NCBI GenBank assembly: GCA_023954475.1 | Contig: JAMLHW010000004.1 | Coordinates: 124,001-188,000 of the forward strand | Length of the DNA: 64,000 nt | Direction of reading: 5' to 3' | Origin: Anaerolineae bacterium | GTDB lineage: Bacteria; Chloroflexota; Anaerolineae; Promineifilales; Promineifilaceae | In this document: positions 1 through 64,000 of the stretch, one piece after another | Position numbering within the stretch: position 1 is the stretch's first letter | How the letters are laid out: every line of letters begins with the position of its first letter | Program-made: the position numbers and the translations under genes | Notes under the pieces: generated by a model | What the model was told of the DNA's origin: nothing | Databases searched by the model: none | The model's input: the letters and a program-made list of their open reading frames with translations, nothing else

Positions 1-2
1 CT

Positions 3-632
3 GATTTTGTCGGCCCTGTCCAACAGGCACTTGGTGTACCCGTCGGCTTTGACACAGACGTCAATGGTGCGGCGCTTGGCGAATACCGCTGGGGCGCAGC
101 GCAGGGACTGGACACATTCCTCTATTTGACCATCGGCACCGGCGTTGGTGGCGGCGGCATGCTCGGCGGCAAGCTGATGCACGGACTCGTTCACCCGGAA
201 ATGGGACACATGCGTCTGCCACGAGACCGCCATCGCGATTCGTTTGCCGGTATCTGCCCGTATCACGGCGATTGTCTGGAAGGTCTGACGTGTGGCCCGG
301 CGCTGCAGGCACATTGGGGTGTTGCCGCCGAAAAACTACCTCCCGATCATCCGGCATGGGAACTGGAAGCCGACTATCTGGCATTGGCACTGCACAACCT
401 CGTCTGCATCTTGTCACCACAGCGCATCATTTTGGGCGGTGGCGTGGCGCAGCAACCAATCTTACTACCTCTCGTCCGGCAGAAGTTGCAGACATTGCTC
501 AACGGCTATGTACAGCATCCAGCGATCATCGACGACATCGACACCTATGTCGTTGCACCCGGTCTGGGCAATCATGCTGGGGTATTAGGTGCGATCGCAC
601 TGGCTGAGATGGCGACACGGAACACGGAGTAA
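3..632 (+). CDS. ROK family sugar kinase (fructokinase-like), 5' truncated by window
   Basis: The C-terminal two thirds of a ROK-family kinase, which phosphorylates a hexose (probably fructose) with ATP in the cytoplasm. The frame is open from base 3, so the true start lies outside the window. Visible are the catalytic-Asp segment [11 protein letters not shown], the glycine-rich phosphate loop TIGTGVGGG, and the zinc-binding stretch [10 protein letters not shown] typical of the YdhR/GmuE fructokinase branch. A C-terminal Gly-rich segment ([11 protein letters not shown]) follows, as expected. The stop is 8 bases before the Roco gene, so the two may be cotranscribed. Family is certain; the sugar substrate is inferred. 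Confidence 0.9.
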
Positions 633-640
633 CTCACAAC

Positions 641-3358
641 GTGAGTGACGAAGATGTAATCCGCCTGCTGGAAAAGGCTGAACTGGGCGGCTGGGAAACG
701 CTGAATTTGTCGGATCGCGGTTTGACTGCATTACCGCCGCAAATCGGCCGATTGACAACCCTGATCTCGCTCGATCTGAGCGGCAACAACCTTACCAGAC
801 TGCCTGATGAAATCGGCCGATTGTCCAAATTGCAGTCGCTCGATCTCGGTCCCGCCCGCGCTCACCGCAGCAACGACCATACATCCGGAATTGGCGCCAA
901 TTGTCTGACCGAATTGCCGTCGGCACTCTTCCAGCTCACCGAACTGCGCTTCCTCATCGTGCGCGGCAACTGCCTGACTACGTTACAAGACGAAATCGGC
1001 CGATTACGCCAACTCCAACTCCTCGACATCGGTAACAACCGCTTGTCCACCTTGCCCGATACCCTGGCACAACTGGAAAATCTGGTCACGCTCCACGCCG
1101 ACAATAATGCCATCGCCGCGTTACCGGAACGGAGCGAGCGGCTGGGAAATTTGTCGGTTCTGGAATTGGGCAACAACCGGTTGACCGCTTTGCCGGCCGG
1201 GATCGGCCGAATGACCCGCTTGCGCCTGCTCGACGTGGGCAACACACTCAGCAAACGGCTCGTGCGCGGTGAAGACGGCACGCCGGTCGAGATTGCCGCT
1301 GCCACAAACCAAATCGACGCCTTGCCCGACGGCATCGTGCAACTACCGCGACTGGCGCAACTGTTTGCCCGCAACAACCAGATCGCTCGCCTGCCCGACA
1401 AGATGGCACAAATGAAAGCACTGCGCCATCTCGACTTGCAGGGCAATCCGCTGCCGATTCCGCCGGAAATCCTGGCAAAAGCGTATCTGCCGCACGCCAT
1501 CATCCGTTATCACGATGAGGCAGTCAATGCACCGCCGGAAGTTCAGCTAAACGAGGCAGTCATTACCGTTATCGGGCCGGAAGGCGCGGGCAAATCAGCC
1601 CTGATCGAACGATTGATCAGTGAAAGGTACGATGCAAACAAACAGCACGAATCGGGATTGTCGGTGCGTGCGTGGCACATTGAAGGGGACGATCAGCGCA
1701 TTCGCGTCAATTTCTGGGACGGCGATCCCGGCCTGACTGCGACGCCGCATCAATTCTGGAGTGCACAGCGCACGCTCTATTTGCTGGTGACCGATGCGCG
1801 GCATGACGAGACAGATAACCGGCTGGCAACCTGGCTGCGGTTGATCGCCAATTTCAGTGCCGACGCGCCGGTGATCATTGCGCACAACAAAACCGATCTC
1901 GGCCGATTTTCACTTCCTGAGCACCCGCTACGCAGCAAATTTGCGCAAATACACGCTATCGTACCTGTCTCTGTGGCAACGGGCGACGGAATTGACACTT
2001 TACAGGCAGAAATCATCACCGCCATTCGCGCGCTCGAACATGTCGATAACCTGATTCCGCGCAGTTGGTATCAATTTAAGCTGCAAATCGAATCGTTTGC
2101 CGCCCCGTTGCTGACGCCGGAGGAATTCGGCCGAATGGCATCGCGTCAAGCAATCACCGACGCATATGAGCAGGCTGTCCTGCTCCAGTTCCTGAGTGAC
2201 ATCAACATCGTCGTGCGCCTGATCGAGCGCAAGCGGCAGGAAGTCACACATATCATCAAGCAAACGTGGCTTGTGGCGGCGATTTATGCCATCTTGCATG
2301 CGCCTACCGGCGGCAAATTGACCGAGGCACACCTTGCCGAGATTCTCGACCCGGCTTCGCACCCGCCGGAGACACACGCCATCATTTTGCAGGCTATGCA
2401 ACAGCTTCAATTGGGCTTCCGGCATAACGAGCAATTTGTCGTACCGCAGCAATTGCCGCCGACACAGCCGTCATTCACCTGGCAACCAACTGATCCGGTG
2501 GTGCTGCAATATCGCTTTCCGGTGCTGCCGCACAGTGTAGTTGCCGGCGTCATTGTCAAGCTGCGACAGTTCATTGTCGATGAAGTTATCTGGCGTGACG
2601 GTGCTCTGTTGGCAGTGGGCGGATGTCAGGCGTTGTTATTGGGTGATTCGGCCGAAAACACGCTGACACTCTCCGCCGTTGGTGAACCGTCCGCAGCGCG
2701 GCAACTACTTAGCCTGTTTCGCACCCATCTCGACCAACTGGACGACGACCTGCCAGGCCTGGACATACAGCGTTATGTCTTGCTGCCGCCCGACTTGTTG
2801 GTAGGTGAGAGCTTTGACCATTTGCTGACGTTGGAGCAAATGGGTGTGCAGCGTTTTGTGCCGGAAGGGACGAGCCAGACTTACTACGTGACTGCGACGC
2901 TCGACCGCATTGTCGCGCCGCAAGTGCGCCATCATGCAGCACCTGCCGTCGCAGTCGCAGCAGCAGTGGATACTGAAACAAAAGTGACGGCTACCTGGGA
3001 AACGGAATCGGCCGAAAGGCAGTTGATCCGGATGCGCCGCATTCGTGGTCTGGTTGAAACCCACGCCCGTACGCGTGCCAACAGCCATTTCCTGTTGCTC
3101 GGCGCGGCGTGGCTGATCGGCTATCTCCTTTTGCTCCAGCTAGATTTTCTGGGCATTGGCAGCACTATCATCGCGGTATTGATCGGCGCTACGTTGTATG
3201 TGCGCCAGGCGCGACGGTTCAAATCATGGTCGCCACGCGGCATGTATACGCGCCTGCTCGCCCAACAGCGCTTCGACACCTTTGCTGAAATTGATTTCGA
3301 CGACGCGCTCTATCGCCGTCTTGAAAACGAACATGGTTTTCACGACACATTTTTGTAA
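641..3358 (+). CDS. Leucine-rich-repeat Roco protein (LRR-Roc-COR GTPase) with C-terminal membrane helices
   Basis: A 905-residue Roco-type protein. Residues 1-300 hold about ten bacterial LRRs (LxxLxLxxNxLxxLPxxIGRL). A Roc GTPase domain follows with P-loop GPEGAGKS near residue 315 and NKTD (base-specificity G4) near 416, then a COR-like region. Two hydrophobic segments at about 820-860 suggest membrane anchoring, followed by a short basic tail. Roco proteins are dimeric G proteins with mostly unknown bacterial roles. The palindrome TCGGCCGA falls repeatedly on the Ile-Gly-Arg-Leu codons of the LRRs. The gene starts 8 bases after the ROK kinase and ends 26 bases before the S9 peptidase. Domain calls are firm up to the Roc domain; COR is inferred from position and length. 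Confidence 0.85.
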   Translation: MSDEDVIRLLEKAELGGWETLNLSDRGLTALPPQIGRLTTLISLDLSGNNLTRLPDEIGRLSKLQSLDLGPARAHRSNDHTSGIGANCLTELPSALFQLTELRFLIVRGNCLTTLQDEIGRLRQLQLLDIGNNRLSTLPDTLAQLENLVTLHADNNAIAALPERSERLGNLSVLELGNNRLTALPAGIGRMTRLRLLDVGNTLSKRLVRGEDGTPVEIAAATNQIDALPDGIVQLPRLAQLFARNNQIARLPDKMAQMKALRHLDLQGNPLPIPPEILAKAYLPHAIIRYHDEAVNAPPEVQLNEAVITVIGPEGAGKSALIERLISERYDANKQHESGLSVRAWHIEGDDQRIRVNFWDGDPGLTATPHQFWSAQRTLYLLVTDARHDETDNRLATWLRLIANFSADAPVIIAHNKTDLGRFSLPEHPLRSKFAQIHAIVPVSVATGDGIDTLQAEIITAIRALEHVDNLIPRSWYQFKLQIESFAAPLLTPEEFGRMASRQAITDAYEQAVLLQFLSDINIVVRLIERKRQEVTHIIKQTWLVAAIYAILHAPTGGKLTEAHLAEILDPASHPPETHAIILQAMQQLQLGFRHNEQFVVPQQLPPTQPSFTWQPTDPVVLQYRFPVLPHSVVAGVIVKLRQFIVDEVIWRDGALLAVGGCQALLLGDSAENTLTLSAVGEPSAARQLLSLFRTHLDQLDDDLPGLDIQRYVLLPPDLLVGESFDHLLTLEQMGVQRFVPEGTSQTYYVTATLDRIVAPQVRHHAAPAVAVAAAVDTETKVTATWETESAERQLIRMRRIRGLVETHARTRANSHFLLLGAAWLIGYLLLLQLDFLGIGSTIIAVLIGATLYVRQARRFKSWSPRGMYTRLLAQQRFDTFAEIDFDDALYRRLENEHGFHDTFL

Positions 3359-3384
3359 CAACCCAACTGTCGTTATCCCAAAAC

Positions 3385-5229
3385 ATGAACAAACCACCTG
3401 ATCGCTACCCCATCGACCGTTATCTCAACGTGCGCAGTGCACTCGGGCCAACTTTTTCGGCCGATAATCGCTACGTGGCGTTCATCAGCAACATCACCGG
3501 CAACTTTGAGGCGTGGCGCATACCGTTTTCGGCCGAAAACGACGCCATCCTGTGGCCTGATCAATTGACCTTCATCGGCGATCGGGTCATGAGTGCGGTG
3601 TATTCGCCAACCAATCCCGATTTGCTGCTATACAGCGCCGATAGCGGCGGTGACGAAAACGCGCAGATATTCCTGCAAACCTTTCGCGACGGTGAATTAC
3701 TCCGCGAAATCAAGGTGAGCAAGGGATTTGAGAATGCCATGCACATGCAACTCCAATGGCTGCCCGGCGGCGGTGGGTTCCTCTTTGTCGCCAATCGTCG
3801 GCGACCCGATCGTTTTGACCTGTACATACAGCCTTTGGACGGTCCACCGACATTGATCTACGCACAGGATGAACCGGGTTACCTGGCGGGTGTGACCGTG
3901 GCCCCATCTGGACGGGATGCCGTCGCTGTGCGCACGGCAAGCTCATTTTCCGGCCAATTGCTGCGCATCGATCTGGAAACCGGCTCGGTAATCGATTTAC
4001 GTCCGGATGCAGACGCAGCACGTTACTACGCGCCACATTATGCCGCCGACGGTCGCCATGTTTATCTCTTGACAGATGCCGCATCCGATTTTCTTCATCT
4101 GGCACGCCTTGATGTAGCCGCGCAAACGCTGCAACCTGTCGTCGCTCCCGACTGGAATGTGAGCGCCCTGGCGCAGTCGGCCGATCGCCGCCACTTGTTT
4201 TACACGGTCAACGAGGCCGGTCTTAGCGGTCTGTTTCTGCTGGACACAACCACCGGCGTGACACGCCAGGCGCCACAGTTTTGGGATGGGCCGGGCGTGG
4301 TCGTCGATGAAATGAACCACATTTCGTTTTCGGCCGATTCCCGGTTTGTCGCTTTCACCTGTTCGAGCAGCACGCGCACGTTTGATGTCTTCGTGTGGGA
4401 TGTGGAGCAGGATGTAATTCGGCCGATAACGCGCTCCTCACACGGCGGCCTGCCTGTGAGCAGCTTCGCCAACCCCAATCTGATCACGTACAAAACGTTT
4501 GATGGGCGCGACATGCCGGCATGGTATTTTCCACCGCCCGAAAAAACGACACCGGCGCCATGCGTTGTCGTCGTTCACGGCGGCCCGGAAAGCCAATGGC
4601 GACCCGGCTTCAACTTTCTCGTGCAATATTTCGTCAACAACGGCTATGCGGTGTTGGCACCCAACGTGCGCGGGTCTACCGGTTACGGACGTGCCTATTC
4701 CAAGCTGGACGATGTACGCAAGCGGATGGACTCGGTCGCCGATCTGGCCCATGCCAATTTATGGCTGCGCGAACAAGCGGAAATTGACGCCGGACGCATC
4801 ATCGTCTATGGCGGCAGCTACGGCGGCTTCATGGTTTTGTCGTCATTGACGACGTATCCGGCTTTGTGGGCTGCCGGTGTCGACATTGTCGGTATCAGCA
4901 GCTTTGTCACCTTTCTGGAGAATACCAGCGCCTACCGTCGCGCCCATCGCGAAGCGGAATACGGCAGCCTGGAACACGACCGCGATTTCCTGGAATCGAT
5001 TTCGCCGCTGACGCATATCGACAACATTGTCGCGCCGCTGCTCATCATACACGGGCGCAACGACCCGCGCGTACCGGTCAGTGAAGCCGAGCAGGTGGCC
5101 GCTATCCTCAAAGAACGTGGGGTTTCGGCCGAATTGCTGGTTTTCGACGATGAAGGACACGGCATTGTCAAGCTCAAGAATAAACGCGTCATGTATGCCC
5201 GCGTCGTCGATTTCCTGTCGCGACTGTGA
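3385..5229 (+). CDS. S9 family serine peptidase (prolyl oligopeptidase-like)
   Basis: A 614-residue peptidase of the acylaminoacyl-peptidase/dipeptidyl-peptidase branch of clan SC. The N-terminal 380 residues look like the beta-propeller (repeated FSADxRxVAF and similar WD-like strands) that gates access of short peptides. The C-terminal alpha/beta-hydrolase domain carries Ser478 in GGSYGGFMV, Asp560 in HGRNDPRVP and His592 in DDEGHG, giving the full catalytic triad. No signal peptide is visible, so it is probably a cytoplasmic peptide hydrolase. It lies in the same direction as the Roco gene with a 26-base gap. No clear Shine-Dalgarno sequence precedes the ATG. Confidence 0.92.
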   Translation: MNKPPDRYPIDRYLNVRSALGPTFSADNRYVAFISNITGNFEAWRIPFSAENDAILWPDQLTFIGDRVMSAVYSPTNPDLLLYSADSGGDENAQIFLQTFRDGELLREIKVSKGFENAMHMQLQWLPGGGGFLFVANRRRPDRFDLYIQPLDGPPTLIYAQDEPGYLAGVTVAPSGRDAVAVRTASSFSGQLLRIDLETGSVIDLRPDADAARYYAPHYAADGRHVYLLTDAASDFLHLARLDVAAQTLQPVVAPDWNVSALAQSADRRHLFYTVNEAGLSGLFLLDTTTGVTRQAPQFWDGPGVVVDEMNHISFSADSRFVAFTCSSSTRTFDVFVWDVEQDVIRPITRSSHGGLPVSSFANPNLITYKTFDGRDMPAWYFPPPEKTTPAPCVVVVHGGPESQWRPGFNFLVQYFVNNGYAVLAPNVRGSTGYGRAYSKLDDVRKRMDSVADLAHANLWLREQAEIDAGRIIVYGGSYGGFMVLSSLTTYPALWAAGVDIVGISSFVTFLENTSAYRRAHREAEYGSLEHDRDFLESISPLTHIDNIVAPLLIIHGRNDPRVPVSEAEQVAAILKERGVSAELLVFDDEGHGIVKLKNKRVMYARVVDFLSRL

Positions 5230-5354
5230 CAGCAACCGATTCAATCGAGAGACATTACGCCGCTGCGCGGGATCATCGAGTCGATGATAATCAGTGGAGG
5301 ATAGGTCATCTGCCTATCGGATTAACAACCTGATTTACAGGGGAAAACAGGCTG

Positions 5355-5825
5355 TCAATCAAGCCGACTGATCGGCAACACGCGTGCCCCGGACAACCGC
5401 ACCAGATCGGCCGAACTAATTTCCAATGTGGCGGTCGGCTTGCCGCTGCCGCAGTAAACGGGAGCCATCGTCCAGACTGCCTCGTCGATGACAACGGCGA
5501 CATCGTCGCGCAGCGTAATCGGGCAGACACCGCCGACAGGGAAGGATAATTCGGCCGAAACATCATCCGGCGACAACGCACGCAGCGCCCGCCGATTGAC
5601 GCCAAATGCCGCCGCCACCTTGCGGTAATCGATCCGCTCCCGTCCCCGATTGGCTGCCAGCACCAGTGGTCCGTCCTTCACCCGAAACGCCACTGTCTTG
5701 AGCATGTTCGCCAGCGGAAACGGCAAATACGCATCCATATCCGCCACCGTCCGCAGCACCGGATGCGCGTGCATCGTGAACGACACCCCTTCACGCGTCA
5801 GAAAAGCCTCAATCTCGTCAAACAT
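5355..5825 (-). CDS. YbaK/EbsC-type aminoacyl-tRNA deacylase
   Basis: A 156-residue protein of the YbaK/ProX family, stand-alone editing enzymes that hydrolyse mischarged tRNAs such as Cys-tRNA(Pro) or Ala-tRNA(Pro). It has the family fold from start to end: an N-terminal helix (FDEIEAFLTREGVSF), the conserved segment LANMLKTVAFRVKDGPLVL that includes the Lys used by the family, then the glycine-rich VGGVCPITL and GSGKPTATLEI motifs. Length matches the family. It is convergent with the S9 peptidase and sits 9 bases downstream of the HNH gene on the same strand. The exact tRNA substrate is not decided by the sequence. Confidence 0.88.
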   Translation of the reverse strand: MFDEIEAFLTREGVSFTMHAHPVLRTVADMDAYLPFPLANMLKTVAFRVKDGPLVLAANRGRERIDYRKVAAAFGVNRRALRALSPDDVSAELSFPVGGVCPITLRDDVAVVIDEAVWTMAPVYCGSGKPTATLEISSADLVRLSGARVLPISRLD

Positions 5826-5834
5826 CGTCGTGGG

Positions 5835-6257
5835 CTAGGTTTCAGGCACGTGCGGGAATCGGCCGAAATGCATTTCTTCCTGTCGAATCTCCAACATGAT
5901 CGGCCGATTCATTTTGAGCACATCGACTGTAACTCGGCCGATTGCTGTCAATCCCTCTATTTTGACGCCTTCATAAGTGAAATGAGTGGACCATCTTTCG
6001 AGGCGCGGGTGGAAGATTGGCGCTTCAGACTGCGAAACACCATCGGTTGCGCTCTGACGCGCACCCTTGAAAAGTGAGCACGCAACACAAGCGAGGGCTA
6101 AATTCTCCGCACTGGTCGCACCACCTGCCACGACCGGCTCTATGTGATCGATATGGAATGTAGCAGCCTGACCACGCTGTGACAACTGGCAATACTCACA
6201 ACGATTACCCGCTCGTTCTACGACGAGTTGGCGTAAAGACAATGGTATGTTGCTCAA
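5835..6257 (-). CDS. HNH endonuclease
   Basis: A 140-residue HNH nuclease. Paired Cys in RCEYC and later CVAC frame the metal-binding fold, and HIDHIEPVVAGG followed by SAENLALAC supplies the HNH His/Asn residues. The translation starts at TTG 6257 because no ATG lies close enough to include the first motif. That TTG overlaps the stop of the upstream small gene (TTGA), which implies translational coupling. Stand-alone HNH proteins of this type act as nicking or restriction nucleases or have unknown roles. No methylase lies next to it. The C-terminal 60 residues after the HNH fold carry no motif I recognise. Confidence 0.85.
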   Translation of the reverse strand: MSNIPLSLRQLVVERAGNRCEYCQLSQRGQAATFHIDHIEPVVAGGATSAENLALACVACSLFKGARQSATDGVSQSEAPIFHPRLERWSTHFTYEGVKIEGLTAIGRVTVDVLKMNRPIMLEIRQEEMHFGRFPHVPET

Positions 6258-6457
6258 TGGGTTTGCTCAATACGCTCAGCACGAAGACGCAACAATGACA
6301 AAAACTCTGCAATTTCAACCAGGCCTTCAGCCTCTTCGCGCTCAGATTGACTCAGCGGATGACCCTGATCTTGCTGGTCAAGCAAACGCTGCAAACGCGC
6401 TTGTACAGCATCAGGCAACTCAAACCGCACGTGCTGTGTGTCAATTGTCATCAACAT
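6254..6457 (-). CDS. Small conserved-looking protein paired with the HNH nuclease
   Basis: A short hydrophilic, leucine-rich protein of about 67 residues, mostly predicted helix (QARLQRLLDQQDQG, EREEAEGLVEIAEFLSLLRLRAERIE). The start is placed at ATG 6457 because AGAGG lies 8 bases before it. GTG 6466 and ATG 6451 are alternatives. Its stop overlaps the TTG start of the HNH gene by the TTGA arrangement, so the two are translated as a pair. The layout resembles an antitoxin or accessory protein in front of a nuclease, but no known antitoxin motif is visible. Function unknown. Confidence 0.65.
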   Translation of the reverse strand: MLMTIDTQHVRFELPDAVQARLQRLLDQQDQGHPLSQSEREEAEGLVEIAEFLSLLRLRAERIEQTH

Positions 6458-6605
6458 CGCAACCACCTCTTCTCAAGTAGTTTCCACACAAGCTCAGTAT
6501 AACACAAACATCCGATCGCCATCCGATGCAAACGGCTGGTACGTGTGCTAGACGAAGACTTACCCCCACCGTCTACATTCTGCACCGGATGACAACGCTC
6601 GACAG

Positions 6606-6614
6606 TGATATAAT
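6606..6614 (+). promoter_or_regulatory. Candidate extended -10 promoter for the ubiD-acnX operon
   Basis: TGATATAAT is a consensus -10 (TATAAT, 6609-6614) with the extended TGn element just upstream. It lies 36 bases before the ubiD-like ATG, which has a strong AAGGAG ribosome-binding site at 6641-6646. No convincing -35 hexamer is found at 17 bases, which fits an extended -10 promoter. Confidence 0.55.
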
Positions 6615-6650
6615 AATCGCTCAGCGACGCCGTCGCAACCAAGGAGTCAC

Positions 6651-7964
6651 ATGAGTTTCCGCGAATTCATCGCCAAAGCTGAACAACACGGCGACCTGAT
6701 CGTCATCGACAAGCCGGTCAGTGTTGATTATGAACTGGCCAACATCGCCAACGCCCTCAAACACAATGTCGTATTGTTCACCAACATCATCGAACATCCC
6801 GGTGCGCGTGTTTGCGCCAACCCGTGCGCCGAACGTCGCTTCTTCAGCATTGATCTCGACGTTCCTGTCGATCAACTGCTGCACCATCTCGCCGCCGCCC
6901 TCGAAAACCCGGTCGAGCCAGCAATCGTTCAGACTGCACCCTGTCAGGAAGTCGTCGTTGAATCGCCCAAACTGAGCGAGTTGCCTTTCCTGCTGCATTT
7001 GCCCGGCGATGCCGGTTACTACTGCGCCAGCAATGTCGTCATCATCAACGATCCCGATTTAGGTCTGAACATGTGCTACCACCGCATCTTGCGCCTGGAT
7101 GACACGCATCTGGCAGCGCGGATTGTCGAGCGGCGCGGCACGCATACAGCCATGCAGAAGGTAGACGGCGATTTGCCGGTTGCCATCTGTATCGGCGTGT
7201 CGCTGGCAACTCATCTGGCCGCGTCAATGGGACCGCCTCCGGGTGTTAATGAGATGGCAATTGCCAATGCGCTGCAACCGACGCCGGTTGTCAAATGCCT
7301 GACCAATGATTTGTACGTATCGGCCGATGCTGAGATCGTCATGGAAGGGCGCATCACACACCAACGTTCGGCCGAAGGGCCATTCATGGACCTCACCGAG
7401 ACAATGGACGTTATCCGGCAAGGCCCGGTGATCGAAATCGACTTGATCACGCACCGGCGCAATCCGATTTACCACGCACTGCTGCCCGGCGGCCTCGAAC
7501 ACAAGATGTTGATGGGCATGCCGAAAGAGCCAACGATATTTGCTGAAGTCAACAAAGTCGTGCCTTGTACCGGCGCGGCCATCACGCCCGGCGGCACATC
7601 GTGGCTGCATGCCGTCGTCCAAATTGACAAACAAGGCCCTGACGACGGGCGCAAGGCAATCGAAGCCGCATTCAAAGGCCACGGCTCACTCAAACACGTC
7701 TGGGTTGTCGATACCGATGTCGATATTTACGATCCGGCGCAGGTCGAGTGGGCAATGGCAACCCGTTTTCAGGCAGACAAAGATTTGATGATCTTTCCGG
7801 ATCAGCCCGGCAGTTCGCTCGACCCATCCGGCATTCACGAACCCGGCCAAAAAAGCCGCACGGCCAAGCTGGGACTGGATTGCACCATTCCGTGGGGCGC
7901 GGACAAGGCAAAATTTACGCGTGGGGAATACGGTGAAATCAACATCACAGATTACATTAGTTGA
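6651..7964 (+). CDS. UbiD family decarboxylase (candidate trans-anhydromevalonate-phosphate decarboxylase)
   Basis: A 437-residue UbiD-family enzyme, which uses prenylated FMN made by UbiX to decarboxylate an unsaturated acid. The sequence is collinear with the family: N-terminal SFREFIAKAEQHGDL, the central ASMGPPPGVNEMAIANAL, and the C-terminal HVWVVDTDVDIYDPAQVEWA and SLDPSG regions. Family members include the archaeal decarboxylase that makes isopentenyl phosphate from anhydromevalonate 5-phosphate. The same operon encodes a fused aconitase X, the usual partner enzyme in that route, so this role is proposed. Aromatic-acid decarboxylation is the main alternative. AAGGAG sits 4 bases before the ATG. 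Confidence 0.85.
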   Translation: MSFREFIAKAEQHGDLIVIDKPVSVDYELANIANALKHNVVLFTNIIEHPGARVCANPCAERRFFSIDLDVPVDQLLHHLAAALENPVEPAIVQTAPCQEVVVESPKLSELPFLLHLPGDAGYYCASNVVIINDPDLGLNMCYHRILRLDDTHLAARIVERRGTHTAMQKVDGDLPVAICIGVSLATHLAASMGPPPGVNEMAIANALQPTPVVKCLTNDLYVSADAEIVMEGRITHQRSAEGPFMDLTETMDVIRQGPVIEIDLITHRRNPIYHALLPGGLEHKMLMGMPKEPTIFAEVNKVVPCTGAAITPGGTSWLHAVVQIDKQGPDDGRKAIEAAFKGHGSLKHVWVVDTDVDIYDPAQVEWAMATRFQADKDLMIFPDQPGSSLDPSGIHEPGQKSRTAKLGLDCTIPWGADKAKFTRGEYGEINITDYIS

Positions 7965-8025
7965 ATGAATGGCTGATTGGCAAAACCACTGGCCAACCAA
8001 CATACTAACTGACCAACAAACCAAC

Positions 8026-9672
8026 ATGATTGCTCTCTTAGCTTCCGAAGGTGAAAGTCTATTTATTCGACAGGAGTTTGGGTATGTCGTGATGTTGAGC
8101 ATCGCGGCAGGTGTCGCCATTCTCGTGCGTTACATCAGGATACCGTACACGGTGACGCTGGTGCTTGTCGGTCTGCTCATGTCAATACTGCAGTTGCCGT
8201 TGGAAATCACGATCAGCAGCGAATTGATTTTGGCGCTGCTGGTTCCGCCACTGATTTTTGAGGCAGCGACCCATCTCAAATGGGATGATCTGCGGGCCGA
8301 TTTGTTCCCCATTCTGTTGTTTGCGCTGCTCGGCACGCTGCTAAGTACGTTTCTCGTCGGCGGTGCGACGTCTTGGGCATTGGGGCTGCCTCTGGTTGCT
8401 GCGCTGGCGTTTGGGGCACTGATTTCGGCAACGGATCCGGTCGCGGTGATTGCGTTTTTTCGTTCGCTGGGCGTGGACAAACGGCTTTCGGTGCTGGTCG
8501 AAGGCGAGAGTTTGTTCAACGATGGGATTGCTGTAGTCATTTTCAGCCTGGCAGTTGGTGCAGGCATCGCCATCGCAGAGGGTACGTACGAGGGATTTTC
8601 ACTGTCTCAGGCAGTAGTTGAAATAGTGGTCGTATCGTTTGGCGGTTTGATGATCGGTGCCGTATTGGGTGGCGTTGTCTCTTATGTGATATTGAAAAAT
8701 CTGGACGACGCTTTGATCGAGACAGCGGTGACGGTGGCGCTGGCTTTTGCAGCGTATCTGACGGCTGAAGATTTCGGCTTGTTGTTCAACCTGGGCGACA
8801 TTCATTTCAGCGGCATTTTATCGGTTTTGGCAGCGGCGTTGTTTGTCGGCAACATCGGCCGAATCAATACCTCCCCCACCACACGCGTCACACTCGACAA
8901 CTTCTGGGAATTCCTGGCCTTTGTCATGAATTCATTCATCTTCCTGATCATCGGCTTGCGCATCCAAATCGACCGCCTGACCGCCAACATCATTCCCATT
9001 CTCGTTGCCGTCGTCGCTGTACTGGTCAGCCGTCTGATCGTTGTCTACGGTTTGAGCTGGCTACATGCTCGCGTACAGCCACGGATGAGTATTCCGCGTA
9101 ACTACCGTCATGTTATCTTCTGGGGTGGTCTGCGCGGCGCGATTGGTCTGGCGCTGGTGCTGACATTTACCGGCGAGATTTTTAGTCCAGCCGTGGCTGA
9201 AGATTTACAGGCAATGACATTCGGCGTCGTCTTGTTCACGCTGCTGGTGCAGGGCCTGTCCATGAGTTCCGTTATTGAGCGCCTGGGCCTCTCCAAACAC
9301 GAACCAATCCGCGAAGAACAGCAAAAGCGTCAGGTACGTGTCTACGCCAAACGAGCGGGGCGACAGGAATTAGACAATCTGCACGATGCGGGCATCTTGT
9401 CTCCGGCTATCTGGAAAGCAATGGCAGCGGTATATGATGCAAGAATCGCGCAGCGAACGGCCCTACTGCAAGATTACCTGGCAGAATTTCCGGAACTGGA
9501 GCAAGAAATGGTATTGCAGGCACGCACCGATTTATTACGCGCGGAACGAACGGCTGTGGCTGACGCAACCCGTCGTGGCTTGATTACAGAAGAAGTCCAG
9601 GAAGAATTGTTTCGCGAGATAGACAATCGCTCGTCGGCGCTGGATATGATCAAGGCAAATCGGGGGCATTAA
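8026..9672 (+). CDS. Cation/proton antiporter, CPA1 (NhaP-like) family
   Basis: A 548-residue integral membrane protein with about twelve hydrophobic segments. The CPA1 ion-binding segment is clear (ALISATDPVAVIAFF, then VLVEGESLFNDGIAVVIF), as is the later RGAIGLAL motif. A cytoplasmic tail of about 130 residues, rich in charged helices, follows. It exchanges Na+ or K+ for H+ across the inner membrane. The frame is open from 7969, but the first 19 codons encode a low-complexity NWPTN-like stretch made of ACCAAC filler, so ATG 8026 is the better start. The stop overlaps the start of the next gene (TAATG). Confidence 0.88.
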   Translation: MIALLASEGESLFIRQEFGYVVMLSIAAGVAILVRYIRIPYTVTLVLVGLLMSILQLPLEITISSELILALLVPPLIFEAATHLKWDDLRADLFPILLFALLGTLLSTFLVGGATSWALGLPLVAALAFGALISATDPVAVIAFFRSLGVDKRLSVLVEGESLFNDGIAVVIFSLAVGAGIAIAEGTYEGFSLSQAVVEIVVVSFGGLMIGAVLGGVVSYVILKNLDDALIETAVTVALAFAAYLTAEDFGLLFNLGDIHFSGILSVLAAALFVGNIGRINTSPTTRVTLDNFWEFLAFVMNSFIFLIIGLRIQIDRLTANIIPILVAVVAVLVSRLIVVYGLSWLHARVQPRMSIPRNYRHVIFWGGLRGAIGLALVLTFTGEIFSPAVAEDLQAMTFGVVLFTLLVQGLSMSSVIERLGLSKHEPIREEQQKRQVRVYAKRAGRQELDNLHDAGILSPAIWKAMAAVYDARIAQRTALLQDYLAEFPELEQEMVLQARTDLLRAERTAVADATRRGLITEEVQEELFREIDNRSSALDMIKANRGH

Positions 9673-10136
9673 TGCACGAAGAACGCCAGGTAATTGTCTG
9701 CGCAACACGCGGCGGTGAAGGCAGTCGCGCCCTGCAACAGGAAGCGGTAGCTCGTTCACGTCATGGAACGTCACTGTTGATTTTCGTCTACGTGGTCAAT
9801 CACCGTGAATTGGGTAATCTGGAGGAAGGTGAGATTCCCTACGTGGAAGAGGAGTTGTCCTGGTTGGGTGAAACGCTTCTACTGCTGGCACAAAATCGGG
9901 CAAAAGAGGCGGGCGTTTCGGCCGAAACCGTCATTCGCACCGGTTCACCACTGGCTGAAATCGCACAGGTCGCTCGCAACTACAAAGCTAATCGGATCAT
10001 GCTCGGCGCACCCCGTGGCACCACTGCCAACGTCTTTGGCGACGACGAAATCGAACGCGCCGCCACCTTGTTGAGTGATGAAACCGGTATCTCTGTTGAA
10101 ATAGTGCGTCCTGAACCATTGCAGCAGCATGCATAG
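9672..10136 (+). CDS. Universal stress protein (UspA family)
   Basis: A 154-residue single-domain Usp protein. It starts with a strand-loop of the alpha/beta nucleotide-binding fold (QVIVCATRGGEGSRALQQEA). It also has the typical RTGSPLAEIAQVARNYKANRIMLG segment that precedes the ATP-binding GxxG loop, here GAPRGTTANVFGDDEIE, where the loop is altered. Usp domains often follow antiporter genes and may sense nucleotides to regulate them. The start overlaps the antiporter stop by one base, and its own stop overlaps the Nudix gene by 8 bases, so coupled expression is likely. Confidence 0.82.
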   Translation: MHEERQVIVCATRGGEGSRALQQEAVARSRHGTSLLIFVYVVNHRELGNLEEGEIPYVEEELSWLGETLLLLAQNRAKEAGVSAETVIRTGSPLAEIAQVARNYKANRIMLGAPRGTTANVFGDDEIERAATLLSDETGISVEIVRPEPLQQHA

Positions 10137-10617
10137 ACAGCACACTTTTTGCTCGTATTGCGGCGCCCGTTACCGCGATGCCACAGTTCGACCGCTGACC
10201 TGTGACCATTGTGGCAATACGACGTGGCTCAATCCTGCACCTGTCGCCGTCGTGCTGTTGCCGGTAGATGATGGTGTGCTGACTGTGCGGCGCACAATCA
10301 ATCCGGGCAAAGGCAAGTTGGCGCTACCCGGTGGCTACATCGACCTCGGTGAAACCTGGCAACAAGCCGCTGTACGCGAATTGGTCGAAGAAACCGGAAT
10401 CACGATCACGCCAGAACAACTTTCCGTGCTGAACGTGCGCAGTGCAGCGGATGACACATTGATCATCTTTGCGCGCGGTCCCCATTTGCGCGAAGGTGAC
10501 TTGCCGCCATTCGTGCCATCCCGCGAATCGGCCGAACGCGTCATTGCCAGACAACCGCTGGAACTGGCATTTGGTTTTCACACCGAACTACTGCGCGCAT
10601 TCTTTGAAGGACATTGA
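10129..10617 (+). CDS. Nudix hydrolase with N-terminal zinc ribbon
   Basis: A 162-residue Nudix pyrophosphohydrolase. Residues 8-35 form a zinc ribbon (CSYCG ... CDHCG), as in the NudC/YjhB-like branch. The Nudix box is intact: GGYIDLGETW followed by RELVEETGI gives the GX5EX7REUXEEXGU pattern for Mg2+ and the diphosphate. The substrate is some nucleoside diphosphate linked to another moiety and cannot be set from the sequence. It overlaps usp by 8 bases and is followed by aceK after one base, so it belongs to the same operon. Confidence 0.9.
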   Translation: MHRQHTFCSYCGARYRDATVRPLTCDHCGNTTWLNPAPVAVVLLPVDDGVLTVRRTINPGKGKLALPGGYIDLGETWQQAAVRELVEETGITITPEQLSVLNVRSAADDTLIIFARGPHLREGDLPPFVPSRESAERVIARQPLELAFGFHTELLRAFFEGH

Positions 10618-10618
10618 A

Positions 10619-12358
10619 ATGGCTGGCAGCCAAACGACAGACAATAATACTCTGGCACTAAACGCCGCTGCGCTCATTCGCGACAGCTTTGCCGATTATT
10701 GCAACCGTTTCCAAAGCATCACACGTCGGGCGCAATCCTGTTTTGAACAGTGCGATTGGCATGCGACACGCCAAAACCAGCGCGATCGGCTCTCTGTTTA
10801 CAATAACGTCGTCGGCCCTTGCGTAGTGACGATCAACGAACTACTCGGCTCACTGGTAGATGACAAAACGGTCTGGGCCAGTATGAAAGCTGCCTACGCG
10901 CCGCTGATTGCACAGCGATTCGACAGCGAACTGGCAGAGACATTTTTCAATTCGGTCACGCGCCGCGTTTTCGCAACGGTCGGCGTGGATGCAAATATCG
11001 AATTTATCGATTACACGGCGATTTTGCCCGATGTGGCATGGGAAGGTTCGCCGATCTATCGTTCGTATCGGCCGAATGACGACATCGGCGCAACGATATT
11101 GCAAATCTTGCAAGATTGCGACTTTGATGCACCATTTGCACACGCCGCCCTCGATGCAGCGATGATCGCTACTGAAATACAACATCTGACACCACATGCT
11201 GGACAAATAGAGATCATTCGCTCTGTTTTCTATCGTGGCAAAAGTGCGTACTTAATCGGCCGAATCCAGGATAACGCCAATCCATCTCGTCAAACACCCA
11301 TCGTCCTCGCTCTGCAAAACGGCACTAACGGCATTTACGTCGATGCCGTGTTGCTCACCGAAAATGAAACGAGCATCCTGTTCAGCTTTACGCGCAGCTA
11401 TTTTCAGGTCAACGCCGAGCGTCCTGCTGCCGTGATCGCATTTCTCAAATCCATCATGCCGCTCAAGCCGGTCAGTGAACTGTACATCGCCCTGGGCTAT
11501 AACAAACACGGCAAAACAGTACTGTACCGCGAACTGATGCGCCATATGGCGCAGTCTGATGACAAATTTGAGATTGCACGCGGCGAACGCGGCATGGTGA
11601 TGATTGTGTTCACCCTGCCTTCGCTGCAGGTGGTGTTCAAGGTCATTAAGGACAAATTCGACCCGCCCAAAACATCGACACGCGCAGATGTAATGGCGTG
11701 TTACAAACTCGTTTTTCACCACGACCGCGCCGGTCGCCTGATCGACGCACAGGAATTCGAGCATCTAGCGTTTCCACGCGACCGTTTTCAACCAGAGTTG
11801 CTCGCTGAATTGCTCAATGGTGCCGGCGATACCATCACACTCAACGACGACATGGTTTCGATAGCTCATCTCTATACCGAGCGTCAAATTACGCCTCTCA
11901 ATCTCTACCTCGCTGAGCATGACGGCAAACAGGCGCTGGCGGCAGCGCTCGATTACGGTCAGGCGATCAAGGATTTGGCAGCGACCAACATTTTTCCAGG
12001 CGATCTGTTTCTCAAAAATTTCGGCGTCACCCGCCACGGTCGCGTCATTTTCTACGATTACGACGAACTGGCGCTGATTACCGACTGCCGTTTCCGCCGC
12101 ATTCCACCGCCACGCAACTGGGAAGATGAAATTTCTGCGCAACCGTGGTTTACCATTCGGCCGAATGACGTTTTCCCTGAACAGTTTATCAACTTTATCG
12201 GCCTGCCGCCCCACCTCAAACGTGCGTTCAGTCAGCAACACGGGGAACTGTTCGATGTGCGCTTTTGGCGTGACCTCAAAGCGCAGCACGAAGCCGGCAT
12301 TGTGCCCGATGTTTTTCCATACAAACACGAACGGCGTTTTTACTATTTCGCCGAATAG
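10619..12358 (+). CDS. aceK: Isocitrate dehydrogenase kinase/phosphatase
   Basis: A 579-residue protein, almost exactly the length of E. coli AceK. The kinase core carries LGYNKHGKTVLYR (ATP-binding region) and FPGDLFLKNFGVTRHGR with Asp462. Asp480 follows in FYDYDEL, matching the catalytic and metal-binding residues of the family. AceK phosphorylates and dephosphorylates isocitrate dehydrogenase to divert carbon into the glyoxylate bypass. The start at 10619 comes one base after the Nudix stop; the frame is open further upstream but that part overlaps the Nudix gene. No aceA or aceB is present in the window. Most known AceK proteins are proteobacterial, so its presence here is notable. Confidence 0.95.
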   Translation: MAGSQTTDNNTLALNAAALIRDSFADYCNRFQSITRRAQSCFEQCDWHATRQNQRDRLSVYNNVVGPCVVTINELLGSLVDDKTVWASMKAAYAPLIAQRFDSELAETFFNSVTRRVFATVGVDANIEFIDYTAILPDVAWEGSPIYRSYRPNDDIGATILQILQDCDFDAPFAHAALDAAMIATEIQHLTPHAGQIEIIRSVFYRGKSAYLIGRIQDNANPSRQTPIVLALQNGTNGIYVDAVLLTENETSILFSFTRSYFQVNAERPAAVIAFLKSIMPLKPVSELYIALGYNKHGKTVLYRELMRHMAQSDDKFEIARGERGMVMIVFTLPSLQVVFKVIKDKFDPPKTSTRADVMACYKLVFHHDRAGRLIDAQEFEHLAFPRDRFQPELLAELLNGAGDTITLNDDMVSIAHLYTERQITPLNLYLAEHDGKQALAAALDYGQAIKDLAATNIFPGDLFLKNFGVTRHGRVIFYDYDELALITDCRFRRIPPPRNWEDEISAQPWFTIRPNDVFPEQFINFIGLPPHLKRAFSQQHGELFDVRFWRDLKAQHEAGIVPDVFPYKHERRFYYFAE

Positions 12359-12421
12359 TTGAATTGGAACGGGAATACCCGGCAAAGGAATCAACGCCAA
12401 GACGCAGGTGAAGTGAGCAAC

Positions 12422-14203
12422 ATGACAATTACACTCAACGCTGAACAACGTGCCTTGCTGGACGGCGCATACGGTCCTTCGCGACAAATGGCGATGCGGC
12501 TCGTGCTCGATTTGGCGGCAACGGCCGGTGCAACCGAACTGATTCCAATTCAATCGGCACATCTTTCCGGTGTTTCGCCGCTGACCGGCGGTCTTGGTCT
12601 GCGCCTGTTCCTGAAGAAACTGGGTGACGATCCCCAAGCCAAAGTCGCTGTGCCGACGACGCTGAATTCGGCCGGCTGTGACGAAGCACAATTTGACGCG
12701 ATGCACATCGTCGCACCTGATTTTCTCGAGCATAACCACGAAATTGTGGAAGCGTATACGCGGCTTGGCGTGCGGCCGACGCAATCTTGCATTCCCTACG
12801 AGTTAAACGATGTCGTCACCGAAGGTGTGGCTGCGTGGGCGGAGTCGAATGCGATTTGTTTTGGCAATTCGTACTGCGGGCTGACAACCAATCGGGAGTC
12901 GGGTTTGTCGGCATTGGCGTGTGCGTTGACTGGCTATACGCCGCGTTATGGTTTGCTGGAAGAGGGTGTGATTCGGCCGAATATCCATGTAGTGGTTTCG
13001 GCCGAAATGAACGATCCGACTGACTTCTCCATCCTCGGTGACTGGTTCGGTACACAGCGCAAACCATCGTGGCGCACGCCGCTCGGCATCATGCCGTTCA
13101 TCAGCGGATTACCCGCCGATCTCAAACATGAGCAACGCAAAGCACTCACCGCCGCCGCCGCCAACTACGGTTGTCCACAACTCTTTCTCGACGGCGAACA
13201 CGGCACTTTTTGTGACTATGCGCAAGACGTTCGAGACACATTGCACTTCACGTCGGAAGTCCTCGCCCAGCGCTACGCCGATCTCACACCACCAGAACAA
13301 CCCAGCTTGATCGTCCTCGGTTGCCCGCAAGCTTCCGTCGGTGAGCTACGCATGGTTGCCGAACAATTGCAAGGTAAAACTGTCCACGCCGCTCCTGAAA
13401 ACAAGGCCGACCTGCCGCCACTGTGGGTCTTCACATCGCGCCACAACAAAGCGATAGCCGAGCAAATCGGCCTGGCCGACATCATCACGGGTGCAGGCGC
13501 ATTGCTGCTGGCCGACACCTGCCCCGAAGTCGTCCCGTACGATCAAAGCTGGGTCAAGCGCGTGCTGACCAACTCGATGAAAGCCGAACACTACATCAAA
13601 TCCGGACTCAACGGCATCCCGACATCGGTGATGACCCTGGCAGATTGTGTAGCGGTGGCAGCAGGAGAAAAGGGGATTGAGGAGCAAGAGGCAAGGGGCA
13701 AGGGGCAAAAAACGGCTCCAGGCACGAAGCGCAGTTCCGAAATCCGAAATCCGAAATCCGAAATCAAATCCGGATCATTTGCGTCAGTCGGACACGGTCT
13801 GCCCTCGCAAGGTGATTTCGTAGTCACCGGTGAAGCGTTTGTGACGGATACGCCAATTACGCTACTCGGATTTGTCAACCGTGTGACAGGCGAAATTGAG
13901 GAAGAAGGCCACCCGGCAAATGGGCAGTCGCTGGCGGGAAAAATCGCCGTTTTCCCCAAGGGCAGCGGTTCGACCGTCGCACCGTATGTGCTGCTCGAAC
14001 TGTTCTATCGCGGCAATGCGCCCATTGCCATTGTCAATACCGACATCGACCAGCAAAGCGCCCCGGCGTGTTCTCTCGAGGCCATTCCATATGCGTATGG
14101 CTTTGACAAAGATGTGATCGCCAACATCAATCAAGGCGATCAAATTGAATTGCGACGCACGGATAAGCGCGTCACCGTTCGCGTCCTCAAGCGAATAACG
14201 TAG
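12422..14203 (+). CDS. Aconitase X, catalytic and swivel domains fused (candidate phosphomevalonate dehydratase)
   Basis: A 593-residue fusion of the AcnX catalytic domain (DUF521, residues 1-410) and the small swivel domain (DUF126, from about 446). The catalytic half has NSAGCDEAQF, GNSYCGLTTNRESG and LADTCPEVVPY, with Cys positioned to hold a 4Fe-4S cluster. Characterised AcnX enzymes are archaeal mevalonate 5-phosphate dehydratase and bacterial cis-3-hydroxyproline dehydratase. The UbiD gene in the same operon favours the first. The linker is a non-homologous filler with repeated AATCCGA units, read as SEIRNPKSEI. ATG 12422 is chosen because the domain begins there; the upstream 21 codons look non-coding. 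Confidence 0.88.
   Translation: MTITLNAEQRALLDGAYGPSRQMAMRLVLDLAATAGATELIPIQSAHLSGVSPLTGGLGLRLFLKKLGDDPQAKVAVPTTLNSAGCDEAQFDAMHIVAPDFLEHNHEIVEAYTRLGVRPTQSCIPYELNDVVTEGVAAWAESNAICFGNSYCGLTTNRESGLSALACALTGYTPRYGLLEEGVIRPNIHVVVSAEMNDPTDFSILGDWFGTQRKPSWRTPLGIMPFISGLPADLKHEQRKALTAAAANYGCPQLFLDGEHGTFCDYAQDVRDTLHFTSEVLAQRYADLTPPEQPSLIVLGCPQASVGELRMVAEQLQGKTVHAAPENKADLPPLWVFTSRHNKAIAEQIGLADIITGAGALLLADTCPEVVPYDQSWVKRVLTNSMKAEHYIKSGLNGIPTSVMTLADCVAVAAGEKGIEEQEARGKGQKTAPGTKRSSEIRNPKSEIKSGSFASVGHGLPSQGDFVVTGEAFVTDTPITLLGFVNRVTGEIEEEGHPANGQSLAGKIAVFPKGSGSTVAPYVLLELFYRGNAPIAIVNTDIDQQSAPACSLEAIPYAYGFDKDVIANINQGDQIELRRTDKRVTVRVLKRIT
13663..13785 (+). repeat. In-frame filler between the AcnX domains
   Basis: About 120 bases made of GGCAAGGGGCAAG-like and tandem AATCCGA units (four tandem copies of AATCCGA or close variants near 13739-13770). 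They encode a low-complexity linker (EQEARGKGQK, SEIRNPKSEI). The same unit occurs near 63418 inside the restriction enzyme. It joins two domains that are separate subunits in archaea, so it appears to have been tolerated as a linker. Confidence 0.7.
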
Positions 14204-14584
14204 CCGTATTCCTCCAAACCGGTCCTCGCTCTATCTGCATCGCGGCAGCGGTGTAATCCATCCATAACTGACAATAACGAATTCATTGGGAAAGGTTCGG
14301 CCGATGAGTTACGTCTCCTTGTTATCAACAACATTTGCCGGCTTGTCAGTCTGTTCCAGTCGGGCGGAAGCGAAGCAAATCGCTTCCGCCACTATTCTCG
14401 TCCTGTAGCGCTGGCAGCCCTTTGTCGTCGTGTTCAATGACTCAAGGGTCAATAAACCATTCCCGCTTCTGGGAGGTTTTCGCATTGGGCTGATCTCTTG
14501 CAAGAATCATCCGGAAGTTCATGTCAACTGACACATGGATCGTTGCGCGACGCATAAAACCCTATTTGGTTCATGGAGGACCAC
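14204..14584. other. Intergenic region with hairpin and one TCGGCCGA copy
   Basis: No gene is apparent. It contains a perfect 11-bp stem with a 6-base loop at 14363-14390 (arms GGCGGAAGCGA / TCGCTTCCGCC) without a T-run on either side, and one copy of the dispersed palindrome near 14299. The end holds the promoter region and the GGAGG ribosome-binding site (14575-14579) of the protease gene. The hairpin may stop transcription from the acnX operon or be a mobile palindromic repeat. Confidence 0.5.
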
Positions 14585-15565
14585 ATGTTAGATGAAGTAA
14601 TAGTTCACGAAAATGGTATGGGAATCGACGAAGTCAATGGTAGCCAGGATGACAACATGCCTGTTGCCAACGACGGATCACAAGTGAATCAAGACGATGC
14701 CATCACGGCCGAAGCATCATACGTCGGCACACTCGGTGATGCCGGGGAAACTGCTGTCGCTGCGGTTGAAGTTGGTGACGGATCACCGGCTACTGGTGAT
14801 TCGGCCGAATTCTTCGCTGAGGCTGTAGCCGAAGGTCAGGATGCTTGGATCGCTACACTCGAAGGCGATGCACTGGCAGAGGCGATGCAAGAAGTCGTCA
14901 TCGGACCAGATGATCGCATCCGTATCACCGGCACAACCAGCTATCCCTGGCGCGCCATCTGTTCCCTGCGCATTACCGCCGGGGACGATTCGCAATGGAT
15001 TGGTACCGGTTGGCTTGTCGGGCCACGCACCGTCATCACTGCCGGACATTGCGTTTTTATTCACAACAACGGCGGCTGGGCAAAGCGCATTGAAGTAATC
15101 CCCGGTCGCAACGGCGCACAACAACCATATGCGTCATGCGTCGCCACCAGCTTCCGCAGCGTCGTCGGCTGGACGCAAAATCGCAAGCGCAGCCACGATT
15201 ACGGCGCAATCATTCTGCCCAGTAACTGCCGCTACGGTGACCAGGTCGGCTACTTTGGTTACGCCAACTACAGTGACAGTACGCTGGAAGACATGTTAGT
15301 TAACCTATCGGGCTATCCGGGCGACAAACCGGTCGGTACGCAATGGTTCCACTACCGCCGCATCACCGAGGTCGATGACCGCGTGTTGACTTATGATATC
15401 GACACTGCCGGTGGACAGAGTGGCGCTCCAGTATGGCGCTACATCAACGGACAGCGCTATGCCGTCGGCATCCACACTAACGGCCATTCGTCAGGTAACT
15501 CGGCGACGCGCATCGCCAAGCCGGTGTTTGACAATATCAAAGCGTGGAAAGCGCAAGGCAGCTAA
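14585..15565 (+). CDS. Trypsin-like serine protease (V8/glutamyl-endopeptidase-like)
   Basis: A 326-residue protein with a chymotrypsin-fold protease in its C-terminal two thirds. His155 lies in TAGHCV, Asp205 in SHDYGAI and Ser279 in GGQSGAPV, a complete triad closest to the V8-like group. The N-terminal 115 residues are acidic and Ala/Asp/Gly-rich and may be a propeptide. No signal peptide or membrane anchor is visible, which is odd for this class. The start is set at ATG 14585 by GGAGG 5 bases upstream, not at ATG 14573, which overlaps that site. A small beta-sandwich protein follows after a palindrome. Confidence 0.88.
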   Translation: MLDEVIVHENGMGIDEVNGSQDDNMPVANDGSQVNQDDAITAEASYVGTLGDAGETAVAAVEVGDGSPATGDSAEFFAEAVAEGQDAWIATLEGDALAEAMQEVVIGPDDRIRITGTTSYPWRAICSLRITAGDDSQWIGTGWLVGPRTVITAGHCVFIHNNGGWAKRIEVIPGRNGAQQPYASCVATSFRSVVGWTQNRKRSHDYGAIILPSNCRYGDQVGYFGYANYSDSTLEDMLVNLSGYPGDKPVGTQWFHYRRITEVDDRVLTYDIDTAGGQSGAPVWRYINGQRYAVGIHTNGHSSGNSATRIAKPVFDNIKAWKAQGS

Positions 15566-15579
15566 AACACACAGATAGC

Positions 15580-15611
15580 GGTGACAGTCACTTCAGAAAG
15601 TGACTGTCACC
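15580..15611. terminator. Palindromic hairpin between protease and beta-sandwich genes
   Basis: Two 14-base arms (GGTGACAGTCACTT / AAGTGACTGTCACC) pair perfectly around a CAGA loop, 15 bases after the protease stop. No T-run follows, so it is either a weak terminator or a repeat-type palindrome. Confidence 0.55.
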
Positions 15612-15626
15612 TTACTTGCCAACGCA

Positions 15627-15881
15627 ATGAGTGAAATTATCGGTCGTGTACTGACCTCTGCTGGCGCACCGATAAACGGTGCGATCGTACTATTCGTCGG
15701 CGACAGCCCTGCGCACGACGACATTGCCGCCGTTACCAATGACGCAGGAGAATTCAGGTTTGCGGGACTGGCTCCCGGTCACTATGAACTACTGGTCAAC
15801 AGCGAGTGGCACGGATTGCGACGCGTCGTCGTTACCGTTGGTCGTGACGAATCGATACCGTTAGTTGTGCAATTCGACTAA
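15627..15881 (+). CDS. Carboxypeptidase-regulatory-like beta-sandwich protein
   Basis: An 84-residue protein that is one CarboxypepD-regulatory-like (prealbumin-fold) domain: IIGRVLTSAGAPINGAIVLF, then TNDAGEFRFAGLAPGHYELLV, the usual pattern of extensible surface or adhesion repeats. It has no signal peptide. ATG 15627 is chosen because the domain begins at once; the frame upstream runs into the palindrome. It follows the protease by 61 bases in the same direction, so the two may work together as a protease and an accessory binding domain. The role is not known. Confidence 0.7.
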   Translation: MSEIIGRVLTSAGAPINGAIVLFVGDSPAHDDIAAVTNDAGEFRFAGLAPGHYELLVNSEWHGLRRVVVTVGRDESIPLVVQFD

Positions 15882-15910
15882 TACGCAACGAGATCAATCT
15901 CCGAGGGAGG

Positions 15911-18679
15911 TTAAGCAGGACGTTTGCGCTTCCCTGTTCCGCTGGCAATCAGCGCAACGACAGCCACAATCAACAATCCAAAGCCAACCATCGTAATAAT
16001 TCGGCCAGACGGTCGTAACTGCATTGTAAACACGATTTCGTGTGCGCCGGGTGGCAGAATAACGGCGCGGAACAAGCCGTTCGCCTTGATGATCGGCGTC
16101 GGTTCGCCGTCAATCGTCGCCTGCCAACCAGGATAGTAGGCGTCGGTGAGAACGAGAATGCCGCCGCTACTGCTTTCGGCCGAAATTACAACCCGTTCCG
16201 CCGCATAGTCGACAATGTCAACCGCACCGTCAACCGCGCCAAAGTTAAGCGGTTCGTGATCAGTGAGGACAACGGCGCGACGCGGATCAAAGCCGGGGTC
16301 GCGCATGAGATCGACGGCGTCTGTTGTCGTTTCGGCCGAAACAGCCTCACTCACTATAAACGCCCGGGGCAACACATCCAGATTCTCATAGACTTTGACA
16401 TCGCCGGAGTGAATCAAGCGATGATTGCCCGGCGTCAGCGGCTGAAAAGCGCCGTCGCGTCCGTCAACCAGCGCCAGACCTGCAATCGTCCACGGCGTAG
16501 CCGCGTCGTCCGGCTGTGCTAGCACAATCGCCGACGGCACAACCGGCGCATCCCATCTGACGCGATAGAGATTGTCGTCGATTTGTTCAATTGTATTCTG
16601 TTGACTATGCGAACTCGTTTCAATGATAACGTCACCCGGCTCACCTTCGCTAACGATCCACAACTCAGTTGCCTCAAAGTGCGGCACATAACCCACCGTC
16701 GCCGACTCCCCCGACTGTAAAACGACTCGATGCTGTAAGTCGAAAAACACTTCGATATCGTCGTGGCGCAGCCATTGGTCGCCGACTTTGTCTGTGATCA
16801 GATAGCGCACACCAAACAGGTCGAGCCAACGCGCATCGGGCACGACGTCGATACTTTCACGCAGCCGTCCGTCCACTGTGTCGGCATCGGGCGGCAGCAG
16901 CAGATCGGCGACGGCAGCAAAATCGGCCGAAGGCAACACCCCACCGTCAAAACCGTCCACCGCTGACAAACCGTAAACGAGCGACAAATTGGGCACGATA
17001 ATCTCGCGCTGCTTCACCGTCGTCGTGTATCGCTCACGGGCTTGCTGCGACAACTGATCGGCATAAATTGTGTCTATTTCAGCTTGATCACCGGGGTCGA
17101 ACAAACCCAGCGACATCGATAAATAACGCCCCGGCGGGTGTCCAGCCGCACGGTCGGCAATGGCATCCGCCTGAAGACGGGCGACGGACGGACGCACGTC
17201 AAAATACGCTTCCGGTGTAGTCGTGTCGTACGCCGACAAGACACGCGACGCGACAAACAGGCTGATGATGACGATAGCGAACAGAATGTAAGGCGTGGCA
17301 GGTAGTCGGCCGAATGGCTGCCACAACAGCAAAAACAGCAATGCCAGCTCAACACCCCATCCTGCGAGCGACAGTGCGTTCGGCCACTCGGCAGGCGATT
17401 CCGGCGGCATAAGAACCCATTGTGACAATACGACAGACACCCATGCCATTCCAATCAAACCGACGCATACCAGTAGCCCTGCCGCAATCGGCCGACGATC
17501 ACGCCCGGTGATACGCCAACCACGTGCCATCAACCAATCCCAACCCGCCGCCGCCAACAACGCCGCCCCCAACGCATACAACGTCAACCAGCGTGCCGGA
17601 ACGCGAAACAGATCAAAGCCGGGGACGTGAATCAAACCGTAGCGATAGAGGGGATTGGCCGCACCCAGTGCCAGAAAGAGACCGACAACGGCGAGACCCA
17701 ACGGCGCGACGACAGCGCGGTTGGTGCGCCATTGCCATGCGCCGACGACGGCCAGCACAAGGGCGACCAGCGGCAAATAGGCGACGTACTCGACGTAGGG
17801 TGTCTGGCCGTAGCCGGGCAATAGCGCTCGCGCTGCTAGTAATGGGTGCAGGGAAAACGACAGCGCTTCGTTGGTCGACAAGCCGCCCTGACGCAGGGAA
17901 AGCCGAGTCAATTCCAACAGCGGCACAAGTTGTACGGCAACCAGAAGCGCTGCCAACAGGACTCCGCCAACGATGACGAGCGCAGTAAGAACGGCTGCCT
18001 TACCCCATGCCCCACGCCGCACGGCCAATTGCAGCGCACTCCAGAGCAGCAGCGCTACACCGGAAATAAACACGGCTTGCGCGTGACCGGCGGTGAGTTG
18101 CAGGGCAAACAGAATGCCGATGGCGAGCAGTTTGCGAAGGAGGGAGCGCCATTCGGCCGAAACCATCTCCCAACCCGTCGCCACGCCGAGCAACCACGGC
18201 AGCCATGCCAACGCCTGCGCCTGATTGATGTGCTCGACCTGGGCAGTGAAAAAACCACCGAGCGCAAAGAGCAGCGCCGCCAGCAGCGCCGCGGTCCGAC
18301 TCGCGTTGAGCGCGCGCCGGGTCGCCCAATACGTACCCAACCCGGCAATCAATACGTGAGTAACAATACTGACACTGACGGCGTAGGGCGTTTCCAGCAG
18401 CAGCCACAGCGGCCAGTTGAGCGGATAAAACAGCCCGACCTGGCTGTTGGCGAGGAACGGCGCACCCATGAACAGATCGGGATTCCACAATGGCAACCTG
18501 CCGGTCTGTAGCGCAGCTGCGGCAGCGTGCCAGTACGGATAGAAATAGAGATAGATATCGCCGCGCGCCAGAATGAGGTTGCTGAAGATGTTTTTGGCAT
18601 AGATCAACGCGACACAGGCGATGAGCAACGCCGGAATCCAGAGGTTGCGCAATCTGATTTGAGGAACGCGGGTCATCAT
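15911..18679 (-). CDS. YfhO-family multi-pass membrane protein
   Basis: A 922-residue membrane protein of the YfhO family, thought to act in glycosylation of surface polymers. The first 500 residues hold about a dozen hydrophobic helices in a GT-C-like layout (PYWHAAAAALQTGRLPLWNPD after the first helix is typical). A periplasmic domain of about 350 residues follows, then a final helix near the C-terminus (IITMVGFGLLIVAVVALIA). The substrate is unknown. Its ATG overlaps the stop of the PMT-type gene by ATGA, so it is the third gene of a reverse operon with the GT2 and GT39 genes. Confidence 0.85.
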   Translation of the reverse strand: MMTRVPQIRLRNLWIPALLIACVALIYAKNIFSNLILARGDIYLYFYPYWHAAAAALQTGRLPLWNPDLFMGAPFLANSQVGLFYPLNWPLWLLLETPYAVSVSIVTHVLIAGLGTYWATRRALNASRTAALLAALLFALGGFFTAQVEHINQAQALAWLPWLLGVATGWEMVSAEWRSLLRKLLAIGILFALQLTAGHAQAVFISGVALLLWSALQLAVRRGAWGKAAVLTALVIVGGVLLAALLVAVQLVPLLELTRLSLRQGGLSTNEALSFSLHPLLAARALLPGYGQTPYVEYVAYLPLVALVLAVVGAWQWRTNRAVVAPLGLAVVGLFLALGAANPLYRYGLIHVPGFDLFRVPARWLTLYALGAALLAAAGWDWLMARGWRITGRDRRPIAAGLLVCVGLIGMAWVSVVLSQWVLMPPESPAEWPNALSLAGWGVELALLFLLLWQPFGRLPATPYILFAIVIISLFVASRVLSAYDTTTPEAYFDVRPSVARLQADAIADRAAGHPPGRYLSMSLGLFDPGDQAEIDTIYADQLSQQARERYTTTVKQREIIVPNLSLVYGLSAVDGFDGGVLPSADFAAVADLLLPPDADTVDGRLRESIDVVPDARWLDLFGVRYLITDKVGDQWLRHDDIEVFFDLQHRVVLQSGESATVGYVPHFEATELWIVSEGEPGDVIIETSSHSQQNTIEQIDDNLYRVRWDAPVVPSAIVLAQPDDAATPWTIAGLALVDGRDGAFQPLTPGNHRLIHSGDVKVYENLDVLPRAFIVSEAVSAETTTDAVDLMRDPGFDPRRAVVLTDHEPLNFGAVDGAVDIVDYAAERVVISAESSSGGILVLTDAYYPGWQATIDGEPTPIIKANGLFRAVILPPGAHEIVFTMQLRPSGRIITMVGFGLLIVAVVALIASGTGKRKRPA

Positions 18680-20058
18680 TGCTCGATTTTGTAGAGAGTC
18701 ATGCCGGTTGCCGTCAGTACCGATTGTAAATCGTATCCGGCGTCGTGCAATGTGCGTTGGAACGGGATGGCTTCGGCCGAATCGGGCAGCACAATATAGC
18801 GCTGATCATCATAAAACGCGTCGAGATCGGTAACCAGTTGGCCGGCGTGGGGCACCCAATTGACATAGACGCCTGTGTCGAAAAAATAATAGCGCCACTG
18901 CCAACTGGCCCAATGGTCGTAGAGCACCGTTCCGTACGGCGCGTCGGCGAGATAGGTGGCTATCTGGCCAGCCCCGTTATCGGCCGAATGGCGTTCGGAA
19001 GCATCTGCACGGATGACCGGCCAAACGGCAATTAACGCCATCACCAGGACGGCGCTGCCTGCTGCAACGGCAATCGTTCGGCCGAATCGCATTTGTACCC
19101 ATCCAACTGCCCAAACCAAGGCACGACTAACCAGTACGGCAGCTATCGGAACCAGAGGTAATAGATAGCGCTGCCACGTCGGAATGGCGACCAACCAGTG
19201 CAGCGCCAGATAGCCAACGACAAAGGCTGCCAACAGCCAATCAATCGCTGCTCCCGGCCTGGGTCGCTGCCACTGCGAACCCAAAAATAGGAGCAGAATT
19301 GCGCCTAGGCATACAAACAGCCACTCACTGTGTACAGCGACAGCAATCCAGTCGTTCAGGCGCGGCAGGAGTTCCCAGGAAAATATCGGCCGAATGCCCC
19401 CATAACTCTGCCATTGTCGGCCAAATAACACGCCGCCGCTCCACAACATAACGAGGGCGACGACGGGCAGCAAACCGATCAGCCAGCGCCGCCATGCTGC
19501 CCATTGCCAGCCCTGCAACACGCCCAAACCGGCAATGAGCGGCAAAAACAGCCACGCCTGGTATTTTGTCGCTGTCGCCAACCCGAAAAACAGACCGGCA
19601 AAAAACGCACGGCGTCCACCTACGGCCAACAGCGCGGCGACGAGCAAAGCCGTCAACAAGGGATCGGTAAACGCCGTAGCGCTAAATTGAATGGCGAGCG
19701 GGGAAATGGCGACAAGACCGGCAGCGACCAGTGCAACGCTGGTGTCGCGATAGAGCCGTTGCGCCCACTGTGCCGTCAACGGAATGAGCAACAGCGATGC
19801 GATCAAGTCGGGCAGCCGCGCCGCCCAGGTCACGTTGCCCAACAGCGGGTAGAAAATGGCTTGTGTATAGAAAAGAAGGGGCGGTTTGTCGACACCTTGC
19901 GTTTGCAAAAGCGGATCGCGCCAGACGGCAATCAACCGTGCCCACGACGCAAAAAGCGCCTCATCGGCCGAAAATGTGTTGGCAAAGACTCCCGGCAACC
20001 GCAGCGCAAACGCGACGATCAAAAGGATAATCAGTCCGATCTGTGCTAAACGCGACAC
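18676..20058 (-). CDS. Glycosyltransferase family 39 (PMT/ArnT-like) membrane protein
   Basis: A 460-residue polytopic membrane protein of the dolichyl/undecaprenyl-phosphate-mannose protein mannosyltransferase type (GT-C fold). The N-terminus has the family pattern: first helix, then LPGVFANTFSADEALFASWA with the conserved acidic residues of the first external loop, and LPDLIASLLLIPLTAQWAQRLY. About ten helices follow. It would transfer a sugar from a lipid-phosphate donor to a lipid or protein outside the membrane. The GT2 gene upstream can make such a donor. It ends overlapping the YfhO start. Confidence 0.82.
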   Translation of the reverse strand: MSRLAQIGLIILLIVAFALRLPGVFANTFSADEALFASWARLIAVWRDPLLQTQGVDKPPLLFYTQAIFYPLLGNVTWAARLPDLIASLLLIPLTAQWAQRLYRDTSVALVAAGLVAISPLAIQFSATAFTDPLLTALLVAALLAVGGRRAFFAGLFFGLATATKYQAWLFLPLIAGLGVLQGWQWAAWRRWLIGLLPVVALVMLWSGGVLFGRQWQSYGGIRPIFSWELLPRLNDWIAVAVHSEWLFVCLGAILLLFLGSQWQRPRPGAAIDWLLAAFVVGYLALHWLVAIPTWQRYLLPLVPIAAVLVSRALVWAVGWVQMRFGRTIAVAAGSAVLVMALIAVWPVIRADASERHSADNGAGQIATYLADAPYGTVLYDHWASWQWRYYFFDTGVYVNWVPHAGQLVTDLDAFYDDQRYIVLPDSAEAIPFQRTLHDAGYDLQSVLTATGMTLYKIEQ

Positions 20059-20068
20059 ATCACGAGTC

Positions 20069-20100
20069 AGCTAACGGCTGAAAGCTGATAGCTGTTAGCT
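20069..20100. repeat. Imperfect palindrome of AGCTGATAG-type filler
   Basis: A 32-base imperfect palindrome (arms AGCTAAC and GTTAGCT, inner AGCTGATAGCTG) fills the gap between the GT2 stop and the GT39 start. It belongs to the same class of intergenic filler seen elsewhere in the window. Confidence 0.55.
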
Positions 20101-20102
20101 TT

Positions 20103-20792
20103 TCAATCGACAAAACGATATTTGATCAACGTCCACAGCGCCATCGGTCCGTCCTTCATCGGCCGAATCTTTTTGCCTTCCTCAAACTCGCGTCCGTAAT
20201 ACGAAATAGGCACTTCGTAAATGCGGTAGCCACGCTTGAGTACCTTCGACGTAATCTCCGGCTCAAACTCAAATCCTCGCGAACGCAGTGAAATACCGCG
20301 CACAACGTCGGCGCGAAACGCTTTGTAGCACGTTTCCATGTCGGTCAAAATCGAATTGTAGAGCAAATTGGTGACCAGCGTCAGGAATTTATTGCCGATC
20401 ATGTGCCAGAAAAACATGGCGCGGGTCGGACCACCGCGCAGACGCGAACCGTAGACAACATCGGCGCGACCTTCCTCAATCGGCCGAATCAAATTGGCAT
20501 AATCACGTGGATCATATTCTAAATCCGCATCCTGAATCAACAGAATATCGCCCTTCGCTGCCGAGAACCCGGTGCGCACAGCGGCACCTTTACCCTGATT
20601 GCGATCGTGTAAAATGACACGAATCGATTCGTCCAATGCTTCAATCGATGGATAAAGTGATCGCGTGCCGTCCGTCGAGCCATCGTCGACAATGATCAAT
20701 TCATCGGCCATTTCAACAGCAAGCACTTGACGCACTGCTTCTTCAAGCAGCGTTACTTCATTGTATACGGGCATGATCACAGATAATTTCAC
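20103..20792 (-). CDS. Glycosyltransferase family 2 (polyprenyl-phosphate mannose/glucose synthase-like)
   Basis: A 229-residue GT-A fold enzyme without membrane segments. The nucleotide-sugar site is clear: VIMPVYNE at the start, IVDDGSTDGT, GKGAAVRTGF, and the metal-binding QDADLEYD (DxD). The sequence after GSRL resembles dolichyl-phosphate mannose synthase and DPG synthase types. It probably charges undecaprenyl-phosphate with a hexose for the GT39 enzyme encoded downstream. It begins with GTG at 20792, with GAGGAG a few bases upstream. First gene of the reverse glycosylation operon. Confidence 0.9.
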   Translation of the reverse strand: MKLSVIMPVYNEVTLLEEAVRQVLAVEMADELIIVDDGSTDGTRSLYPSIEALDESIRVILHDRNQGKGAAVRTGFSAAKGDILLIQDADLEYDPRDYANLIRPIEEGRADVVYGSRLRGGPTRAMFFWHMIGNKFLTLVTNLLYNSILTDMETCYKAFRADVVRGISLRSRGFEFEPEITSKVLKRGYRIYEVPISYYGREFEEGKKIRPMKDGPMALWTLIKYRFVD

Positions 20793-20935
20793 AATAATGT
20801 CTCCTCATACCGACAGGTATATCACACCCGTTGATAGGCGACGGGCAACTTTGCAAGCGCGCAATTATAACATTGCCCTCTACCCGCTCCAATCGCAGTG
20901 CGCTACATATCGCAGCGACGCGACTACGCTTGGGC

Positions 20936-20941
20936 TATAAT
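20936..20941 (+). promoter_or_regulatory. TATAAT -10 placed for a leaderless HAD transcript
   Basis: A perfect -10 hexamer ends 6 bases before the ATG of the HAD gene, so transcription would begin at or next to the start codon. No Shine-Dalgarno sequence and no good -35 are present. Confidence 0.5.
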
Positions 20942-20947
20942 TACCCC

Positions 20948-21775
20948 ATGCAACATATCAGAAACCTCGTTTTGGACATGGATGGCGTCTTGTGGCACGG
21001 CGAAACGCCAATGCCGGGCTTGCCGGCTTTTTTTGATGGATTGCGACGGCTCGCCATTGGCTATGTGATGGCAACCAACAATGCGACCAAAATAACGACG
21101 CAATATGTGGAGCGATTCGCCCGTTTCGGTGTGACAATGGAGCCGTGGCGCATTTTGTGTTCGGCCGAAGTGACCGCTCTCTATTTGCAACGCAGCTATC
21201 CCGCCGGAACCCGCGTTTTCGTGATTGGCGACAGCGGATTGCAGTCGGCGATGACAGCGCACGGGTTCGTCGTCGTCAATCAACCAGATTACAGTATGCG
21301 CCTGCCACAACTCAAGCCGGATGTGGCCTTGGTCGTGGCTGGTATGAGCCACACGGTGCGCTACCTCGACTTTGCGGAAGCGGTGAGCTACATCAATCGC
21401 GGTGCAACGTTCATCGGCACGAACGGCGACATCACGTTTCCTACAGAAATCGGGCCGCTACCGGGTGCCGGCTCGCTGCTGGCTTTGCTGACAACGGCGA
21501 CCGGCGTTACGCCAACGACGATTGGCAAACCCGGGCCGATTATGTTCGAAGAGGCGGTAAAAAGATTGGGTGGTTCGGTCGAAAACACGGCAATGGTCGG
21601 CGACCGGCTCGAAACGGACATTCTCGGTGCCAACAACGCTGAATTAACCTCGATCCTCGTCCTCTCCGGCATCGCCCAACGCGACGATATTGCGACATCC
21701 GGTATCACTCCCGATTACATCGTCGACGATATCGACGAACTCCTGAACCAATTAAAGGTGGCGCACGCAACGTGA
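20948..21775 (+). CDS. HAD superfamily IIA phosphatase (NagD/4-nitrophenylphosphatase-like)
   Basis: A 275-residue HAD-IIA hydrolase. Motif I is LDMDGVLWHGETPM (nucleophile and acid Asp), motif II is ATNNAT, the C2 cap lies between, and the end has IGKPGPIMFEEAVKRL (Lys) and MVGDRLETDILGA (motif IV). It dephosphorylates small metabolites in the cytoplasm; the substrate is unknown. The start is ATG 20948, since the frame further upstream lacks family sequence and includes the promoter-like TATAAT. Its stop overlaps the GTG of rlmN (GTGA), so the two are coupled. Confidence 0.9.
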   Translation: MQHIRNLVLDMDGVLWHGETPMPGLPAFFDGLRRLAIGYVMATNNATKITTQYVERFARFGVTMEPWRILCSAEVTALYLQRSYPAGTRVFVIGDSGLQSAMTAHGFVVVNQPDYSMRLPQLKPDVALVVAGMSHTVRYLDFAEAVSYINRGATFIGTNGDITFPTEIGPLPGAGSLLALLTTATGVTPTTIGKPGPIMFEEAVKRLGGSVENTAMVGDRLETDILGANNAELTSILVLSGIAQRDDIATSGITPDYIVDDIDELLNQLKVAHAT

Positions 21776-22842
21776 AACCCATCAATCTCTACGACTTAGA
21801 CCTAGATGAACTGACCGCGTTTGTCGTTTCCCTGGGCGAACCGGCCTATCGCGCGCGCCAATTGTGGCAATGGCTCTACCAACACGCCGTCGCTGACTTC
21901 GACGCGATGACCAATCTCTCCAAGTCCCTGCGACAGAAACTCGCGACACGCGCCACCTTGCATACCTTCGAGCAAGCGATGGTGCAATTTTCCAGCGACA
22001 ACCAGACAAAAAAGGTGCTTTTCAGGCTGGCAGACGGCCAATTCATCGAAACAGTGCTTATGCGCTACGAAAAACGGCGCACGATTTGCATCAGCACCCA
22101 GGCCGGCTGTGCCATGGGCTGCGTTTTTTGTGCGACCGGTCAAATGGGATTTATGCGTAATCTCAGTGTGGCGGAAATCGTCGCCCAGGTCGTCTGGTTT
22201 GCCCGTGAACTGGCCGAGACCGGCGAGCACGTCTCCAATGTGGTCATGATGGGCATGGGTGAACCGCTGCACAATTACGACAACACAGTAAAGGCATTGG
22301 ATTGCCTGACAGACGCCGACGGGCTTAATTTAGGCGCACGCAAAATCACGATTTCAACGGTCGGTTTGGTTCCGGCGATGCGCCGCTATGCGGATGAGCA
22401 GCGTCAGACGCCGTTGGCTGTCTCGCTGCACGCCGCTACCGATGCCGAACGTGACAAGCTAATTCCAGTCAATCGCCGCTGGAACATTGCTGCATTGATG
22501 GAAACGTGTGCGTATGTGATCGAGCAAACGGGACGACGGTTGACGTTTGAATGGGCACTGATCCAAAATGAAAATGATACGCTTGAACAAGCTGATGCAC
22601 TCGGCCGATTGGTGCAAGGCATGTTGTGTCACGTCAATTTGATTCCGCTCAACCCGACACAGGGCTATGGCGGCGGGCCATCATCGCGGAGCAATGTCGA
22701 GGCGTTTCAAGCGCGACTGGCGGAATACGGGGTGTCGAGCACGGTACGGGTGCGGCGCGGCATCGACATTCAGGCGGGATGCGGACAGTTGCGCGACCGG
22801 GCGATTTTAGAGGCGCAGCAGGGTAAACAGCTTTCCAGTTAG
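21772..22842 (+). CDS. rlmN: 23S rRNA (adenine-2503-C2)/tRNA methyltransferase RlmN
   Basis: A 356-residue radical-SAM methylase. Cys113, Cys117 and Cys120 in AGCAMGCVFCATG bind the 4Fe-4S cluster. GMGEPLHNYDN, STVGLVP and SLHAATDAERDKLIPVN are the SAM-binding signatures, and the C-terminal Cys in IQAGCGQLR is the residue that is transiently methylated. It modifies A2503 of 23S rRNA and A37 of some tRNAs. It starts with GTG overlapping the stop of the HAD gene. It is followed by a terminator shared with the convergent M23 gene. Confidence 0.96.
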   Translation: MKPINLYDLDLDELTAFVVSLGEPAYRARQLWQWLYQHAVADFDAMTNLSKSLRQKLATRATLHTFEQAMVQFSSDNQTKKVLFRLADGQFIETVLMRYEKRRTICISTQAGCAMGCVFCATGQMGFMRNLSVAEIVAQVVWFARELAETGEHVSNVVMMGMGEPLHNYDNTVKALDCLTDADGLNLGARKITISTVGLVPAMRRYADEQRQTPLAVSLHAATDAERDKLIPVNRRWNIAALMETCAYVIEQTGRRLTFEWALIQNENDTLEQADALGRLVQGMLCHVNLIPLNPTQGYGGGPSSRSNVEAFQARLAEYGVSSTVRVRRGIDIQAGCGQLRDRAILEAQQGKQLSS

Positions 22843-22855
22843 CAGTGTCGGTTTG

Positions 22856-22882
22856 AAAAAGGAGATTTCGGCCGAAATCTCC
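22856..22882 (-). terminator. Intrinsic terminator built on the TCGGCCGA palindrome
   Basis: A perfect 22-base palindrome (22861-22882) whose centre is TTCGGCCGAA, flanked by GGAGA / TCTCC. Read on the minus strand it is followed by TTTTTC, giving a classic intrinsic terminator for the M23 peptidase gene. It lies between two convergent genes. Confidence 0.7.
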
Positions 22883-22904
22883 ATGACAAGCTCAACAGAC
22901 CCAA

Positions 22905-23981
22905 TCAACAACCGATATACCAACACGGATCGTCGCGGTTGCCGTTGAGTCGAATTTCAAAGTGAATGTGCGGGCCAGACGATTGACCGGTATTGCCACT
23001 GTAGCCGACCACATTACCCTGATACACAATTTGCCCCGGCACGACATTGAAACCGCTGAGATGCGCGTAAAATGTCTCAAAGCCATTGCCGTGATTGATC
23101 ACGACCAGGTTGCCGTACCCATAGGCATTCCAGCCGGCATAAACAACCGTGCCTGTGTCAGAAGCATATACTGATGCGCCTTCGGATGAGGCTATATCGA
23201 TCCCCGGATGTCCGTACCAATAGTATTGCGTAAAGCGCCGTGCCGAGACTGGATAGATAAACGTCCCTGTCCCGACAACGATCGGTTGCGCCTGGCTGCC
23301 CCACCAGGAACTGCCAGCAGCAGGCAACTGGGGTGGTGTCCAAACAAACAATTCGCGCACAGCACCGGGTACCATGATTTGGGTGTCGGGGTAGACGCGA
23401 TAGGGAAATTCGAGATTGTTGGGGCCGTAAGCAATAATGGCATCGACCGGAATACCGTATTTATTCGAAATACTTTCCAGCGTCTCACCCGGACGCACGT
23501 CGTGCAAAACGCCATCAATGGGCAAAATGGTCAATGTGACACCGACTTGCAACAGACTGGATTCGCTGCTGAGAAATTCATTCCCGCCCAGCAGTGTTTC
23601 CGGAGCAATATCGAATTGCGTAGCAATGCCGCCCGGCGTGTCGCCACGCTCAACAACATATGTTTGTAAATCGTGCTGGGGGAGCTTACCCTGATAGGTG
23701 TTAGGATTGAGGGCTGGGACGAGGCTGTCGTCGGTGTACACTGGCACATCGGCAAGGTTGATCGGAATAGCAGCGGATGGATCGTCGTTTGTCTCATCAT
23801 TGTCGCCAGACGTTGTGACCGGCAAACGGCTACGCGTTGAGGTTGTAGCGGAAGATTCGGTTTCGGCCGAATCCGAAAACGCCACGTGCATACCACGCCA
23901 CGCCACGATCATCACCACCAGAACAACGGCGATCAATAACAACGTGCCTTTATAACGCTCCAACCCACGATTCCCATTCAT
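22905..23981 (-). CDS. LysM-domain M23 family metallopeptidase
   Basis: A 358-residue cell-wall endopeptidase. A single N-terminal helix (LLLIAVVLVVMIVAW) anchors or exports it, then a Ser/Thr-rich stretch, two LysM peptidoglycan-binding domains (YVVERGDTPGGIATQF and HDVRPGETLESISNKYG) and a C-terminal LytM/M23 domain. The zinc ligands are in HPGIDIA and PHIHFE, with YAHLSGF between, so the enzyme looks active. It cleaves peptide cross-links of peptidoglycan. ATG 23993 in the same frame is an alternative start; a 14-base palindrome, GCTGTCGCGACAGC, lies just upstream of it at 23994-24007. Confidence 0.9.
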   Translation of the reverse strand: MNGNRGLERYKGTLLLIAVVLVVMIVAWRGMHVAFSDSAETESSATTSTRSRLPVTTSGDNDETNDDPSAAIPINLADVPVYTDDSLVPALNPNTYQGKLPQHDLQTYVVERGDTPGGIATQFDIAPETLLGGNEFLSSESSLLQVGVTLTILPIDGVLHDVRPGETLESISNKYGIPVDAIIAYGPNNLEFPYRVYPDTQIMVPGAVRELFVWTPPQLPAAGSSWWGSQAQPIVVGTGTFIYPVSARRFTQYYWYGHPGIDIASSEGASVYASDTGTVVYAGWNAYGYGNLVVINHGNGFETFYAHLSGFNVVPGQIVYQGNVVGYSGNTGQSSGPHIHFEIRLNGNRDDPCWYIGC

Positions 23982-24036
23982 AACGCAATCCATGCTGTCG
24001 CGACAGCGGCTGGAATGCTATCACAATCTGAAGAAA

Positions 24037-24066
24037 CAAAAAAGCGGCCCTCGTTTGAGAGCCGCT
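24037..24066 (-). terminator. Intrinsic terminator of rho
   Basis: Stem AGCGGC...CTC / GAG...GCCGCT with a GTTT loop (24043-24066) is followed on the minus strand by TTTTTTG. It lies 35 bases after the rho stop codon. Confidence 0.75.
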
Positions 24067-24100
24067 ACAATGAGAAAACGTTTATCGACACCAGTCGCTG

Positions 24101-25459
24101 CTACATCATATCCTTCGTCAATTCCTCAAGGAACTCATAGTTGGTCCGAGTGCCTCGCAACCGCGTCATAACAGCCGACGTGGCGCTACTGATGTCATAA
24201 CCAGGCGTATCCATCAAGTGGGCCAACATACGGCGCATCATGTAAACACGCGACAATTCATCGCCGGAAAGCAACAAATCTTCACGACGCGTGCTGGAGC
24301 GTTCGATGTCATAGGCCGGGAAAATGCGGCGCTCTTGCAAACGACGGCTCAGAAGTAATTCCATATTGCCTGTGCCTTTGAATTCCTCGTAGATGACATC
24401 ATCCATACGGCTGCCTGTATCCACCAAAGTCGTGGCGATAATCGTCAGGCTGCCGCCAAACTCGACATTTCGTGCTGCACCAAAAAAGCGTTTCGGCGGA
24501 TAGAGCGCTGATGGATCAATACCACCGGATAACGTACGGCCACTCGGCGCCACAGTCAAGTTGTAAGCACGCGAAAGCCGCGTAATCGAGTCCAGCAAAA
24601 TGACAACATCGTGTCCTGTCTCGACAAGGCGCTTGGCTCGCTGCAGCGCCATTTCAGCGACACGACAATGTTGTCTCACCGGCTCATCAAATGTCGAACT
24701 AATCACCTCGCCGCGCACCGATCGCTGCATGTCGGTAACTTCTTCGGGACGCTCACCGATCAATGCAACCATCAAATGCAATTCCGGGTAGTTGGTCGAA
24801 ATGCCGTTGGCGATTTCTTTTAAGACTGTCGTTTTACCTGCTTTGGGCGGTGACACGATTAATCCGCGCTGACCTCGGCCGATAGGTGCAATCAGATCGA
24901 TCAAGCGCGTCGACAAGATATTCGGATCGGTTTCCAAAATGATTTTCTCATCAGGAAAGATGGGAGTCAGATCTTCGAAACGCGGTCTGACCTTTATGTC
25001 GTCCGGATCCAGTCCGTTGACAGCCTCGACACGCAGCAAGCTGAAATACTTTTCGTTGTCTTTTGGCGCACGCACCTGCCCCATGACTTCGTCACCGGGA
25101 CGCAGGTTAAGTCGCCGAATCTGTGAGCTGGAAACGTATACATCTTGTGGCCCCGGCAGATAATTTCTGGCCCGCAAGAAGCCGATCTGCTGTTTGTCAT
25201 CATTGACGATATCGAGTATACCGCCAAGAAATAACGTTCCTTCTGCTTCAGCTTGTGCTTGCAAAACGCCGTAGACCAGGTCCATTTTGCGGCGGGTACT
25301 GTAGCCGGGAACTTCCAAATCTTTGGCAAGATCACGCAAATCGGCGATTTCCAGCGCATTCAAGCGCCCCACAGTCCACATATTGGCATTGTTGGAGCTT
25401 CTAGACGAGGAACGACCCGACCTGCTGCTGGTCTTTTTTTGTTTTGTGGTGCTATTCAT
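24101..25459 (-). CDS. rho: Transcription termination factor Rho
   Basis: A 452-residue hexameric RNA helicase that ends transcription. A Ser/Lys/Arg-rich tail at residues 1-30 is followed by the Rho N-terminal helix bundle ([18 protein letters not shown]), the cold-shock-like RNA-binding domain ([23 protein letters not shown]) and the RecA-like ATPase with P-loop [15 protein letters not shown]. The Q-loop and secondary RNA site follow, in the [20 protein letters not shown] region. An IS element lies 227 bases upstream of the start codon and may affect expression. Terminator present downstream. Confidence 0.97.
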
Positions 25460-25685
25460 ACGTTTGTCCTTGAGGAATCCTGGGGATTGACTTGATGTAC
25501 GCTCCCCAATCCGTTAAGAATTGCTTGTAAATACATCTTAACTGGTGACTTCCAATATGTAGTATTGATTTTCCAGGTTCGGGATTCCAAGCAGTTTAAG
25601 TTTTTAGCAAAAACCCAGTGTGGGTTGAATTTGAATGGGTAAGCTTTCAATTGGTGATACGAAACGGCTCCAGTCTTCGGGAAAC

Positions 25686-26532
25686 TTAGGTTGTATTGAC
25701 ATTTGTGTTAGATCAACGTCAATCTGATCTTGTTGAGCGAACATGCATCAGATGACAAGACATAAACTCGATGATGTTGTTTGGCCTAAGATTTATCGCT
25801 GTTTGAAATTAACACCAGGCATCTATGTTGGCAATGAGGCGAAAACACGAGCCTTTGTTGATGCTGTCCATTGGCGTATGAGAACTGGTGCTCCCTGGGA
25901 GGATTTGCCAGCGGAGTTTGGTAAACCGAACTCTATTTTCAAGCGGTTCGCTCGCTGGTCTGACAGCGGCGTCTGGGAGAAGCTGCATCAACATTTCATC
26001 GAAGATCCTGACATGGAATGGTTGTTATTGGATAGCAGCGTTGTCCGCGCTCACCCATGTGCGGCTGGTGCACCCAAACAAAACGGCGGGCAACAAGCAC
26101 AATCGTTGGGCAGAAGTGTGGGTGGGTTCAGCACAAAAATCCATGCATCTGTTGATGCACTGGGGAATCCGTTGCGCTTCTTGTTAACTGCTGGCCAGCG
26201 AGGCGATGCACCTCAGGCGATTGCCTTACTCGAAGGGTTTGAGTTTGCTGGTGTTATGGCCGACCGCGGGTATGATGCAGACGGAATTTTGGACTTCATC
26301 ATGGAAAACGATGCTGTCGCTGTCATTCCAGCTAAGAAAAATCGGGTTGAACAACGCGAAACCGATTGGTTCACCTACAAAGACCGCCATCTGGTCGAGT
26401 GTTTCTTCAACAAAATCAAGCACTATCGGGCGATATTTTCTCGCTTTGAGAAATACGCGAGCAGATACATGTCGCTTTTGAGCTTTGCATCCGCTCTTAT
26501 ATGGCTCAGATAGAAATGTCACTAGAACCTAA
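25686..26532 (+). mobile_element. IS5-family insertion sequence, intact
   Basis: One transposase gene is flanked by imperfect inverted repeats of 21 bases. The left copy (25686-25706) has TTAGGTT and TGACATTT; the right copy (26512-26532) is its reverse complement with three mismatches and overlaps the transposase stop. The outermost bases TTA / TAA resemble the TNA targets of the IS427 subgroup, but an exact target duplication is not seen. No other copy is in the window. Confidence 0.75.
25743..26513 (+). CDS. IS5 family transposase
   Basis: A 256-residue DDE transposase in one frame. The N-terminal domain (MRTGAPWEDLPAEFG, FKRFARWSDSGVWEKL) is the DUF4096-like DNA-binding part, followed by the first Asp in LLDSSVVRAHPCAAGA, the second in ADRGYDAD and the catalytic Glu in LVECFFNKIKHYR. 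Many members of this subgroup need a frameshift between two frames; here the gene is uninterrupted and probably active. Its stop lies inside the right inverted repeat. Confidence 0.93.
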   Translation: MHQMTRHKLDDVVWPKIYRCLKLTPGIYVGNEAKTRAFVDAVHWRMRTGAPWEDLPAEFGKPNSIFKRFARWSDSGVWEKLHQHFIEDPDMEWLLLDSSVVRAHPCAAGAPKQNGGQQAQSLGRSVGGFSTKIHASVDALGNPLRFLLTAGQRGDAPQAIALLEGFEFAGVMADRGYDADGILDFIMENDAVAVIPAKKNRVEQRETDWFTYKDRHLVECFFNKIKHYRAIFSRFEKYASRYMSLLSFASALIWLR

Positions 26533-26871
26533 CAATTACCATTTTTACTATGCCGTAAAGGGCACGGAATTTTCATGCGCTTGGCGTTTGAAAAATTGAA
26601 CACGAGGTAATGGTATGCAAAACGTAAACGTGAATTAGTGCTGCTCTGACGCAGTTTGTATGGATATGGTACCTACCGCTAAATATCCACTCTCCAGGGC
26701 TTGGTCGAAGTGCGAGGCCTTTTTCCAATTATCAAGTGCAAATAGAGTGAGGAATACAATAACGACTAACAGGGTGGACGTAAAGAGTATAACATGACGA
26801 ATTATCAGAGTCAATCAGAATTCTGTATGAAGTGAAGGAGATTTAAGGTGAAATAATCGGCCGAAACCAGC
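26533..26871. other. Gene-free stretch between IS and fbp
   Basis: About 340 A/T-richer bases without a supported gene. It contains one copy of TCGGCCGA at its end, just after the fbp stop on the other strand. Nothing else recognisable is seen. Confidence 0.4.
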
Positions 26872-27876
26872 TCATTTAGTACCAAGCATCGCTTCCGCCT
26901 TCTCCACCAATGTCCGATTGCCGATATATGCCGGCACGCGTTGGTGCAAAGACTGCGGTTTCACGTTGAGCAATGATTGTGTACCATCAGAACCATAGCC
27001 ACCCGCCTGTTCCGCCAGATACGCCAACGGCGCCGCCTCATACAATAAACGCAACTTACCCTGTGGCTTCCGCAATTCGGCCGGATACAAGAAAACACCA
27101 CCGCGCAGCAAATTGCGATGAAAATCAGCAACCAGCGAGCCGATGTACCGTTCCGAGAGATTCGGAGAGTCATCACCATCACGTAGCCACTTCATATAAG
27201 CTTGAACCTGAGGCGACCAACGCGGCCAATAAGCATGGTTGACACTATAGTACGCCGGCGGTTCCGGAAAGCGCATGTTTTCATGCGACAGCAAAAATTC
27301 TCCGATATCCGGGTCAAGTGTGAATCCATGCACACCCTTGCCTGTGCTATAGACCAACATCGTGCTTGAGCCGTAAAGAACATAACCGGCGGCCAAAAGA
27401 TCACGCCCTGGTTGCAAACAATCTTCCAGACGGCCTCTGCGATCTAGATCCAGTGTGCGAAATATGCCAAAAATAGTACCAATGCTGACGTTTACATCAA
27501 TATTGGATGATCCGTCCAGAGGATCATAAACCAGAACGTATTTTCCCTTCTCATATCCTTCCGGAATCGGAATGATGTCCTCTCGCTCCTCAGATGCCAT
27601 CACACACAAGCGGCCAGTATGATCACAAAGTTTGTAAAGGACGTCGTCGGCGTAAACATCCAATTTCTGTTGATCTTCACCCTGCACATTTGTCGCACCG
27701 GCCCGCCCCAGAATGGGCAACAGCCCGGCCCGGTTTGTCTTGTGGGCAATTACCTTGGCTGCCAACGCGATGTCGTACATCAAGTTGGTGAAATCACCAC
27801 GGGCATTCACAGGCTGGTTTTCCAGAATAAAACGCTCGATAGTGACGATTTTCTTGCTTTGCAGTGAGATGTCCAT
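26872..27876 (-). CDS. fbp: Fructose-1,6-bisphosphatase class I
   Basis: A 334-residue cytoplasmic enzyme that removes the 1-phosphate of fructose 1,6-bisphosphate in gluconeogenesis. The metal and substrate sites are intact: [19 protein letters not shown] near residue 115, and [21 protein letters not shown] near the C-terminus. Length matches class I enzymes. It starts 7 bases after the cdsA stop, so it is the last gene of the rpsB-cdsA string. In many bacteria dxr follows cdsA at this place. Confidence 0.96.
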
Positions 27877-27883
27877 TGTGAAA

Positions 27884-28735
27884 TTAGCCTGTGAGAATCA
27901 GTAGATAATAGACGAATGTAACTGACCACATTAAGCTGTCTATACGGTCCAGAGCACCACCATGTCCGGGGAACAGGTTGCCGGAATCTTTAACGCCGGC
28001 CTGACGTTTTAGCAGTGAAATCGAGAGATCACCTGCCGGGCTGACTACTGAAGTTAGCAATCCAATCAAGAGCACAGTAACAAGTGAAATATCGTACCAG
28101 TATGAGAAGATGTAACCGATAAGCAGGGTTACCATTGTTCCAAATACAACACCGCCGAAGTATCCTTCTATCGTTTTGTTGGGACTCAGGCGCGGTGACA
28201 TTTTGTGTTTGCCGAGTACAAATTTGCCGGCGACAAACTTGCCGACAAGATACGCGAATGAGTCGGCAAACCAGGTACCAAGCATGGCTAATGTGGTCCA
28301 GACCCAGGCCACTTCAATCAACGCTTCGTTGCCTTCTGCTGTACCGATTCCCCGCAGTCGCAAAAAATGGCCGGCAACCCAGCCGAGCAGGATTAAACCG
28401 GCCGTCATTGTCAACCAATCGGCCGATGCCGTTTGACTACGCTCGCTTTCATAAAGCCACAAACCGTAGCACATGATGATCACGAATGATGCAACCAGGG
28501 TTGGTGCCGTATATTGCGGAAACCATTGCGCCACAATATATTGCACAATTACCAGAGGCAACAGCACGATTACTGAGGATCGCCAACCAATCTTGGTGGA
28601 GATGCGCGTAAATTCAACGACAGCGATGGCCAGAAAAATGACTAGAGGAACGAAATAAAACAGACCACCGAGATAAACCAACAGGATTGCCAGTGGGCCA
28701 AGCGTAACCGTGATGAGCACACGTTTCAGGAACAT
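27884..28735 (-). CDS. cdsA: Phosphatidate cytidylyltransferase
   Basis: A 283-residue integral membrane enzyme with about eight hydrophobic helices that makes CDP-diacylglycerol from phosphatidate and CTP. The family signature near the C-terminus is clear: [16 protein letters not shown], then [36 protein letters not shown] with the conserved Asp residues. It begins 9 bases after uppS and ends 7 bases before fbp. Confidence 0.95.
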
Positions 28736-28744
28736 AGGTTTAGA

Positions 28745-29476
28745 TCAGTCTTCAGTTGAAACGCGACCAAAACGTCGATCGCGGTCGGTATAAGCAACGA
28801 GCGCATCATACAGCGCAAATTTGTCAAAATCCGGCCATAACACCGGCGTTGGGTAAAACTCGGCATACGCTGCCTGCCAAATCAGGAAATTGCTAATGCG
28901 CTGCTCACCACTCGTGCGAATCACCAAATCAGGGTCAGGCAAACCGTGCGTGAACAAATACGAGCTGAAAAGCTCTTCGTCCAGATCATCAGGCTTCACA
29001 CCATCGGCAAGCATCTGCCGGACCGCATGCAAAATCTCTGCCCGTCCCCCGTAATTAAAAGCTACATTGAGAATCAGGCGATCATTCAGTCGTGTCAGTT
29101 CGAGCGCATCACGAACTTTTTTCTGAATGTTTGGCTCAACGCCCGTTAGTTCGCCGAGATGATGGATACATACACCTTGTTGGTGCAAGTTACCGATTTC
29201 CTGATTTAGAACCCGCGCAAAAATACGCATCAAGGCACGTACTTCTCGCTTCGGCCGAGACCAGTTCTCCGTAGAAAAAGCATAGATTGTCAAAATCTTG
29301 ATATTGAAATCGACACACGCATTAATCACGCGGCGCAAATTTTCCGCTCCGGCACGATGTCCAGCCTGTCTTGGCAGGCCCCGCGCCTGCGCCCAGCGAC
29401 CATTACCGTCCATGATAATTGCGACATGCGTCGGAATTTTCACAGCGGACAGGTCCAGGGTGTACTCGGTTCCCAT
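28745..29476 (-). CDS. uppS: Isoprenyl transferase (undecaprenyl diphosphate synthase)
   Basis: A 243-residue cis-prenyltransferase that extends farnesyl diphosphate with isopentenyl diphosphate to the C55 lipid carrier. HVAIIMDGNGRWA holds the catalytic Asp and phosphate loop. FSTENWSRP, NVAFNYGGRAEI and DPDLVIRTSGEQRISNFL are the other conserved regions. ATG 29476 is preferred over TTG 29494, because the upstream six codons come from a TTGATAAC-type repeat. It supplies the carrier needed by the surface-glycan genes in this window. Confidence 0.95.
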   Translation of the reverse strand: MGTEYTLDLSAVKIPTHVAIIMDGNGRWAQARGLPRQAGHRAGAENLRRVINACVDFNIKILTIYAFSTENWSRPKREVRALMRIFARVLNQEIGNLHQQGVCIHHLGELTGVEPNIQKKVRDALELTRLNDRLILNVAFNYGGRAEILHAVRQMLADGVKPDDLDEELFSSYLFTHGLPDPDLVIRTSGEQRISNFLIWQAAYAEFYPTPVLWPDFDKFALYDALVAYTDRDRRFGRVSTED

Positions 29477-29509
29477 TATCAAGTCGGTTATCAAGTTGGC
29501 TCGCGGCGC

Positions 29510-30076
29510 TTATCCGCTGGCGATGTCCATGATTTCTTCTGTTTTCTGCTTGCCTGACGCGTCTACCTCTCCAACGTATTTGTCTGTCAAGCCCTGAAGA
29601 TCATCCTGAGCACGATAAAATTCATCTTCAGAAATTATCGATTCATCCTTGAACTCGCGCAAATCGCCTAGACAATCACGCCTGACATTGCGTATGGCGA
29701 CTTTGGCATCCTCGACACGAGTGCCGACTTGTCTGCTCAAATCACGACGGCGCTCTTCCGTCAAGCGCGGAATGTTCAGACGAATGACTTGCCCGTCATT
29801 ATTGGGCGTCATACTGAGGTCTGATTTAAGAATGGCCCGCTCAACTGCCTTGATCGCGTTCGCATCATATGGCCGAATGGCGAGTTGGGACGGCTCAGGT
29901 ACAGAAATAGTTGCCAGTTGGTTGAGGGGCATTTCCACACCGTACATTTCTACCATCAGTCGTTCGACAAGCTGGGGAGATGCACGTCCGGTTCTATAAC
30001 CGGCCAAATCATGATCCAATGCCTTTACGGCACCCTTCATTCTTTGTTCGGCGTCATGTAATACTTCTTTTATCAT
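29510..30076 (-). CDS. frr: Ribosome recycling factor
   Basis: A 188-residue RRF that splits post-termination ribosomes together with EF-G. The sequence follows the family throughout: HDAEQRMKGAVKALDHDLAGYRTGRASP, then RLNIPRLTEERRRDL, and DLQGLTDKYVGEVD near the end. ATG 30076 is the start because GGAGAG lies 7 bases upstream; an earlier ATG at 30091 overlaps that site. Cotranscribed with pyrH and uppS. Confidence 0.97.
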   Translation of the reverse strand: MIKEVLHDAEQRMKGAVKALDHDLAGYRTGRASPQLVERLMVEMYGVEMPLNQLATISVPEPSQLAIRPYDANAIKAVERAILKSDLSMTPNNDGQVIRLNIPRLTEERRRDLSRQVGTRVEDAKVAIRNVRRDCLGDLREFKDESIISEDEFYRAQDDLQGLTDKYVGEVDASGKQKTEEIMDIASG

Positions 30077-30216
30077 ATTGCGACTCTCCATGAGCGTTCA
30101 GAAGATTAGCCTGAGTAAGCACCGGCTTTCAAAAATCAAACTTCTGAACTTTCCCACCTCGATACATCGGGTAAAATCACGATTTGTGAAGTCATCGCGA
30201 TGTGGCAATAATAACA

Positions 30217-30930
30217 TCAAGAAATCATTGTACCCACACTTTCGCCAAGTACAAACTTCTTGACGCTTTCGGGCTGCCACAGGTTGAGCACAACGATGGG
30301 AAGATTGTTCTCCATACACAATGAAATCGCTGTGCTGTCCATTACCCGCAGTTTAAAGTTAAGCGCATCAATGTAGGAAATCGCATCAAATCGCGTCGCA
30401 TTTGGATTTGTGAACGGATCGTCGTCGTAAATACCGTCCACTTTCGTCGCTTTGATCAGAATCTCCGCCCCGATTTCATTCGCACGTAATGCGCCGGCCG
30501 AATCGGTCGTGAAATACGGATTGCCGGTGCCACCACCAAAGATAACGACACGCCCTTTTTCCAGATGACGCATGGCACGCAAACGGATGTACGGCTCGGC
30601 AACGGTGCGCATTTCAATGGCGGTCTGGACGCGCGTATCGACTCCGGCGCGTTCCAACGCATCCTGAAGCGCCAGAGCGTTCATAACTGTGGCAATCATG
30701 CCCATGTGATCAGCGGTCGAGCGTTCCATACCCTGATCCATACCGATGCTGCCGCGCCACAGGTTTCCGGCACCGATGACCACGGCAATTTGTATACCGA
30801 GATCGTGTACAGTCTTGACGGTCTGCGCAACATGATCGGCGCGTTGGGGATCGATGCCAAAGCCACTGGAGCCAGCCAGTGCCTCGCCGCCGAGCTTGAG
30901 TAAAATGCGATTGTATCTTGGATTTGTCAT
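30217..30930 (-). CDS. pyrH: UMP kinase
   Basis: A 237-residue hexameric amino-acid-kinase-fold enzyme that phosphorylates UMP to UDP. Motifs include [12 protein letters not shown] at the N-terminus, [15 protein letters not shown], and [20 protein letters not shown] for nucleotide binding, then [12 protein letters not shown]. It starts the second part of the operon, after a terminator-like hairpin that separates it from tsf. Confidence 0.97.
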
Positions 30931-31045
30931 GGAGTCTGCTCTATAGATCGACTGGGAATAAGGTCGTTGTCTTGCCCGTAGTTGTCTTGAACATCAAAGG
31001 CAAACAATGGAGTTCATTTCGGCCGAATTGCCACCCGGAATCACC

Positions 31046-31080
31046 GAAAAAGAAGTGGGCGAGTCTTGTGACTCGCCCAC
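31046..31080 (-). terminator. Intrinsic terminator after tsf
   Basis: A perfect 11-base stem (GTGGGCGAGTC / GACTCGCCCAC) with a TTGT loop at 31055-31080, followed on the minus strand by TTCTTTTTC. It lies 14 bases after the tsf stop and would limit read-through into pyrH. Confidence 0.7.
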
Positions 31081-31094
31081 GAATTGCAACTTCT

Positions 31095-31694
31095 CTACAA
31101 ACTCTCGCCAAGCTCGTACCGTTCAAACCGGCGGACGACGATATTTTCGCCTAATTTACTGATGGCCGTGTTGACCATATCCTGGATCAACATTGAATCA
31201 TCCTTGACGAATGGCTGCTCCAGCAAACAATACTCTTCGTAAAACTTACGCATGCGACCATCGACGATTTTGGCAACGATCTGTTCCGGTTTCCCTTCGG
31301 CCAATGCCTGCTTCGTCAACAACTCGCGCTCTGATTCCAAATCAGCTTCAGGAACATCATCCTTGCCCACATAACGTGGACTCATCGCTGCGATCTGCAG
31401 TGCGATGTCGTGCGCCAGTTCAACAAATTCCTCGTTGCGAGCCACGAAGTCTGTTTCGCAGTTGATTTCGAGTATGACACCGACACGATTGCCCGGATGG
31501 GCATACATTTCGATCAACCCTTCGTTAGCGCTGCGCCCCGATTTCTTGGCAACGCGTGCCAATCCTTTTTCACGCAAGATAACTGTCGCTTCGTCAAAGT
31601 CACCATTTGCAGCTTCCAGTGCTTTTTTGGCATCAAGGACACCGGCACCGGTCGCTTCGCGCAGTTCTTTTACCATTTCTACCGTAATATTCAT
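31095..31694 (-). CDS. tsf: Translation elongation factor Ts
   Basis: A 199-residue short-form EF-Ts, the nucleotide exchange factor of EF-Tu. The N-terminal UBA-like domain (MVKELREATGAGVLDAKKALEAANGD) is followed by the core with INCETDFVARNEEF. The single-core length is like that of cyanobacteria and Thermus rather than E. coli. GGAG precedes the ATG. It lies downstream of rpsB with a palindrome in the gap. Confidence 0.97.
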   Translation of the reverse strand: MNITVEMVKELREATGAGVLDAKKALEAANGDFDEATVILREKGLARVAKKSGRSANEGLIEMYAHPGNRVGVILEINCETDFVARNEEFVELAHDIALQIAAMSPRYVGKDDVPEADLESERELLTKQALAEGKPEQIVAKIVDGRMRKFYEEYCLLEQPFVKDDSMLIQDMVNTAISKLGENIVVRRFERYELGESL

Positions 31695-31800
31695 TCTTGT
31701 CGATCTCCAACTTTTAATCGTTTGGGCATTTTCGACCGGCGTTTGTGGCGGGTAGCACCCCGATCCTGCCGGATTAATTGTAACTGACTGTCTGATTGGG

Positions 31801-31830
31801 GAAACCGGGCTTTGAACAAAACCCGGTTTC
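31801..31830. repeat. Palindrome between rpsB and tsf
   Basis: Arms GAAACCGGG..TTTG and CAAA.CCCGGTTTC pair almost perfectly over 30 bases. No T-run follows on the minus strand. It resembles the AAACCGAGTTTCTG hairpin at 51766 and may be a repeat family member or an mRNA-processing or attenuation site. Confidence 0.5.
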
Positions 31831-31875
31831 TGTATCTGACTTACGATGTATATTCAACCGCCAGTGCATATGCTC

Positions 31876-32763
31876 TTATTCGGCCGAATCGCTATCACTT
31901 TCCGTCTCATCTTCACCGTCTGCCTCTTCAATCTTCTCGACAACCGGCTGTTCATCGCGGATCTTGGCCAACGTGGCAGCGCCGAGCAGCGCCTCATCAT
32001 CAGCGTCGTGCAATCCGGCGTCCTGTGCGCCCGGTACATAGGCATCGACATTGATGATCTCGTCTTCCAGCGTCGCCTCACGCATATTCATCCCTTCCAA
32101 AGCAGCATCCGCCACCATGCCACACATCAGCTTAATGGCACGAATTGCGTCATCATTGGATGGAATCACATAATCAATGCGATCGGGATCACAGTTTGTG
32201 TCAACCATGGCAATAACCGGAATAGCGAGTTTATTCGCCTCCAATACAGCCGTATCCTCGTTGTTGATGTCGACAACGAACAACAAATCCGGCAACGTGC
32301 CCATACGGCGAATACCGCCAAGCCGATCATTCAGTTTTTCAATTTCGCGCTCGAATGAGAGCCGCTCACGCTTTTTCAGGCCATCAAAGGCACCTTCATC
32401 ACGCTGGCGCTCCAACTGCTCCAAATAGTTGATGCGCTGGCGAATCGTTTGCCAGTTTGTCAACGTGCCACCTAACCAGCGTGTGTTGACATAGGGCTGG
32501 TGTGCCCGTGTCGCTTCCTGAGCAACGGTGTCCTGTGCCTGGCGCTTGGTGCCGACAAAGAGAACCTGTCCACCGTCAGCAACCGTGTCGCGGACCAATT
32601 CGTACACTTCGTGCACGATTACTATCGTTTGTTGCAGGTCGAGGATGTGAATGCCGTTGCGTTCCGTGAAAATGTACGGGCGCATTTTCGGATTCCAACG
32701 ACGGGTGCGGTGTCCAAAATGGACGCCAGTTTCCAACAGTTGTTTCATTGAAACAATGGCCAT
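31876..32763 (-). CDS. rpsB: 30S ribosomal protein S2
   Basis: A 295-residue S2, longer than the usual 230-260 because of an acidic C-terminal tail of about 50 residues ([13 protein letters not shown] through [12 protein letters not shown]). The core is typical: [49 protein letters not shown] lies before the ATG. It is first in the rpsB-tsf transcript driven by the promoter at 32932-32960. Confidence 0.97.
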
Positions 32764-32931
32764 AAATCTATCTCCTTGTTGTTTTTTCCTCCACGTCGTT
32801 CAACCCCGACGAAAACTCACACGGCCATTGTCGTCAGCGACGACTTGTGAGCACATTCCGGCAAGTCCCGACGTGTGTGTGATTAATGCTGAACCGGCAA
32901 ATTCTGTCCTGTCCAGCGGCAAAGCGTCCCG

Positions 32932-32960
32932 ATTATAGCGGAACTGTTCACCAGAGCCAA
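32932..32960 (-). promoter_or_regulatory. Sigma-70-type promoter of rpsB-tsf
   Basis: On the minus strand TTGGCT (32960-32955) and a perfect TATAAT (32937-32932) are separated by 17 bases. Transcription would start near 32925, giving a leader of about 160 nt before rpsB, which leaves room for the S2-type autoregulation known in other bacteria. Confidence 0.7.
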
Positions 32961-33306
32961 AAGGTTTATCCAGCGATCATCTTGGGGAAATCCATTGGCG
33001 CCTCAATTTTATGGTCACCCACTTTGTCGCGGCCTCATGTAAGCTTGAGATGTTCGTGAAGCTAACAACTCCTCAATGGCGCAACCCCAATTGCCGTGTT
33101 TCGGTTTCTGATTTCGCATGTGCGCTCGACCAAACACTTTACCTAAACCTGCCTCGTCAAAGGTTGCACAACAACCTCTATCTGGGGTAAGCTTGTACTT
33201 TGGGTGCCCAGATAATGATAGATTATCATACTACCATTCAATTGTTTGTATCTGTTCACTTGGAATAATATCGCACAATTATAACGGCATATTTTAGGAT
33301 AATAAT
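32961..33306. other. Intergenic region at the left edge of the accessory island
   Basis: About 350 bases with no supported gene. It holds a 21-base segment at 33106-33126 (core CGCATGTGCGCT) that is repeated with two mismatches at 48865-48885, beyond the other end of the island. An A/T-rich stretch before 33307 probably carries the promoter of the GH/GT2 gene, with AGGA 11 bases before its ATG. Confidence 0.45.
33106..33126. repeat. Left copy of island-flanking 21-bp repeat
   Basis: See the right copy at 48865-48885; the direct orientation and 19/21 identity are seen in the sequence. No integrase gene is found near either copy. Confidence 0.45.
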
Positions 33307-35895
33307 ATGAGCGATCAGCCACATGAAGTCATTGAGGCCCGCGGCAAGTTTCTGTTTATTGGGGGCGAGAAATTCTACGTGCGGGGCACGACGTACGGCC
33401 CATTAACCCCTGTTGAGGACGGTGAATACCACAACCCATCTGTAGTTAGCAAAGATTTCTCTGCTATGGTTGCCGCAGGTATCAATGCCGTTCGAACATA
33501 CACTGTACCCCCAGTATGGCTACTCGATATTGCTCAAACATACAATTTGCGCGTGATGGTCGGCCTGCCGTGGGAGCAACACGTCACCTTTCTTGATGAC
33601 AATAAATTGCTTGCTTCCATTGAAGAACGTGTACGGGCAGGCGTACGCAGGTGTACCGGACATCCGGCCTTACTCTGCTATGCGATCGGCAATGAGATTC
33701 CGGCACCTATTGTTCGTTGGCATGGTGCCGCAAAAGTTGAGAAATTTCTTAAAAAGCTATACCTGGCTGTAAAAGAAGAAGACGAATCGGCGCTCGTCAC
33801 TTATGTAAACTACCCGACTACGGAGTACTTGCAACTGCCCTTTCTGGATTTTCACTGCTTCAATGTCTACCTTGAGGACCGCGAAATATTAACCAGCTAT
33901 ATTGCTCGTTTGCATAATCTTGTTGGTGAAGCCCCACTCGTTCTGGCGGAAATTGGCCTTGACAGTCTGCGCAATGGAGAAGATGCACAAGCCGAAACAC
34001 TTGATTGGCAAGTGCGAAGCGCATTTTCTGCCGGTTGTGCAGGAGCATTTGTTTTTGCCTGGACAGATGAATGGCATCGTGGGGGACAGTTGGTAACTGA
34101 CTGGAAATTTGGATTAACAGATAGTTGGCGCCAACCAAAGCCGGCTCTAGAACGCGTGTCGCAAGCTTTTACTGAGGCTCCTTTTCCAATAAGTGACGTC
34201 TGGCCACGGATATCGGTCGTCGTCTGTAGCCACAATGGGGCTGCGACGATGCGCAGTTGTTGCGAAGGACTCTCACGCTTGCGCTACCCGGATTTCGAAG
34301 TCATTGTCGTTGATGACGGTTCGACAGATGCAACGGCCGATATTGCCGCTGAATATGGGTTCAAAGTTATCAGTGTTGAGAATCAAGGACTTAGCACAGC
34401 ACGCAACATCGGTCTTGAAGCTGCGTCCGGTGAAATTATTAGCTATATAGATGATGATGCCTATCCGGACCCTGATTGGCTGACCTATATTGCCAATGAT
34501 TTTATGAATAATGCCTATGCAGGCCTGGGTGGGCCAAATCTGACACCTCCTGAGGATGAATTAGTTGCCAAGTGTGTCGCCAATGCACCAGGCGGCCCAA
34601 TTCACGTTCTCTTGAGCGATCAGGAAGCGGAGCACATACCAGGCGTCAACATGTCATTCCGCCGCGAGGCGCTGCAAGCGATCGGTGGTTTTGATCCTCA
34701 GTTTCGGGCTGCCGGTGATGACGTGGACATTTGTTGGCGACTACTGGAAGCGAACCAGGTCATAGGCTTCAGTCCATCTGCCGTGGTTTGGCATCATCGA
34801 CGCGCATCTGCGCTTGCTTACTACCGTCAACAAGTTGGCTATGGTAAGGCCGAGGCGCTTTTAGAGAAGAAGTGGCCCGAAAGATATAACGCGCTCGGCT
34901 ACCCTGCATGGCATGGGCATCTTTATGGCGGCGGATCATTCAAGTGGCGTTCAAGACGCCTGGAGAAGATTTTTCACGGTGTCTGGGGTACAGCACCATT
35001 TCAGTCATTATACGCTCCTGGCCCGGGTGGTTTGACTTCACTTGTTTTGATGCCGGAATTTTATTTGTTCTTTATTTTGTTGTTCGCAGTAGGGATGCTC
35101 GGGTTTTTGTGGTCGCCTCTCTTTTTGGCTATTCCAGCAAGCCTTGTTGCGATTGGCATGTCGGTCATGGCAGCGGCGCGCAATTCGCTCCTTAATACGA
35201 CTAGCTGGACACATTTAGCCTGGCACGAAAAAGCCGAACGCGGATCTTTGACGACTCTTTTATTCGCTATACAGCCTCTGGCTCGGCTACATGGTCGGCT
35301 GAAGTATGGCCTGGTTCCGTGGCGGATCAGTAATGTGGGTATTCGGCCGAATATTACAACCTTCTTTAAGCCACTTCCACGCTCAGCACAAATATACAGC
35401 AAACAGTGGCGCAGCGTTGTTGACTGGATGGTCTGGCTTGAATCTGGTCTAAAACAGCGTGGGCTCGCCGTGAATAGAAGTGGTGAATTCGAGCGTTGGG
35501 ATCTGTACATACGCCTGGGAGGTCTGTGTATCATACGCCTACTGATGACCGTTGAAGAATATGGGGAAGGGTTACAACTTGTCCGCTATCGACTACAGAC
35601 ACATATGACAAGGCTTCCACTGGCTATCATCTTATGCTTCATCACTTTGTCAACACTAACGACGTTTGCCGGTGCATGGTACGCGAGCATACTGTTCGGC
35701 ATGTTTGCGTTAATAGGCATCGTTCAAACGCGTTTGCAAAAGATAGCGGCAATTAGCCAAATTACAGAAACCCTGGCAGAGATGGAAGAGAAAAGCAAAG
35801 TAAAACTAAAGCCACCCCAAAAGCAATTAGACCTCGCTTCAAATTCAATTGAAGAACCACAAGCAACTATACAAAAGGCCAGATATACAGGCTAA
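33307..35895 (+). CDS. Glycoside-hydrolase-like TIM barrel fused to a GT2 glycosyltransferase with membrane helices
   Basis: An 862-residue fusion. Residues 1-290 resemble a GH2/GH5-type barrel (FYVRGTTYGPLTP, AGINAVRTYTVPP) with both possible catalytic Glu residues, in AIGNEIPAP and LAEIGLDS. From about 300 a GT2 domain follows: VVVCSHNGAATMRSC, VVDDGSTDAT, the metal-binding YIDDDAYPDPDW, and AAGDDVDICWR. Two hydrophobic segments lie near 590-640 and another near 780-810, so it is a membrane enzyme. It probably makes, or makes and trims, a surface glycan on the cytoplasmic face. First gene of the accessory island. The fused architecture is certain; the sugar is not known. Confidence 0.85.
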   Translation: MSDQPHEVIEARGKFLFIGGEKFYVRGTTYGPLTPVEDGEYHNPSVVSKDFSAMVAAGINAVRTYTVPPVWLLDIAQTYNLRVMVGLPWEQHVTFLDDNKLLASIEERVRAGVRRCTGHPALLCYAIGNEIPAPIVRWHGAAKVEKFLKKLYLAVKEEDESALVTYVNYPTTEYLQLPFLDFHCFNVYLEDREILTSYIARLHNLVGEAPLVLAEIGLDSLRNGEDAQAETLDWQVRSAFSAGCAGAFVFAWTDEWHRGGQLVTDWKFGLTDSWRQPKPALERVSQAFTEAPFPISDVWPRISVVVCSHNGAATMRSCCEGLSRLRYPDFEVIVVDDGSTDATADIAAEYGFKVISVENQGLSTARNIGLEAASGEIISYIDDDAYPDPDWLTYIANDFMNNAYAGLGGPNLTPPEDELVAKCVANAPGGPIHVLLSDQEAEHIPGVNMSFRREALQAIGGFDPQFRAAGDDVDICWRLLEANQVIGFSPSAVVWHHRRASALAYYRQQVGYGKAEALLEKKWPERYNALGYPAWHGHLYGGGSFKWRSRRLEKIFHGVWGTAPFQSLYAPGPGGLTSLVLMPEFYLFFILLFAVGMLGFLWSPLFLAIPASLVAIGMSVMAAARNSLLNTTSWTHLAWHEKAERGSLTTLLFAIQPLARLHGRLKYGLVPWRISNVGIRPNITTFFKPLPRSAQIYSKQWRSVVDWMVWLESGLKQRGLAVNRSGEFERWDLYIRLGGLCIIRLLMTVEEYGEGLQLVRYRLQTHMTRLPLAIILCFITLSTLTTFAGAWYASILFGMFALIGIVQTRLQKIAAISQITETLAEMEEKSKVKLKPPQKQLDLASNSIEEPQATIQKARYTG

Positions 35896-36027
35896 TTGTC
35901 AGGCATTGTCATTGCCATCAATGCGGCAAAAATACATGCTACAAAACCAAACGATTTACTAATCAACGCTGTCTAGCATCTAGCCCGATGACCCTGTATT
36001 GGTTGGCTGTTTTCTAGAATTGAAAGA

Positions 36028-37839
36028 ATGAACAAAAAACGATCTGGTGATCTGCAATTAATTGGACGGCTTATAAAACTTGCCCGTCCGTTTTGGCTAC
36101 AGATCATCCTAATTTTCATACTGAGTCTCTTGTCTACCCCGCTGGCACTGCTGACACCGGTGCCGTTGGCCATTGCAGTCGATAGCGTGGTAGATTCAAA
36201 GCCGCTACCGGGTGTTTTGAATACACTGTTTCCTCAAGGAACGCTAGATGAGCAAGCTATACTGATGTTGGCTGCAGCGATGACCGTAGGAATCGCCCTT
36301 GCAACAGGCTTGTTGTCATTGACGAAATCTATGGTGCGTACCTATACAGGTGAGAATCTCATTTTGGCATTTCGCTCCAGATTGTTTCGTCACGCCCAGG
36401 ACCTGTCACTGTCATATCACGATAGCAGGGGATCATCAGATGCACTTTATCGCGTGATGTACGATGCCACATCAATCGCCGACGTTGCGATCGATGGATT
36501 AGCCCCGTTTGTTACGGCCGCATTTACGCTGGTTGCAATGTTCTGGGTCATCTTCGAGATTGATGCGCAAATCGCATTGGTCGCTCTAGCCATCGCGCCG
36601 GTACTTTTTCTGACCGGATACACTTATCGCCGACAATCGCGCAGCAAATGGCGTGAGGTTAAGAAGCTCGATCGTGCCGCGCTGGCCGTTGTCCAAGAGA
36701 CACTTTCCGCTGTTAGAGTTGTAAAAGCTTTTGGGCAAGAAAATCGTCAGAGTGAAACCTTTTCCGGTCGCTCAAAATCTACAATTCGTGCTCGCATCAG
36801 TGCGTATTTCATTACATATGGCTATTCTCTAATTTCAAGTCTAGTCACAGCTATTGGAACAGCTATTGTTCTGGTACTTGGCGTCAATCATGTGCTGACC
36901 GGCGTGATTTCATTAGGCGCTTTCCTGATCATTATGTCCTACCTCGGCCGACTTTACTCTCCGATGGATACAATGACACAGAAACTAGGGAAGATGCAAT
37001 CGTCGCTTGCTGGAGCCGAACGAGCCGTGCAATTACTAGATGAGCCGCCCGATGTCCAAGAAAAGCAAGACGCCCTTCCTTTGAAACGCGTGCGTGGCGC
37101 AATCAGGTTTGAAGACGTCTCCTTTGCATACGATTCCCGAAACACAGTACTGCAACACATATCTTTTGACGTGCCTGCTGGAACAAGGGTAGGCATTGTA
37201 GGGCAAACCGGTGCCGGTAAATCAACCATGATGGGCCTCCTCGCCCGTTTCTACGATCCTACATCGGGTGCTGTTCTGCTTGATGATATTGATATCCGAA
37301 ACTACAAGCTCGCAGATCTGCGCAAACAGTATGCAATCGTTCTTCAAGAACCCGTGCTATTTTCTACGAGCATAGCCGAAAATATTGCCTATGCGCGACA
37401 TGACGCGACGGAAGCAGACATCATACGCGCCGCAAAAGCTGCCAATGCCCATGAATTCGTCAGTAATCTTCCTGATGGTTATGAAACCTTGGTGGGCGAA
37501 CGAGGAATGAAGCTTTCAGGCGGCGAACGTCAACGTATTTCTCTGGCTAGAGCCTTTCTCAAAGATGCGCCAATTTTGATTTTGGACGAACCCACAAGTT
37601 CCGTCGATGTTGGGACAGAAGCGGTAATCGTTGAAGCTATGGAACGCTTGATGCAAAATCGCACCACTTTTATGATTGCTCACCGGCTGTCAACGTTGGA
37701 AAAATGCGATTTGCTCCTTGTTATCGAAGCCGGCCAATTGATCGATGTACGATCTGATGTCAGTTCAGTAATTGAGTACGCGATTGAAGAGGGCGGTTTT
37801 GAAAGCTCAAAAGCAGGAACGGTAGCACACCATGTCTAG
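36028..37839 (+). CDS. ABC transporter, fused permease and ATPase (exporter type)
   Basis: A 603-residue half-transporter of the MsbA/lipid A or peptide exporter type. Six helices in residues 20-310 are followed by a nucleotide-binding domain with Walker A GQTGAGKST near 393, signature LSGGERQR near 497, Walker B ILILDEPTSS near 517 and the switch His in IAHRLSTL. It would work as a homodimer to export a lipid-linked or hydrophobic product. The next gene starts inside its last codons (8-base overlap), so export is coupled to the kinase cluster. Confidence 0.93.
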   Translation: MNKKRSGDLQLIGRLIKLARPFWLQIILIFILSLLSTPLALLTPVPLAIAVDSVVDSKPLPGVLNTLFPQGTLDEQAILMLAAAMTVGIALATGLLSLTKSMVRTYTGENLILAFRSRLFRHAQDLSLSYHDSRGSSDALYRVMYDATSIADVAIDGLAPFVTAAFTLVAMFWVIFEIDAQIALVALAIAPVLFLTGYTYRRQSRSKWREVKKLDRAALAVVQETLSAVRVVKAFGQENRQSETFSGRSKSTIRARISAYFITYGYSLISSLVTAIGTAIVLVLGVNHVLTGVISLGAFLIIMSYLGRLYSPMDTMTQKLGKMQSSLAGAERAVQLLDEPPDVQEKQDALPLKRVRGAIRFEDVSFAYDSRNTVLQHISFDVPAGTRVGIVGQTGAGKSTMMGLLARFYDPTSGAVLLDDIDIRNYKLADLRKQYAIVLQEPVLFSTSIAENIAYARHDATEADIIRAAKAANAHEFVSNLPDGYETLVGERGMKLSGGERQRISLARAFLKDAPILILDEPTSSVDVGTEAVIVEAMERLMQNRTTFMIAHRLSTLEKCDLLLVIEAGQLIDVRSDVSSVIEYAIEEGGFESSKAGTVAHHV

Positions 37840-38839
37840 TTACGTCGCTAACGAGGTTTTGCATACCAACATTGACCAGCACCCAGCAGCGCTAGCCTGG
37901 CAGCAGTGGTGGTCAGGTGTTTTTACATTTAACACTATTGTCGTCATCAAGGAGCGCAGAAAAAGCGGTATTATACGGTCAGGTCTGTACCGATTGACCG
38001 ATATGACCAACGGTAGAAAACCGGTAATTGCTAAGAGACAGAAAACGCACAAAACTGAATACGAGCGATTCATTTACGAAAATATTCTCTCCCCTTTGCC
38101 TATTGCAACGCCAGAATATTTAGGACATTGGCCAGAACCTGAAGGTGAATTCTCATGGGTGTTTCTAGAAGATGTCGGCGACATTGGCGTTGATCTGAGC
38201 AAAATAGATCATCGCAGAAAACTGGCAGAATGGACTGGAATTATGCATGCTTCGGCGGCAAATCTGGAAATCATCGATCAACTTCCGCTTCGAGGCGCAA
38301 AGCATTATCTTGAACACGCTCAATCCGCCTTCTCCACAATCAACCAAAGTCTCACAAACAACGCTTTAGCGTCTGAAGACGGTGAGTACCTCAACAGCAT
38401 GTTACGATGCTACGAGAATCTTATCGCGAATTGGAGTCAGATTGCGGACCAGTGTAGGGATTTTCCGGTCACGTTTGTACATGGCGACCTCGTACACAAA
38501 AACATGCGTGTTCAGACTAGAGATGCTGGTGAGACTGTTGTTGTGTTCGATTGGGAAACGTCGGGACAAGGTTTGCCGGCACCTGATCTGGCATCGATCA
38601 AGGTGTTGGACATTGCTTCGTATTTGTCGCCAGTGCAACAACAATGGCCCAACCTCACCATGCGAGCAATTGAGCGACTGGCAGAACTTGGCAGTTTGTT
38701 CCGCACGCTGGCAGCAATAAACTGGGAAGCGCACGACCTGTTGGTTGAATCTCCCTGGGTCAAAACACGCGTAGCAAGAATGCAGCTTTATTGCCAAAGA
38801 ATTAGTCGAGTGCCCGGAATTCCGTGGCAGATAGCGTAA
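37832..38839 (+). CDS. Aminoglycoside-phosphotransferase-like kinase A
   Basis: A 335-residue APH-fold protein (phosphotransferase enzyme family). The Brenner motif is intact: His217-Gly218-Asp219 in HGDLVHKN, and the metal-binding Asp240 in FDWETSGQG. The N-lobe has VIAKRQKTHKTEYERFIYE, with the Lys that would bind ATP. It probably phosphorylates a hydroxyl on a sugar or small molecule made by this cluster; the substrate is unknown. It overlaps the ABC gene by 8 bases and is followed 1 base later by kinase B, to which it is related. Confidence 0.8.
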   Translation: MSSYVANEVLHTNIDQHPAALAWQQWWSGVFTFNTIVVIKERRKSGIIRSGLYRLTDMTNGRKPVIAKRQKTHKTEYERFIYENILSPLPIATPEYLGHWPEPEGEFSWVFLEDVGDIGVDLSKIDHRRKLAEWTGIMHASAANLEIIDQLPLRGAKHYLEHAQSAFSTINQSLTNNALASEDGEYLNSMLRCYENLIANWSQIADQCRDFPVTFVHGDLVHKNMRVQTRDAGETVVVFDWETSGQGLPAPDLASIKVLDIASYLSPVQQQWPNLTMRAIERLAELGSLFRTLAAINWEAHDLLVESPWVKTRVARMQLYCQRISRVPGIPWQIA

Positions 38840-38840
38840 C

Positions 38841-39788
38841 ATGGTCACAGCTGAAGAGAGAGCATGGGCAGCCTGGAGAAGAATACATCCAGAATCTACT
38901 GCCGTCCGTGCGGTGGAAATGATTCAACCAGCCCATCGGCGTTCTACTGTCGTACGTTTAGAGGGTGTGCCGGGATTTGAATACAATATTATGGCCAAGG
39001 AGTGCGATACTTCTCAGGCTGAAATTGAATTTAGTGTCTATGCTGAGATTCTGCCTCATATTCCTCACCCAACACTGAAATGTTTAGGTATCGTGAAAGA
39101 GCTATCGCAGGGAAGTAGTTGGTTGTTTGTTGAAGAGGCGGTCGGTGAAGTGTACTCACATAGCAACACAGACCACCAACTGCCGGCAGCGCGATGGCTT
39201 GCGGCACTACATGAACATGCAGCGTCGCTCGTCAACCGGGTTGATCTTGAACAGCGAGATGTTGAGCATTATCGAAATCTGGCAGAAGCAGCTCGCGAGA
39301 CATTGGAGAACAGTTCCGGAAACCCTGCGCTGTCAAGTGAGCAGTCAAAGTTGGTAAGCGATTTAAGGAGACAATGTGAACAATTGCGCAATCGTGTATC
39401 AGAATTGCAATGGTTGTTTGATGAGTTTCCCAAGACGCTTGTTCATGGTGGGTTTTACGGTAAGAATGTTCGGATAGGCATACAAGACGCTCTACCAGTC
39501 GTCCTTGCGTATGATTGGGAAAGTGCTGGTTGGGGAAATCCGGCGGTAGACCTGGCTTATATCAATCTCGACCTTTATGGAGCACAATGTCTTGCCGAAG
39601 GTCTTCGTGTTTCGCCGGAGTTGCTGCACGCCACAGCAATTCTGGGCAAAATGTTGTGGGTTGTCAAAGCTATACCCGGCGAACACAAAACCTTAGCATC
39701 ACCGTGGCTGCATAAGGTCATGTCCAAATTGGCCTATTATCGGGATGAAATGAAACAAGCCATGCTTTTGATGGGATGGGAGCTGTAG
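38841..39788 (+). CDS. APH-like kinase B with altered catalytic motif
   Basis: A 315-residue paralogue of kinase A (same AYDWESAGWGNPAVDLAY pattern, Asp225). In the catalytic loop the usual HGD is His202-Gly203-Gly204 (HGGFYGKN), so the catalytic Asp is missing. The protein may be an inactive pseudo-kinase that binds substrate or a partner, or may use a different base. Its frame is intact over the full length with tight spacing on both sides, which argues against a simple pseudogene. Confidence 0.75.
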   Translation: MVTAEERAWAAWRRIHPESTAVRAVEMIQPAHRRSTVVRLEGVPGFEYNIMAKECDTSQAEIEFSVYAEILPHIPHPTLKCLGIVKELSQGSSWLFVEEAVGEVYSHSNTDHQLPAARWLAALHEHAASLVNRVDLEQRDVEHYRNLAEAARETLENSSGNPALSSEQSKLVSDLRRQCEQLRNRVSELQWLFDEFPKTLVHGGFYGKNVRIGIQDALPVVLAYDWESAGWGNPAVDLAYINLDLYGAQCLAEGLRVSPELLHATAILGKMLWVVKAIPGEHKTLASPWLHKVMSKLAYYRDEMKQAMLLMGWEL

Positions 39789-39789
39789 C

Positions 39790-41709
39790 ATGCAACTCGG
39801 GTATTATCCGATTGCTGAGCACCCTGCTGTTCGTGCTTGGGCGCGGGTCTCGAGCAACAAACGCTTGCCCTCGCTTGTTTTGCCCGTGGAAGAAAGTGGC
39901 AAAGCGTCTATCTACCGTCTCGTCGGTATCCATGGTGACAAGACATCAATAATTGCAAAGCGATCTCATTTTTCAACTATTGAGATCGAACGCACGATGT
40001 ATGAAGAGATTCTGCCTCGTTTACCTGTTTCGTCTTTACGGTATTATGGATCTGTTGCGGATTCAGATAGCGAGCTGTCTTGGCTGTTTATCGAGGATAT
40101 CGGCCGATTACTTCAGCCAAAATCCCTCCTAAATTATCAATGCGAGATTACCCAGTGGCTGGCGACATTTCATACGACATCCTCAAATATCGTTCCACCG
40201 GTAGACTTCCCACGCAAAGACACCACCTTCTTTCTGCAACGTCTGCAATTAACACGAAACCAATTCTTGGAACGACTCACACATGACGACCTGAAATTGC
40301 GTGACCGCCTCGTACTTGAAAACTTCGTCAGACAATGCGATCTGCTGGCGGCAAATTGGGCACAGATCGAAGATCGTTGTCATGATTTGCCCGACTGTAT
40401 GGTACATGGCGACGTTGCAGATGAGAACATCGGAATCGATGGAACGGCAACAGACAAAAGGGTACTCCTGATAGATTGGGAAAAGGCTGGATGGGGCAAT
40501 CCCGCCGTAGATCTGCCTCAGGCCAGTTTTGAAGTCTACGAAGCGATCAGTCACAAACAATGGCCACATTTGAGCCTGTCTCATCTGTGCATGATCGAAC
40601 AATGCGGGCGCATTTTCTCCGTCTTTTCCCGTAATTTAGGCCCAAAGCCTGCAAGAAAAGTGCACCATTACCTCAGGCGCCTGCAATTGGTGAGTCGCGA
40701 GATGAAGCTAACCAAATCTTCGTTTCTTAGACAATTCGCCACACCGATATCAGAGTCCGAAAAGTCTTTGAAGTCAAATGCAACGACTGCCTGGCTAGAC
40801 GTAGGCGCGACTCATAGAATGCCCGAACGAGTTTCAATTCTCCATGAAAAAGCCGGCAAATCCGTTGTCTGCCGTCTGATTGCGGCGGGCCCGTTTGGAG
40901 AATCGATCATTGGCAAACATACGATGTTCGAACCTGCTCGGATTGAAGCACTGATCTATGAACGGGTTTTGGCTGAACTCGACATTGAAGTGCCAAAGTA
41001 TTATGGATTTCTACCAGAACCCGACGGTAAATCGGCATGGGTGTTTATTGAGGACGCAGGCGAAATACGCTTCCAAAAAGATGATGCGGAACACCGAGTA
41101 TTAGCAGCATATTGGTTGGCCAAACTGCATACCGATGCAGTTCAATTGGCGAGTGAATTGAATTTACCACAGTACAACGCATTCCATTACCAGGAATTAC
41201 TCCAGTCTGCGCGCAAGAAAATTGACATAGGTATGGGCAACCCGACCTTCTCTCATTGGCATCTCGAAGTGTTGCAGGCTGTCTTGAACGAGCTGGCTTT
41301 CATAGCCTCACACTGGAATACGGTCGAACAGTTTTGTATGCAAGTGCCTGCGACACTTGTACACGGTGATTTTGTCGAAAAAAACGTAAGGATGCGCGTG
41401 TATAGCTCTAAAACGTCACTTGTCGCTTTCGACTGGGAAAGCGTTGGCTTTGGCGTACCGGCTGTCGATCTCGTCAACGTAGACGCGGCAACCTATAGTG
41501 CCGCTGTGAAACCCGTTCGGCCGATTTTCACAGAAACGTTTACCCAACGCTTAGTCGATTTGGGAACGGTTTTTCGCACGCTTCAACTGATTAGCTGGGC
41601 AGGCGACACGCTTGGCTTTGACTGGGCTGAACGGGCGATCAGAAAACAACTATTCTACTATAAGGATTGGCTACGGAATTCCTTCGAAGCTTTTTTGCAG
41701 GAAGGTTGA
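39790..41709 (+). CDS. Double APH-like kinase C (two kinase domains in one chain)
   Basis: A 639-residue protein with two complete APH-type kinases in tandem. Domain 1 has HGDVADEN (His206, Asp208) and IDWEKAGWGNPAVDL (Asp229). Domain 2 has HGDFVEKN (His525, Asp527) and FDWESVGFGVPAVDL (Asp548). The two halves are similar to each other and to kinases A and B, so this is likely a fusion of neighbouring duplicates. It starts 1 base after kinase B. Substrate unknown; two successive phosphorylations or an internal dimer are possible. Confidence 0.8.
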   Translation: MQLGYYPIAEHPAVRAWARVSSNKRLPSLVLPVEESGKASIYRLVGIHGDKTSIIAKRSHFSTIEIERTMYEEILPRLPVSSLRYYGSVADSDSELSWLFIEDIGRLLQPKSLLNYQCEITQWLATFHTTSSNIVPPVDFPRKDTTFFLQRLQLTRNQFLERLTHDDLKLRDRLVLENFVRQCDLLAANWAQIEDRCHDLPDCMVHGDVADENIGIDGTATDKRVLLIDWEKAGWGNPAVDLPQASFEVYEAISHKQWPHLSLSHLCMIEQCGRIFSVFSRNLGPKPARKVHHYLRRLQLVSREMKLTKSSFLRQFATPISESEKSLKSNATTAWLDVGATHRMPERVSILHEKAGKSVVCRLIAAGPFGESIIGKHTMFEPARIEALIYERVLAELDIEVPKYYGFLPEPDGKSAWVFIEDAGEIRFQKDDAEHRVLAAYWLAKLHTDAVQLASELNLPQYNAFHYQELLQSARKKIDIGMGNPTFSHWHLEVLQAVLNELAFIASHWNTVEQFCMQVPATLVHGDFVEKNVRMRVYSSKTSLVAFDWESVGFGVPAVDLVNVDAATYSAAVKPVRPIFTETFTQRLVDLGTVFRTLQLISWAGDTLGFDWAERAIRKQLFYYKDWLRNSFEAFLQEG

Positions 41710-41722
41710 CCGAGTTACAGTT

Positions 41723-42691
41723 ATGAGTTTAGGACAACCGGACTCAGAGACGCTTGAGCGGCAGTTAGCCCGGCTTTTTGCAGATCGGAACGCCGCAGCC
41801 GGTGCGCTTTTGTCTTTGGAACGAAGAAATAACCCTTATAGCAGCGCCTTCCCCAGCGAGATAGTTGTTTGCCGTTTTGCCGACCATTCGTCGCAGAAAC
41901 TCCTGCTTAAATATGGTGTTGCCGGCAAGCATACCGGCCACGGTTATTGGGGAAATGTCGGCTATGAGGCGAGTGTGTATGAACATGTACTTGAACGCCT
42001 AGCACTCTCGACGCCACGTTACTTTGGCTGCTTTGTCTATGAGCCGGCCGGTCAAGTGTGTCTGGCAATTCAATATTTGGAAGGGACCACTCGCCTCGAC
42101 AAATGTTCTGAGAGTGCGCTTTTGAGATGTGCAGAATGGCTTGGTGCGTATCATGCTGTTGCCGCCGTCATCGGCAATCTTGCCAGCGTACGGAAAAAGC
42201 TCAACCAATATGATGCAGCGTATTTTGGCGGTTGGGTCGAACGAACGCTGGTTTATTCTCGCGTGCTGCGACATCAATATCCTTGGATTGAGCGCCTATG
42301 TGAAAGCTTCATGGCGTCAGTCGAAATGCTCACTGATGACCATCTCACAATCATTCACGGTGAATTTTATCCCAACAACATCCTGGTAGGTACCGAACAG
42401 ATCCATCCGGTTGACTGGCAGGCGTCCGCAATTGCGCGCGGCGAGATCGATTTGGCAAGCCTGACGCAGGGATGGCGCAACACACAGTTGGTTGAGCAAT
42501 GCATTCTGGCGTACCAGCGTGCGCGTTGGCCACAGGGAGCGCCTCAAGATTTCGAGAACGCGCTTGAAATCGCACGTGTTTATTGGCCTCTGCGTTGGCT
42601 CGGCGACACACCGGAATGGACGTTGAAGCCGGAGCGTCGGTGGTATTTTGACAACCTTTACCAGGCGGCAGAAGCTGCCGGTTTGCTTTGA
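41723..42691 (+). CDS. APH-like kinase D (HGE-type)
   Basis: A 322-residue APH-fold protein of a second subgroup: the catalytic loop reads HGEFYPNNILV (His212, Glu214 in place of Asp) followed by VDWQASAIARGEIDLASL (Asp231). The same HGEFY pattern occurs in kinase E at 47769, so the variant is shared and probably functional. ATG 41723 is chosen because the frame upstream overlaps kinase C. The gene ends just before the glycosyltransferase. Confidence 0.78.
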   Translation: MSLGQPDSETLERQLARLFADRNAAAGALLSLERRNNPYSSAFPSEIVVCRFADHSSQKLLLKYGVAGKHTGHGYWGNVGYEASVYEHVLERLALSTPRYFGCFVYEPAGQVCLAIQYLEGTTRLDKCSESALLRCAEWLGAYHAVAAVIGNLASVRKKLNQYDAAYFGGWVERTLVYSRVLRHQYPWIERLCESFMASVEMLTDDHLTIIHGEFYPNNILVGTEQIHPVDWQASAIARGEIDLASLTQGWRNTQLVEQCILAYQRARWPQGAPQDFENALEIARVYWPLRWLGDTPEWTLKPERRWYFDNLYQAAEAAGLL

Positions 42692-42732
42692 TTCAATCTT
42701 TCATTCGCGATGATCAGGAGCAACACATCGGC

Positions 42733-43929
42733 ATGAAACTTGAGATTAACTACCCTCCGGTCACTAGAGAGACCGTTGTTGTATGGGGTTTGCTTGGCTC
42801 GTACCCTTTCGGCGGTATGACCTGGCAGGTGTTGCATTACTTGGCCGGGTTACGCCAACTGGGTTTTGATGTGTGGTATGTGGAAGACTCGAACAGACCG
42901 GTGCTCAATCCTTCGAATTTGTGGCATTCGGTTGCGTTTGCGGAGAATGCAGCCTACTTGCAACGCCAAATGGATGCTATTGATCTGGGTGATAAGTGGG
43001 TTTTTCGGCCGAAATCTGGCGAGGACACCTGTTATGGCGCAAAAGACGTTGTCGGGTTAGCCAATTTGTACCGAAACGCAGCCGCCGTATTCAACCTGTG
43101 TGGTTCACATTATATTCGCCCTGACCATGATGACATCTCCTGTTTAGTCTATGTACAGACCGATCCGGTATTGGACCAGATACGAATCGCACTTGGTGAA
43201 GAATGGCTCACTGATCAACTAGATCGCCACGACGTGTTATTCAGTTATGGGGAGAATCTGGGTAACTCCGACTGCACAGTACCGATTGAGCGCTACACAT
43301 GGAAGTCCACTCGACCTCCTGTCGTGCCGGAGTGGTGGGGATCCAATAGCACATTGCCCGACAATTATCGCTTCACAACCGTAACGACATGGAAAGATCA
43401 CGAAAAAGATATTGAATGGGCTGGCGTGAAGTACCTGTGGCGCAAAGATTTACAGTTTCAGCAGTTTATAGCATTGCCTCAACACTCACAGTTACCTCTG
43501 GAATTGGCCGTGGAAGGCATTAACGATGATGACAAGCTGAAGCTAGAGCGTCACGGTTGGCACATAATTCCGGCGCGGTCGCTGTCAGATCCTGAGCGCT
43601 ATCGAGATTACATAAGACGTTCGGCGGGTGAATTCACGATAGCCAAAGACCAATACGTACGTATGCGAAGTGGCTGGTTCAGCGATCGTAGCGTTTGCTA
43701 TCTTGCTGCTGGTCGGCCCGTAATTACGCAAGAAACCGGATTCAGTAAATTCATCCCAACCGGTGAAGGTTTGTTCGCCTTCTCCACGATAGACGAAGCG
43801 GCTGATGCAATCGACACGATCGCTGCAGACTACAGCCGCCATTCCCAAGCCGCTCTTGAGATTGCACACGAGTACTTTGATTCCCAACGAGTCCTGTCAA
43901 AGATGATGGATGAGATAGGATTGCTCTAA
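42733..43929 (+). CDS. CgeB-like glycosyltransferase (family 1/4 type), intact copy
   Basis: A 398-residue GT-B-like protein. The N-terminus (WGLLGSYPFGGMTWQVLHYLAGLRQLGFDVWYVED) is the donor-side Rossmann fold. The C-terminus has the nucleotide-sugar binding pattern WFSDRSVCYLAAGRPVITQETGFSKFIPTGEGLFAFS, followed by a closing helix (AHEYFDSQRVLSKMMDEIG), as in the CgeB/GT1 group. ATG 42733 with AGGAG upstream is preferred to TTG 42688. Three decayed paralogues lie downstream, so this is the only intact member. It probably adds a sugar to the cluster product. Confidence 0.78.
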   Translation: MKLEINYPPVTRETVVVWGLLGSYPFGGMTWQVLHYLAGLRQLGFDVWYVEDSNRPVLNPSNLWHSVAFAENAAYLQRQMDAIDLGDKWVFRPKSGEDTCYGAKDVVGLANLYRNAAAVFNLCGSHYIRPDHDDISCLVYVQTDPVLDQIRIALGEEWLTDQLDRHDVLFSYGENLGNSDCTVPIERYTWKSTRPPVVPEWWGSNSTLPDNYRFTTVTTWKDHEKDIEWAGVKYLWRKDLQFQQFIALPQHSQLPLELAVEGINDDDKLKLERHGWHIIPARSLSDPERYRDYIRRSAGEFTIAKDQYVRMRSGWFSDRSVCYLAAGRPVITQETGFSKFIPTGEGLFAFSTIDEAADAIDTIAADYSRHSQAALEIAHEYFDSQRVLSKMMDEIGLL

Positions 43930-45091
43930 TGACACTGAACTCATCAAAACTGCGAATCATCGTAAGTGGCTTAATCGCGCAATATCCGTTGGGTGGCGTA
44001 ACCTGGGATTACCTTCAATACGTTCTGGGTCTTGCTCAGCAGGGACACGATGTTTACTACATCGAAGATACTGGACAGTGGCCATATAATCCCGAAGATA
44101 GAGGTACAGGTAAGGGTTACGAATATAATGTCCGCTACCTTTCGGGAATTATGCAAAAGTTTGGCCTAGAAGAACGGTGGGCCTACTGCTTCCCTTGGGA
44201 GACGCAATGGTTTGGGATGTCTGATCGCCAGCGAAGGGAAAGTAGTAGAGTCTGCGGACTGCTGATTAATATCGGAATTAACATTACTGCGTAATCATAG
44301 GATTTTCGGGCCGTCGAACTAGTATATATTGATTCTGACCCAGTCTTCACCCGGTCAAGCTTGCTCGCGGCCAGCAAGTTTTTTGTAAAATGATCGATAC
44401 ACACGATGTTCTTTTCAGTTTCGGTGAAGCTCTTTCTGAACTGGTGTTACCCGACACAGGGTATCATTGGCGGCCAACGCGTCAGCCAATAGTCTTAAAC
44501 GAGTGGCGAACTGATAGTCAATATCGCGATGTATTTACTACGGTTATGAATTGGACCAGTTATAAACCAGTTAAGTTTGAGGGGAAAGCAATATGGCCAC
44601 AAAGATCTCGAATTTAAACGTTTCCTTGATCTTCCGCAGTTGGTGCCTAATGTTAAGTTTGAATTGGCCGTGAATGAAGGCAAGACGCGGCGTACGCCAC
44701 GAGATCTTCTCAAGTACAAAGGCTGGTACATTGTAGATCCTGAACAAGTTTGTCCCGATTTTGACAGTTATCGCAACTATATCCAAACATCGAAAGCGGA
44801 GTGGAGTATAGCAAAGAATGGCTACGTGGTTATATTTATGGGATGGTTCAGCTGTCGCTCTGCCTGTTATCTCGCGGCAGGGAAGCGGTTGTGCAGGATA
44901 CAGGTTTCTCGCGCGTATTACCAGTTGGCGAGGGTCTTTTTGCATTTGGAACCCAAGAGGAAGCGGTCACCGCAATTCACAGCGTGAACGAGGATTATGG
45001 TCGACATTCGAAAACCGCTCGAGCTATTGCCGAGGTGTATTTTGACTCTAACAGAGTATTGACGAGTTTGATAGCACGAGCGATGGAGTAA
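43929..45091 (+). pseudogene. Decayed CgeB-like glycosyltransferase, second copy
   Basis: It starts with ATG overlapping the stop of the intact gene (TAATG). The first frame (IIVSGLIAQYPLGGVTWDYLQYVLGL) ends at 44294. Similarity then continues in other frames: YIDSDPVFT near 44325, MIDTHDVLFSFGEAL from 44390, KDLEFKRFLDLPQLVPN from 44600, and VVQDTGFSRVLPVGEGLFAFG from 44890, ending at 45091. At least four frameshifts break the gene. The similarity to the intact neighbour is clear along the whole length, so it is a duplicate in decay or a region with sequence errors. Confidence 0.75.
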
Positions 45092-45097
45092 AGTCTA

Positions 45098-45975
45098 ATG
45101 TCAATACGTATTGCTAATTGCTGGCTGGTTTAGTTTTGAACAAATGGGTGCAGCCGGCGACTTTTGCGCCCGAGATCTTTTATGCGATTGGTTGAAAGGT
45201 GCACCCAGCATTCCCTTTGAAATTGCTGTGGCCAAGCCTTTTTCCGGTGGCGTTGATTGGCAAGAAGTAAATCCCGCCGAATATTCTCATGTGGTTTTTG
45301 TGTGCGGCCCGTTTGGTAATGGCTGGCCTATTACCAGATTTCTTCCCGTTTTGTAGATGCGCGCCTGATTGGTGTCAACCTGTCGATGCTTGAAGCATTG
45401 GAAGTTTGGAATCCTTTGACCTATTGCTTGAGCGAGATAGCTCGCGCTTTGCCCGGCCTGACTTGTGTTTCCTATCTCAACAACCCAAAGTTCCAGTAGT
45501 CGGCAAAGTCCTGGTTCACCCGCAGACGGAATATGGCACAAGGGCCATGCATGCCGTCGCCAACGAGGCCGTGGAACGACTCCTCGGCAAGCGCGAAGTA
45601 GCTACTGTGCCAATCGATACGCGTCTTGATGAGAATAATTCGAATCTACGTAGCCCGAGGGAAGTGGAATCTTTGATTGCGCGTATGGACTTAGTGGTGA
45701 CTACTCGCTTGCACGGTACTGTTCTCTCGCTCAAGAACGGCGTCCCGGTATTAGCTATTGACCCCATTGCGGGAGGTGCAAAAATAAAGCGGCAGGCTGA
45801 GACTATTGGCTGGCCAATTGTGTTTGCGGCTGACCACTTGTCAGAAACCGCTTTGGATGCGGCTTTTGACTTTTGCTTGAGTGAAGAGGCAAAGTTGGAA
45901 GCACATTCCTGCGCCACACGCGCGAACGCACTTCTACATAATGTTCGAGAAATTCTTGTCGGGGATTCGAAGTAA
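45098..45975 (+). pseudogene. Polysaccharide pyruvyl transferase family, frameshifted
   Basis: The reading passes through three frames. MSIRI at 45098 continues as LIAGWFSFEQMGAAGDFC from about 45114; the next segment RFVDARLIGVNLSMLEAL starts about 45347; and LLLERDSSRFARPDLCF to the stop at 45975 is in the third frame. The C-terminal part (MDLVVTTRLHGTVLSLKNGVPVLAIDP) has the family motif with the conserved His. Such enzymes add pyruvate ketals to surface sugars. It is flanked by decayed glycosyltransferases, so the modification is probably lost unless these are sequence errors. Confidence 0.72.
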
Positions 45976-46405
45976 ACCACACAAGTACAATCGATTGATG
46001 TTTGGGGATTACAATCGACATGCTGATTAAAGTGAAATCGGTCTGCCACTTAGAGGTTGTCACTAGCAGGCTGTCGGAAAAGTCAATTGGACCTTATATA
46101 CAGTGGCTGAATGCAATACAAAACCACCATATACAGGGGTCAGACACATTTCCAGCAAACTGTAAGGGGATTACCTAGATATAGCAAAACAACCTTACGC
46201 AAGACACATCGTTTTCATGTCCTACAGTAGACAATTTCGATTTTACACTGGAAACACTTTGGTGGAATGCACAAGCATCGTGATCAAAACGGCAAAAGAA
46301 TCTGTAGACAATGTTGGTCAAATATCTATCTATCAATTCAGAAGATTGGGCCGAGAATATTCTGCGATCCTAGCCTGTTATGAAGTTCTTGAAGGAATAA
46401 CTGCT
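45976..46405. other. Gene-free stretch with possible insertion-sequence debris
   Basis: About 430 bases without a supported gene. GGCTGTCGGAAAAGTC near 46069 resembles the terminal inverted repeats of several IS families, and GGGGTCAGACACATTTCC near 46135 resembles sequence found beside REP-associated transposases. No transposase fragment is found, so this is only a hint that an element was here. Confidence 0.3.
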
Positions 46406-47548
46406 ATGGCACGTATCGTCCTTGGTTCGTATATGATTCGCTACCCACTCCGGCGGCATGATGTCCTGGGTTCTACAATATCTGGTAGGTCTCCATCAAT
46501 TAGGACACGAGATTTATTTCGTCGAGAAAAGTGGTTGGCGTAATTCCTGCTTCAATCCCGTCCGCAATGTAATGACCGACGATTGCGGGTATAAGTTAAA
46601 ACAGTTCATGAGTTATTGTCACGTTTCGGACTTGGTGATAGATGGTGTTTTGTAAACGCCACTGACGAGTATGGCTTGTCGCAAAAAGAAATCGAATCGG
46701 TATTTGAATCGGCAGATCTGTTCATCGATATGGGTACTCACGGCTCATGGCTGGATGAGGCTAAAAGCAGTGGCGTGTGCATCATGATCGACGGCGAACC
46801 AGGCTTCACACAGATGAAGATGGCAAAACGACTTGAAAATGGTGAGAAGCTACCCACTTACGATTACTATTATTCGACTGGCCGAAATATCGGCATAGAT
46901 ACAGTAGCGCACCAACCTTGATATGCCGGTGGCGCTGCTGCCCATCTGCCATTGAAATGAACATCTTCAGGTACGCCTGGATCAAGGAATGGGCCGTTCA
47001 CGACAGTAATGAATTGGCAATCATACGAACCGTTGACATACAATGGTATTTGAACATACGGACATAAGGATGTTGAATTTGCCCAATTCATGAGATTGCC
47101 TCGCATGACTGACCATCCTTTAGAAGTGGCGGTGTCTGGCAAACACACACCAATAAGCCAGCTACACGAAAATGGCTGGCGTGTGAGTGATGGGCATGAC
47201 GTCACTTTGTCCTTCGACTCCTTTTTAGCCTACATATGCAATTCAACTGGTGAGTTTAGCGTCTGCAAGAGCGGTTATGTGCGCCACAATACGGGTTGGT
47301 TTAGTGATCGGAGTGCTGCCTACCTAGCCAGTGGTCGTCCGGTTATTTTGCAGGATACCGGTTTCAGCCAGCACTTACCTTGTGGCCAGGGTTTATTCGC
47401 GGTACGAACAAGCTATGATGCAGTCGGTGCAATAGAGGAGATTTGTGGGAACTATCAATTGCATTCAAAACGAGCACGTGAGCTTGCTGCAGAATACCTT
47501 GACGTGTCCATAATTTTACCAAAGTTCCTTTCTGAAGTAGGCGTGTAA
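46406..47548 (+). pseudogene. Decayed CgeB-like glycosyltransferase, third copy
   Basis: ATG 46406 gives MARIVLGSYMIRYPL, then a shift near 46451 leads to MMSWVLQYLVGLHQLGHEIYF in another frame. RFGLGDRWCFVNATDEYG lies in the next frame from about 46620 and stops at 46921. The C-terminal third (HNTGWFSDRSAAYLASGRP, then DTGFSQHLPCGQGLFAV) runs from about 47090 to 47548. At least three frame changes and a damaged stretch around 46920-47090 separate the parts. The order of motifs matches the intact gene at 42733. Confidence 0.72.
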
Positions 47549-47570
47549 ACATCATTCAATAAATTGCTAT

Positions 47571-47771
47571 TTAGTGTGTAGTTCAACAGGCGAATTTGGT
47601 ATAGCACTAAAGACCATATTTAACCGGGCTTTCCAGGTTAAATCATAATGTTAACTTTATCGAAGACAACTTCCAATGTCAGGTTGCACGAGAGCTGGCA
47701 ATAACCGAATTTAATTCAACAAAAGTTCTTTCAGAACTTCTCGATAGAACCATGAGTCAAACTTCATTATG
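47571..47771 (+). pseudogene. Remnant of a fourth CgeB-like glycosyltransferase
   Basis: Two short pieces of the family C-terminus remain. CSSTGEFG near 47576 matches CNSTGEFS of the third copy. VARELAITEFNSTKVLSELLDRT, about 47681-47749, matches the closing helix of the intact gene (EIAHEYFDSQRVLSKMMDEIG). Everything between is lost. The next kinase gene starts inside the final codons of this remnant. Confidence 0.55.
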
Positions 47772-48794
47772 AGCACGCCCTATGTCGTCAATTCGGCCGA
47801 ATTGACATCCACACTACAACAAGCGCTGAATCAATTCTACGAGCAACCACGAGCCATCACTACGCTCGCGCGCAAATCCTCTGCCTATCGGATGAGTTTT
47901 CTGATCGAAGAGTTGACGGTAGCGCTGGATGACGGCACTGAACTTGACCTCATCTTCAAGGATTTGAGCTGGCAATCATTGACTGAGAAGGCCAAGCACG
48001 AAAAGCCGCTGTTTCTCTATAACCCTGAACGTGAAATTCAAACCTACCGACACATTCTCGCTGATCACAAACTTGGTCAAGCAGTTTGCTACGGTGCGAT
48101 TGCCGATGCGGAGCAGGATCGCTATTGGTTGTTTTTGGAGAATCTGGCCGGGCTTGAACTTTATCAAGTGGGAGAGTTCGACAGGTGGGAAAAGAGTGCT
48201 GCATGGCTGGCTCAGATACACACAGCCTTCAGGACAGATGTTGATCAATTCGCTACGGTAGTCCCATTGGTGCACTATGACGCGGACTACTTTCGCCGCT
48301 GGCTGGTGCGGGCGCAAGCGTTTGTTGAAGCAGCACCAGATGCTTCGGCCGAAGCACGTGAACAACTGAGTTGGCTATCCGAGCGCTACGAAAAAGTAGT
48401 TGAGGTCCTGGTTTCACTACCTGTCACACTGATCCATGGCGAATTCTACGCATCAAATATATTAGTTGAACAATCAGGTGCTGATCTGCGCGTAAGTCCG
48501 GTCGATTGGGAAATGACCGGGATCGGCCCTGGCCTGTTGGACTTGGCGGCCCTGACCGTCGGCAACTGGACCGAAGAGCAACAAGCCGCAATGGCAAAAG
48601 CTTACTTTGATGCGTTGCCTGCGGACAAGCATCAATTCGAGACTTTTGAATCCCTGTTGGAGACGCTAGCCTACTGCCATTTGTATACGGCAATCATGTG
48701 GCTCGGCTGGACACCAGAATGGGCACCACCGGCCCAAATAGGCTCAAACTGGTTGGGAGAAGCTGTACGTCTGGCAGAGAAGCTGAGGCTTTGA
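47769..48794 (+). CDS. APH-like kinase E (HGE-type)
   Basis: A 341-residue APH-fold protein of the same subgroup as kinase D: HGEFYASNILV (His223, Glu225) and VDWEMTGIGPGLLDLAAL (Asp246). The N-lobe has LDLIFKDLSWQ. It is the last gene of the accessory island and begins with the dispersed palindrome in its 9th-11th codons (Ser-Ala-Glu). Cytoplasmic; substrate unknown, presumably the same small molecule or sugar as the other kinases of the cluster. Confidence 0.78.
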   Translation: MSTPYVVNSAELTSTLQQALNQFYEQPRAITTLARKSSAYRMSFLIEELTVALDDGTELDLIFKDLSWQSLTEKAKHEKPLFLYNPEREIQTYRHILADHKLGQAVCYGAIADAEQDRYWLFLENLAGLELYQVGEFDRWEKSAAWLAQIHTAFRTDVDQFATVVPLVHYDADYFRRWLVRAQAFVEAAPDASAEAREQLSWLSERYEKVVEVLVSLPVTLIHGEFYASNILVEQSGADLRVSPVDWEMTGIGPGLLDLAALTVGNWTEEQQAAMAKAYFDALPADKHQFETFESLLETLAYCHLYTAIMWLGWTPEWAPPAQIGSNWLGEAVRLAEKLRL

Positions 48795-48864
48795 AAAAAC
48801 ACCAACTGCGGATACCGTGAAGAAAATCTTATAAGTGTGCCATCCCGAAATACCGCGCACCACA

Positions 48865-48885
48865 TTCAGATTGCGCATGTGCGCT
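48865..48885. repeat. Right copy of island-flanking 21-bp repeat
   Basis: It matches 33106-33126 at 19 of 21 positions in direct orientation and shares the 12-base core CGCATGTGCGCT. The two copies lie 180 bases left and 71 bases right of the island genes. Either attachment-type ends or a shared regulatory motif would explain it. Confidence 0.45.
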
Positions 48886-48961
48886 GAATGAGATACGTCC
48901 CAATTTAGGCTTGATGGGCGGCTGAACAAGCCTCACAGTAGATCAGATGACGCTTTTTCAA

Positions 48962-48967
48962 TATACT
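48962..48967 (+). promoter_or_regulatory. TATACT -10 placed for a leaderless lipoprotein transcript
   Basis: The hexamer ends 7 bases before the ATG of the solute-binding protein, which has no Shine-Dalgarno sequence. No good -35 is visible. Confidence 0.45.
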
Positions 48968-48974
48968 TCGGCCC

Positions 48975-50291
48975 ATGCGAATCCTCAATCACGCTTTGCT
49001 GTTGTTTATCTTTGCCGCGATCATGCTGACAGCATGCGGCTCCAATTCGGCCGAAACGGAAAACAACACGACTCCTACGCCGGTTGCAACGACGACCCCG
49101 CTGGTGACTGAAATAGTCAGACCATCGACCATACCGGAACAAACCATTCCCGTCGCTACGATTGACGACGGTATGTCATTGCGCATCTGGACCAGTTCGG
49201 AGTTTCAGGCACTATACAACAGCAGCATGTTGACAAACGCCGTAATTTCGACATTCAGTGAAACACATCCCGATGTCACCCTTGAAGAAGGCACCAAATC
49301 GGCCGAAGGCAATGGTGGGATTCTCAACTACTTGCTCTATGGACGCGACGTAGCACCTTCTACGCTGCCCGATGTCGTTTTGTTGCCATCTAAAACATTG
49401 CGCCATGCTGTTGACGACGGTGTTATCGTCATGCCCGATCCGCCTCCGACCACGACTGTCCAGGCCGATTTGTACCCGGTAGCCGGCGCACTCTTCACGA
49501 GCGAAGACAGGCCAATTGGGTATCCCGTTGCCCTGTCACCTGTGCCGCTGGTTGTCTACCGCAACGATGTGTTCACACAAACCCTGCCATCCACGTGGAA
49601 CGACTTGATCGCGTCAGACACGCTACAATTGGGCATCGATATTCCGTCGCGGGGCGCGCGGCTGTTACTGGGCCTCTATCTGAGTCAGCGCGATTTACCG
49701 GTGGATGAAACCGGCAAATTGGTCTGGGATCGCGAAACGCTTGAACGTGTATTGTCGATCTTGCAAACGGCGCGTGACAAAGACATTTTTCCCGATGCGA
49801 CCTTGTCAACCAATTCGGCCGAAGCCGTATGGCAACTACTGGAAAGCGGACAAGTCAATGCGCTCATCACGACGAGCGATGCACTATTTCAACATGTCGA
49901 CCAACTCGCTGATGTGCGGGTCGGCCCACTTCCCGGCGTCGATGGCCCGTTGCGACCCCGTCTTACCGGTTGGGGATGGACTATCAGCACTCTCCAACCG
50001 CAGCAAATTGATTTATCGGCCGATTTCATCACAGTTGCAACTGCCCCAGAGGTTATCGGCAGTTGGAGCGCCACCACATTTGCCCTGCCTGCCTACAAAA
50101 CAGCTTTCCAGAAGTGGCCGCTAGTTGGTGACCCCGTTCACACGCTGATCGACAACGAACTCGCACGCGCCAGACCATTTCCCGACCATGTCGACGCCGC
50201 CACGCTCAGCCTACTACAAGAAGCCGTCTCTCGCGTGCTAATCGTCGGTGAGTCGCCGGCAGTCGCCGCGGATCGCATTTTCAATCGCTAA
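48975..50291 (+). CDS. Extracellular solute-binding lipoprotein (sugar ABC type)
   Basis: A 438-residue lipoprotein. The signal peptide ends in a lipobox LTACGS, with the Cys at about residue 16, followed by a Thr/Pro-rich spacer and a family-1 solute-binding fold (MSLRIWTSSEFQALYNS, VISTFSETHPDVTLEEG, TWNDLIASDTLQLGIDIPS, GWGWTISTLQ). It would capture a sugar or oligosaccharide outside the membrane. No permease or ATPase genes adjoin it, so it is an orphan receptor or its partners are elsewhere. The pgm gene follows after 38 bases. Confidence 0.85.
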   Translation: MRILNHALLLFIFAAIMLTACGSNSAETENNTTPTPVATTTPLVTEIVRPSTIPEQTIPVATIDDGMSLRIWTSSEFQALYNSSMLTNAVISTFSETHPDVTLEEGTKSAEGNGGILNYLLYGRDVAPSTLPDVVLLPSKTLRHAVDDGVIVMPDPPPTTTVQADLYPVAGALFTSEDRPIGYPVALSPVPLVVYRNDVFTQTLPSTWNDLIASDTLQLGIDIPSRGARLLLGLYLSQRDLPVDETGKLVWDRETLERVLSILQTARDKDIFPDATLSTNSAEAVWQLLESGQVNALITTSDALFQHVDQLADVRVGPLPGVDGPLRPRLTGWGWTISTLQPQQIDLSADFITVATAPEVIGSWSATTFALPAYKTAFQKWPLVGDPVHTLIDNELARARPFPDHVDAATLSLLQEAVSRVLIVGESPAVAADRIFNR

Positions 50292-50329
50292 CTACCAGTT
50301 CAATCACCCAACAACACAGGTTATTTACA

Positions 50330-51757
50330 ATGAGCATCAAATTCGGTACCGACGGCTGGCGTGCCGTCATCAGTGAAACATTCACTTTCGGCAATCTGCG
50401 CCTCGTCTCTCAGGCTATCGCCGACTTCATTCTCAGCGAAAACGACACAGATCCGTCAGCCGTGGTCGGCTTTGACACCCGATTTCTCTCCGACCGCTAC
50501 GCCGCCGAAGTCGCGCGGGTCATGGCGGCCAACGGCATCAAGACATGGTTAGCCCGCGCCGATACACCGACGCCTGCCGTCAGCCATGCCATCGTCGACA
50601 AACAAGCCACAGCCGGGGTCATGATTACAGCCAGCCACAATGCGCCGCGCTATAACGGCCTCAAACTCAAAGCCAACTTTGGCGGCAGCGCCTCACCCGC
50701 GCAAAACAAGCTGGTCGAGCGCAATCTCGAACGCAATCTGCTCAATGCACATGGCCCCAATTTGATGGATTACGATCTCGCGCTGAAGCGCGACCTGATC
50801 ATCAAATTCGACCCGGCGTGGGCGTATTACGCGCACCTCAGCACACTGATCGATCTCGACGTGATTTCGAGCGGGGAACTGCGCATTGTTGCCGACGGCA
50901 TGTTCGGTTCCGGACGTGGCGTCATCGGCGAGATGCTCACGCGCAGCCGCACGCACGTTCATAACATCCGCCACGAAATGAACCCCGGTTTTGGCGGCAT
51001 CCACCCGGAGCCTATCGAGCGCAATCTCGGCCTGCTCATCTCAACTATTCAAGCGGGCCATTTCGATGTCGGGTTGGCGACAGATGGAGACGCCGACCGG
51101 ATCGGCGCGGTTGATGCCAAAGGTAACTTTGTCGATCCGCACCGCATTTTTGCGCTCGTACTGCATTATCTGCTGGACAAGCGTCAATTGCGGGGCAGCG
51201 CGGTGCGAACAGTGTCAACTACGCGCATGATCGATCGGATTTCGGCCGAATTTGGTCAAGAAACTATCGAAACACCGGTCGGCTTCAACCACATCGCTGA
51301 CCTGATGATCAAAAATGGCGTCGTAATGGGCGGCGAAGAGTCCGGCGGCATGAGCATTAAAGGCCACATCCCCGAAGGCGACGGCATTTTGATGGGGTTG
51401 CTGCTGCTGGAGGTCATGTCAGCGGCACAGAAACCGCTGCACACACTGGTCGACGATCTGCTGGCGACTTACGGCCCGGCGTGTTACAGGCGCACGGATA
51501 TGCGTTTACGTCATCCGGTTGACAAACTTGAATTGACAGAACGGCTGGTGAACGACGCGCCGGACAGCATCGCCGGTGTGGCGGTTGAGCGCGTTGAAAC
51601 CGTGGACGGTATCAAATATTATCTCGATGACGGCAGTTGGCTCCTGATTCGGCCGTCAGGGACAGAGCCGGTACTACGAGTTTATGCCGAAGCGCCGGAT
51701 GACGATCGTGTCCAGGCATTGTTGGGGTTTGGCGAGTCGGTAGCGCAGGCGGTATAA
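50330..51757 (+). CDS. Phosphoglucomutase/phosphomannomutase
   Basis: A 475-residue alpha-D-phosphohexomutase. It has the phosphoserine loop ITASHNAPRYNG (Ser102), metal-binding DGDADRIGAVD, sugar-specificity loop GGEESGGMSIKGHIPEGDG, and phosphate-binding RPSGTEPVLRVY. It interconverts glucose or mannose 1- and 6-phosphate and feeds nucleotide-sugar synthesis. The GGEESGG loop is glucose-like, but substrate preference is not fixed by this. A strong terminator follows. Confidence 0.93.
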   Translation: MSIKFGTDGWRAVISETFTFGNLRLVSQAIADFILSENDTDPSAVVGFDTRFLSDRYAAEVARVMAANGIKTWLARADTPTPAVSHAIVDKQATAGVMITASHNAPRYNGLKLKANFGGSASPAQNKLVERNLERNLLNAHGPNLMDYDLALKRDLIIKFDPAWAYYAHLSTLIDLDVISSGELRIVADGMFGSGRGVIGEMLTRSRTHVHNIRHEMNPGFGGIHPEPIERNLGLLISTIQAGHFDVGLATDGDADRIGAVDAKGNFVDPHRIFALVLHYLLDKRQLRGSAVRTVSTTRMIDRISAEFGQETIETPVGFNHIADLMIKNGVVMGGEESGGMSIKGHIPEGDGILMGLLLLEVMSAAQKPLHTLVDDLLATYGPACYRRTDMRLRHPVDKLELTERLVNDAPDSIAGVAVERVETVDGIKYYLDDGSWLLIRPSGTEPVLRVYAEAPDDDRVQALLGFGESVAQAV

Positions 51758-51765
51758 CAGAACTC

Positions 51766-51798
51766 AAAAACCGAGTTTCTGGCAGAAACTCGGTTTTT
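51766..51798. terminator. Bidirectional terminator between pgm and M20 peptidase
   Basis: Two 16-base arms (AAAAACCGAGTTTCTG / CAGAAACTCGGTTTTT) flank a single G. In each direction the stem ends in T residues, so it can stop transcription of both convergent genes. Confidence 0.75.
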
Positions 51799-51828
51799 TG
51801 ATCATCGAGTCTGTCCGGCAATTTCCCG

Positions 51829-53196
51829 TTATACATCGGCAAATCGGCCGATAATCCGTGCTGTGTGTCGTGTACCCCGTATGAATCCGTCGAGGCTGAT
51901 GTTCTCATTGGGTGCGTGAGCCCGGTTGCCCGGCTCGCCCAAACCGGCAGTGACCACCGGCACATGGAGCAGTTCGACAAACGCCGCCATGGGGCCGCTG
52001 CCGCCGACCATCGGCTGCACCACCGGCGCGATGCCGTAGACATCATGCGCGGCTTCGTTCGCCAGCACGACAAACGGATCGCCCGGATCAATTTTCGCTG
52101 CCGGATAGCCGCCAATCGGCCGAATCATCACGTCATCAAATCCCTGTGCATCGAGATGGGCGCGCAACTTGCGCAACAAATCAGCCGGTTTTTGGTTCGG
52201 CACCAGGCGAAAATCGATTTTTGCTGCGGCTGCGGCAGGAATAATCGTTTTGGCTCCTTCGCCCTGATAACCGGAATCAAGCCCACAAATCGTTATCGCC
52301 GGTTCAAAAACGGCTGCACGACGCATGTCGACGCCACCTTGATACCCTTTGAGGAAATGGCGCAATCCGTACATCTCCTGCCATTCCGCCGCTTCATCGG
52401 GCAGCGCGGCCAATAGGCGCATATCGACTTCAGTAGGCTTGACGACATCGTCATACCAACCGGGAATGGTGATGCGTTCTTCAGCGTCTTTAAGCGATTG
52501 CAGCGCCCACACCAGGCGCCAGGATGCATTGGGAAAAATCGTACCACCCAAGCCGGAGTGAATATCGCGGCTGGCGGTGCTTACGGACAATTCGACATAA
52601 CAGATGCCACGCAGACCTAACGATTGCACCGGTGCGCCGTCGTGATTGATGCCGCCAAACTCCCAGATACACGCATCGGCCGCTAACAGGTCGCGATGGT
52701 CATCCACCCATTCGTAAATCGACGGACTGCCAATCTCTTCCTCACCTTCAATGACAAATTTGATGTTGCAGGGCAACTCGCCGTCCTCATCCCGGAGCGC
52801 ATCGAGCGCTGCCAGACGCGCAATGATATGCCCCTTGTCATCGGCCACGCCACGCGCATAGAGGTGATCACCGCGTTTGGTCAATTCCCACGGTGGAGAA
52901 TCCCACAGGTCGAGCGGCTCCGGCGGCTGCACGTCATAATGCAGATAGAGCAACATCGTCTTGTCACGACGCCCCTGCGCCTCACCGAAGACGATCGGCT
53001 TGCCTGCGGTGGGCATGATACGCGTATCGAAACCACGCGCACGCAGCATCACAGACACAAGATCCGCGCATTCTTCGATGCCGTAATCTTGTGCCGAGAC
53101 GCTCGGCTGGCGACACAACACGGCCAGCTCGTGTAAATTGGTACGCAAATTGTCTTTGATGTGGGCATCGACACGCCCGTATCGTCCATTTTCCAT
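51829..53196 (-). CDS. M20 family dipeptidase
   Basis: A 455-residue zinc-dependent aminoacyl peptidase of the CNDP/PepV type. Metal and catalytic residues are in LYLHYDVQPPEP, RGVADDKGHI, EGEEEIGSPS and AHAPNENIS, and the lid domain lies between. It is cytoplasmic and cleaves dipeptides or removes N-terminal residues. ATG 53196 is chosen because family similarity starts there (MENGRYGRVDAHI); the frame upstream contains a hairpin. It is convergent with pgm. Confidence 0.92.
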   Translation of the reverse strand: MENGRYGRVDAHIKDNLRTNLHELAVLCRQPSVSAQDYGIEECADLVSVMLRARGFDTRIMPTAGKPIVFGEAQGRRDKTMLLYLHYDVQPPEPLDLWDSPPWELTKRGDHLYARGVADDKGHIIARLAALDALRDEDGELPCNIKFVIEGEEEIGSPSIYEWVDDHRDLLAADACIWEFGGINHDGAPVQSLGLRGICYVELSVSTASRDIHSGLGGTIFPNASWRLVWALQSLKDAEERITIPGWYDDVVKPTEVDMRLLAALPDEAAEWQEMYGLRHFLKGYQGGVDMRRAAVFEPAITICGLDSGYQGEGAKTIIPAAAAAKIDFRLVPNQKPADLLRKLRAHLDAQGFDDVMIRPIGGYPAAKIDPGDPFVVLANEAAHDVYGIAPVVQPMVGGSGPMAAFVELLHVPVVTAGLGEPGNRAHAPNENISLDGFIRGTRHTARIIGRFADV

Positions 53197-53582
53197 CGTC
53201 GCTTCCTGATGTGCTTGTTTCACCGACAAAACATCGGTAAACAAACACCCCGCAGCATGGCTACGGGGTCTGGTAATCTGTAGATTGGCCGGGCGCAAAA
53301 TGACCCCGACCGACAGCATGATTTTAGCACTGATGGCGTGTTTCAGCGAAATTGGATCGGCATTGTGGAGCGGCAATTTCAGTAGAGCAACCCAGAAGGG
53401 AATGCTACAAGCAAATTGGTTCGTGTTATTTCTGTATATGCGATGTTTAATAATACCAATTTGCTTGTTTTCGGCCGAAGCGCCTTCTAAAATGAATGGT
53501 GACAACGGATAGTTCAATCGTTTATGAAACGACTGAACTTTGAGAAATTCCAAACTCTTGAACACACAAGTGTGGAGGCAAA
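53197..53582. other. Divergent intergenic region with hairpin upstream of the M20 gene
   Basis: No gene is supported. A 10-base stem with one mismatch (ACCCCGCAGC / GCTACGGGGT) lies at 53247-53269, followed on the minus strand by TGTTTGTTT. Placed 51 bases before the M20 start, it could be an attenuator in its leader. GGAGG at 53574-53578 is the ribosome-binding site of pdxS. Confidence 0.45.
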
Positions 53583-54488
53583 ATGAGCACGAACGGAAAA
53601 GTCAACAGTGAAGTCGGCAGCCTGAAAGTCAAAATCGGGCTAGCCCAAATGCTAAAAGGCGGCGTCATCATGGACGTCGTTACCCCGGAACAGGCAGTCA
53701 TTGCCGAAACAGCAGGTGCAGTCGCCGTCATGGCCCTGGAACGCGTCCCGGCTGACATTCGTGCAGACGGCGGCGTCGCCCGTATGTCTGATCCCGGCAT
53801 GATCCGCGAGATCATCGCCTCGGTCTCCATCCCTGTCATGGCAAAAGCACGCATCGGCCATTTCGTCGAAGCACAAATCCTGGAAGCTATTGGCGTAGAC
53901 TACATCGACGAGAGCGAAGTACTCACACCGGCCGACGAAGAGCACCACATTTACAAACACAATTTCAAAGTCCCGTTCGTCTGTGGCTGCCGCAATTTAG
54001 GTGAAGCGCTGCGGCGTATCGGCGAAGGCGCAGCGATGATTCGCACCAAAGGTGAAGCAGGAACAGGCGATGTGGTCGAAGCTGTGCGCCATGCCCGCAC
54101 CGTATTTGGCGAAATCCGTCGCCTGCAATTGATGCCGGACGAAGAGTTGATGACATTCGCCAAGCAAATCGGTGCACCGTATGCGCTGGTCAAAGAGACT
54201 AAAGAATTAGGGCGTTTGCCGGTCGTCAACTTCGCTGCCGGCGGTATTGCCACACCCGCCGACGCTGCCCTGATGATGCAGATCGGCGTTGATGGCGTCT
54301 TTGTCGGTTCAGGCATCTTCAAAAGCGGTGATCCCGCCCTGCGTGCCCGCGCCATCGTGCAAGCCACAACGCATTACAACAATCCGGAAATCCTCGCCAA
54401 AATCAGCGAGAATCTGGGTGAGCCAATGGTCGGGATCAGCGCCAAGAGTTTGCCTGACAACGAGCAGTTAGCCGTGCGCGGCTGGTAG
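53583..54488 (+). CDS. pdxS: Pyridoxal 5'-phosphate synthase subunit PdxS
   Basis: A 301-residue TIM barrel that builds pyridoxal 5'-phosphate from ribose 5-phosphate, glyceraldehyde 3-phosphate and ammonia. [41 protein letters not shown] and [19 protein letters not shown] are the typical sites (Asp in IMDVV, both catalytic Lys present). It forms a dodecamer with PdxT, which supplies ammonia. GGAGG 4 bases before the ATG. pdxT follows after a 104-base gap with an inverted repeat. Confidence 0.97.
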
Positions 54489-54508
54489 ACGAGACACAAA
54501 AAGTGGAA

Positions 54509-54559
54509 GATTGGGAGATTGAGTCAATGGCGCAAGAACACGCTCAAAATCTCCCAATC
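54509..54559. repeat. Inverted repeat in the pdxS-pdxT gap
   Basis: Arms GATTGGGAGATT (54509-54520) and AATCTCCCAATC (54548-54559) are exact reverse complements around a 27-base loop. It is made of AGATTGGGAG-type filler that is read as coding in the frame upstream of PdxT but is unlikely to be translated. Confidence 0.55.
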
Positions 54560-54592
54560 CCTCAATCTCAAATCTACAACCAGAAATTATCC

Positions 54593-55198
54593 ATGAAAAT
54601 AGGTGTACTGGCGCTGCAAGGCGCATTCATTGAGCATATCAGCATATTGCGACGACTCGGCGCGGAAGCGGTCGAAGTACGACTGCCGCTAGACCTGGTC
54701 GGACTAGACGGCTTGATCATCCCCGGCGGTGAGAGTACGACGATTGGCAAGTTAGCCGTCATGTATGATTTGATGGAACCGCTGCAAACCTTTGCGCAAA
54801 CGAAACCGCTGTGGGGCACATGCGCGGGCATGATCTTTATGGCAAAAGATATTGGAATGGATCAGCCGCTGCTCGGTGTGATGGATATTGCGGTCGAACG
54901 CAATGCATTCGGCCGACAAGTCGACAGCTTCGAAATCGACCTCGACATCCCCGCATTTCACAACAATGGGCAGGCGAAAGGCACCTCCCTCTACCATGCC
55001 ATTTTCATCCGCGCCCCCAAGCTGGTCGCTGTGCGCGGCAACGCCGCAGTCATCGCCACCCTACCCGACGGCACCGCCGTTGCGGCGCGCCAGGGCACCA
55101 TGCTCGTCACCTCATTCCACCCGGAACTGACCGACGACACGCGGTTTCACCAATACTTTCTGGAAATGGTCGCGGAGACAGCCAAAGAAAGAGGATAA
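54593..55198 (+). CDS. pdxT: Pyridoxal 5'-phosphate synthase glutaminase subunit PdxT
   Basis: A 201-residue class I glutamine amidotransferase. It starts MKIGVLALQGAFIEHI at ATG 54593, with IPGGESTTIGKL (glutamine binding), catalytic Cys in LWGTCAGMI and the His-Glu pair in TSFHPELTDD. It releases ammonia from glutamine and channels it to PdxS. The frame is open upstream to 54503, but those codons are the filler inverted repeat, so the later ATG is used. Confidence 0.96.
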   Translation: MKIGVLALQGAFIEHISILRRLGAEAVEVRLPLDLVGLDGLIIPGGESTTIGKLAVMYDLMEPLQTFAQTKPLWGTCAGMIFMAKDIGMDQPLLGVMDIAVERNAFGRQVDSFEIDLDIPAFHNNGQAKGTSLYHAIFIRAPKLVAVRGNAAVIATLPDGTAVAARQGTMLVTSFHPELTDDTRFHQYFLEMVAETAKERG

Positions 55199-55235
55199 GA
55201 ATCGGCCGAATTTCCCGCTGCGCTCTCAGCCCCTA

Positions 55236-56567
55236 CTATACCACCGGTTTGCGACGCCGGAATAGCAACGACGGCGCGGCAATACCCACCGCAAGCGCTG
55301 CCAACACAAACGCCGTCGTTAACGTGTTCGGAACCACTTCGCCCAACAAAATCAGGTCAGTTCGGGTCGGGCCACCGACGCCGACAATATCGGCAATACG
55401 CAAAATACCCAACATCGCGCTAAACGCGTAAGTGCCTGGAACCATCGGTATCACACCACTGACAGTGAAAACAATGGACGGCAATTGCATGTGACGGGCT
55501 ATCAAAAAGCCCAGTGAGCCGACAACGGTCGCTCCGATAAGCGACGCCATGACAATGTGATTGGCTGCGGGCAGGTCAGATTGCAGCATAAACGTGCGGC
55601 TTGCATGTCCCAACGCTCCGCAAACCGCACAACCAAAGAGTGTCCGGTACGGCACATTGAACAAGACAGCAAAACCGGTCGCAGCGACAGCAGCCCATAG
55701 CGCATCGACAAACAGATTCGGTGGCGCAGCAAATTCGGTCCACAAACGCGTCACCGGCAAAATGGTAATCGCCAGACCGATACCGAGGGCAATTGCCAAC
55801 GAGATAAGTGCCCCGGTCACACCTCGTACTAGGCCGGTGACCATATGGCCCTGGAGTAAATCTTTACTGGCATTGATCAATGGTACGCCCGGTACGAGCA
55901 ATAAGACACTGGCAGCCAGCGCAATTTGCGGTTGGCTGCCCAGATCAAGCAGCACGCCAGTTGCCGCTACCATCGTCGCGACAAACGCGGTAACGACTAC
56001 CGTCAGGAACTGATTGAAGTAGCGTCTGGTCATTTCCTGACGCACGAACATGGCGACCGCAGCGGCAACCCACGTAACCCCAAATGCGGCCCAATCGCCG
56101 CCAAACAGGCGACAAAACGCAGCACATGCCAACCCAACAATGACAATGACCAACAACCGATTGTAGAGCTTGGGCATCGTATCGATCTGTTCGAGTTTCT
56201 TGCGAATGTGAACGCGATCCGACTGGTGCGCTTCAGCCCTGTAGCTCAAGTCATTGACACCTGCGACAATGTTCATGTCCACACCACCAAAACGGACAAG
56301 GCGGCGGATGCGTGTGCGAAATTCGTCGCCGCTCAGCGTGGTAATGACAATGGCATTGGGCGAAATAAAAGCATCGATCCAGTCGCAGCCGAGAGCCGTG
56401 CCGAGATGATGAATGGTATTTTCGGCGCGTTCGGTGTCAGCACCGTGCTGTAGTTGCAATTGGCCGGCCCACAGGGCCAAATCGATAACATCGCGCAGTT
56501 CGGCACGCGGCAGTGGGGGTTTCACTTCGGCCGAATGCTGTTCTGACGGCGTTTCACTCGTACTCAT
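55236..56567 (-). CDS. Threonine/serine exporter, ThrE family (fused)
   Basis: A 443-residue membrane protein with about ten helices. The N-terminal half (LALWAGQLQLQHGADTERAENTIHHLGTALG through LVRFGGVDMNIV, then hydrophobic helices) is the ThrE domain. The C-terminal half (VDALWAAVAATGFAVLFNVPYRTLFGCAVCGALGH) is the ThrE_2/DUF3815 domain. The two are separate proteins in many bacteria and fused in Corynebacterium. It exports threonine or serine with the proton gradient. Start ATG 56567; further upstream the frame lacks family sequence. It is convergent with pdxT and divergent from the next lipoprotein. Confidence 0.85.
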   Translation of the reverse strand: MSTSETPSEQHSAEVKPPLPRAELRDVIDLALWAGQLQLQHGADTERAENTIHHLGTALGCDWIDAFISPNAIVITTLSGDEFRTRIRRLVRFGGVDMNIVAGVNDLSYRAEAHQSDRVHIRKKLEQIDTMPKLYNRLLVIVIVGLACAAFCRLFGGDWAAFGVTWVAAAVAMFVRQEMTRRYFNQFLTVVVTAFVATMVAATGVLLDLGSQPQIALAASVLLLVPGVPLINASKDLLQGHMVTGLVRGVTGALISLAIALGIGLAITILPVTRLWTEFAAPPNLFVDALWAAVAATGFAVLFNVPYRTLFGCAVCGALGHASRTFMLQSDLPAANHIVMASLIGATVVGSLGFLIARHMQLPSIVFTVSGVIPMVPGTYAFSAMLGILRIADIVGVGGPTRTDLILLGEVVPNTLTTAFVLAALAVGIAAPSLLFRRRKPVV

Positions 56568-56712
56568 AGACTCAATTGTAACCGTTATGTCGCAGACGTC
56601 ATCGTGCAAACTACCTAATGCCGGCGCGTTGTGCTGAACGAGGAACCCAAACGCCACAGGATTCGCGGTATAATCGGCATGGAATGCACAAACGTCATCT
56701 GCGAGGGCTGCC

Positions 56713-58524
56713 ATGTTCAGAAAAACTGTATCATTTACTATCGCCTTGAGCATTGTCGCACTGTTGCTGGGATGTCAGACGACTGTCGAAGTAACGCCAA
56801 CGCCGGCAGACGGGCTGGGCGGCATTGCCAACCCGGCTGCCGTCTACTGCCGTGAACAGGGTCAGACATACGAAATTCGCACGGCATTGACAGGCGATCA
56901 ATATGGTGTCTGCCTGTTTGATGACGGCAGCGAATGCGATGCATGGGCGTATTTTCGCGGTAGTTGTATGCCGGGTGAGATGGAAACAGTTCCGGAACCG
57001 GCACATCCAGCGGTCAACGTCGTCGCTGAAATCGGTCTGGCGGATACGGTTGCCATTGACGTGTGGCAGCGCGATGGTGCTTCGGCCGAATTTGTCCCGC
57101 TTTTGACCATCGACGATAATGAAACCATCGAACGACTGCTGCAAGCCGTCAATCTCGATCTGCCGCCCAACGAAGCCGCCGATTGTCCCACCCAATACGA
57201 ACTGCACTTCCGCAATGCAGATGATGAAGCCGTGATTCTCGGCTTTGCCTGTGCAGGCGTCACGCCGACTTTCTTGCGCGGCGCAACGCGCTACTTTGAT
57301 GGGCGGGACATCATCGTGCCTGAGGCCTTTCGGGTGCTGCTGGAGTCAAAGCTGACCGCTGAGCCGCTGACCGGCGCAACGGTTGCGTTCGAAGGCGTTT
57401 CACTGGCGTTCGATGAGACACTGGCAGGCAGCGTTTCGGCCGAAAATGTGCCCGGTTTCGCCTTCATGGGCGTCGAAACCATTCCCGACCACATCCAGTT
57501 CTCTTTCGTCGATTATGCCATTCCCGACCACTTCCACGAACCGCGCATCATCATCTATCCCATTGACCAGTTTGACGCAGCGGGCGGCATTGCGCTGCAG
57601 ACCACCGCAGCGCTGCAGACATTCCTCGACAATCCCCGCGACGATGTAGACGGAATGCCGTTTCTGCCCCTGTTCAACGCCGCGCAGCAACACGTCAGCC
57701 AGATCAAAACCGTCGATTTCCAAAACGGTCGTGGTGTGCGTTATCTGACGATGTTCGGCCAGGCATTGCAGCCGGTCAACAACGACACGCTCTTTTACAC
57801 TTACCAGGGCATTACCGATGACGGAGAACAATACGTGGCAGCCATCTTGCCCGTGACCCATCCGACACTGCCGGACGACAGTACCATCGATCCCGAGCAA
57901 TTTGACGCATTTGCCGAAAATTATCCGGTTTACGTCGACGAAATGGAATCCCTTCTGAACGGGTATGATGCCGCCAGTTTCACGCCCGATTTGACGCTAC
58001 TGGATGACATGATGGCGTCGCTGCGCATTGGAGAACCGGTAACGGAAGCGGTGACGGAGCCTGATTCGGCCGATGTGCGCACCAATCTCGCCACCGATGC
58101 CATCATCAACACCAGTTCCTTCCTGCCGCCCGACCTGGCAGGAACCTATCACGGCATCGGCGCTATTGACGGCTTGCCTGAAACGGCATGGGTTGAAGGC
58201 GTAGACGGGCCGGGCATCGGTGAGTGGATTCAACTCGACTTTGTGGAACCCGTTATCGTTGCGACAATCGGTGTCAATCCCGGCTACGCGGCCACTGACG
58301 AACTGTTTGCAGCCAACAATCGCGTCAAAACGCTGACGGTACAGTTCATCTTCCCGGACGGCTCAACTGATTCGACGACGCTCTCTTTTGCAGATACGCC
58401 CGGCGTCCAGTTAATTGATCTCCCCAATCCCGCCATTTTGCGGGCCGTGGGGTTGATCATCGACGACATTTATCCGGGCAATACGTATGATGACACGGCA
58501 ATTGCAGAGATTGAACTGTATTGA
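56713..58524 (+). CDS. DUF333/NADase-type glycan-binding lipoprotein
   Basis: A 603-residue lipoprotein with lipobox LLLGCQTT, the Cys at about residue 21. Residues 36-80 form a DUF333 domain (NPAAVYCREQGQTYEIRT, CLFDDGSECDAWAYFRGSC) with four Cys that may form disulphides. The middle 350 residues are not recognised. The last 150 (NLATDAIINTSSFLPP, ETAWVEGVDGPGIGEWIQL, LTVQFIFPDGS) look like the discoidin-like NADase-type glycan-binding domain. It probably binds a surface or extracellular glycan. TATAAT lies at 56669-56674, and GAGGG precedes the ATG. Confidence 0.8.
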   Translation: MFRKTVSFTIALSIVALLLGCQTTVEVTPTPADGLGGIANPAAVYCREQGQTYEIRTALTGDQYGVCLFDDGSECDAWAYFRGSCMPGEMETVPEPAHPAVNVVAEIGLADTVAIDVWQRDGASAEFVPLLTIDDNETIERLLQAVNLDLPPNEAADCPTQYELHFRNADDEAVILGFACAGVTPTFLRGATRYFDGRDIIVPEAFRVLLESKLTAEPLTGATVAFEGVSLAFDETLAGSVSAENVPGFAFMGVETIPDHIQFSFVDYAIPDHFHEPRIIIYPIDQFDAAGGIALQTTAALQTFLDNPRDDVDGMPFLPLFNAAQQHVSQIKTVDFQNGRGVRYLTMFGQALQPVNNDTLFYTYQGITDDGEQYVAAILPVTHPTLPDDSTIDPEQFDAFAENYPVYVDEMESLLNGYDAASFTPDLTLLDDMMASLRIGEPVTEAVTEPDSADVRTNLATDAIINTSSFLPPDLAGTYHGIGAIDGLPETAWVEGVDGPGIGEWIQLDFVEPVIVATIGVNPGYAATDELFAANNRVKTLTVQFIFPDGSTDSTTLSFADTPGVQLIDLPNPAILRAVGLIIDDIYPGNTYDDTAIAEIELY

Positions 58525-58598
58525 GAAACAAGCAGACCGAGAAAAACCGCGAGTCTACAACCATAACCGGTTGCGATCGGTGCTCTATTAGTGGCGAC

Positions 58599-59213
58599 TT
58601 AATCCGGCATGCCGACGGCGCGTAACACCAAAGTGGTCAAATCGTCAGCAGCATTCTGAACAAATGGTTCGGGATTGGGGACTTCGAGCAAACCGAGGAT
58701 GATTTCGTCGCAGCCACCCGCTATGAATTCGGCCGAATGCCGCGTGTCTTGAGCCGGAATAGCATCATCTGCAACCGCAGCATCGAGCAGCCGCTGCCAG
58801 AGACGCGTCAATTGACGCCGAAATTCCAGCCGTTTTTCTGCCAACGAAGGCACTGCACCAATACCCCCAACGAGTAACAGGTTGACAACCGCCGGTTCAT
58901 AGACAGCCAGATTGATATACGCCTGAACGCCGGCCTTGACCTGCTGCGGCAGTGTTTGCTTGCCGGCGACCGCCTGCTGAATCGTCTGCAGCAAAAAATC
59001 GGCCGTTTCCTCATACAAGTAAACAAACAACGTCTCCTTGTCGGGAAAATAGAAGTAAAACGTCCCGATTGCCACATCCGCCGCGCCGACAATGTCGCGC
59101 ACCGTGGCGGCATGATATCCTTTTTCCGCAAACACCTGGACAGCGGCTTGCATCATGGCGGTGCGTTTGCTGTCCTTTTTACGCCGTGTTTTTTCGCTGC
59201 TACGATAGCTCAT
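58599..59213 (-). CDS. TetR/AcrR family transcriptional regulator
   Basis: A 204-residue regulator. The DNA-binding domain at residues 15-60 (MMQAAVQVFAEKGYHAATVRDIVGAADVAIGTFYFYFPDKETL) fits the TetR helix-turn-helix. The C-terminal ligand domain is of the YfiR type (QAVAGKQTLPQQVKAGVQAYIN). ATG 59213 is preceded by GAGAGA. It is divergent from the MocR gene across a 170-base gap and may regulate it or itself. Ligand unknown. Confidence 0.9.
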   Translation of the reverse strand: MSYRSSEKTRRKKDSKRTAMMQAAVQVFAEKGYHAATVRDIVGAADVAIGTFYFYFPDKETLFVYLYEETADFLLQTIQQAVAGKQTLPQQVKAGVQAYINLAVYEPAVVNLLLVGGIGAVPSLAEKRLEFRRQLTRLWQRLLDAAVADDAIPAQDTRHSAEFIAGGCDEIILGLLEVPNPEPFVQNAADDLTTLVLRAVGMPD

Positions 59214-59371
59214 GGTCTCTCTCATTTTCCGGAATGGGTCATGAGCATAATGCAGAGCGTGCGTCATGTCAACTCAGGCCGACCATTTTTAACGCAAATG
59301 CACACGAGCAAGCGGCATGATCGAAGGGTTGGGAACACATGCGGCGGGTCGCCGGTGCGCACAGGATTGAC

Positions 59372-59377
59372 TACAAT
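59372..59377 (+). promoter_or_regulatory. TACAAT -10 placed for a leaderless MocR transcript
   Basis: TACAAT ends 6 bases before ATG 59384, which lacks a Shine-Dalgarno sequence. Third case of this spacing in the window. The -35 is poor. Confidence 0.4.
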
Positions 59378-59383
59378 CACGCT

Positions 59384-60826
59384 ATGCACCCATTGAGTGT
59401 CGATCGTGACCTTGAACTGCCGTTGTCGCGCCAGGTAGCGGATCAACTGAGCCGGCAAATACGCGACGGCGCTTTGCAACCGGGCGAACGGCTGCCGCCC
59501 AGCCGTAATCTGGCACAATCGTTGGGCATCGGCCGAATAACGGTGATGGCCGCCTACAAACAGTTGCAGACCGACGGCTACGTCGTCACGCGTGTCGGTG
59601 CCGGCACGTTCGTCGCCGAACTGCCCATCACCACAACCGATGTCGCCACTGCTTCTCCGCTCGCATTAACCACCTGGGGCGAACAGGCTGTAGCGGCGGA
59701 GCGCGACCATTTTCGGCCGAAAATACCCGCGCACATTGAGTACGACTTTGGTTTCGGCCGCACTTTTCCCCATGCCTTCCCGTACGACATCTGGCGCAAA
59801 TTGCTCGGTCGCTACCTGAGTACCGATGACACACTCCTTTCCCGCTACGGCTCAGCCGCCGGTTTCACTCCGTTGCGCGAGGCCATTGCAGCCATGGTGG
59901 CGCGACGACGCGGCGTGCATTGCACACCCGATCAAATCGTCATCGTCAACGGCGTGCAACAAGCCATCGATGTCATCGCCCGTCTGCTCATCGCGCCGGG
60001 TGACGAGGTGCTGGTCGAGTCGCCGGGCTATACTGAAGCGTATGAGTTGCTGACGGTCTACGGAGCGCGACTTCGGCCGATTCCGGTGACGACACAGGGC
60101 ATCGACGTGACCGCATTGCCGCAAGACGACGCGGCACAGCTCGTTTTCGTCACACCGACCAACCAATTTCCACGTGGTGGAACCCTGCCGTTGCCGGGCA
60201 AATTGAGGCTGCTCAACTGGGCTGCAGCGCATGGCGCCTTCATTCTGGAAGATGACTACGACAGCGAACTGCATTACGGCGGTGACCCGCCGACCGCGCT
60301 GCAAGCGCTCGATCAGCACGATTGCGTCATTTACCTGGGCACATTCTCCAAAGTGCTGTTTCCGGCACTGCGACTGGCGTACGTCATTTTGCCGCAGCGC
60401 CTCGTGCCGCCGTTTCTGGCGGCCAAACGGTTGATCGACCGCGGATCGCCGACATTGACGCAGGCGGCGATTGCCGATTTCATCGTGGAAGGTCATTTTG
60501 AGTTGCACATGCGGCGGCTGCGGCGGACGTATCGTGCGCGGCGGTCGGCATTGGTGCAAGCACTGCAACAATTAACACCATCCCTGACTGACTATGCGCA
60601 ATTAGAAGCAGGCTTGCATGTGATGGCGCGGTTGCCGGACGGGATGGATGAGGCGCGATTGGTGCAGCTTTCGGCCGAAAACCACATCCACATCATGCCC
60701 GGCGCACCGTATCACCTGGAGCCGCAGCCGCCGCCGTCGGTGTTGCTGGGATTCAGCAATATCGGTGTGGAGCGTATTGAGGCCGGGGTGCGGGAATTCG
60801 GCCGGATCATCGGCACACTGCCATAA
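59384..60826 (+). CDS. MocR-like PLP-dependent regulator (GntR HTH + aminotransferase)
   Basis: A 480-residue MocR protein. The winged helix at residues 8-70 (LSRQVADQLSRQIRDGALQPGERLPPSR, IGRITVMAAYKQLQTDGYV) is followed by a linker and a class I aminotransferase fold with PLP-binding Lys323 in GTFSKVLFPALRL and DDYDSELHY earlier. In PdxR-type members PLP is the effector and pdxST the target. Here pdxST lies 4.2 kb upstream with other genes between, so that link is possible but not shown. ATG 59384 is used; the frame upstream has no similarity. Confidence 0.9.
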   Translation: MHPLSVDRDLELPLSRQVADQLSRQIRDGALQPGERLPPSRNLAQSLGIGRITVMAAYKQLQTDGYVVTRVGAGTFVAELPITTTDVATASPLALTTWGEQAVAAERDHFRPKIPAHIEYDFGFGRTFPHAFPYDIWRKLLGRYLSTDDTLLSRYGSAAGFTPLREAIAAMVARRRGVHCTPDQIVIVNGVQQAIDVIARLLIAPGDEVLVESPGYTEAYELLTVYGARLRPIPVTTQGIDVTALPQDDAAQLVFVTPTNQFPRGGTLPLPGKLRLLNWAAAHGAFILEDDYDSELHYGGDPPTALQALDQHDCVIYLGTFSKVLFPALRLAYVILPQRLVPPFLAAKRLIDRGSPTLTQAAIADFIVEGHFELHMRRLRRTYRARRSALVQALQQLTPSLTDYAQLEAGLHVMARLPDGMDEARLVQLSAENHIHIMPGAPYHLEPQPPPSVLLGFSNIGVERIEAGVREFGRIIGTLP

Positions 60827-60855
60827 CAACCCTCCCCAACCACGCCGCGACAAAG

Positions 60856-60861
60856 TATAAT
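60856..60861 (+). promoter_or_regulatory. TATAAT -10 of the restriction-modification gene
   Basis: A perfect -10 hexamer 29 bases before ATG 60891, with a GGAG ribosome-binding site at 60878-60881. The -35 is not recognisable. Confidence 0.45.
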
Positions 60862-60890
60862 GCAGTCGCCATCCCGTGGAGACAATAAAT

Positions 60891-63800
60891 ATGTCCGTAC
60901 AGTTGATCCAACAATACCACGCCGCTGTTGATCGCAAAATCCGCTACGGCGGCAGCAGCAAAGAAAGCGCCGTGCGCAACGAGTTCTACAACCTCGTGCA
61001 GCAGTACGCCCGCCCACGCAATCTCGAATTTGTGCCGGAAATCAACTACCGGCTGCCCGGCGGCAGCTTTGTGACGCCAGACGGCACGCTCAAGGACGCA
61101 CTGCGCCAGGACTGGGGCTATTGGGAAGCCAAAGACACGAGTGACGATCTCGATGTTGAAATCGCCAACAAGCAGGCCAAAGGCTACCCGAACAGCAACA
61201 TTCTCTACGAAGACACGCAGACGGCGGTGCTGATTCAAGCGGGCGAGGAAGTCGGGCGCGTCACTATGCTCAACGCCGCAGCCCTCGATGCACTGCTCGG
61301 CCGATTTGTCAGCTACGAAAGCCGTGAAGTGCGCGCCTTCCGCGAGGCAATTGAGCGCTTTAAGGAGGATGTGCCCGCGCTGGCGGAAACGCTGCGCGAC
61401 ATCATCCGCACGCAGTACGAAAAGAACGCCCGGTTTCGCAAAGAGGCAGCACTGTTCCTCGAACTGGCGCAGGAGGCGATCAATCCCGCCGTCGAATTGG
61501 CCGACGTGCGCGAGATGCTGATCCAGCACATTTTGACGCAGGATATTTTCAACCGCATCTTTGACGACCCCCATTTTCATCAGGAAAACGCCATCGCTCG
61601 CGAGCTGGGTGGCGTGGTCGGCACGTTTTACACCGGCACGACGCGACGCACCATCGATGCCAAAATGAGCGGCTATTACGAGGCGATCAATGCCCGCGCC
61701 GCCGCCATTTACGACCACCACGAGAAGCAGCGCTTTCTCAAAGTGCTCTACGAGACGTTTTACAAGGCGTACAATCCCAAAGGAGCCGACCGGCTGGGCA
61801 TCGTCTACACGCCCAACGAGATCGTGCGCTTCATGATCGAGGGAGCCGATTGGCTGTGTCACAAGCACTTTGGGCGCACGCTGGGCGATGAAAACGTCCA
61901 CATTCTCGACCCCGCGACCGGAACCGGCACATTTATCACCGAGATTCTCGACTACCTGCCGCCACAGCAGTTGCCGCACAAATACCGGCACGAACTGCAC
62001 TGCAACGAGGTGGCGATTTTGCCCTACTACATCGCCAATCTCAATATCGAGTACACCTACCAGCAAATCACCGGCCAGTACGAGCCGTTTGAGCACATCG
62101 TCTTTGTCGATACACTCGACAACATGGGCTTTGCCTACGCAGGCAAGCAGATGTCGCTGTTTGGCCTGGTGGACGAAAACGCCGCCCGCATCAAGGCGCA
62201 GAACGAGCGCGATATTTCGGTCATCATCGGCAACCCGCCGTACAATGCGTGGCAGGAGAATTTTAACCAGCAGAATGCCAACCGCCCGTACAAAGAAGTG
62301 GACGAGCGCATCAAACAGACTTACATCAAGCACGGCACAGCGCAAAATCAAATCGGCGTCTACGACATGTACAGCCGCTTCTACCGCTGGGCGAGTGACC
62401 GCTTGGGTGATGAAGGCATCATTGCATTCATTACCAACAGTTCGTTTATCGACGGGCGCATTTTCGACGGTTTTCGCAAGCTGGCGGCTGAGGAGTTCAG
62501 CGACATCTATGTGATCGATTTGGGCGGCAACATTCGCAAGAATCCGAAGCTGTCGGGGCCGAAGCACAACGTCTTCGCGATTCAGACAGGTGTGGCGATT
62601 GCATTTATGGTGCGTCGTAACGTTGACCAACGCGATGTAGGGGCGACCCATGGGTCGCCCCTACCGGCGGCACACATCCATTACGCGCGGCGGCCCGAAA
62701 TGGAGGAAGCCAGCGACAAATTGCGTTTTCTCGCTACGACGCGGCTGCGCGACGTTTCATTCAAGCCCATTACCCCCAGCAAGCGCCACAACTGGATCAA
62801 CCAAACCGACAACGACTTCGACGACCTTCTGCCACTCATTTCAAAAGACGTCAAAGCAGGCGATTCTCAAGAAGCTGTCTTCAGACTTTTTTCGCGCGGT
62901 GTGGCAACGCAACGTGACGAGTGGGTCTACGATTTTTCGGCCGAAACGCTAGAGCGCAAAGTGCGCTTCCTCATCGACACTTACGAAGCCTCCCGTAAAA
63001 ATCCCGACTACGCCAATCGTATGCAAATCAAATGGGACCGTGAATTGACGAAATATCGGGACCGGCAAATCGAAAAACAATTCAATTCGGAACAACTGAT
63101 AGATGGGCAGTATCGTCCGTTCGTCAAAATGCGTCTTTATTCTGACCTGCACTTCAACGGAATGACTTACCAATTACCGAATCTGTTTCCAATTGGAAGG
63201 TCAAACGCAGCGATATGTTTCACTGATTCCGGTTCAGAAAAGCCCTTCATGACCATCGCCGCTGAAGAAATGCCAGATTTGCATTTGGTCGGAGCTGGTT
63301 GCAGTGCCCAATGCATGACACTGAATCGTTTTGACGACCTCGGCAATCGTGTGGACAACATCACCGATTGGGCGCTGGCGCAATTCAGAGGAAAGTATGA
63401 AGGCGGCTCCGCAATCCCACATCCGAAATCCGAAATCAAAAAGCGCGACATCTTCCACTACGTCTACGCCGTCCTGCACCATCCGGCATACCGCCAAAAA
63501 TACGAACTCAACCTCAAACGCGACTTCCCGCGCATCCCGTTCTATGCCGACTTTTGGCAGTGGGCGACGTGGGGCGCGCGCCTGATGGACCTGCACCTGC
63601 ATTACGAAACGGTTGATCCCTATCCCCTCGACCGCCACGACGCCGATCCCGACACCGTGCGTAAGGCGTACAGGGCCAAGCTCAGCGCCAATACCGCACA
63701 GGGCGTCATCACCCTCGACACCTATACCATGCTCAGCGGCGTGCCGGACGTGGCGTGGACATACCGCCTGGGCAACCGCAGCGCCCTCGAATGGATTCTC

Positions 63801-63977
63801 GATCGCTATAAAGAGCGCAAGCCACGCGACCCGACCATCCGCGAAAAGTTCAACACCTATCGCTTTGCCGATTACAAAGAACACGTTATCGACTTACTCT
63901 GCCGCGTGACGACGGTCAGCGTCGAGACGATGGCGATTGTCAACGTCATGCCCGCCTCCGTCGAAGAAGCGCTGTAG
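60891..63977 (+). CDS. Single-chain restriction-modification enzyme (type ISP/IIG-like), no helicase
   Basis: A 1028-residue fused enzyme. Residues 60-82 have a PD-(D/E)xK nuclease pattern (Pro63-Asp64, Glu79-Ala-Lys81). A helical region follows, then an N6-adenine methylase with motif I DPATGTGTF near 340 and catalytic NPPY (Asn448). The C-terminal 400 residues are the target-recognition part (FRLFSRGVATQRDEWVYDF, YRPFVKMRLYSD). LlaGI-type ISP enzymes also have a helicase; none is present here, so it is closer to IIG. Two filler elements lie in frame, at 62637-62664 and near 63418. ATG 60891 with GGAG 9 bases upstream is preferred to GTG 60876. Confidence 0.88.
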   Translation: MSVQLIQQYHAAVDRKIRYGGSSKESAVRNEFYNLVQQYARPRNLEFVPEINYRLPGGSFVTPDGTLKDALRQDWGYWEAKDTSDDLDVEIANKQAKGYPNSNILYEDTQTAVLIQAGEEVGRVTMLNAAALDALLGRFVSYESREVRAFREAIERFKEDVPALAETLRDIIRTQYEKNARFRKEAALFLELAQEAINPAVELADVREMLIQHILTQDIFNRIFDDPHFHQENAIARELGGVVGTFYTGTTRRTIDAKMSGYYEAINARAAAIYDHHEKQRFLKVLYETFYKAYNPKGADRLGIVYTPNEIVRFMIEGADWLCHKHFGRTLGDENVHILDPATGTGTFITEILDYLPPQQLPHKYRHELHCNEVAILPYYIANLNIEYTYQQITGQYEPFEHIVFVDTLDNMGFAYAGKQMSLFGLVDENAARIKAQNERDISVIIGNPPYNAWQENFNQQNANRPYKEVDERIKQTYIKHGTAQNQIGVYDMYSRFYRWASDRLGDEGIIAFITNSSFIDGRIFDGFRKLAAEEFSDIYVIDLGGNIRKNPKLSGPKHNVFAIQTGVAIAFMVRRNVDQRDVGATHGSPLPAAHIHYARRPEMEEASDKLRFLATTRLRDVSFKPITPSKRHNWINQTDNDFDDLLPLISKDVKAGDSQEAVFRLFSRGVATQRDEWVYDFSAETLERKVRFLIDTYEASRKNPDYANRMQIKWDRELTKYRDRQIEKQFNSEQLIDGQYRPFVKMRLYSDLHFNGMTYQLPNLFPIGRSNAAICFTDSGSEKPFMTIAAEEMPDLHLVGAGCSAQCMTLNRFDDLGNRVDNITDWALAQFRGKYEGGSAIPHPKSEIKKRDIFHYVYAVLHHPAYRQKYELNLKRDFPRIPFYADFWQWATWGARLMDLHLHYETVDPYPLDRHDADPDTVRKAYRAKLSANTAQGVITLDTYTMLSGVPDVAWTYRLGNRSALEWILDRYKERKPRDPTIREKFNTYRFADYKEHVIDLLCRVTTVSVETMAIVNVMPASVEEAL
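62637..62664. repeat. 28-bp perfect palindrome inserted in frame in the R-M gene
   Basis: Arms GTAGGGGCGACCCA and TGGGTCGCCCCTAC meet without a loop. It encodes VGATHGSPLP at about residues 583-592, between the methylase and recognition parts, where the flanking sequence (AIAFMVRRN ... HIHYARRPEM) reads as continuous family sequence. It keeps the frame. Confidence 0.8.
63415..63442 (+). repeat. AATCCGA-type filler in the R-M gene
   Basis: Two tandem ATCCGAA units encode PHPKSEIKK. The same unit is repeated in the AcnX linker at 13739-13770. Confidence 0.6.
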
Positions 63978-64000
63978 GATGTAGGTCGGGTTGTTAACCC
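63978..64000. repeat. Start of an intergenic palindromic element, cut by the window end
   Basis: GTAGGTCGGGTTGTTAACCC begins directly after the R-M stop and contains the palindrome GGGTT.GTT.AACCC. It looks like the first half of another intergenic palindrome. Confidence 0.45.

Follow-up and report, generated by a model that had tools for sequence, protein, structure and literature searches.

A putative glycan operon of an Anaerolineae bacterium has probably lost one part of its function through the decay of a segment in its interior. The segment comprises a glycosyltransferase gene (A), a polysaccharide pyruvyl transferase gene, another glycosyltransferase gene (B) and the remnant of a further one (D). 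Comparison with intact relatives places frameshifts and stops in this segment and confines them to it, assigns A, B and an intact neighbouring glycosyltransferase gene (C) to separate ancestors, and shows that a matching segment is intact in a member of another phylum. The window analysed is the whole 64,000-nucleotide stretch of contig JAMLHW010000004.1 (positions 124,001 to 188,000). Coordinates refer to the window unless another contig is named, and all genes of the operon lie on its forward strand.

The block is conspicuous for its lack of open reading frames. In the 400 kb surveyed of the 412-kb contig, no other stretch that lacks stop-to-stop frames of 200 amino acids is as long as positions 43927-47747. 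This empty stretch measures 3,821 bp, as compared with 1,791 bp for the runner-up on the same contig. As little open frame was found in none of 3,962 windows of equal size (400 kb, step 100), whether the minimum frame was set at 150, 200 or 250 amino acids. The earlier note had described a block of decayed genes at 43929-47771, and both the frame density and the lesions seen against intact relatives bear this out. It had also regarded the genes on both sides as intact. This was confirmed with the frame-aware aligner that was used for the broken genes, since neither a frameshift nor a stop appeared in any of the five neighbour alignments, which covered C, the ABC exporter, the N-terminal half of APH3, APH4 and APH5. 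The GT2 gene, APH1, APH2 and the C-terminal half of APH3 were judged by their open frames.

The decayed block sits inside a run of same-strand genes with little spacing (33307-48794), which is referred to here as the cassette. The cassette starts with a fusion of a GH2 TIM-barrel domain and a GT2 glycosyltransferase (33307-35895), an open gene in which PF02836 and PF00535 both score above the cut-off. It is followed by an intact MsbA-type ABC exporter (36028-37839; Pfam PF00664 and PF00005), whose best partial NCBIfam hits, CphA_assoc_ABC and MsbA, are both below the cut-off. The next four genes (37832-42691) are open, belong to the APH kinase family and carry five domains, with PF01636 above the cut-off in all four: APH1 (37832-38839), APH2 (38841-39788), APH3 (39790-41709, with two domains) and APH4 (41612-42691). 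Glycosyltransferase C (42688-43929), a CgeB-like protein with a predicted GT-B fold, is intact, shows no lesion and lies directly before the block as the fourth CgeB-like gene of the locus. The block itself consists of broken A (43929-45091), the broken pyruvyl transferase (45098-45975), a stretch of 430 bp (45976-46405), broken B (46406-47548) and remnant D (47577-47772); A and B are both CgeB-like. A further intact and lesion-free APH-family kinase gene, APH5 (47769-48794; PF01636), ends the cassette. The ATG of A overlaps the stop of C, and the stop of D overlaps the start of APH5, which suggests that the genes form one operon. The APH-family kinase domains of the cluster (37832-42691 and 47769-48794) number six, one gene being a two-domain fusion, and their mutual identity is 21-34%. 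A search of the own genome with C gave matches at this locus only, in five places. Promoter-like sites near the block amount to 7 vs. 7.4 expected by chance, and a terminator scan likewise yielded nothing above chance. Elsewhere in the window, an IS4/5-type transposase gene (25743-26513) is flanked by rho and a gene for fructose-1,6-bisphosphatase.

The lesions were placed by frame-aware alignment with intact relatives. In total, nine frameshifts are firm (nine to twelve depending on the reading), and up to three in-frame stops are distributed across A, the pyruvyl transferase and B. The count of at least ten frameshifts given in the earlier note was about right. A contains three frameshifts, one of which is set at 44352 by two references and at 44385 by the third, while the other two lie at about 44570 and 44886. 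It also has two in-frame stops, at 44292 and 44298. Under a high stop penalty, the alignment of A with reference L036 turns both stops into two compensating shifts, so that five shifts result overall. Two references give rise to gaps of 15 and 22 codons in A; these do not occur with reference L039 and were not counted as lesions. The pyruvyl transferase has two frameshifts, at about 45345 and 45416, and perhaps a third at about 45110 if the ATG at 45098 is its start. Its longest fragment is still recognised by PF04230 with a score of 43.9 against a gathering cut-off of 25.3; the intact homologue in Pleomorphovibrio marinus SW125 scores 36.9. B carries four frameshifts (about 46451, 46602, 46895 and 46972) and one in-frame stop at 47051, in a codon that is absent from both references.

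The last copy had been described as fragments, and little else is left of D. An N-terminus-like piece (about 47617-47667) and a C-terminus-like piece (about 47677-47757) stand in the same frame and are mostly matched by different references. The best 10 of 29 references score 48-63 and 60 shuffles reach a maximum of 37, in a control that covers the best reference only. A candidate mid-gene-like piece at around 47577, upstream of the others, was recognised by eye in the translation and carries no score. The stretch of 430 bp that separates the pyruvyl transferase from B (45976-46405) has no counterpart in P. marinus, where these two genes overlap. A site within it (46066-46083) shares 17 of 18 bases with positions 1504-1521 of another contig (L068), beside a DDE transposase gene. 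When one position is allowed to be either G or C, the pattern of this site occurs exactly at two places in the own genome and with two mismatches at four, and the control gave one. The site may be a relic, a lone insertion-sequence end left in the decayed block; the match is suggestive only.

According to the earlier note, the block arose when a glycosyltransferase gene was duplicated repeatedly. Four homologous genes or remnants do lie close together, and D is too short for placement, so a recent tandem duplication of one gene followed by the loss of spare copies might be supposed. The relationships among A, B and C contradict this. Their mutual identity is only 31-37%, which is lower than their identity to foreign genes (49-53%), and no nucleotide match was found among them. 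A is 53% identical to the intact copies of two genomes of the same phylum (G426 and G524) and 49% identical to that of Pleomorphovibrio. B shares 51% with the Pleomorphovibrio B gene, and C shares 51% with a gene from a gammaproteobacterial metagenome-assembled genome. In a tree of 29 family members, which A and B entered as read-through sequences with an X at the lesions, B groups with the Pleomorphovibrio gene (support 100/98) and C with the gammaproteobacterial gene (100/99). A groups with the G426, G524 and Pleomorphovibrio genes at 94/92, just under the mark for strong support. A single clade of A, B and C is rejected with p-AU 7e-5 under the model used, and homologues of A and B occur in the same order in Bacteroidota. 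Judged by these alignments and trees, A, B and C are of old, separate ancestry, and recent duplication is extremely unlikely. The gene order that is kept open in P. marinus, together with the separate clades, indicates that the genes of the block encode distinct enzymes that were inherited as a set, and are not spare copies.

The intact counterpart is found in P. marinus SW125. There, the GT2 gene, the ABC exporter, A, the pyruvyl transferase and B follow one another in the same order, and all of them are open. Identity across this cassette is 46-51%, with 48% for the pyruvyl transferase. The two loci are alike in gene order and differ in that every gene of the P. marinus cassette is open. An APH-family kinase homologue was not found in the 17 kb covered of the P. 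marinus locus, and further CgeB-like genes lie downstream of B.

In the genomes sampled, the cassette is rare in its own family and class. The C query matched 1 of 52 family genomes and 1 of 59 relatives, each time the own genome, the two samples being overlapping ones. The GT2 query at E 1e-80 found 2 of 298 class genomes, the own genome included. The A query at E 1e-20 found 10 of 400 phylum genomes, again with the own one included, and it catches any member of the glycosyltransferase family; in the tree, only G426 and G524 among these phylum genomes group with A. The B query at E 1e-40 matched 9 of 400, and its best match was the own broken copy. The pyruvyl transferase was found in 2 of 15 genomes, namely the own genome and that of P. 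marinus. Gene order was compared in 15 foreign loci, of which two pairs share a genome, several are on short contigs and one, L035, was found via GT2; of the nine foreign genomes matched by the A query, G586 is not among them. Eleven of these loci have a homologue of the GT2 fusion that is 41-55% identical and lies near CgeB-like genes. The ABC exporter has a homologue in 13 of the 15, and APH-family kinases occur in 9, one of them weak. With parts missing or multiplied, the cassette recurs in Bacteroidota, Gammaproteobacteria, Eremiobacteria and genomes of the own phylum. The version in Thermoleophilia is without the GT2 fusion. This patchy distribution suggests that the cassette either spread horizontally or was lost many times. 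A plasmid home did not come to light: at E 1e-10, none of 72,556 plasmid records matched the C protein, and three plasmid records match the P. marinus pyruvyl transferase at 32-33% identity. No description of the cassette was found in a limited search of the literature.

Two further explanations would not require any lasting decay of the segment. An assembly or sequencing fault limited to the block, caused by low coverage or a strain mixture, would leave well-conserved protein between the lesions, as is seen here. The genome is a draft of 26 contigs, and according to a study on this subject, many pseudogenes in public assemblies are due to assembly errors and low coverage (PMC11017572). A homopolymer of at least four bases lies within 15 bases of 3 of 12 lesion sites, compared with 14% of block positions, which is a slight excess of the kind that read errors would give; the 12 sites include 44274 and 44305 (A, one reference only) and the less firm 45110. 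The other 9 of the 12 are not near a homopolymer of four, however, and read errors do not typically produce in-frame stops, 430 bp without a counterpart or the loss of the middle of D. Furthermore, all 13 lesions (10 shifts and 3 stops) fall in the 3.8-kb block, for which the chance is 1.4e-8 if lesions are evenly spread over the cluster, in a test that counts 45110 and is escaped by errors clustered in one bad patch. Such a fault is thus an unlikely cause of the lesions.

The other explanation, phase-like variation, had been offered alongside loss and receives little support. Glycan genes often phase-vary, and several related glycosyltransferase genes stand in a row here, so that reversible frameshifts or recombination among copies could be imagined. 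One of three references even sets the A shift at 44385, directly behind a run of six T bases, but the other two set the same shift at 44352. No tandem array was detected in 43000-48800 at a score of 30, and the simple repeats in the block are this T run (44379), one (AC)4 and one (TATC)3. A, the pyruvyl transferase and B each contain at least two lesions, which argues against a switch. The copies are also too diverged for easy recombination, and repeats of at least 25 bases are limited to a direct pair at 76% and two inverted ones at 72-74%. Phase variation is therefore highly improbable, and the decay of the segment remains the preferred reading.

The age of the decay can be approached through the residues that are retained between the lesions. 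Of the residues that at least 90% of the intact copies share, A has kept 35 of 36 and B 35 of 37, both within the range of intact members, and intact C has kept 37 of 37; the read-through of A and B was fitted to a reference and is biased toward retention. For A and B together, the loss of such residues has a 95% upper bound of 10%. With the threshold lowered to 80%, A retains 64 of 66, the highest of 29 rows, and B retains 53 of 68, the second lowest of 29, with 57 of 68 in its intact P. marinus sister. The end branches of A (0.51) and B (0.49) are as long as that of intact C (0.50). The high retention between the lesions would mean, provided that these are real, that little time has passed since selection stopped. 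In a study on Salmonella, 346 of 378 pseudogenes had one inactivating mutation (Kuo and Ochman 2010, PMC2916853). The Salmonella pseudogenes resemble the present block in having short indels and premature stops between conserved neighbours. Here, in contrast, three adjacent genes carry at least two lesions each and a fourth is mostly gone. Several lesions per gene are unusual by the Salmonella standard and, if they are real, would indicate that the block has been kept for a while.

The enzymatic character of the family can be judged from intact C. Its structural model has a pLDDT of 93.3 and, at E 0.001, finds 188 matches in the PDB. Among these, the best 50 have TM scores (query) of 0.46-0.59 at identities of 9-15%, and they include BshA, PimA, HepE, AviGT4 and other glycosyltransferases. 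BshA, PimA, HepE and similar matches are GT-B enzymes, and C is predicted from its model to have the GT-B fold. A PDB sequence search with the family profile reached a best E of only 0.11. Against PF13524, C scores 19.1, which is under the gathering cut-off of 25, and 9 of 23 family members match this domain at E 0.01. Since C falls below the cut-off, “CgeB-like” should be read as a loose label. Work on Bacillus subtilis lists CgeB among the glycosyltransferases that potentially make or anchor the glycans of the spore crust (PMC10502511). The family in the window likewise consists of putative glycosyltransferases with a GT-B-like fold, likened to CgeB by family label, and the gene neighbourhood of CgeB differs from that in the window.

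An MsbA-type exporter together with a pyruvyl transferase makes a secreted or surface glycan the natural product to infer for this cassette. The APH-family kinases could phosphorylate sugars or the glycan itself. The GT2 fusion, the ABC exporter, the kinases, A, B, C, D and the pyruvyl transferase would thus have formed one tightly packed glycan operon. The segment from A to D would then have been released from selection, with relaxed selection as the probable cause of its decay. Small frameshifts, nonsense changes, the loss of most of D and perhaps the visit of an insertion sequence would have followed. The remaining genes of the operon are still open, so the cell probably produces a simplified glycan, or only small amounts of it. 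The earlier suggestion of a recent loss of part of a surface-sugar pathway fits the confinement of the lesions to the block and the intact P. marinus counterpart; the loss, its recent date and the nature of the product are conclusions drawn from gene content and residue retention.

A broader reading, which is tentative and rather doubtful at present, would regard the locus as a modular glycoconjugate export cassette that moves between phyla and exchanges its sub-modules. Such a cassette would be composed of the GH2-GT2 fusion, the MsbA-like exporter, arrays of APH-family kinases and sets of CgeB-like GT-B transferases. The dead block would be a discarded sub-module, possibly for a pyruvylated branch. 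If this were true, the decay would reveal a separable part of the pathway. Taken as ordinary decay, the locus is another rare glycan cluster that is losing a part. The intact counterpart marks A, the pyruvyl transferase and B as a unit. The less ordinary point is the cassette itself, present in several phyla and with many APH-family kinases beside an MsbA-like exporter, which would be worth naming and testing. At one locus of the own phylum (L045, 3367-7719), the GT2 fusion and the ABC exporter are joined in a single open frame of 1,450 amino acids, possibly as a natural fusion.
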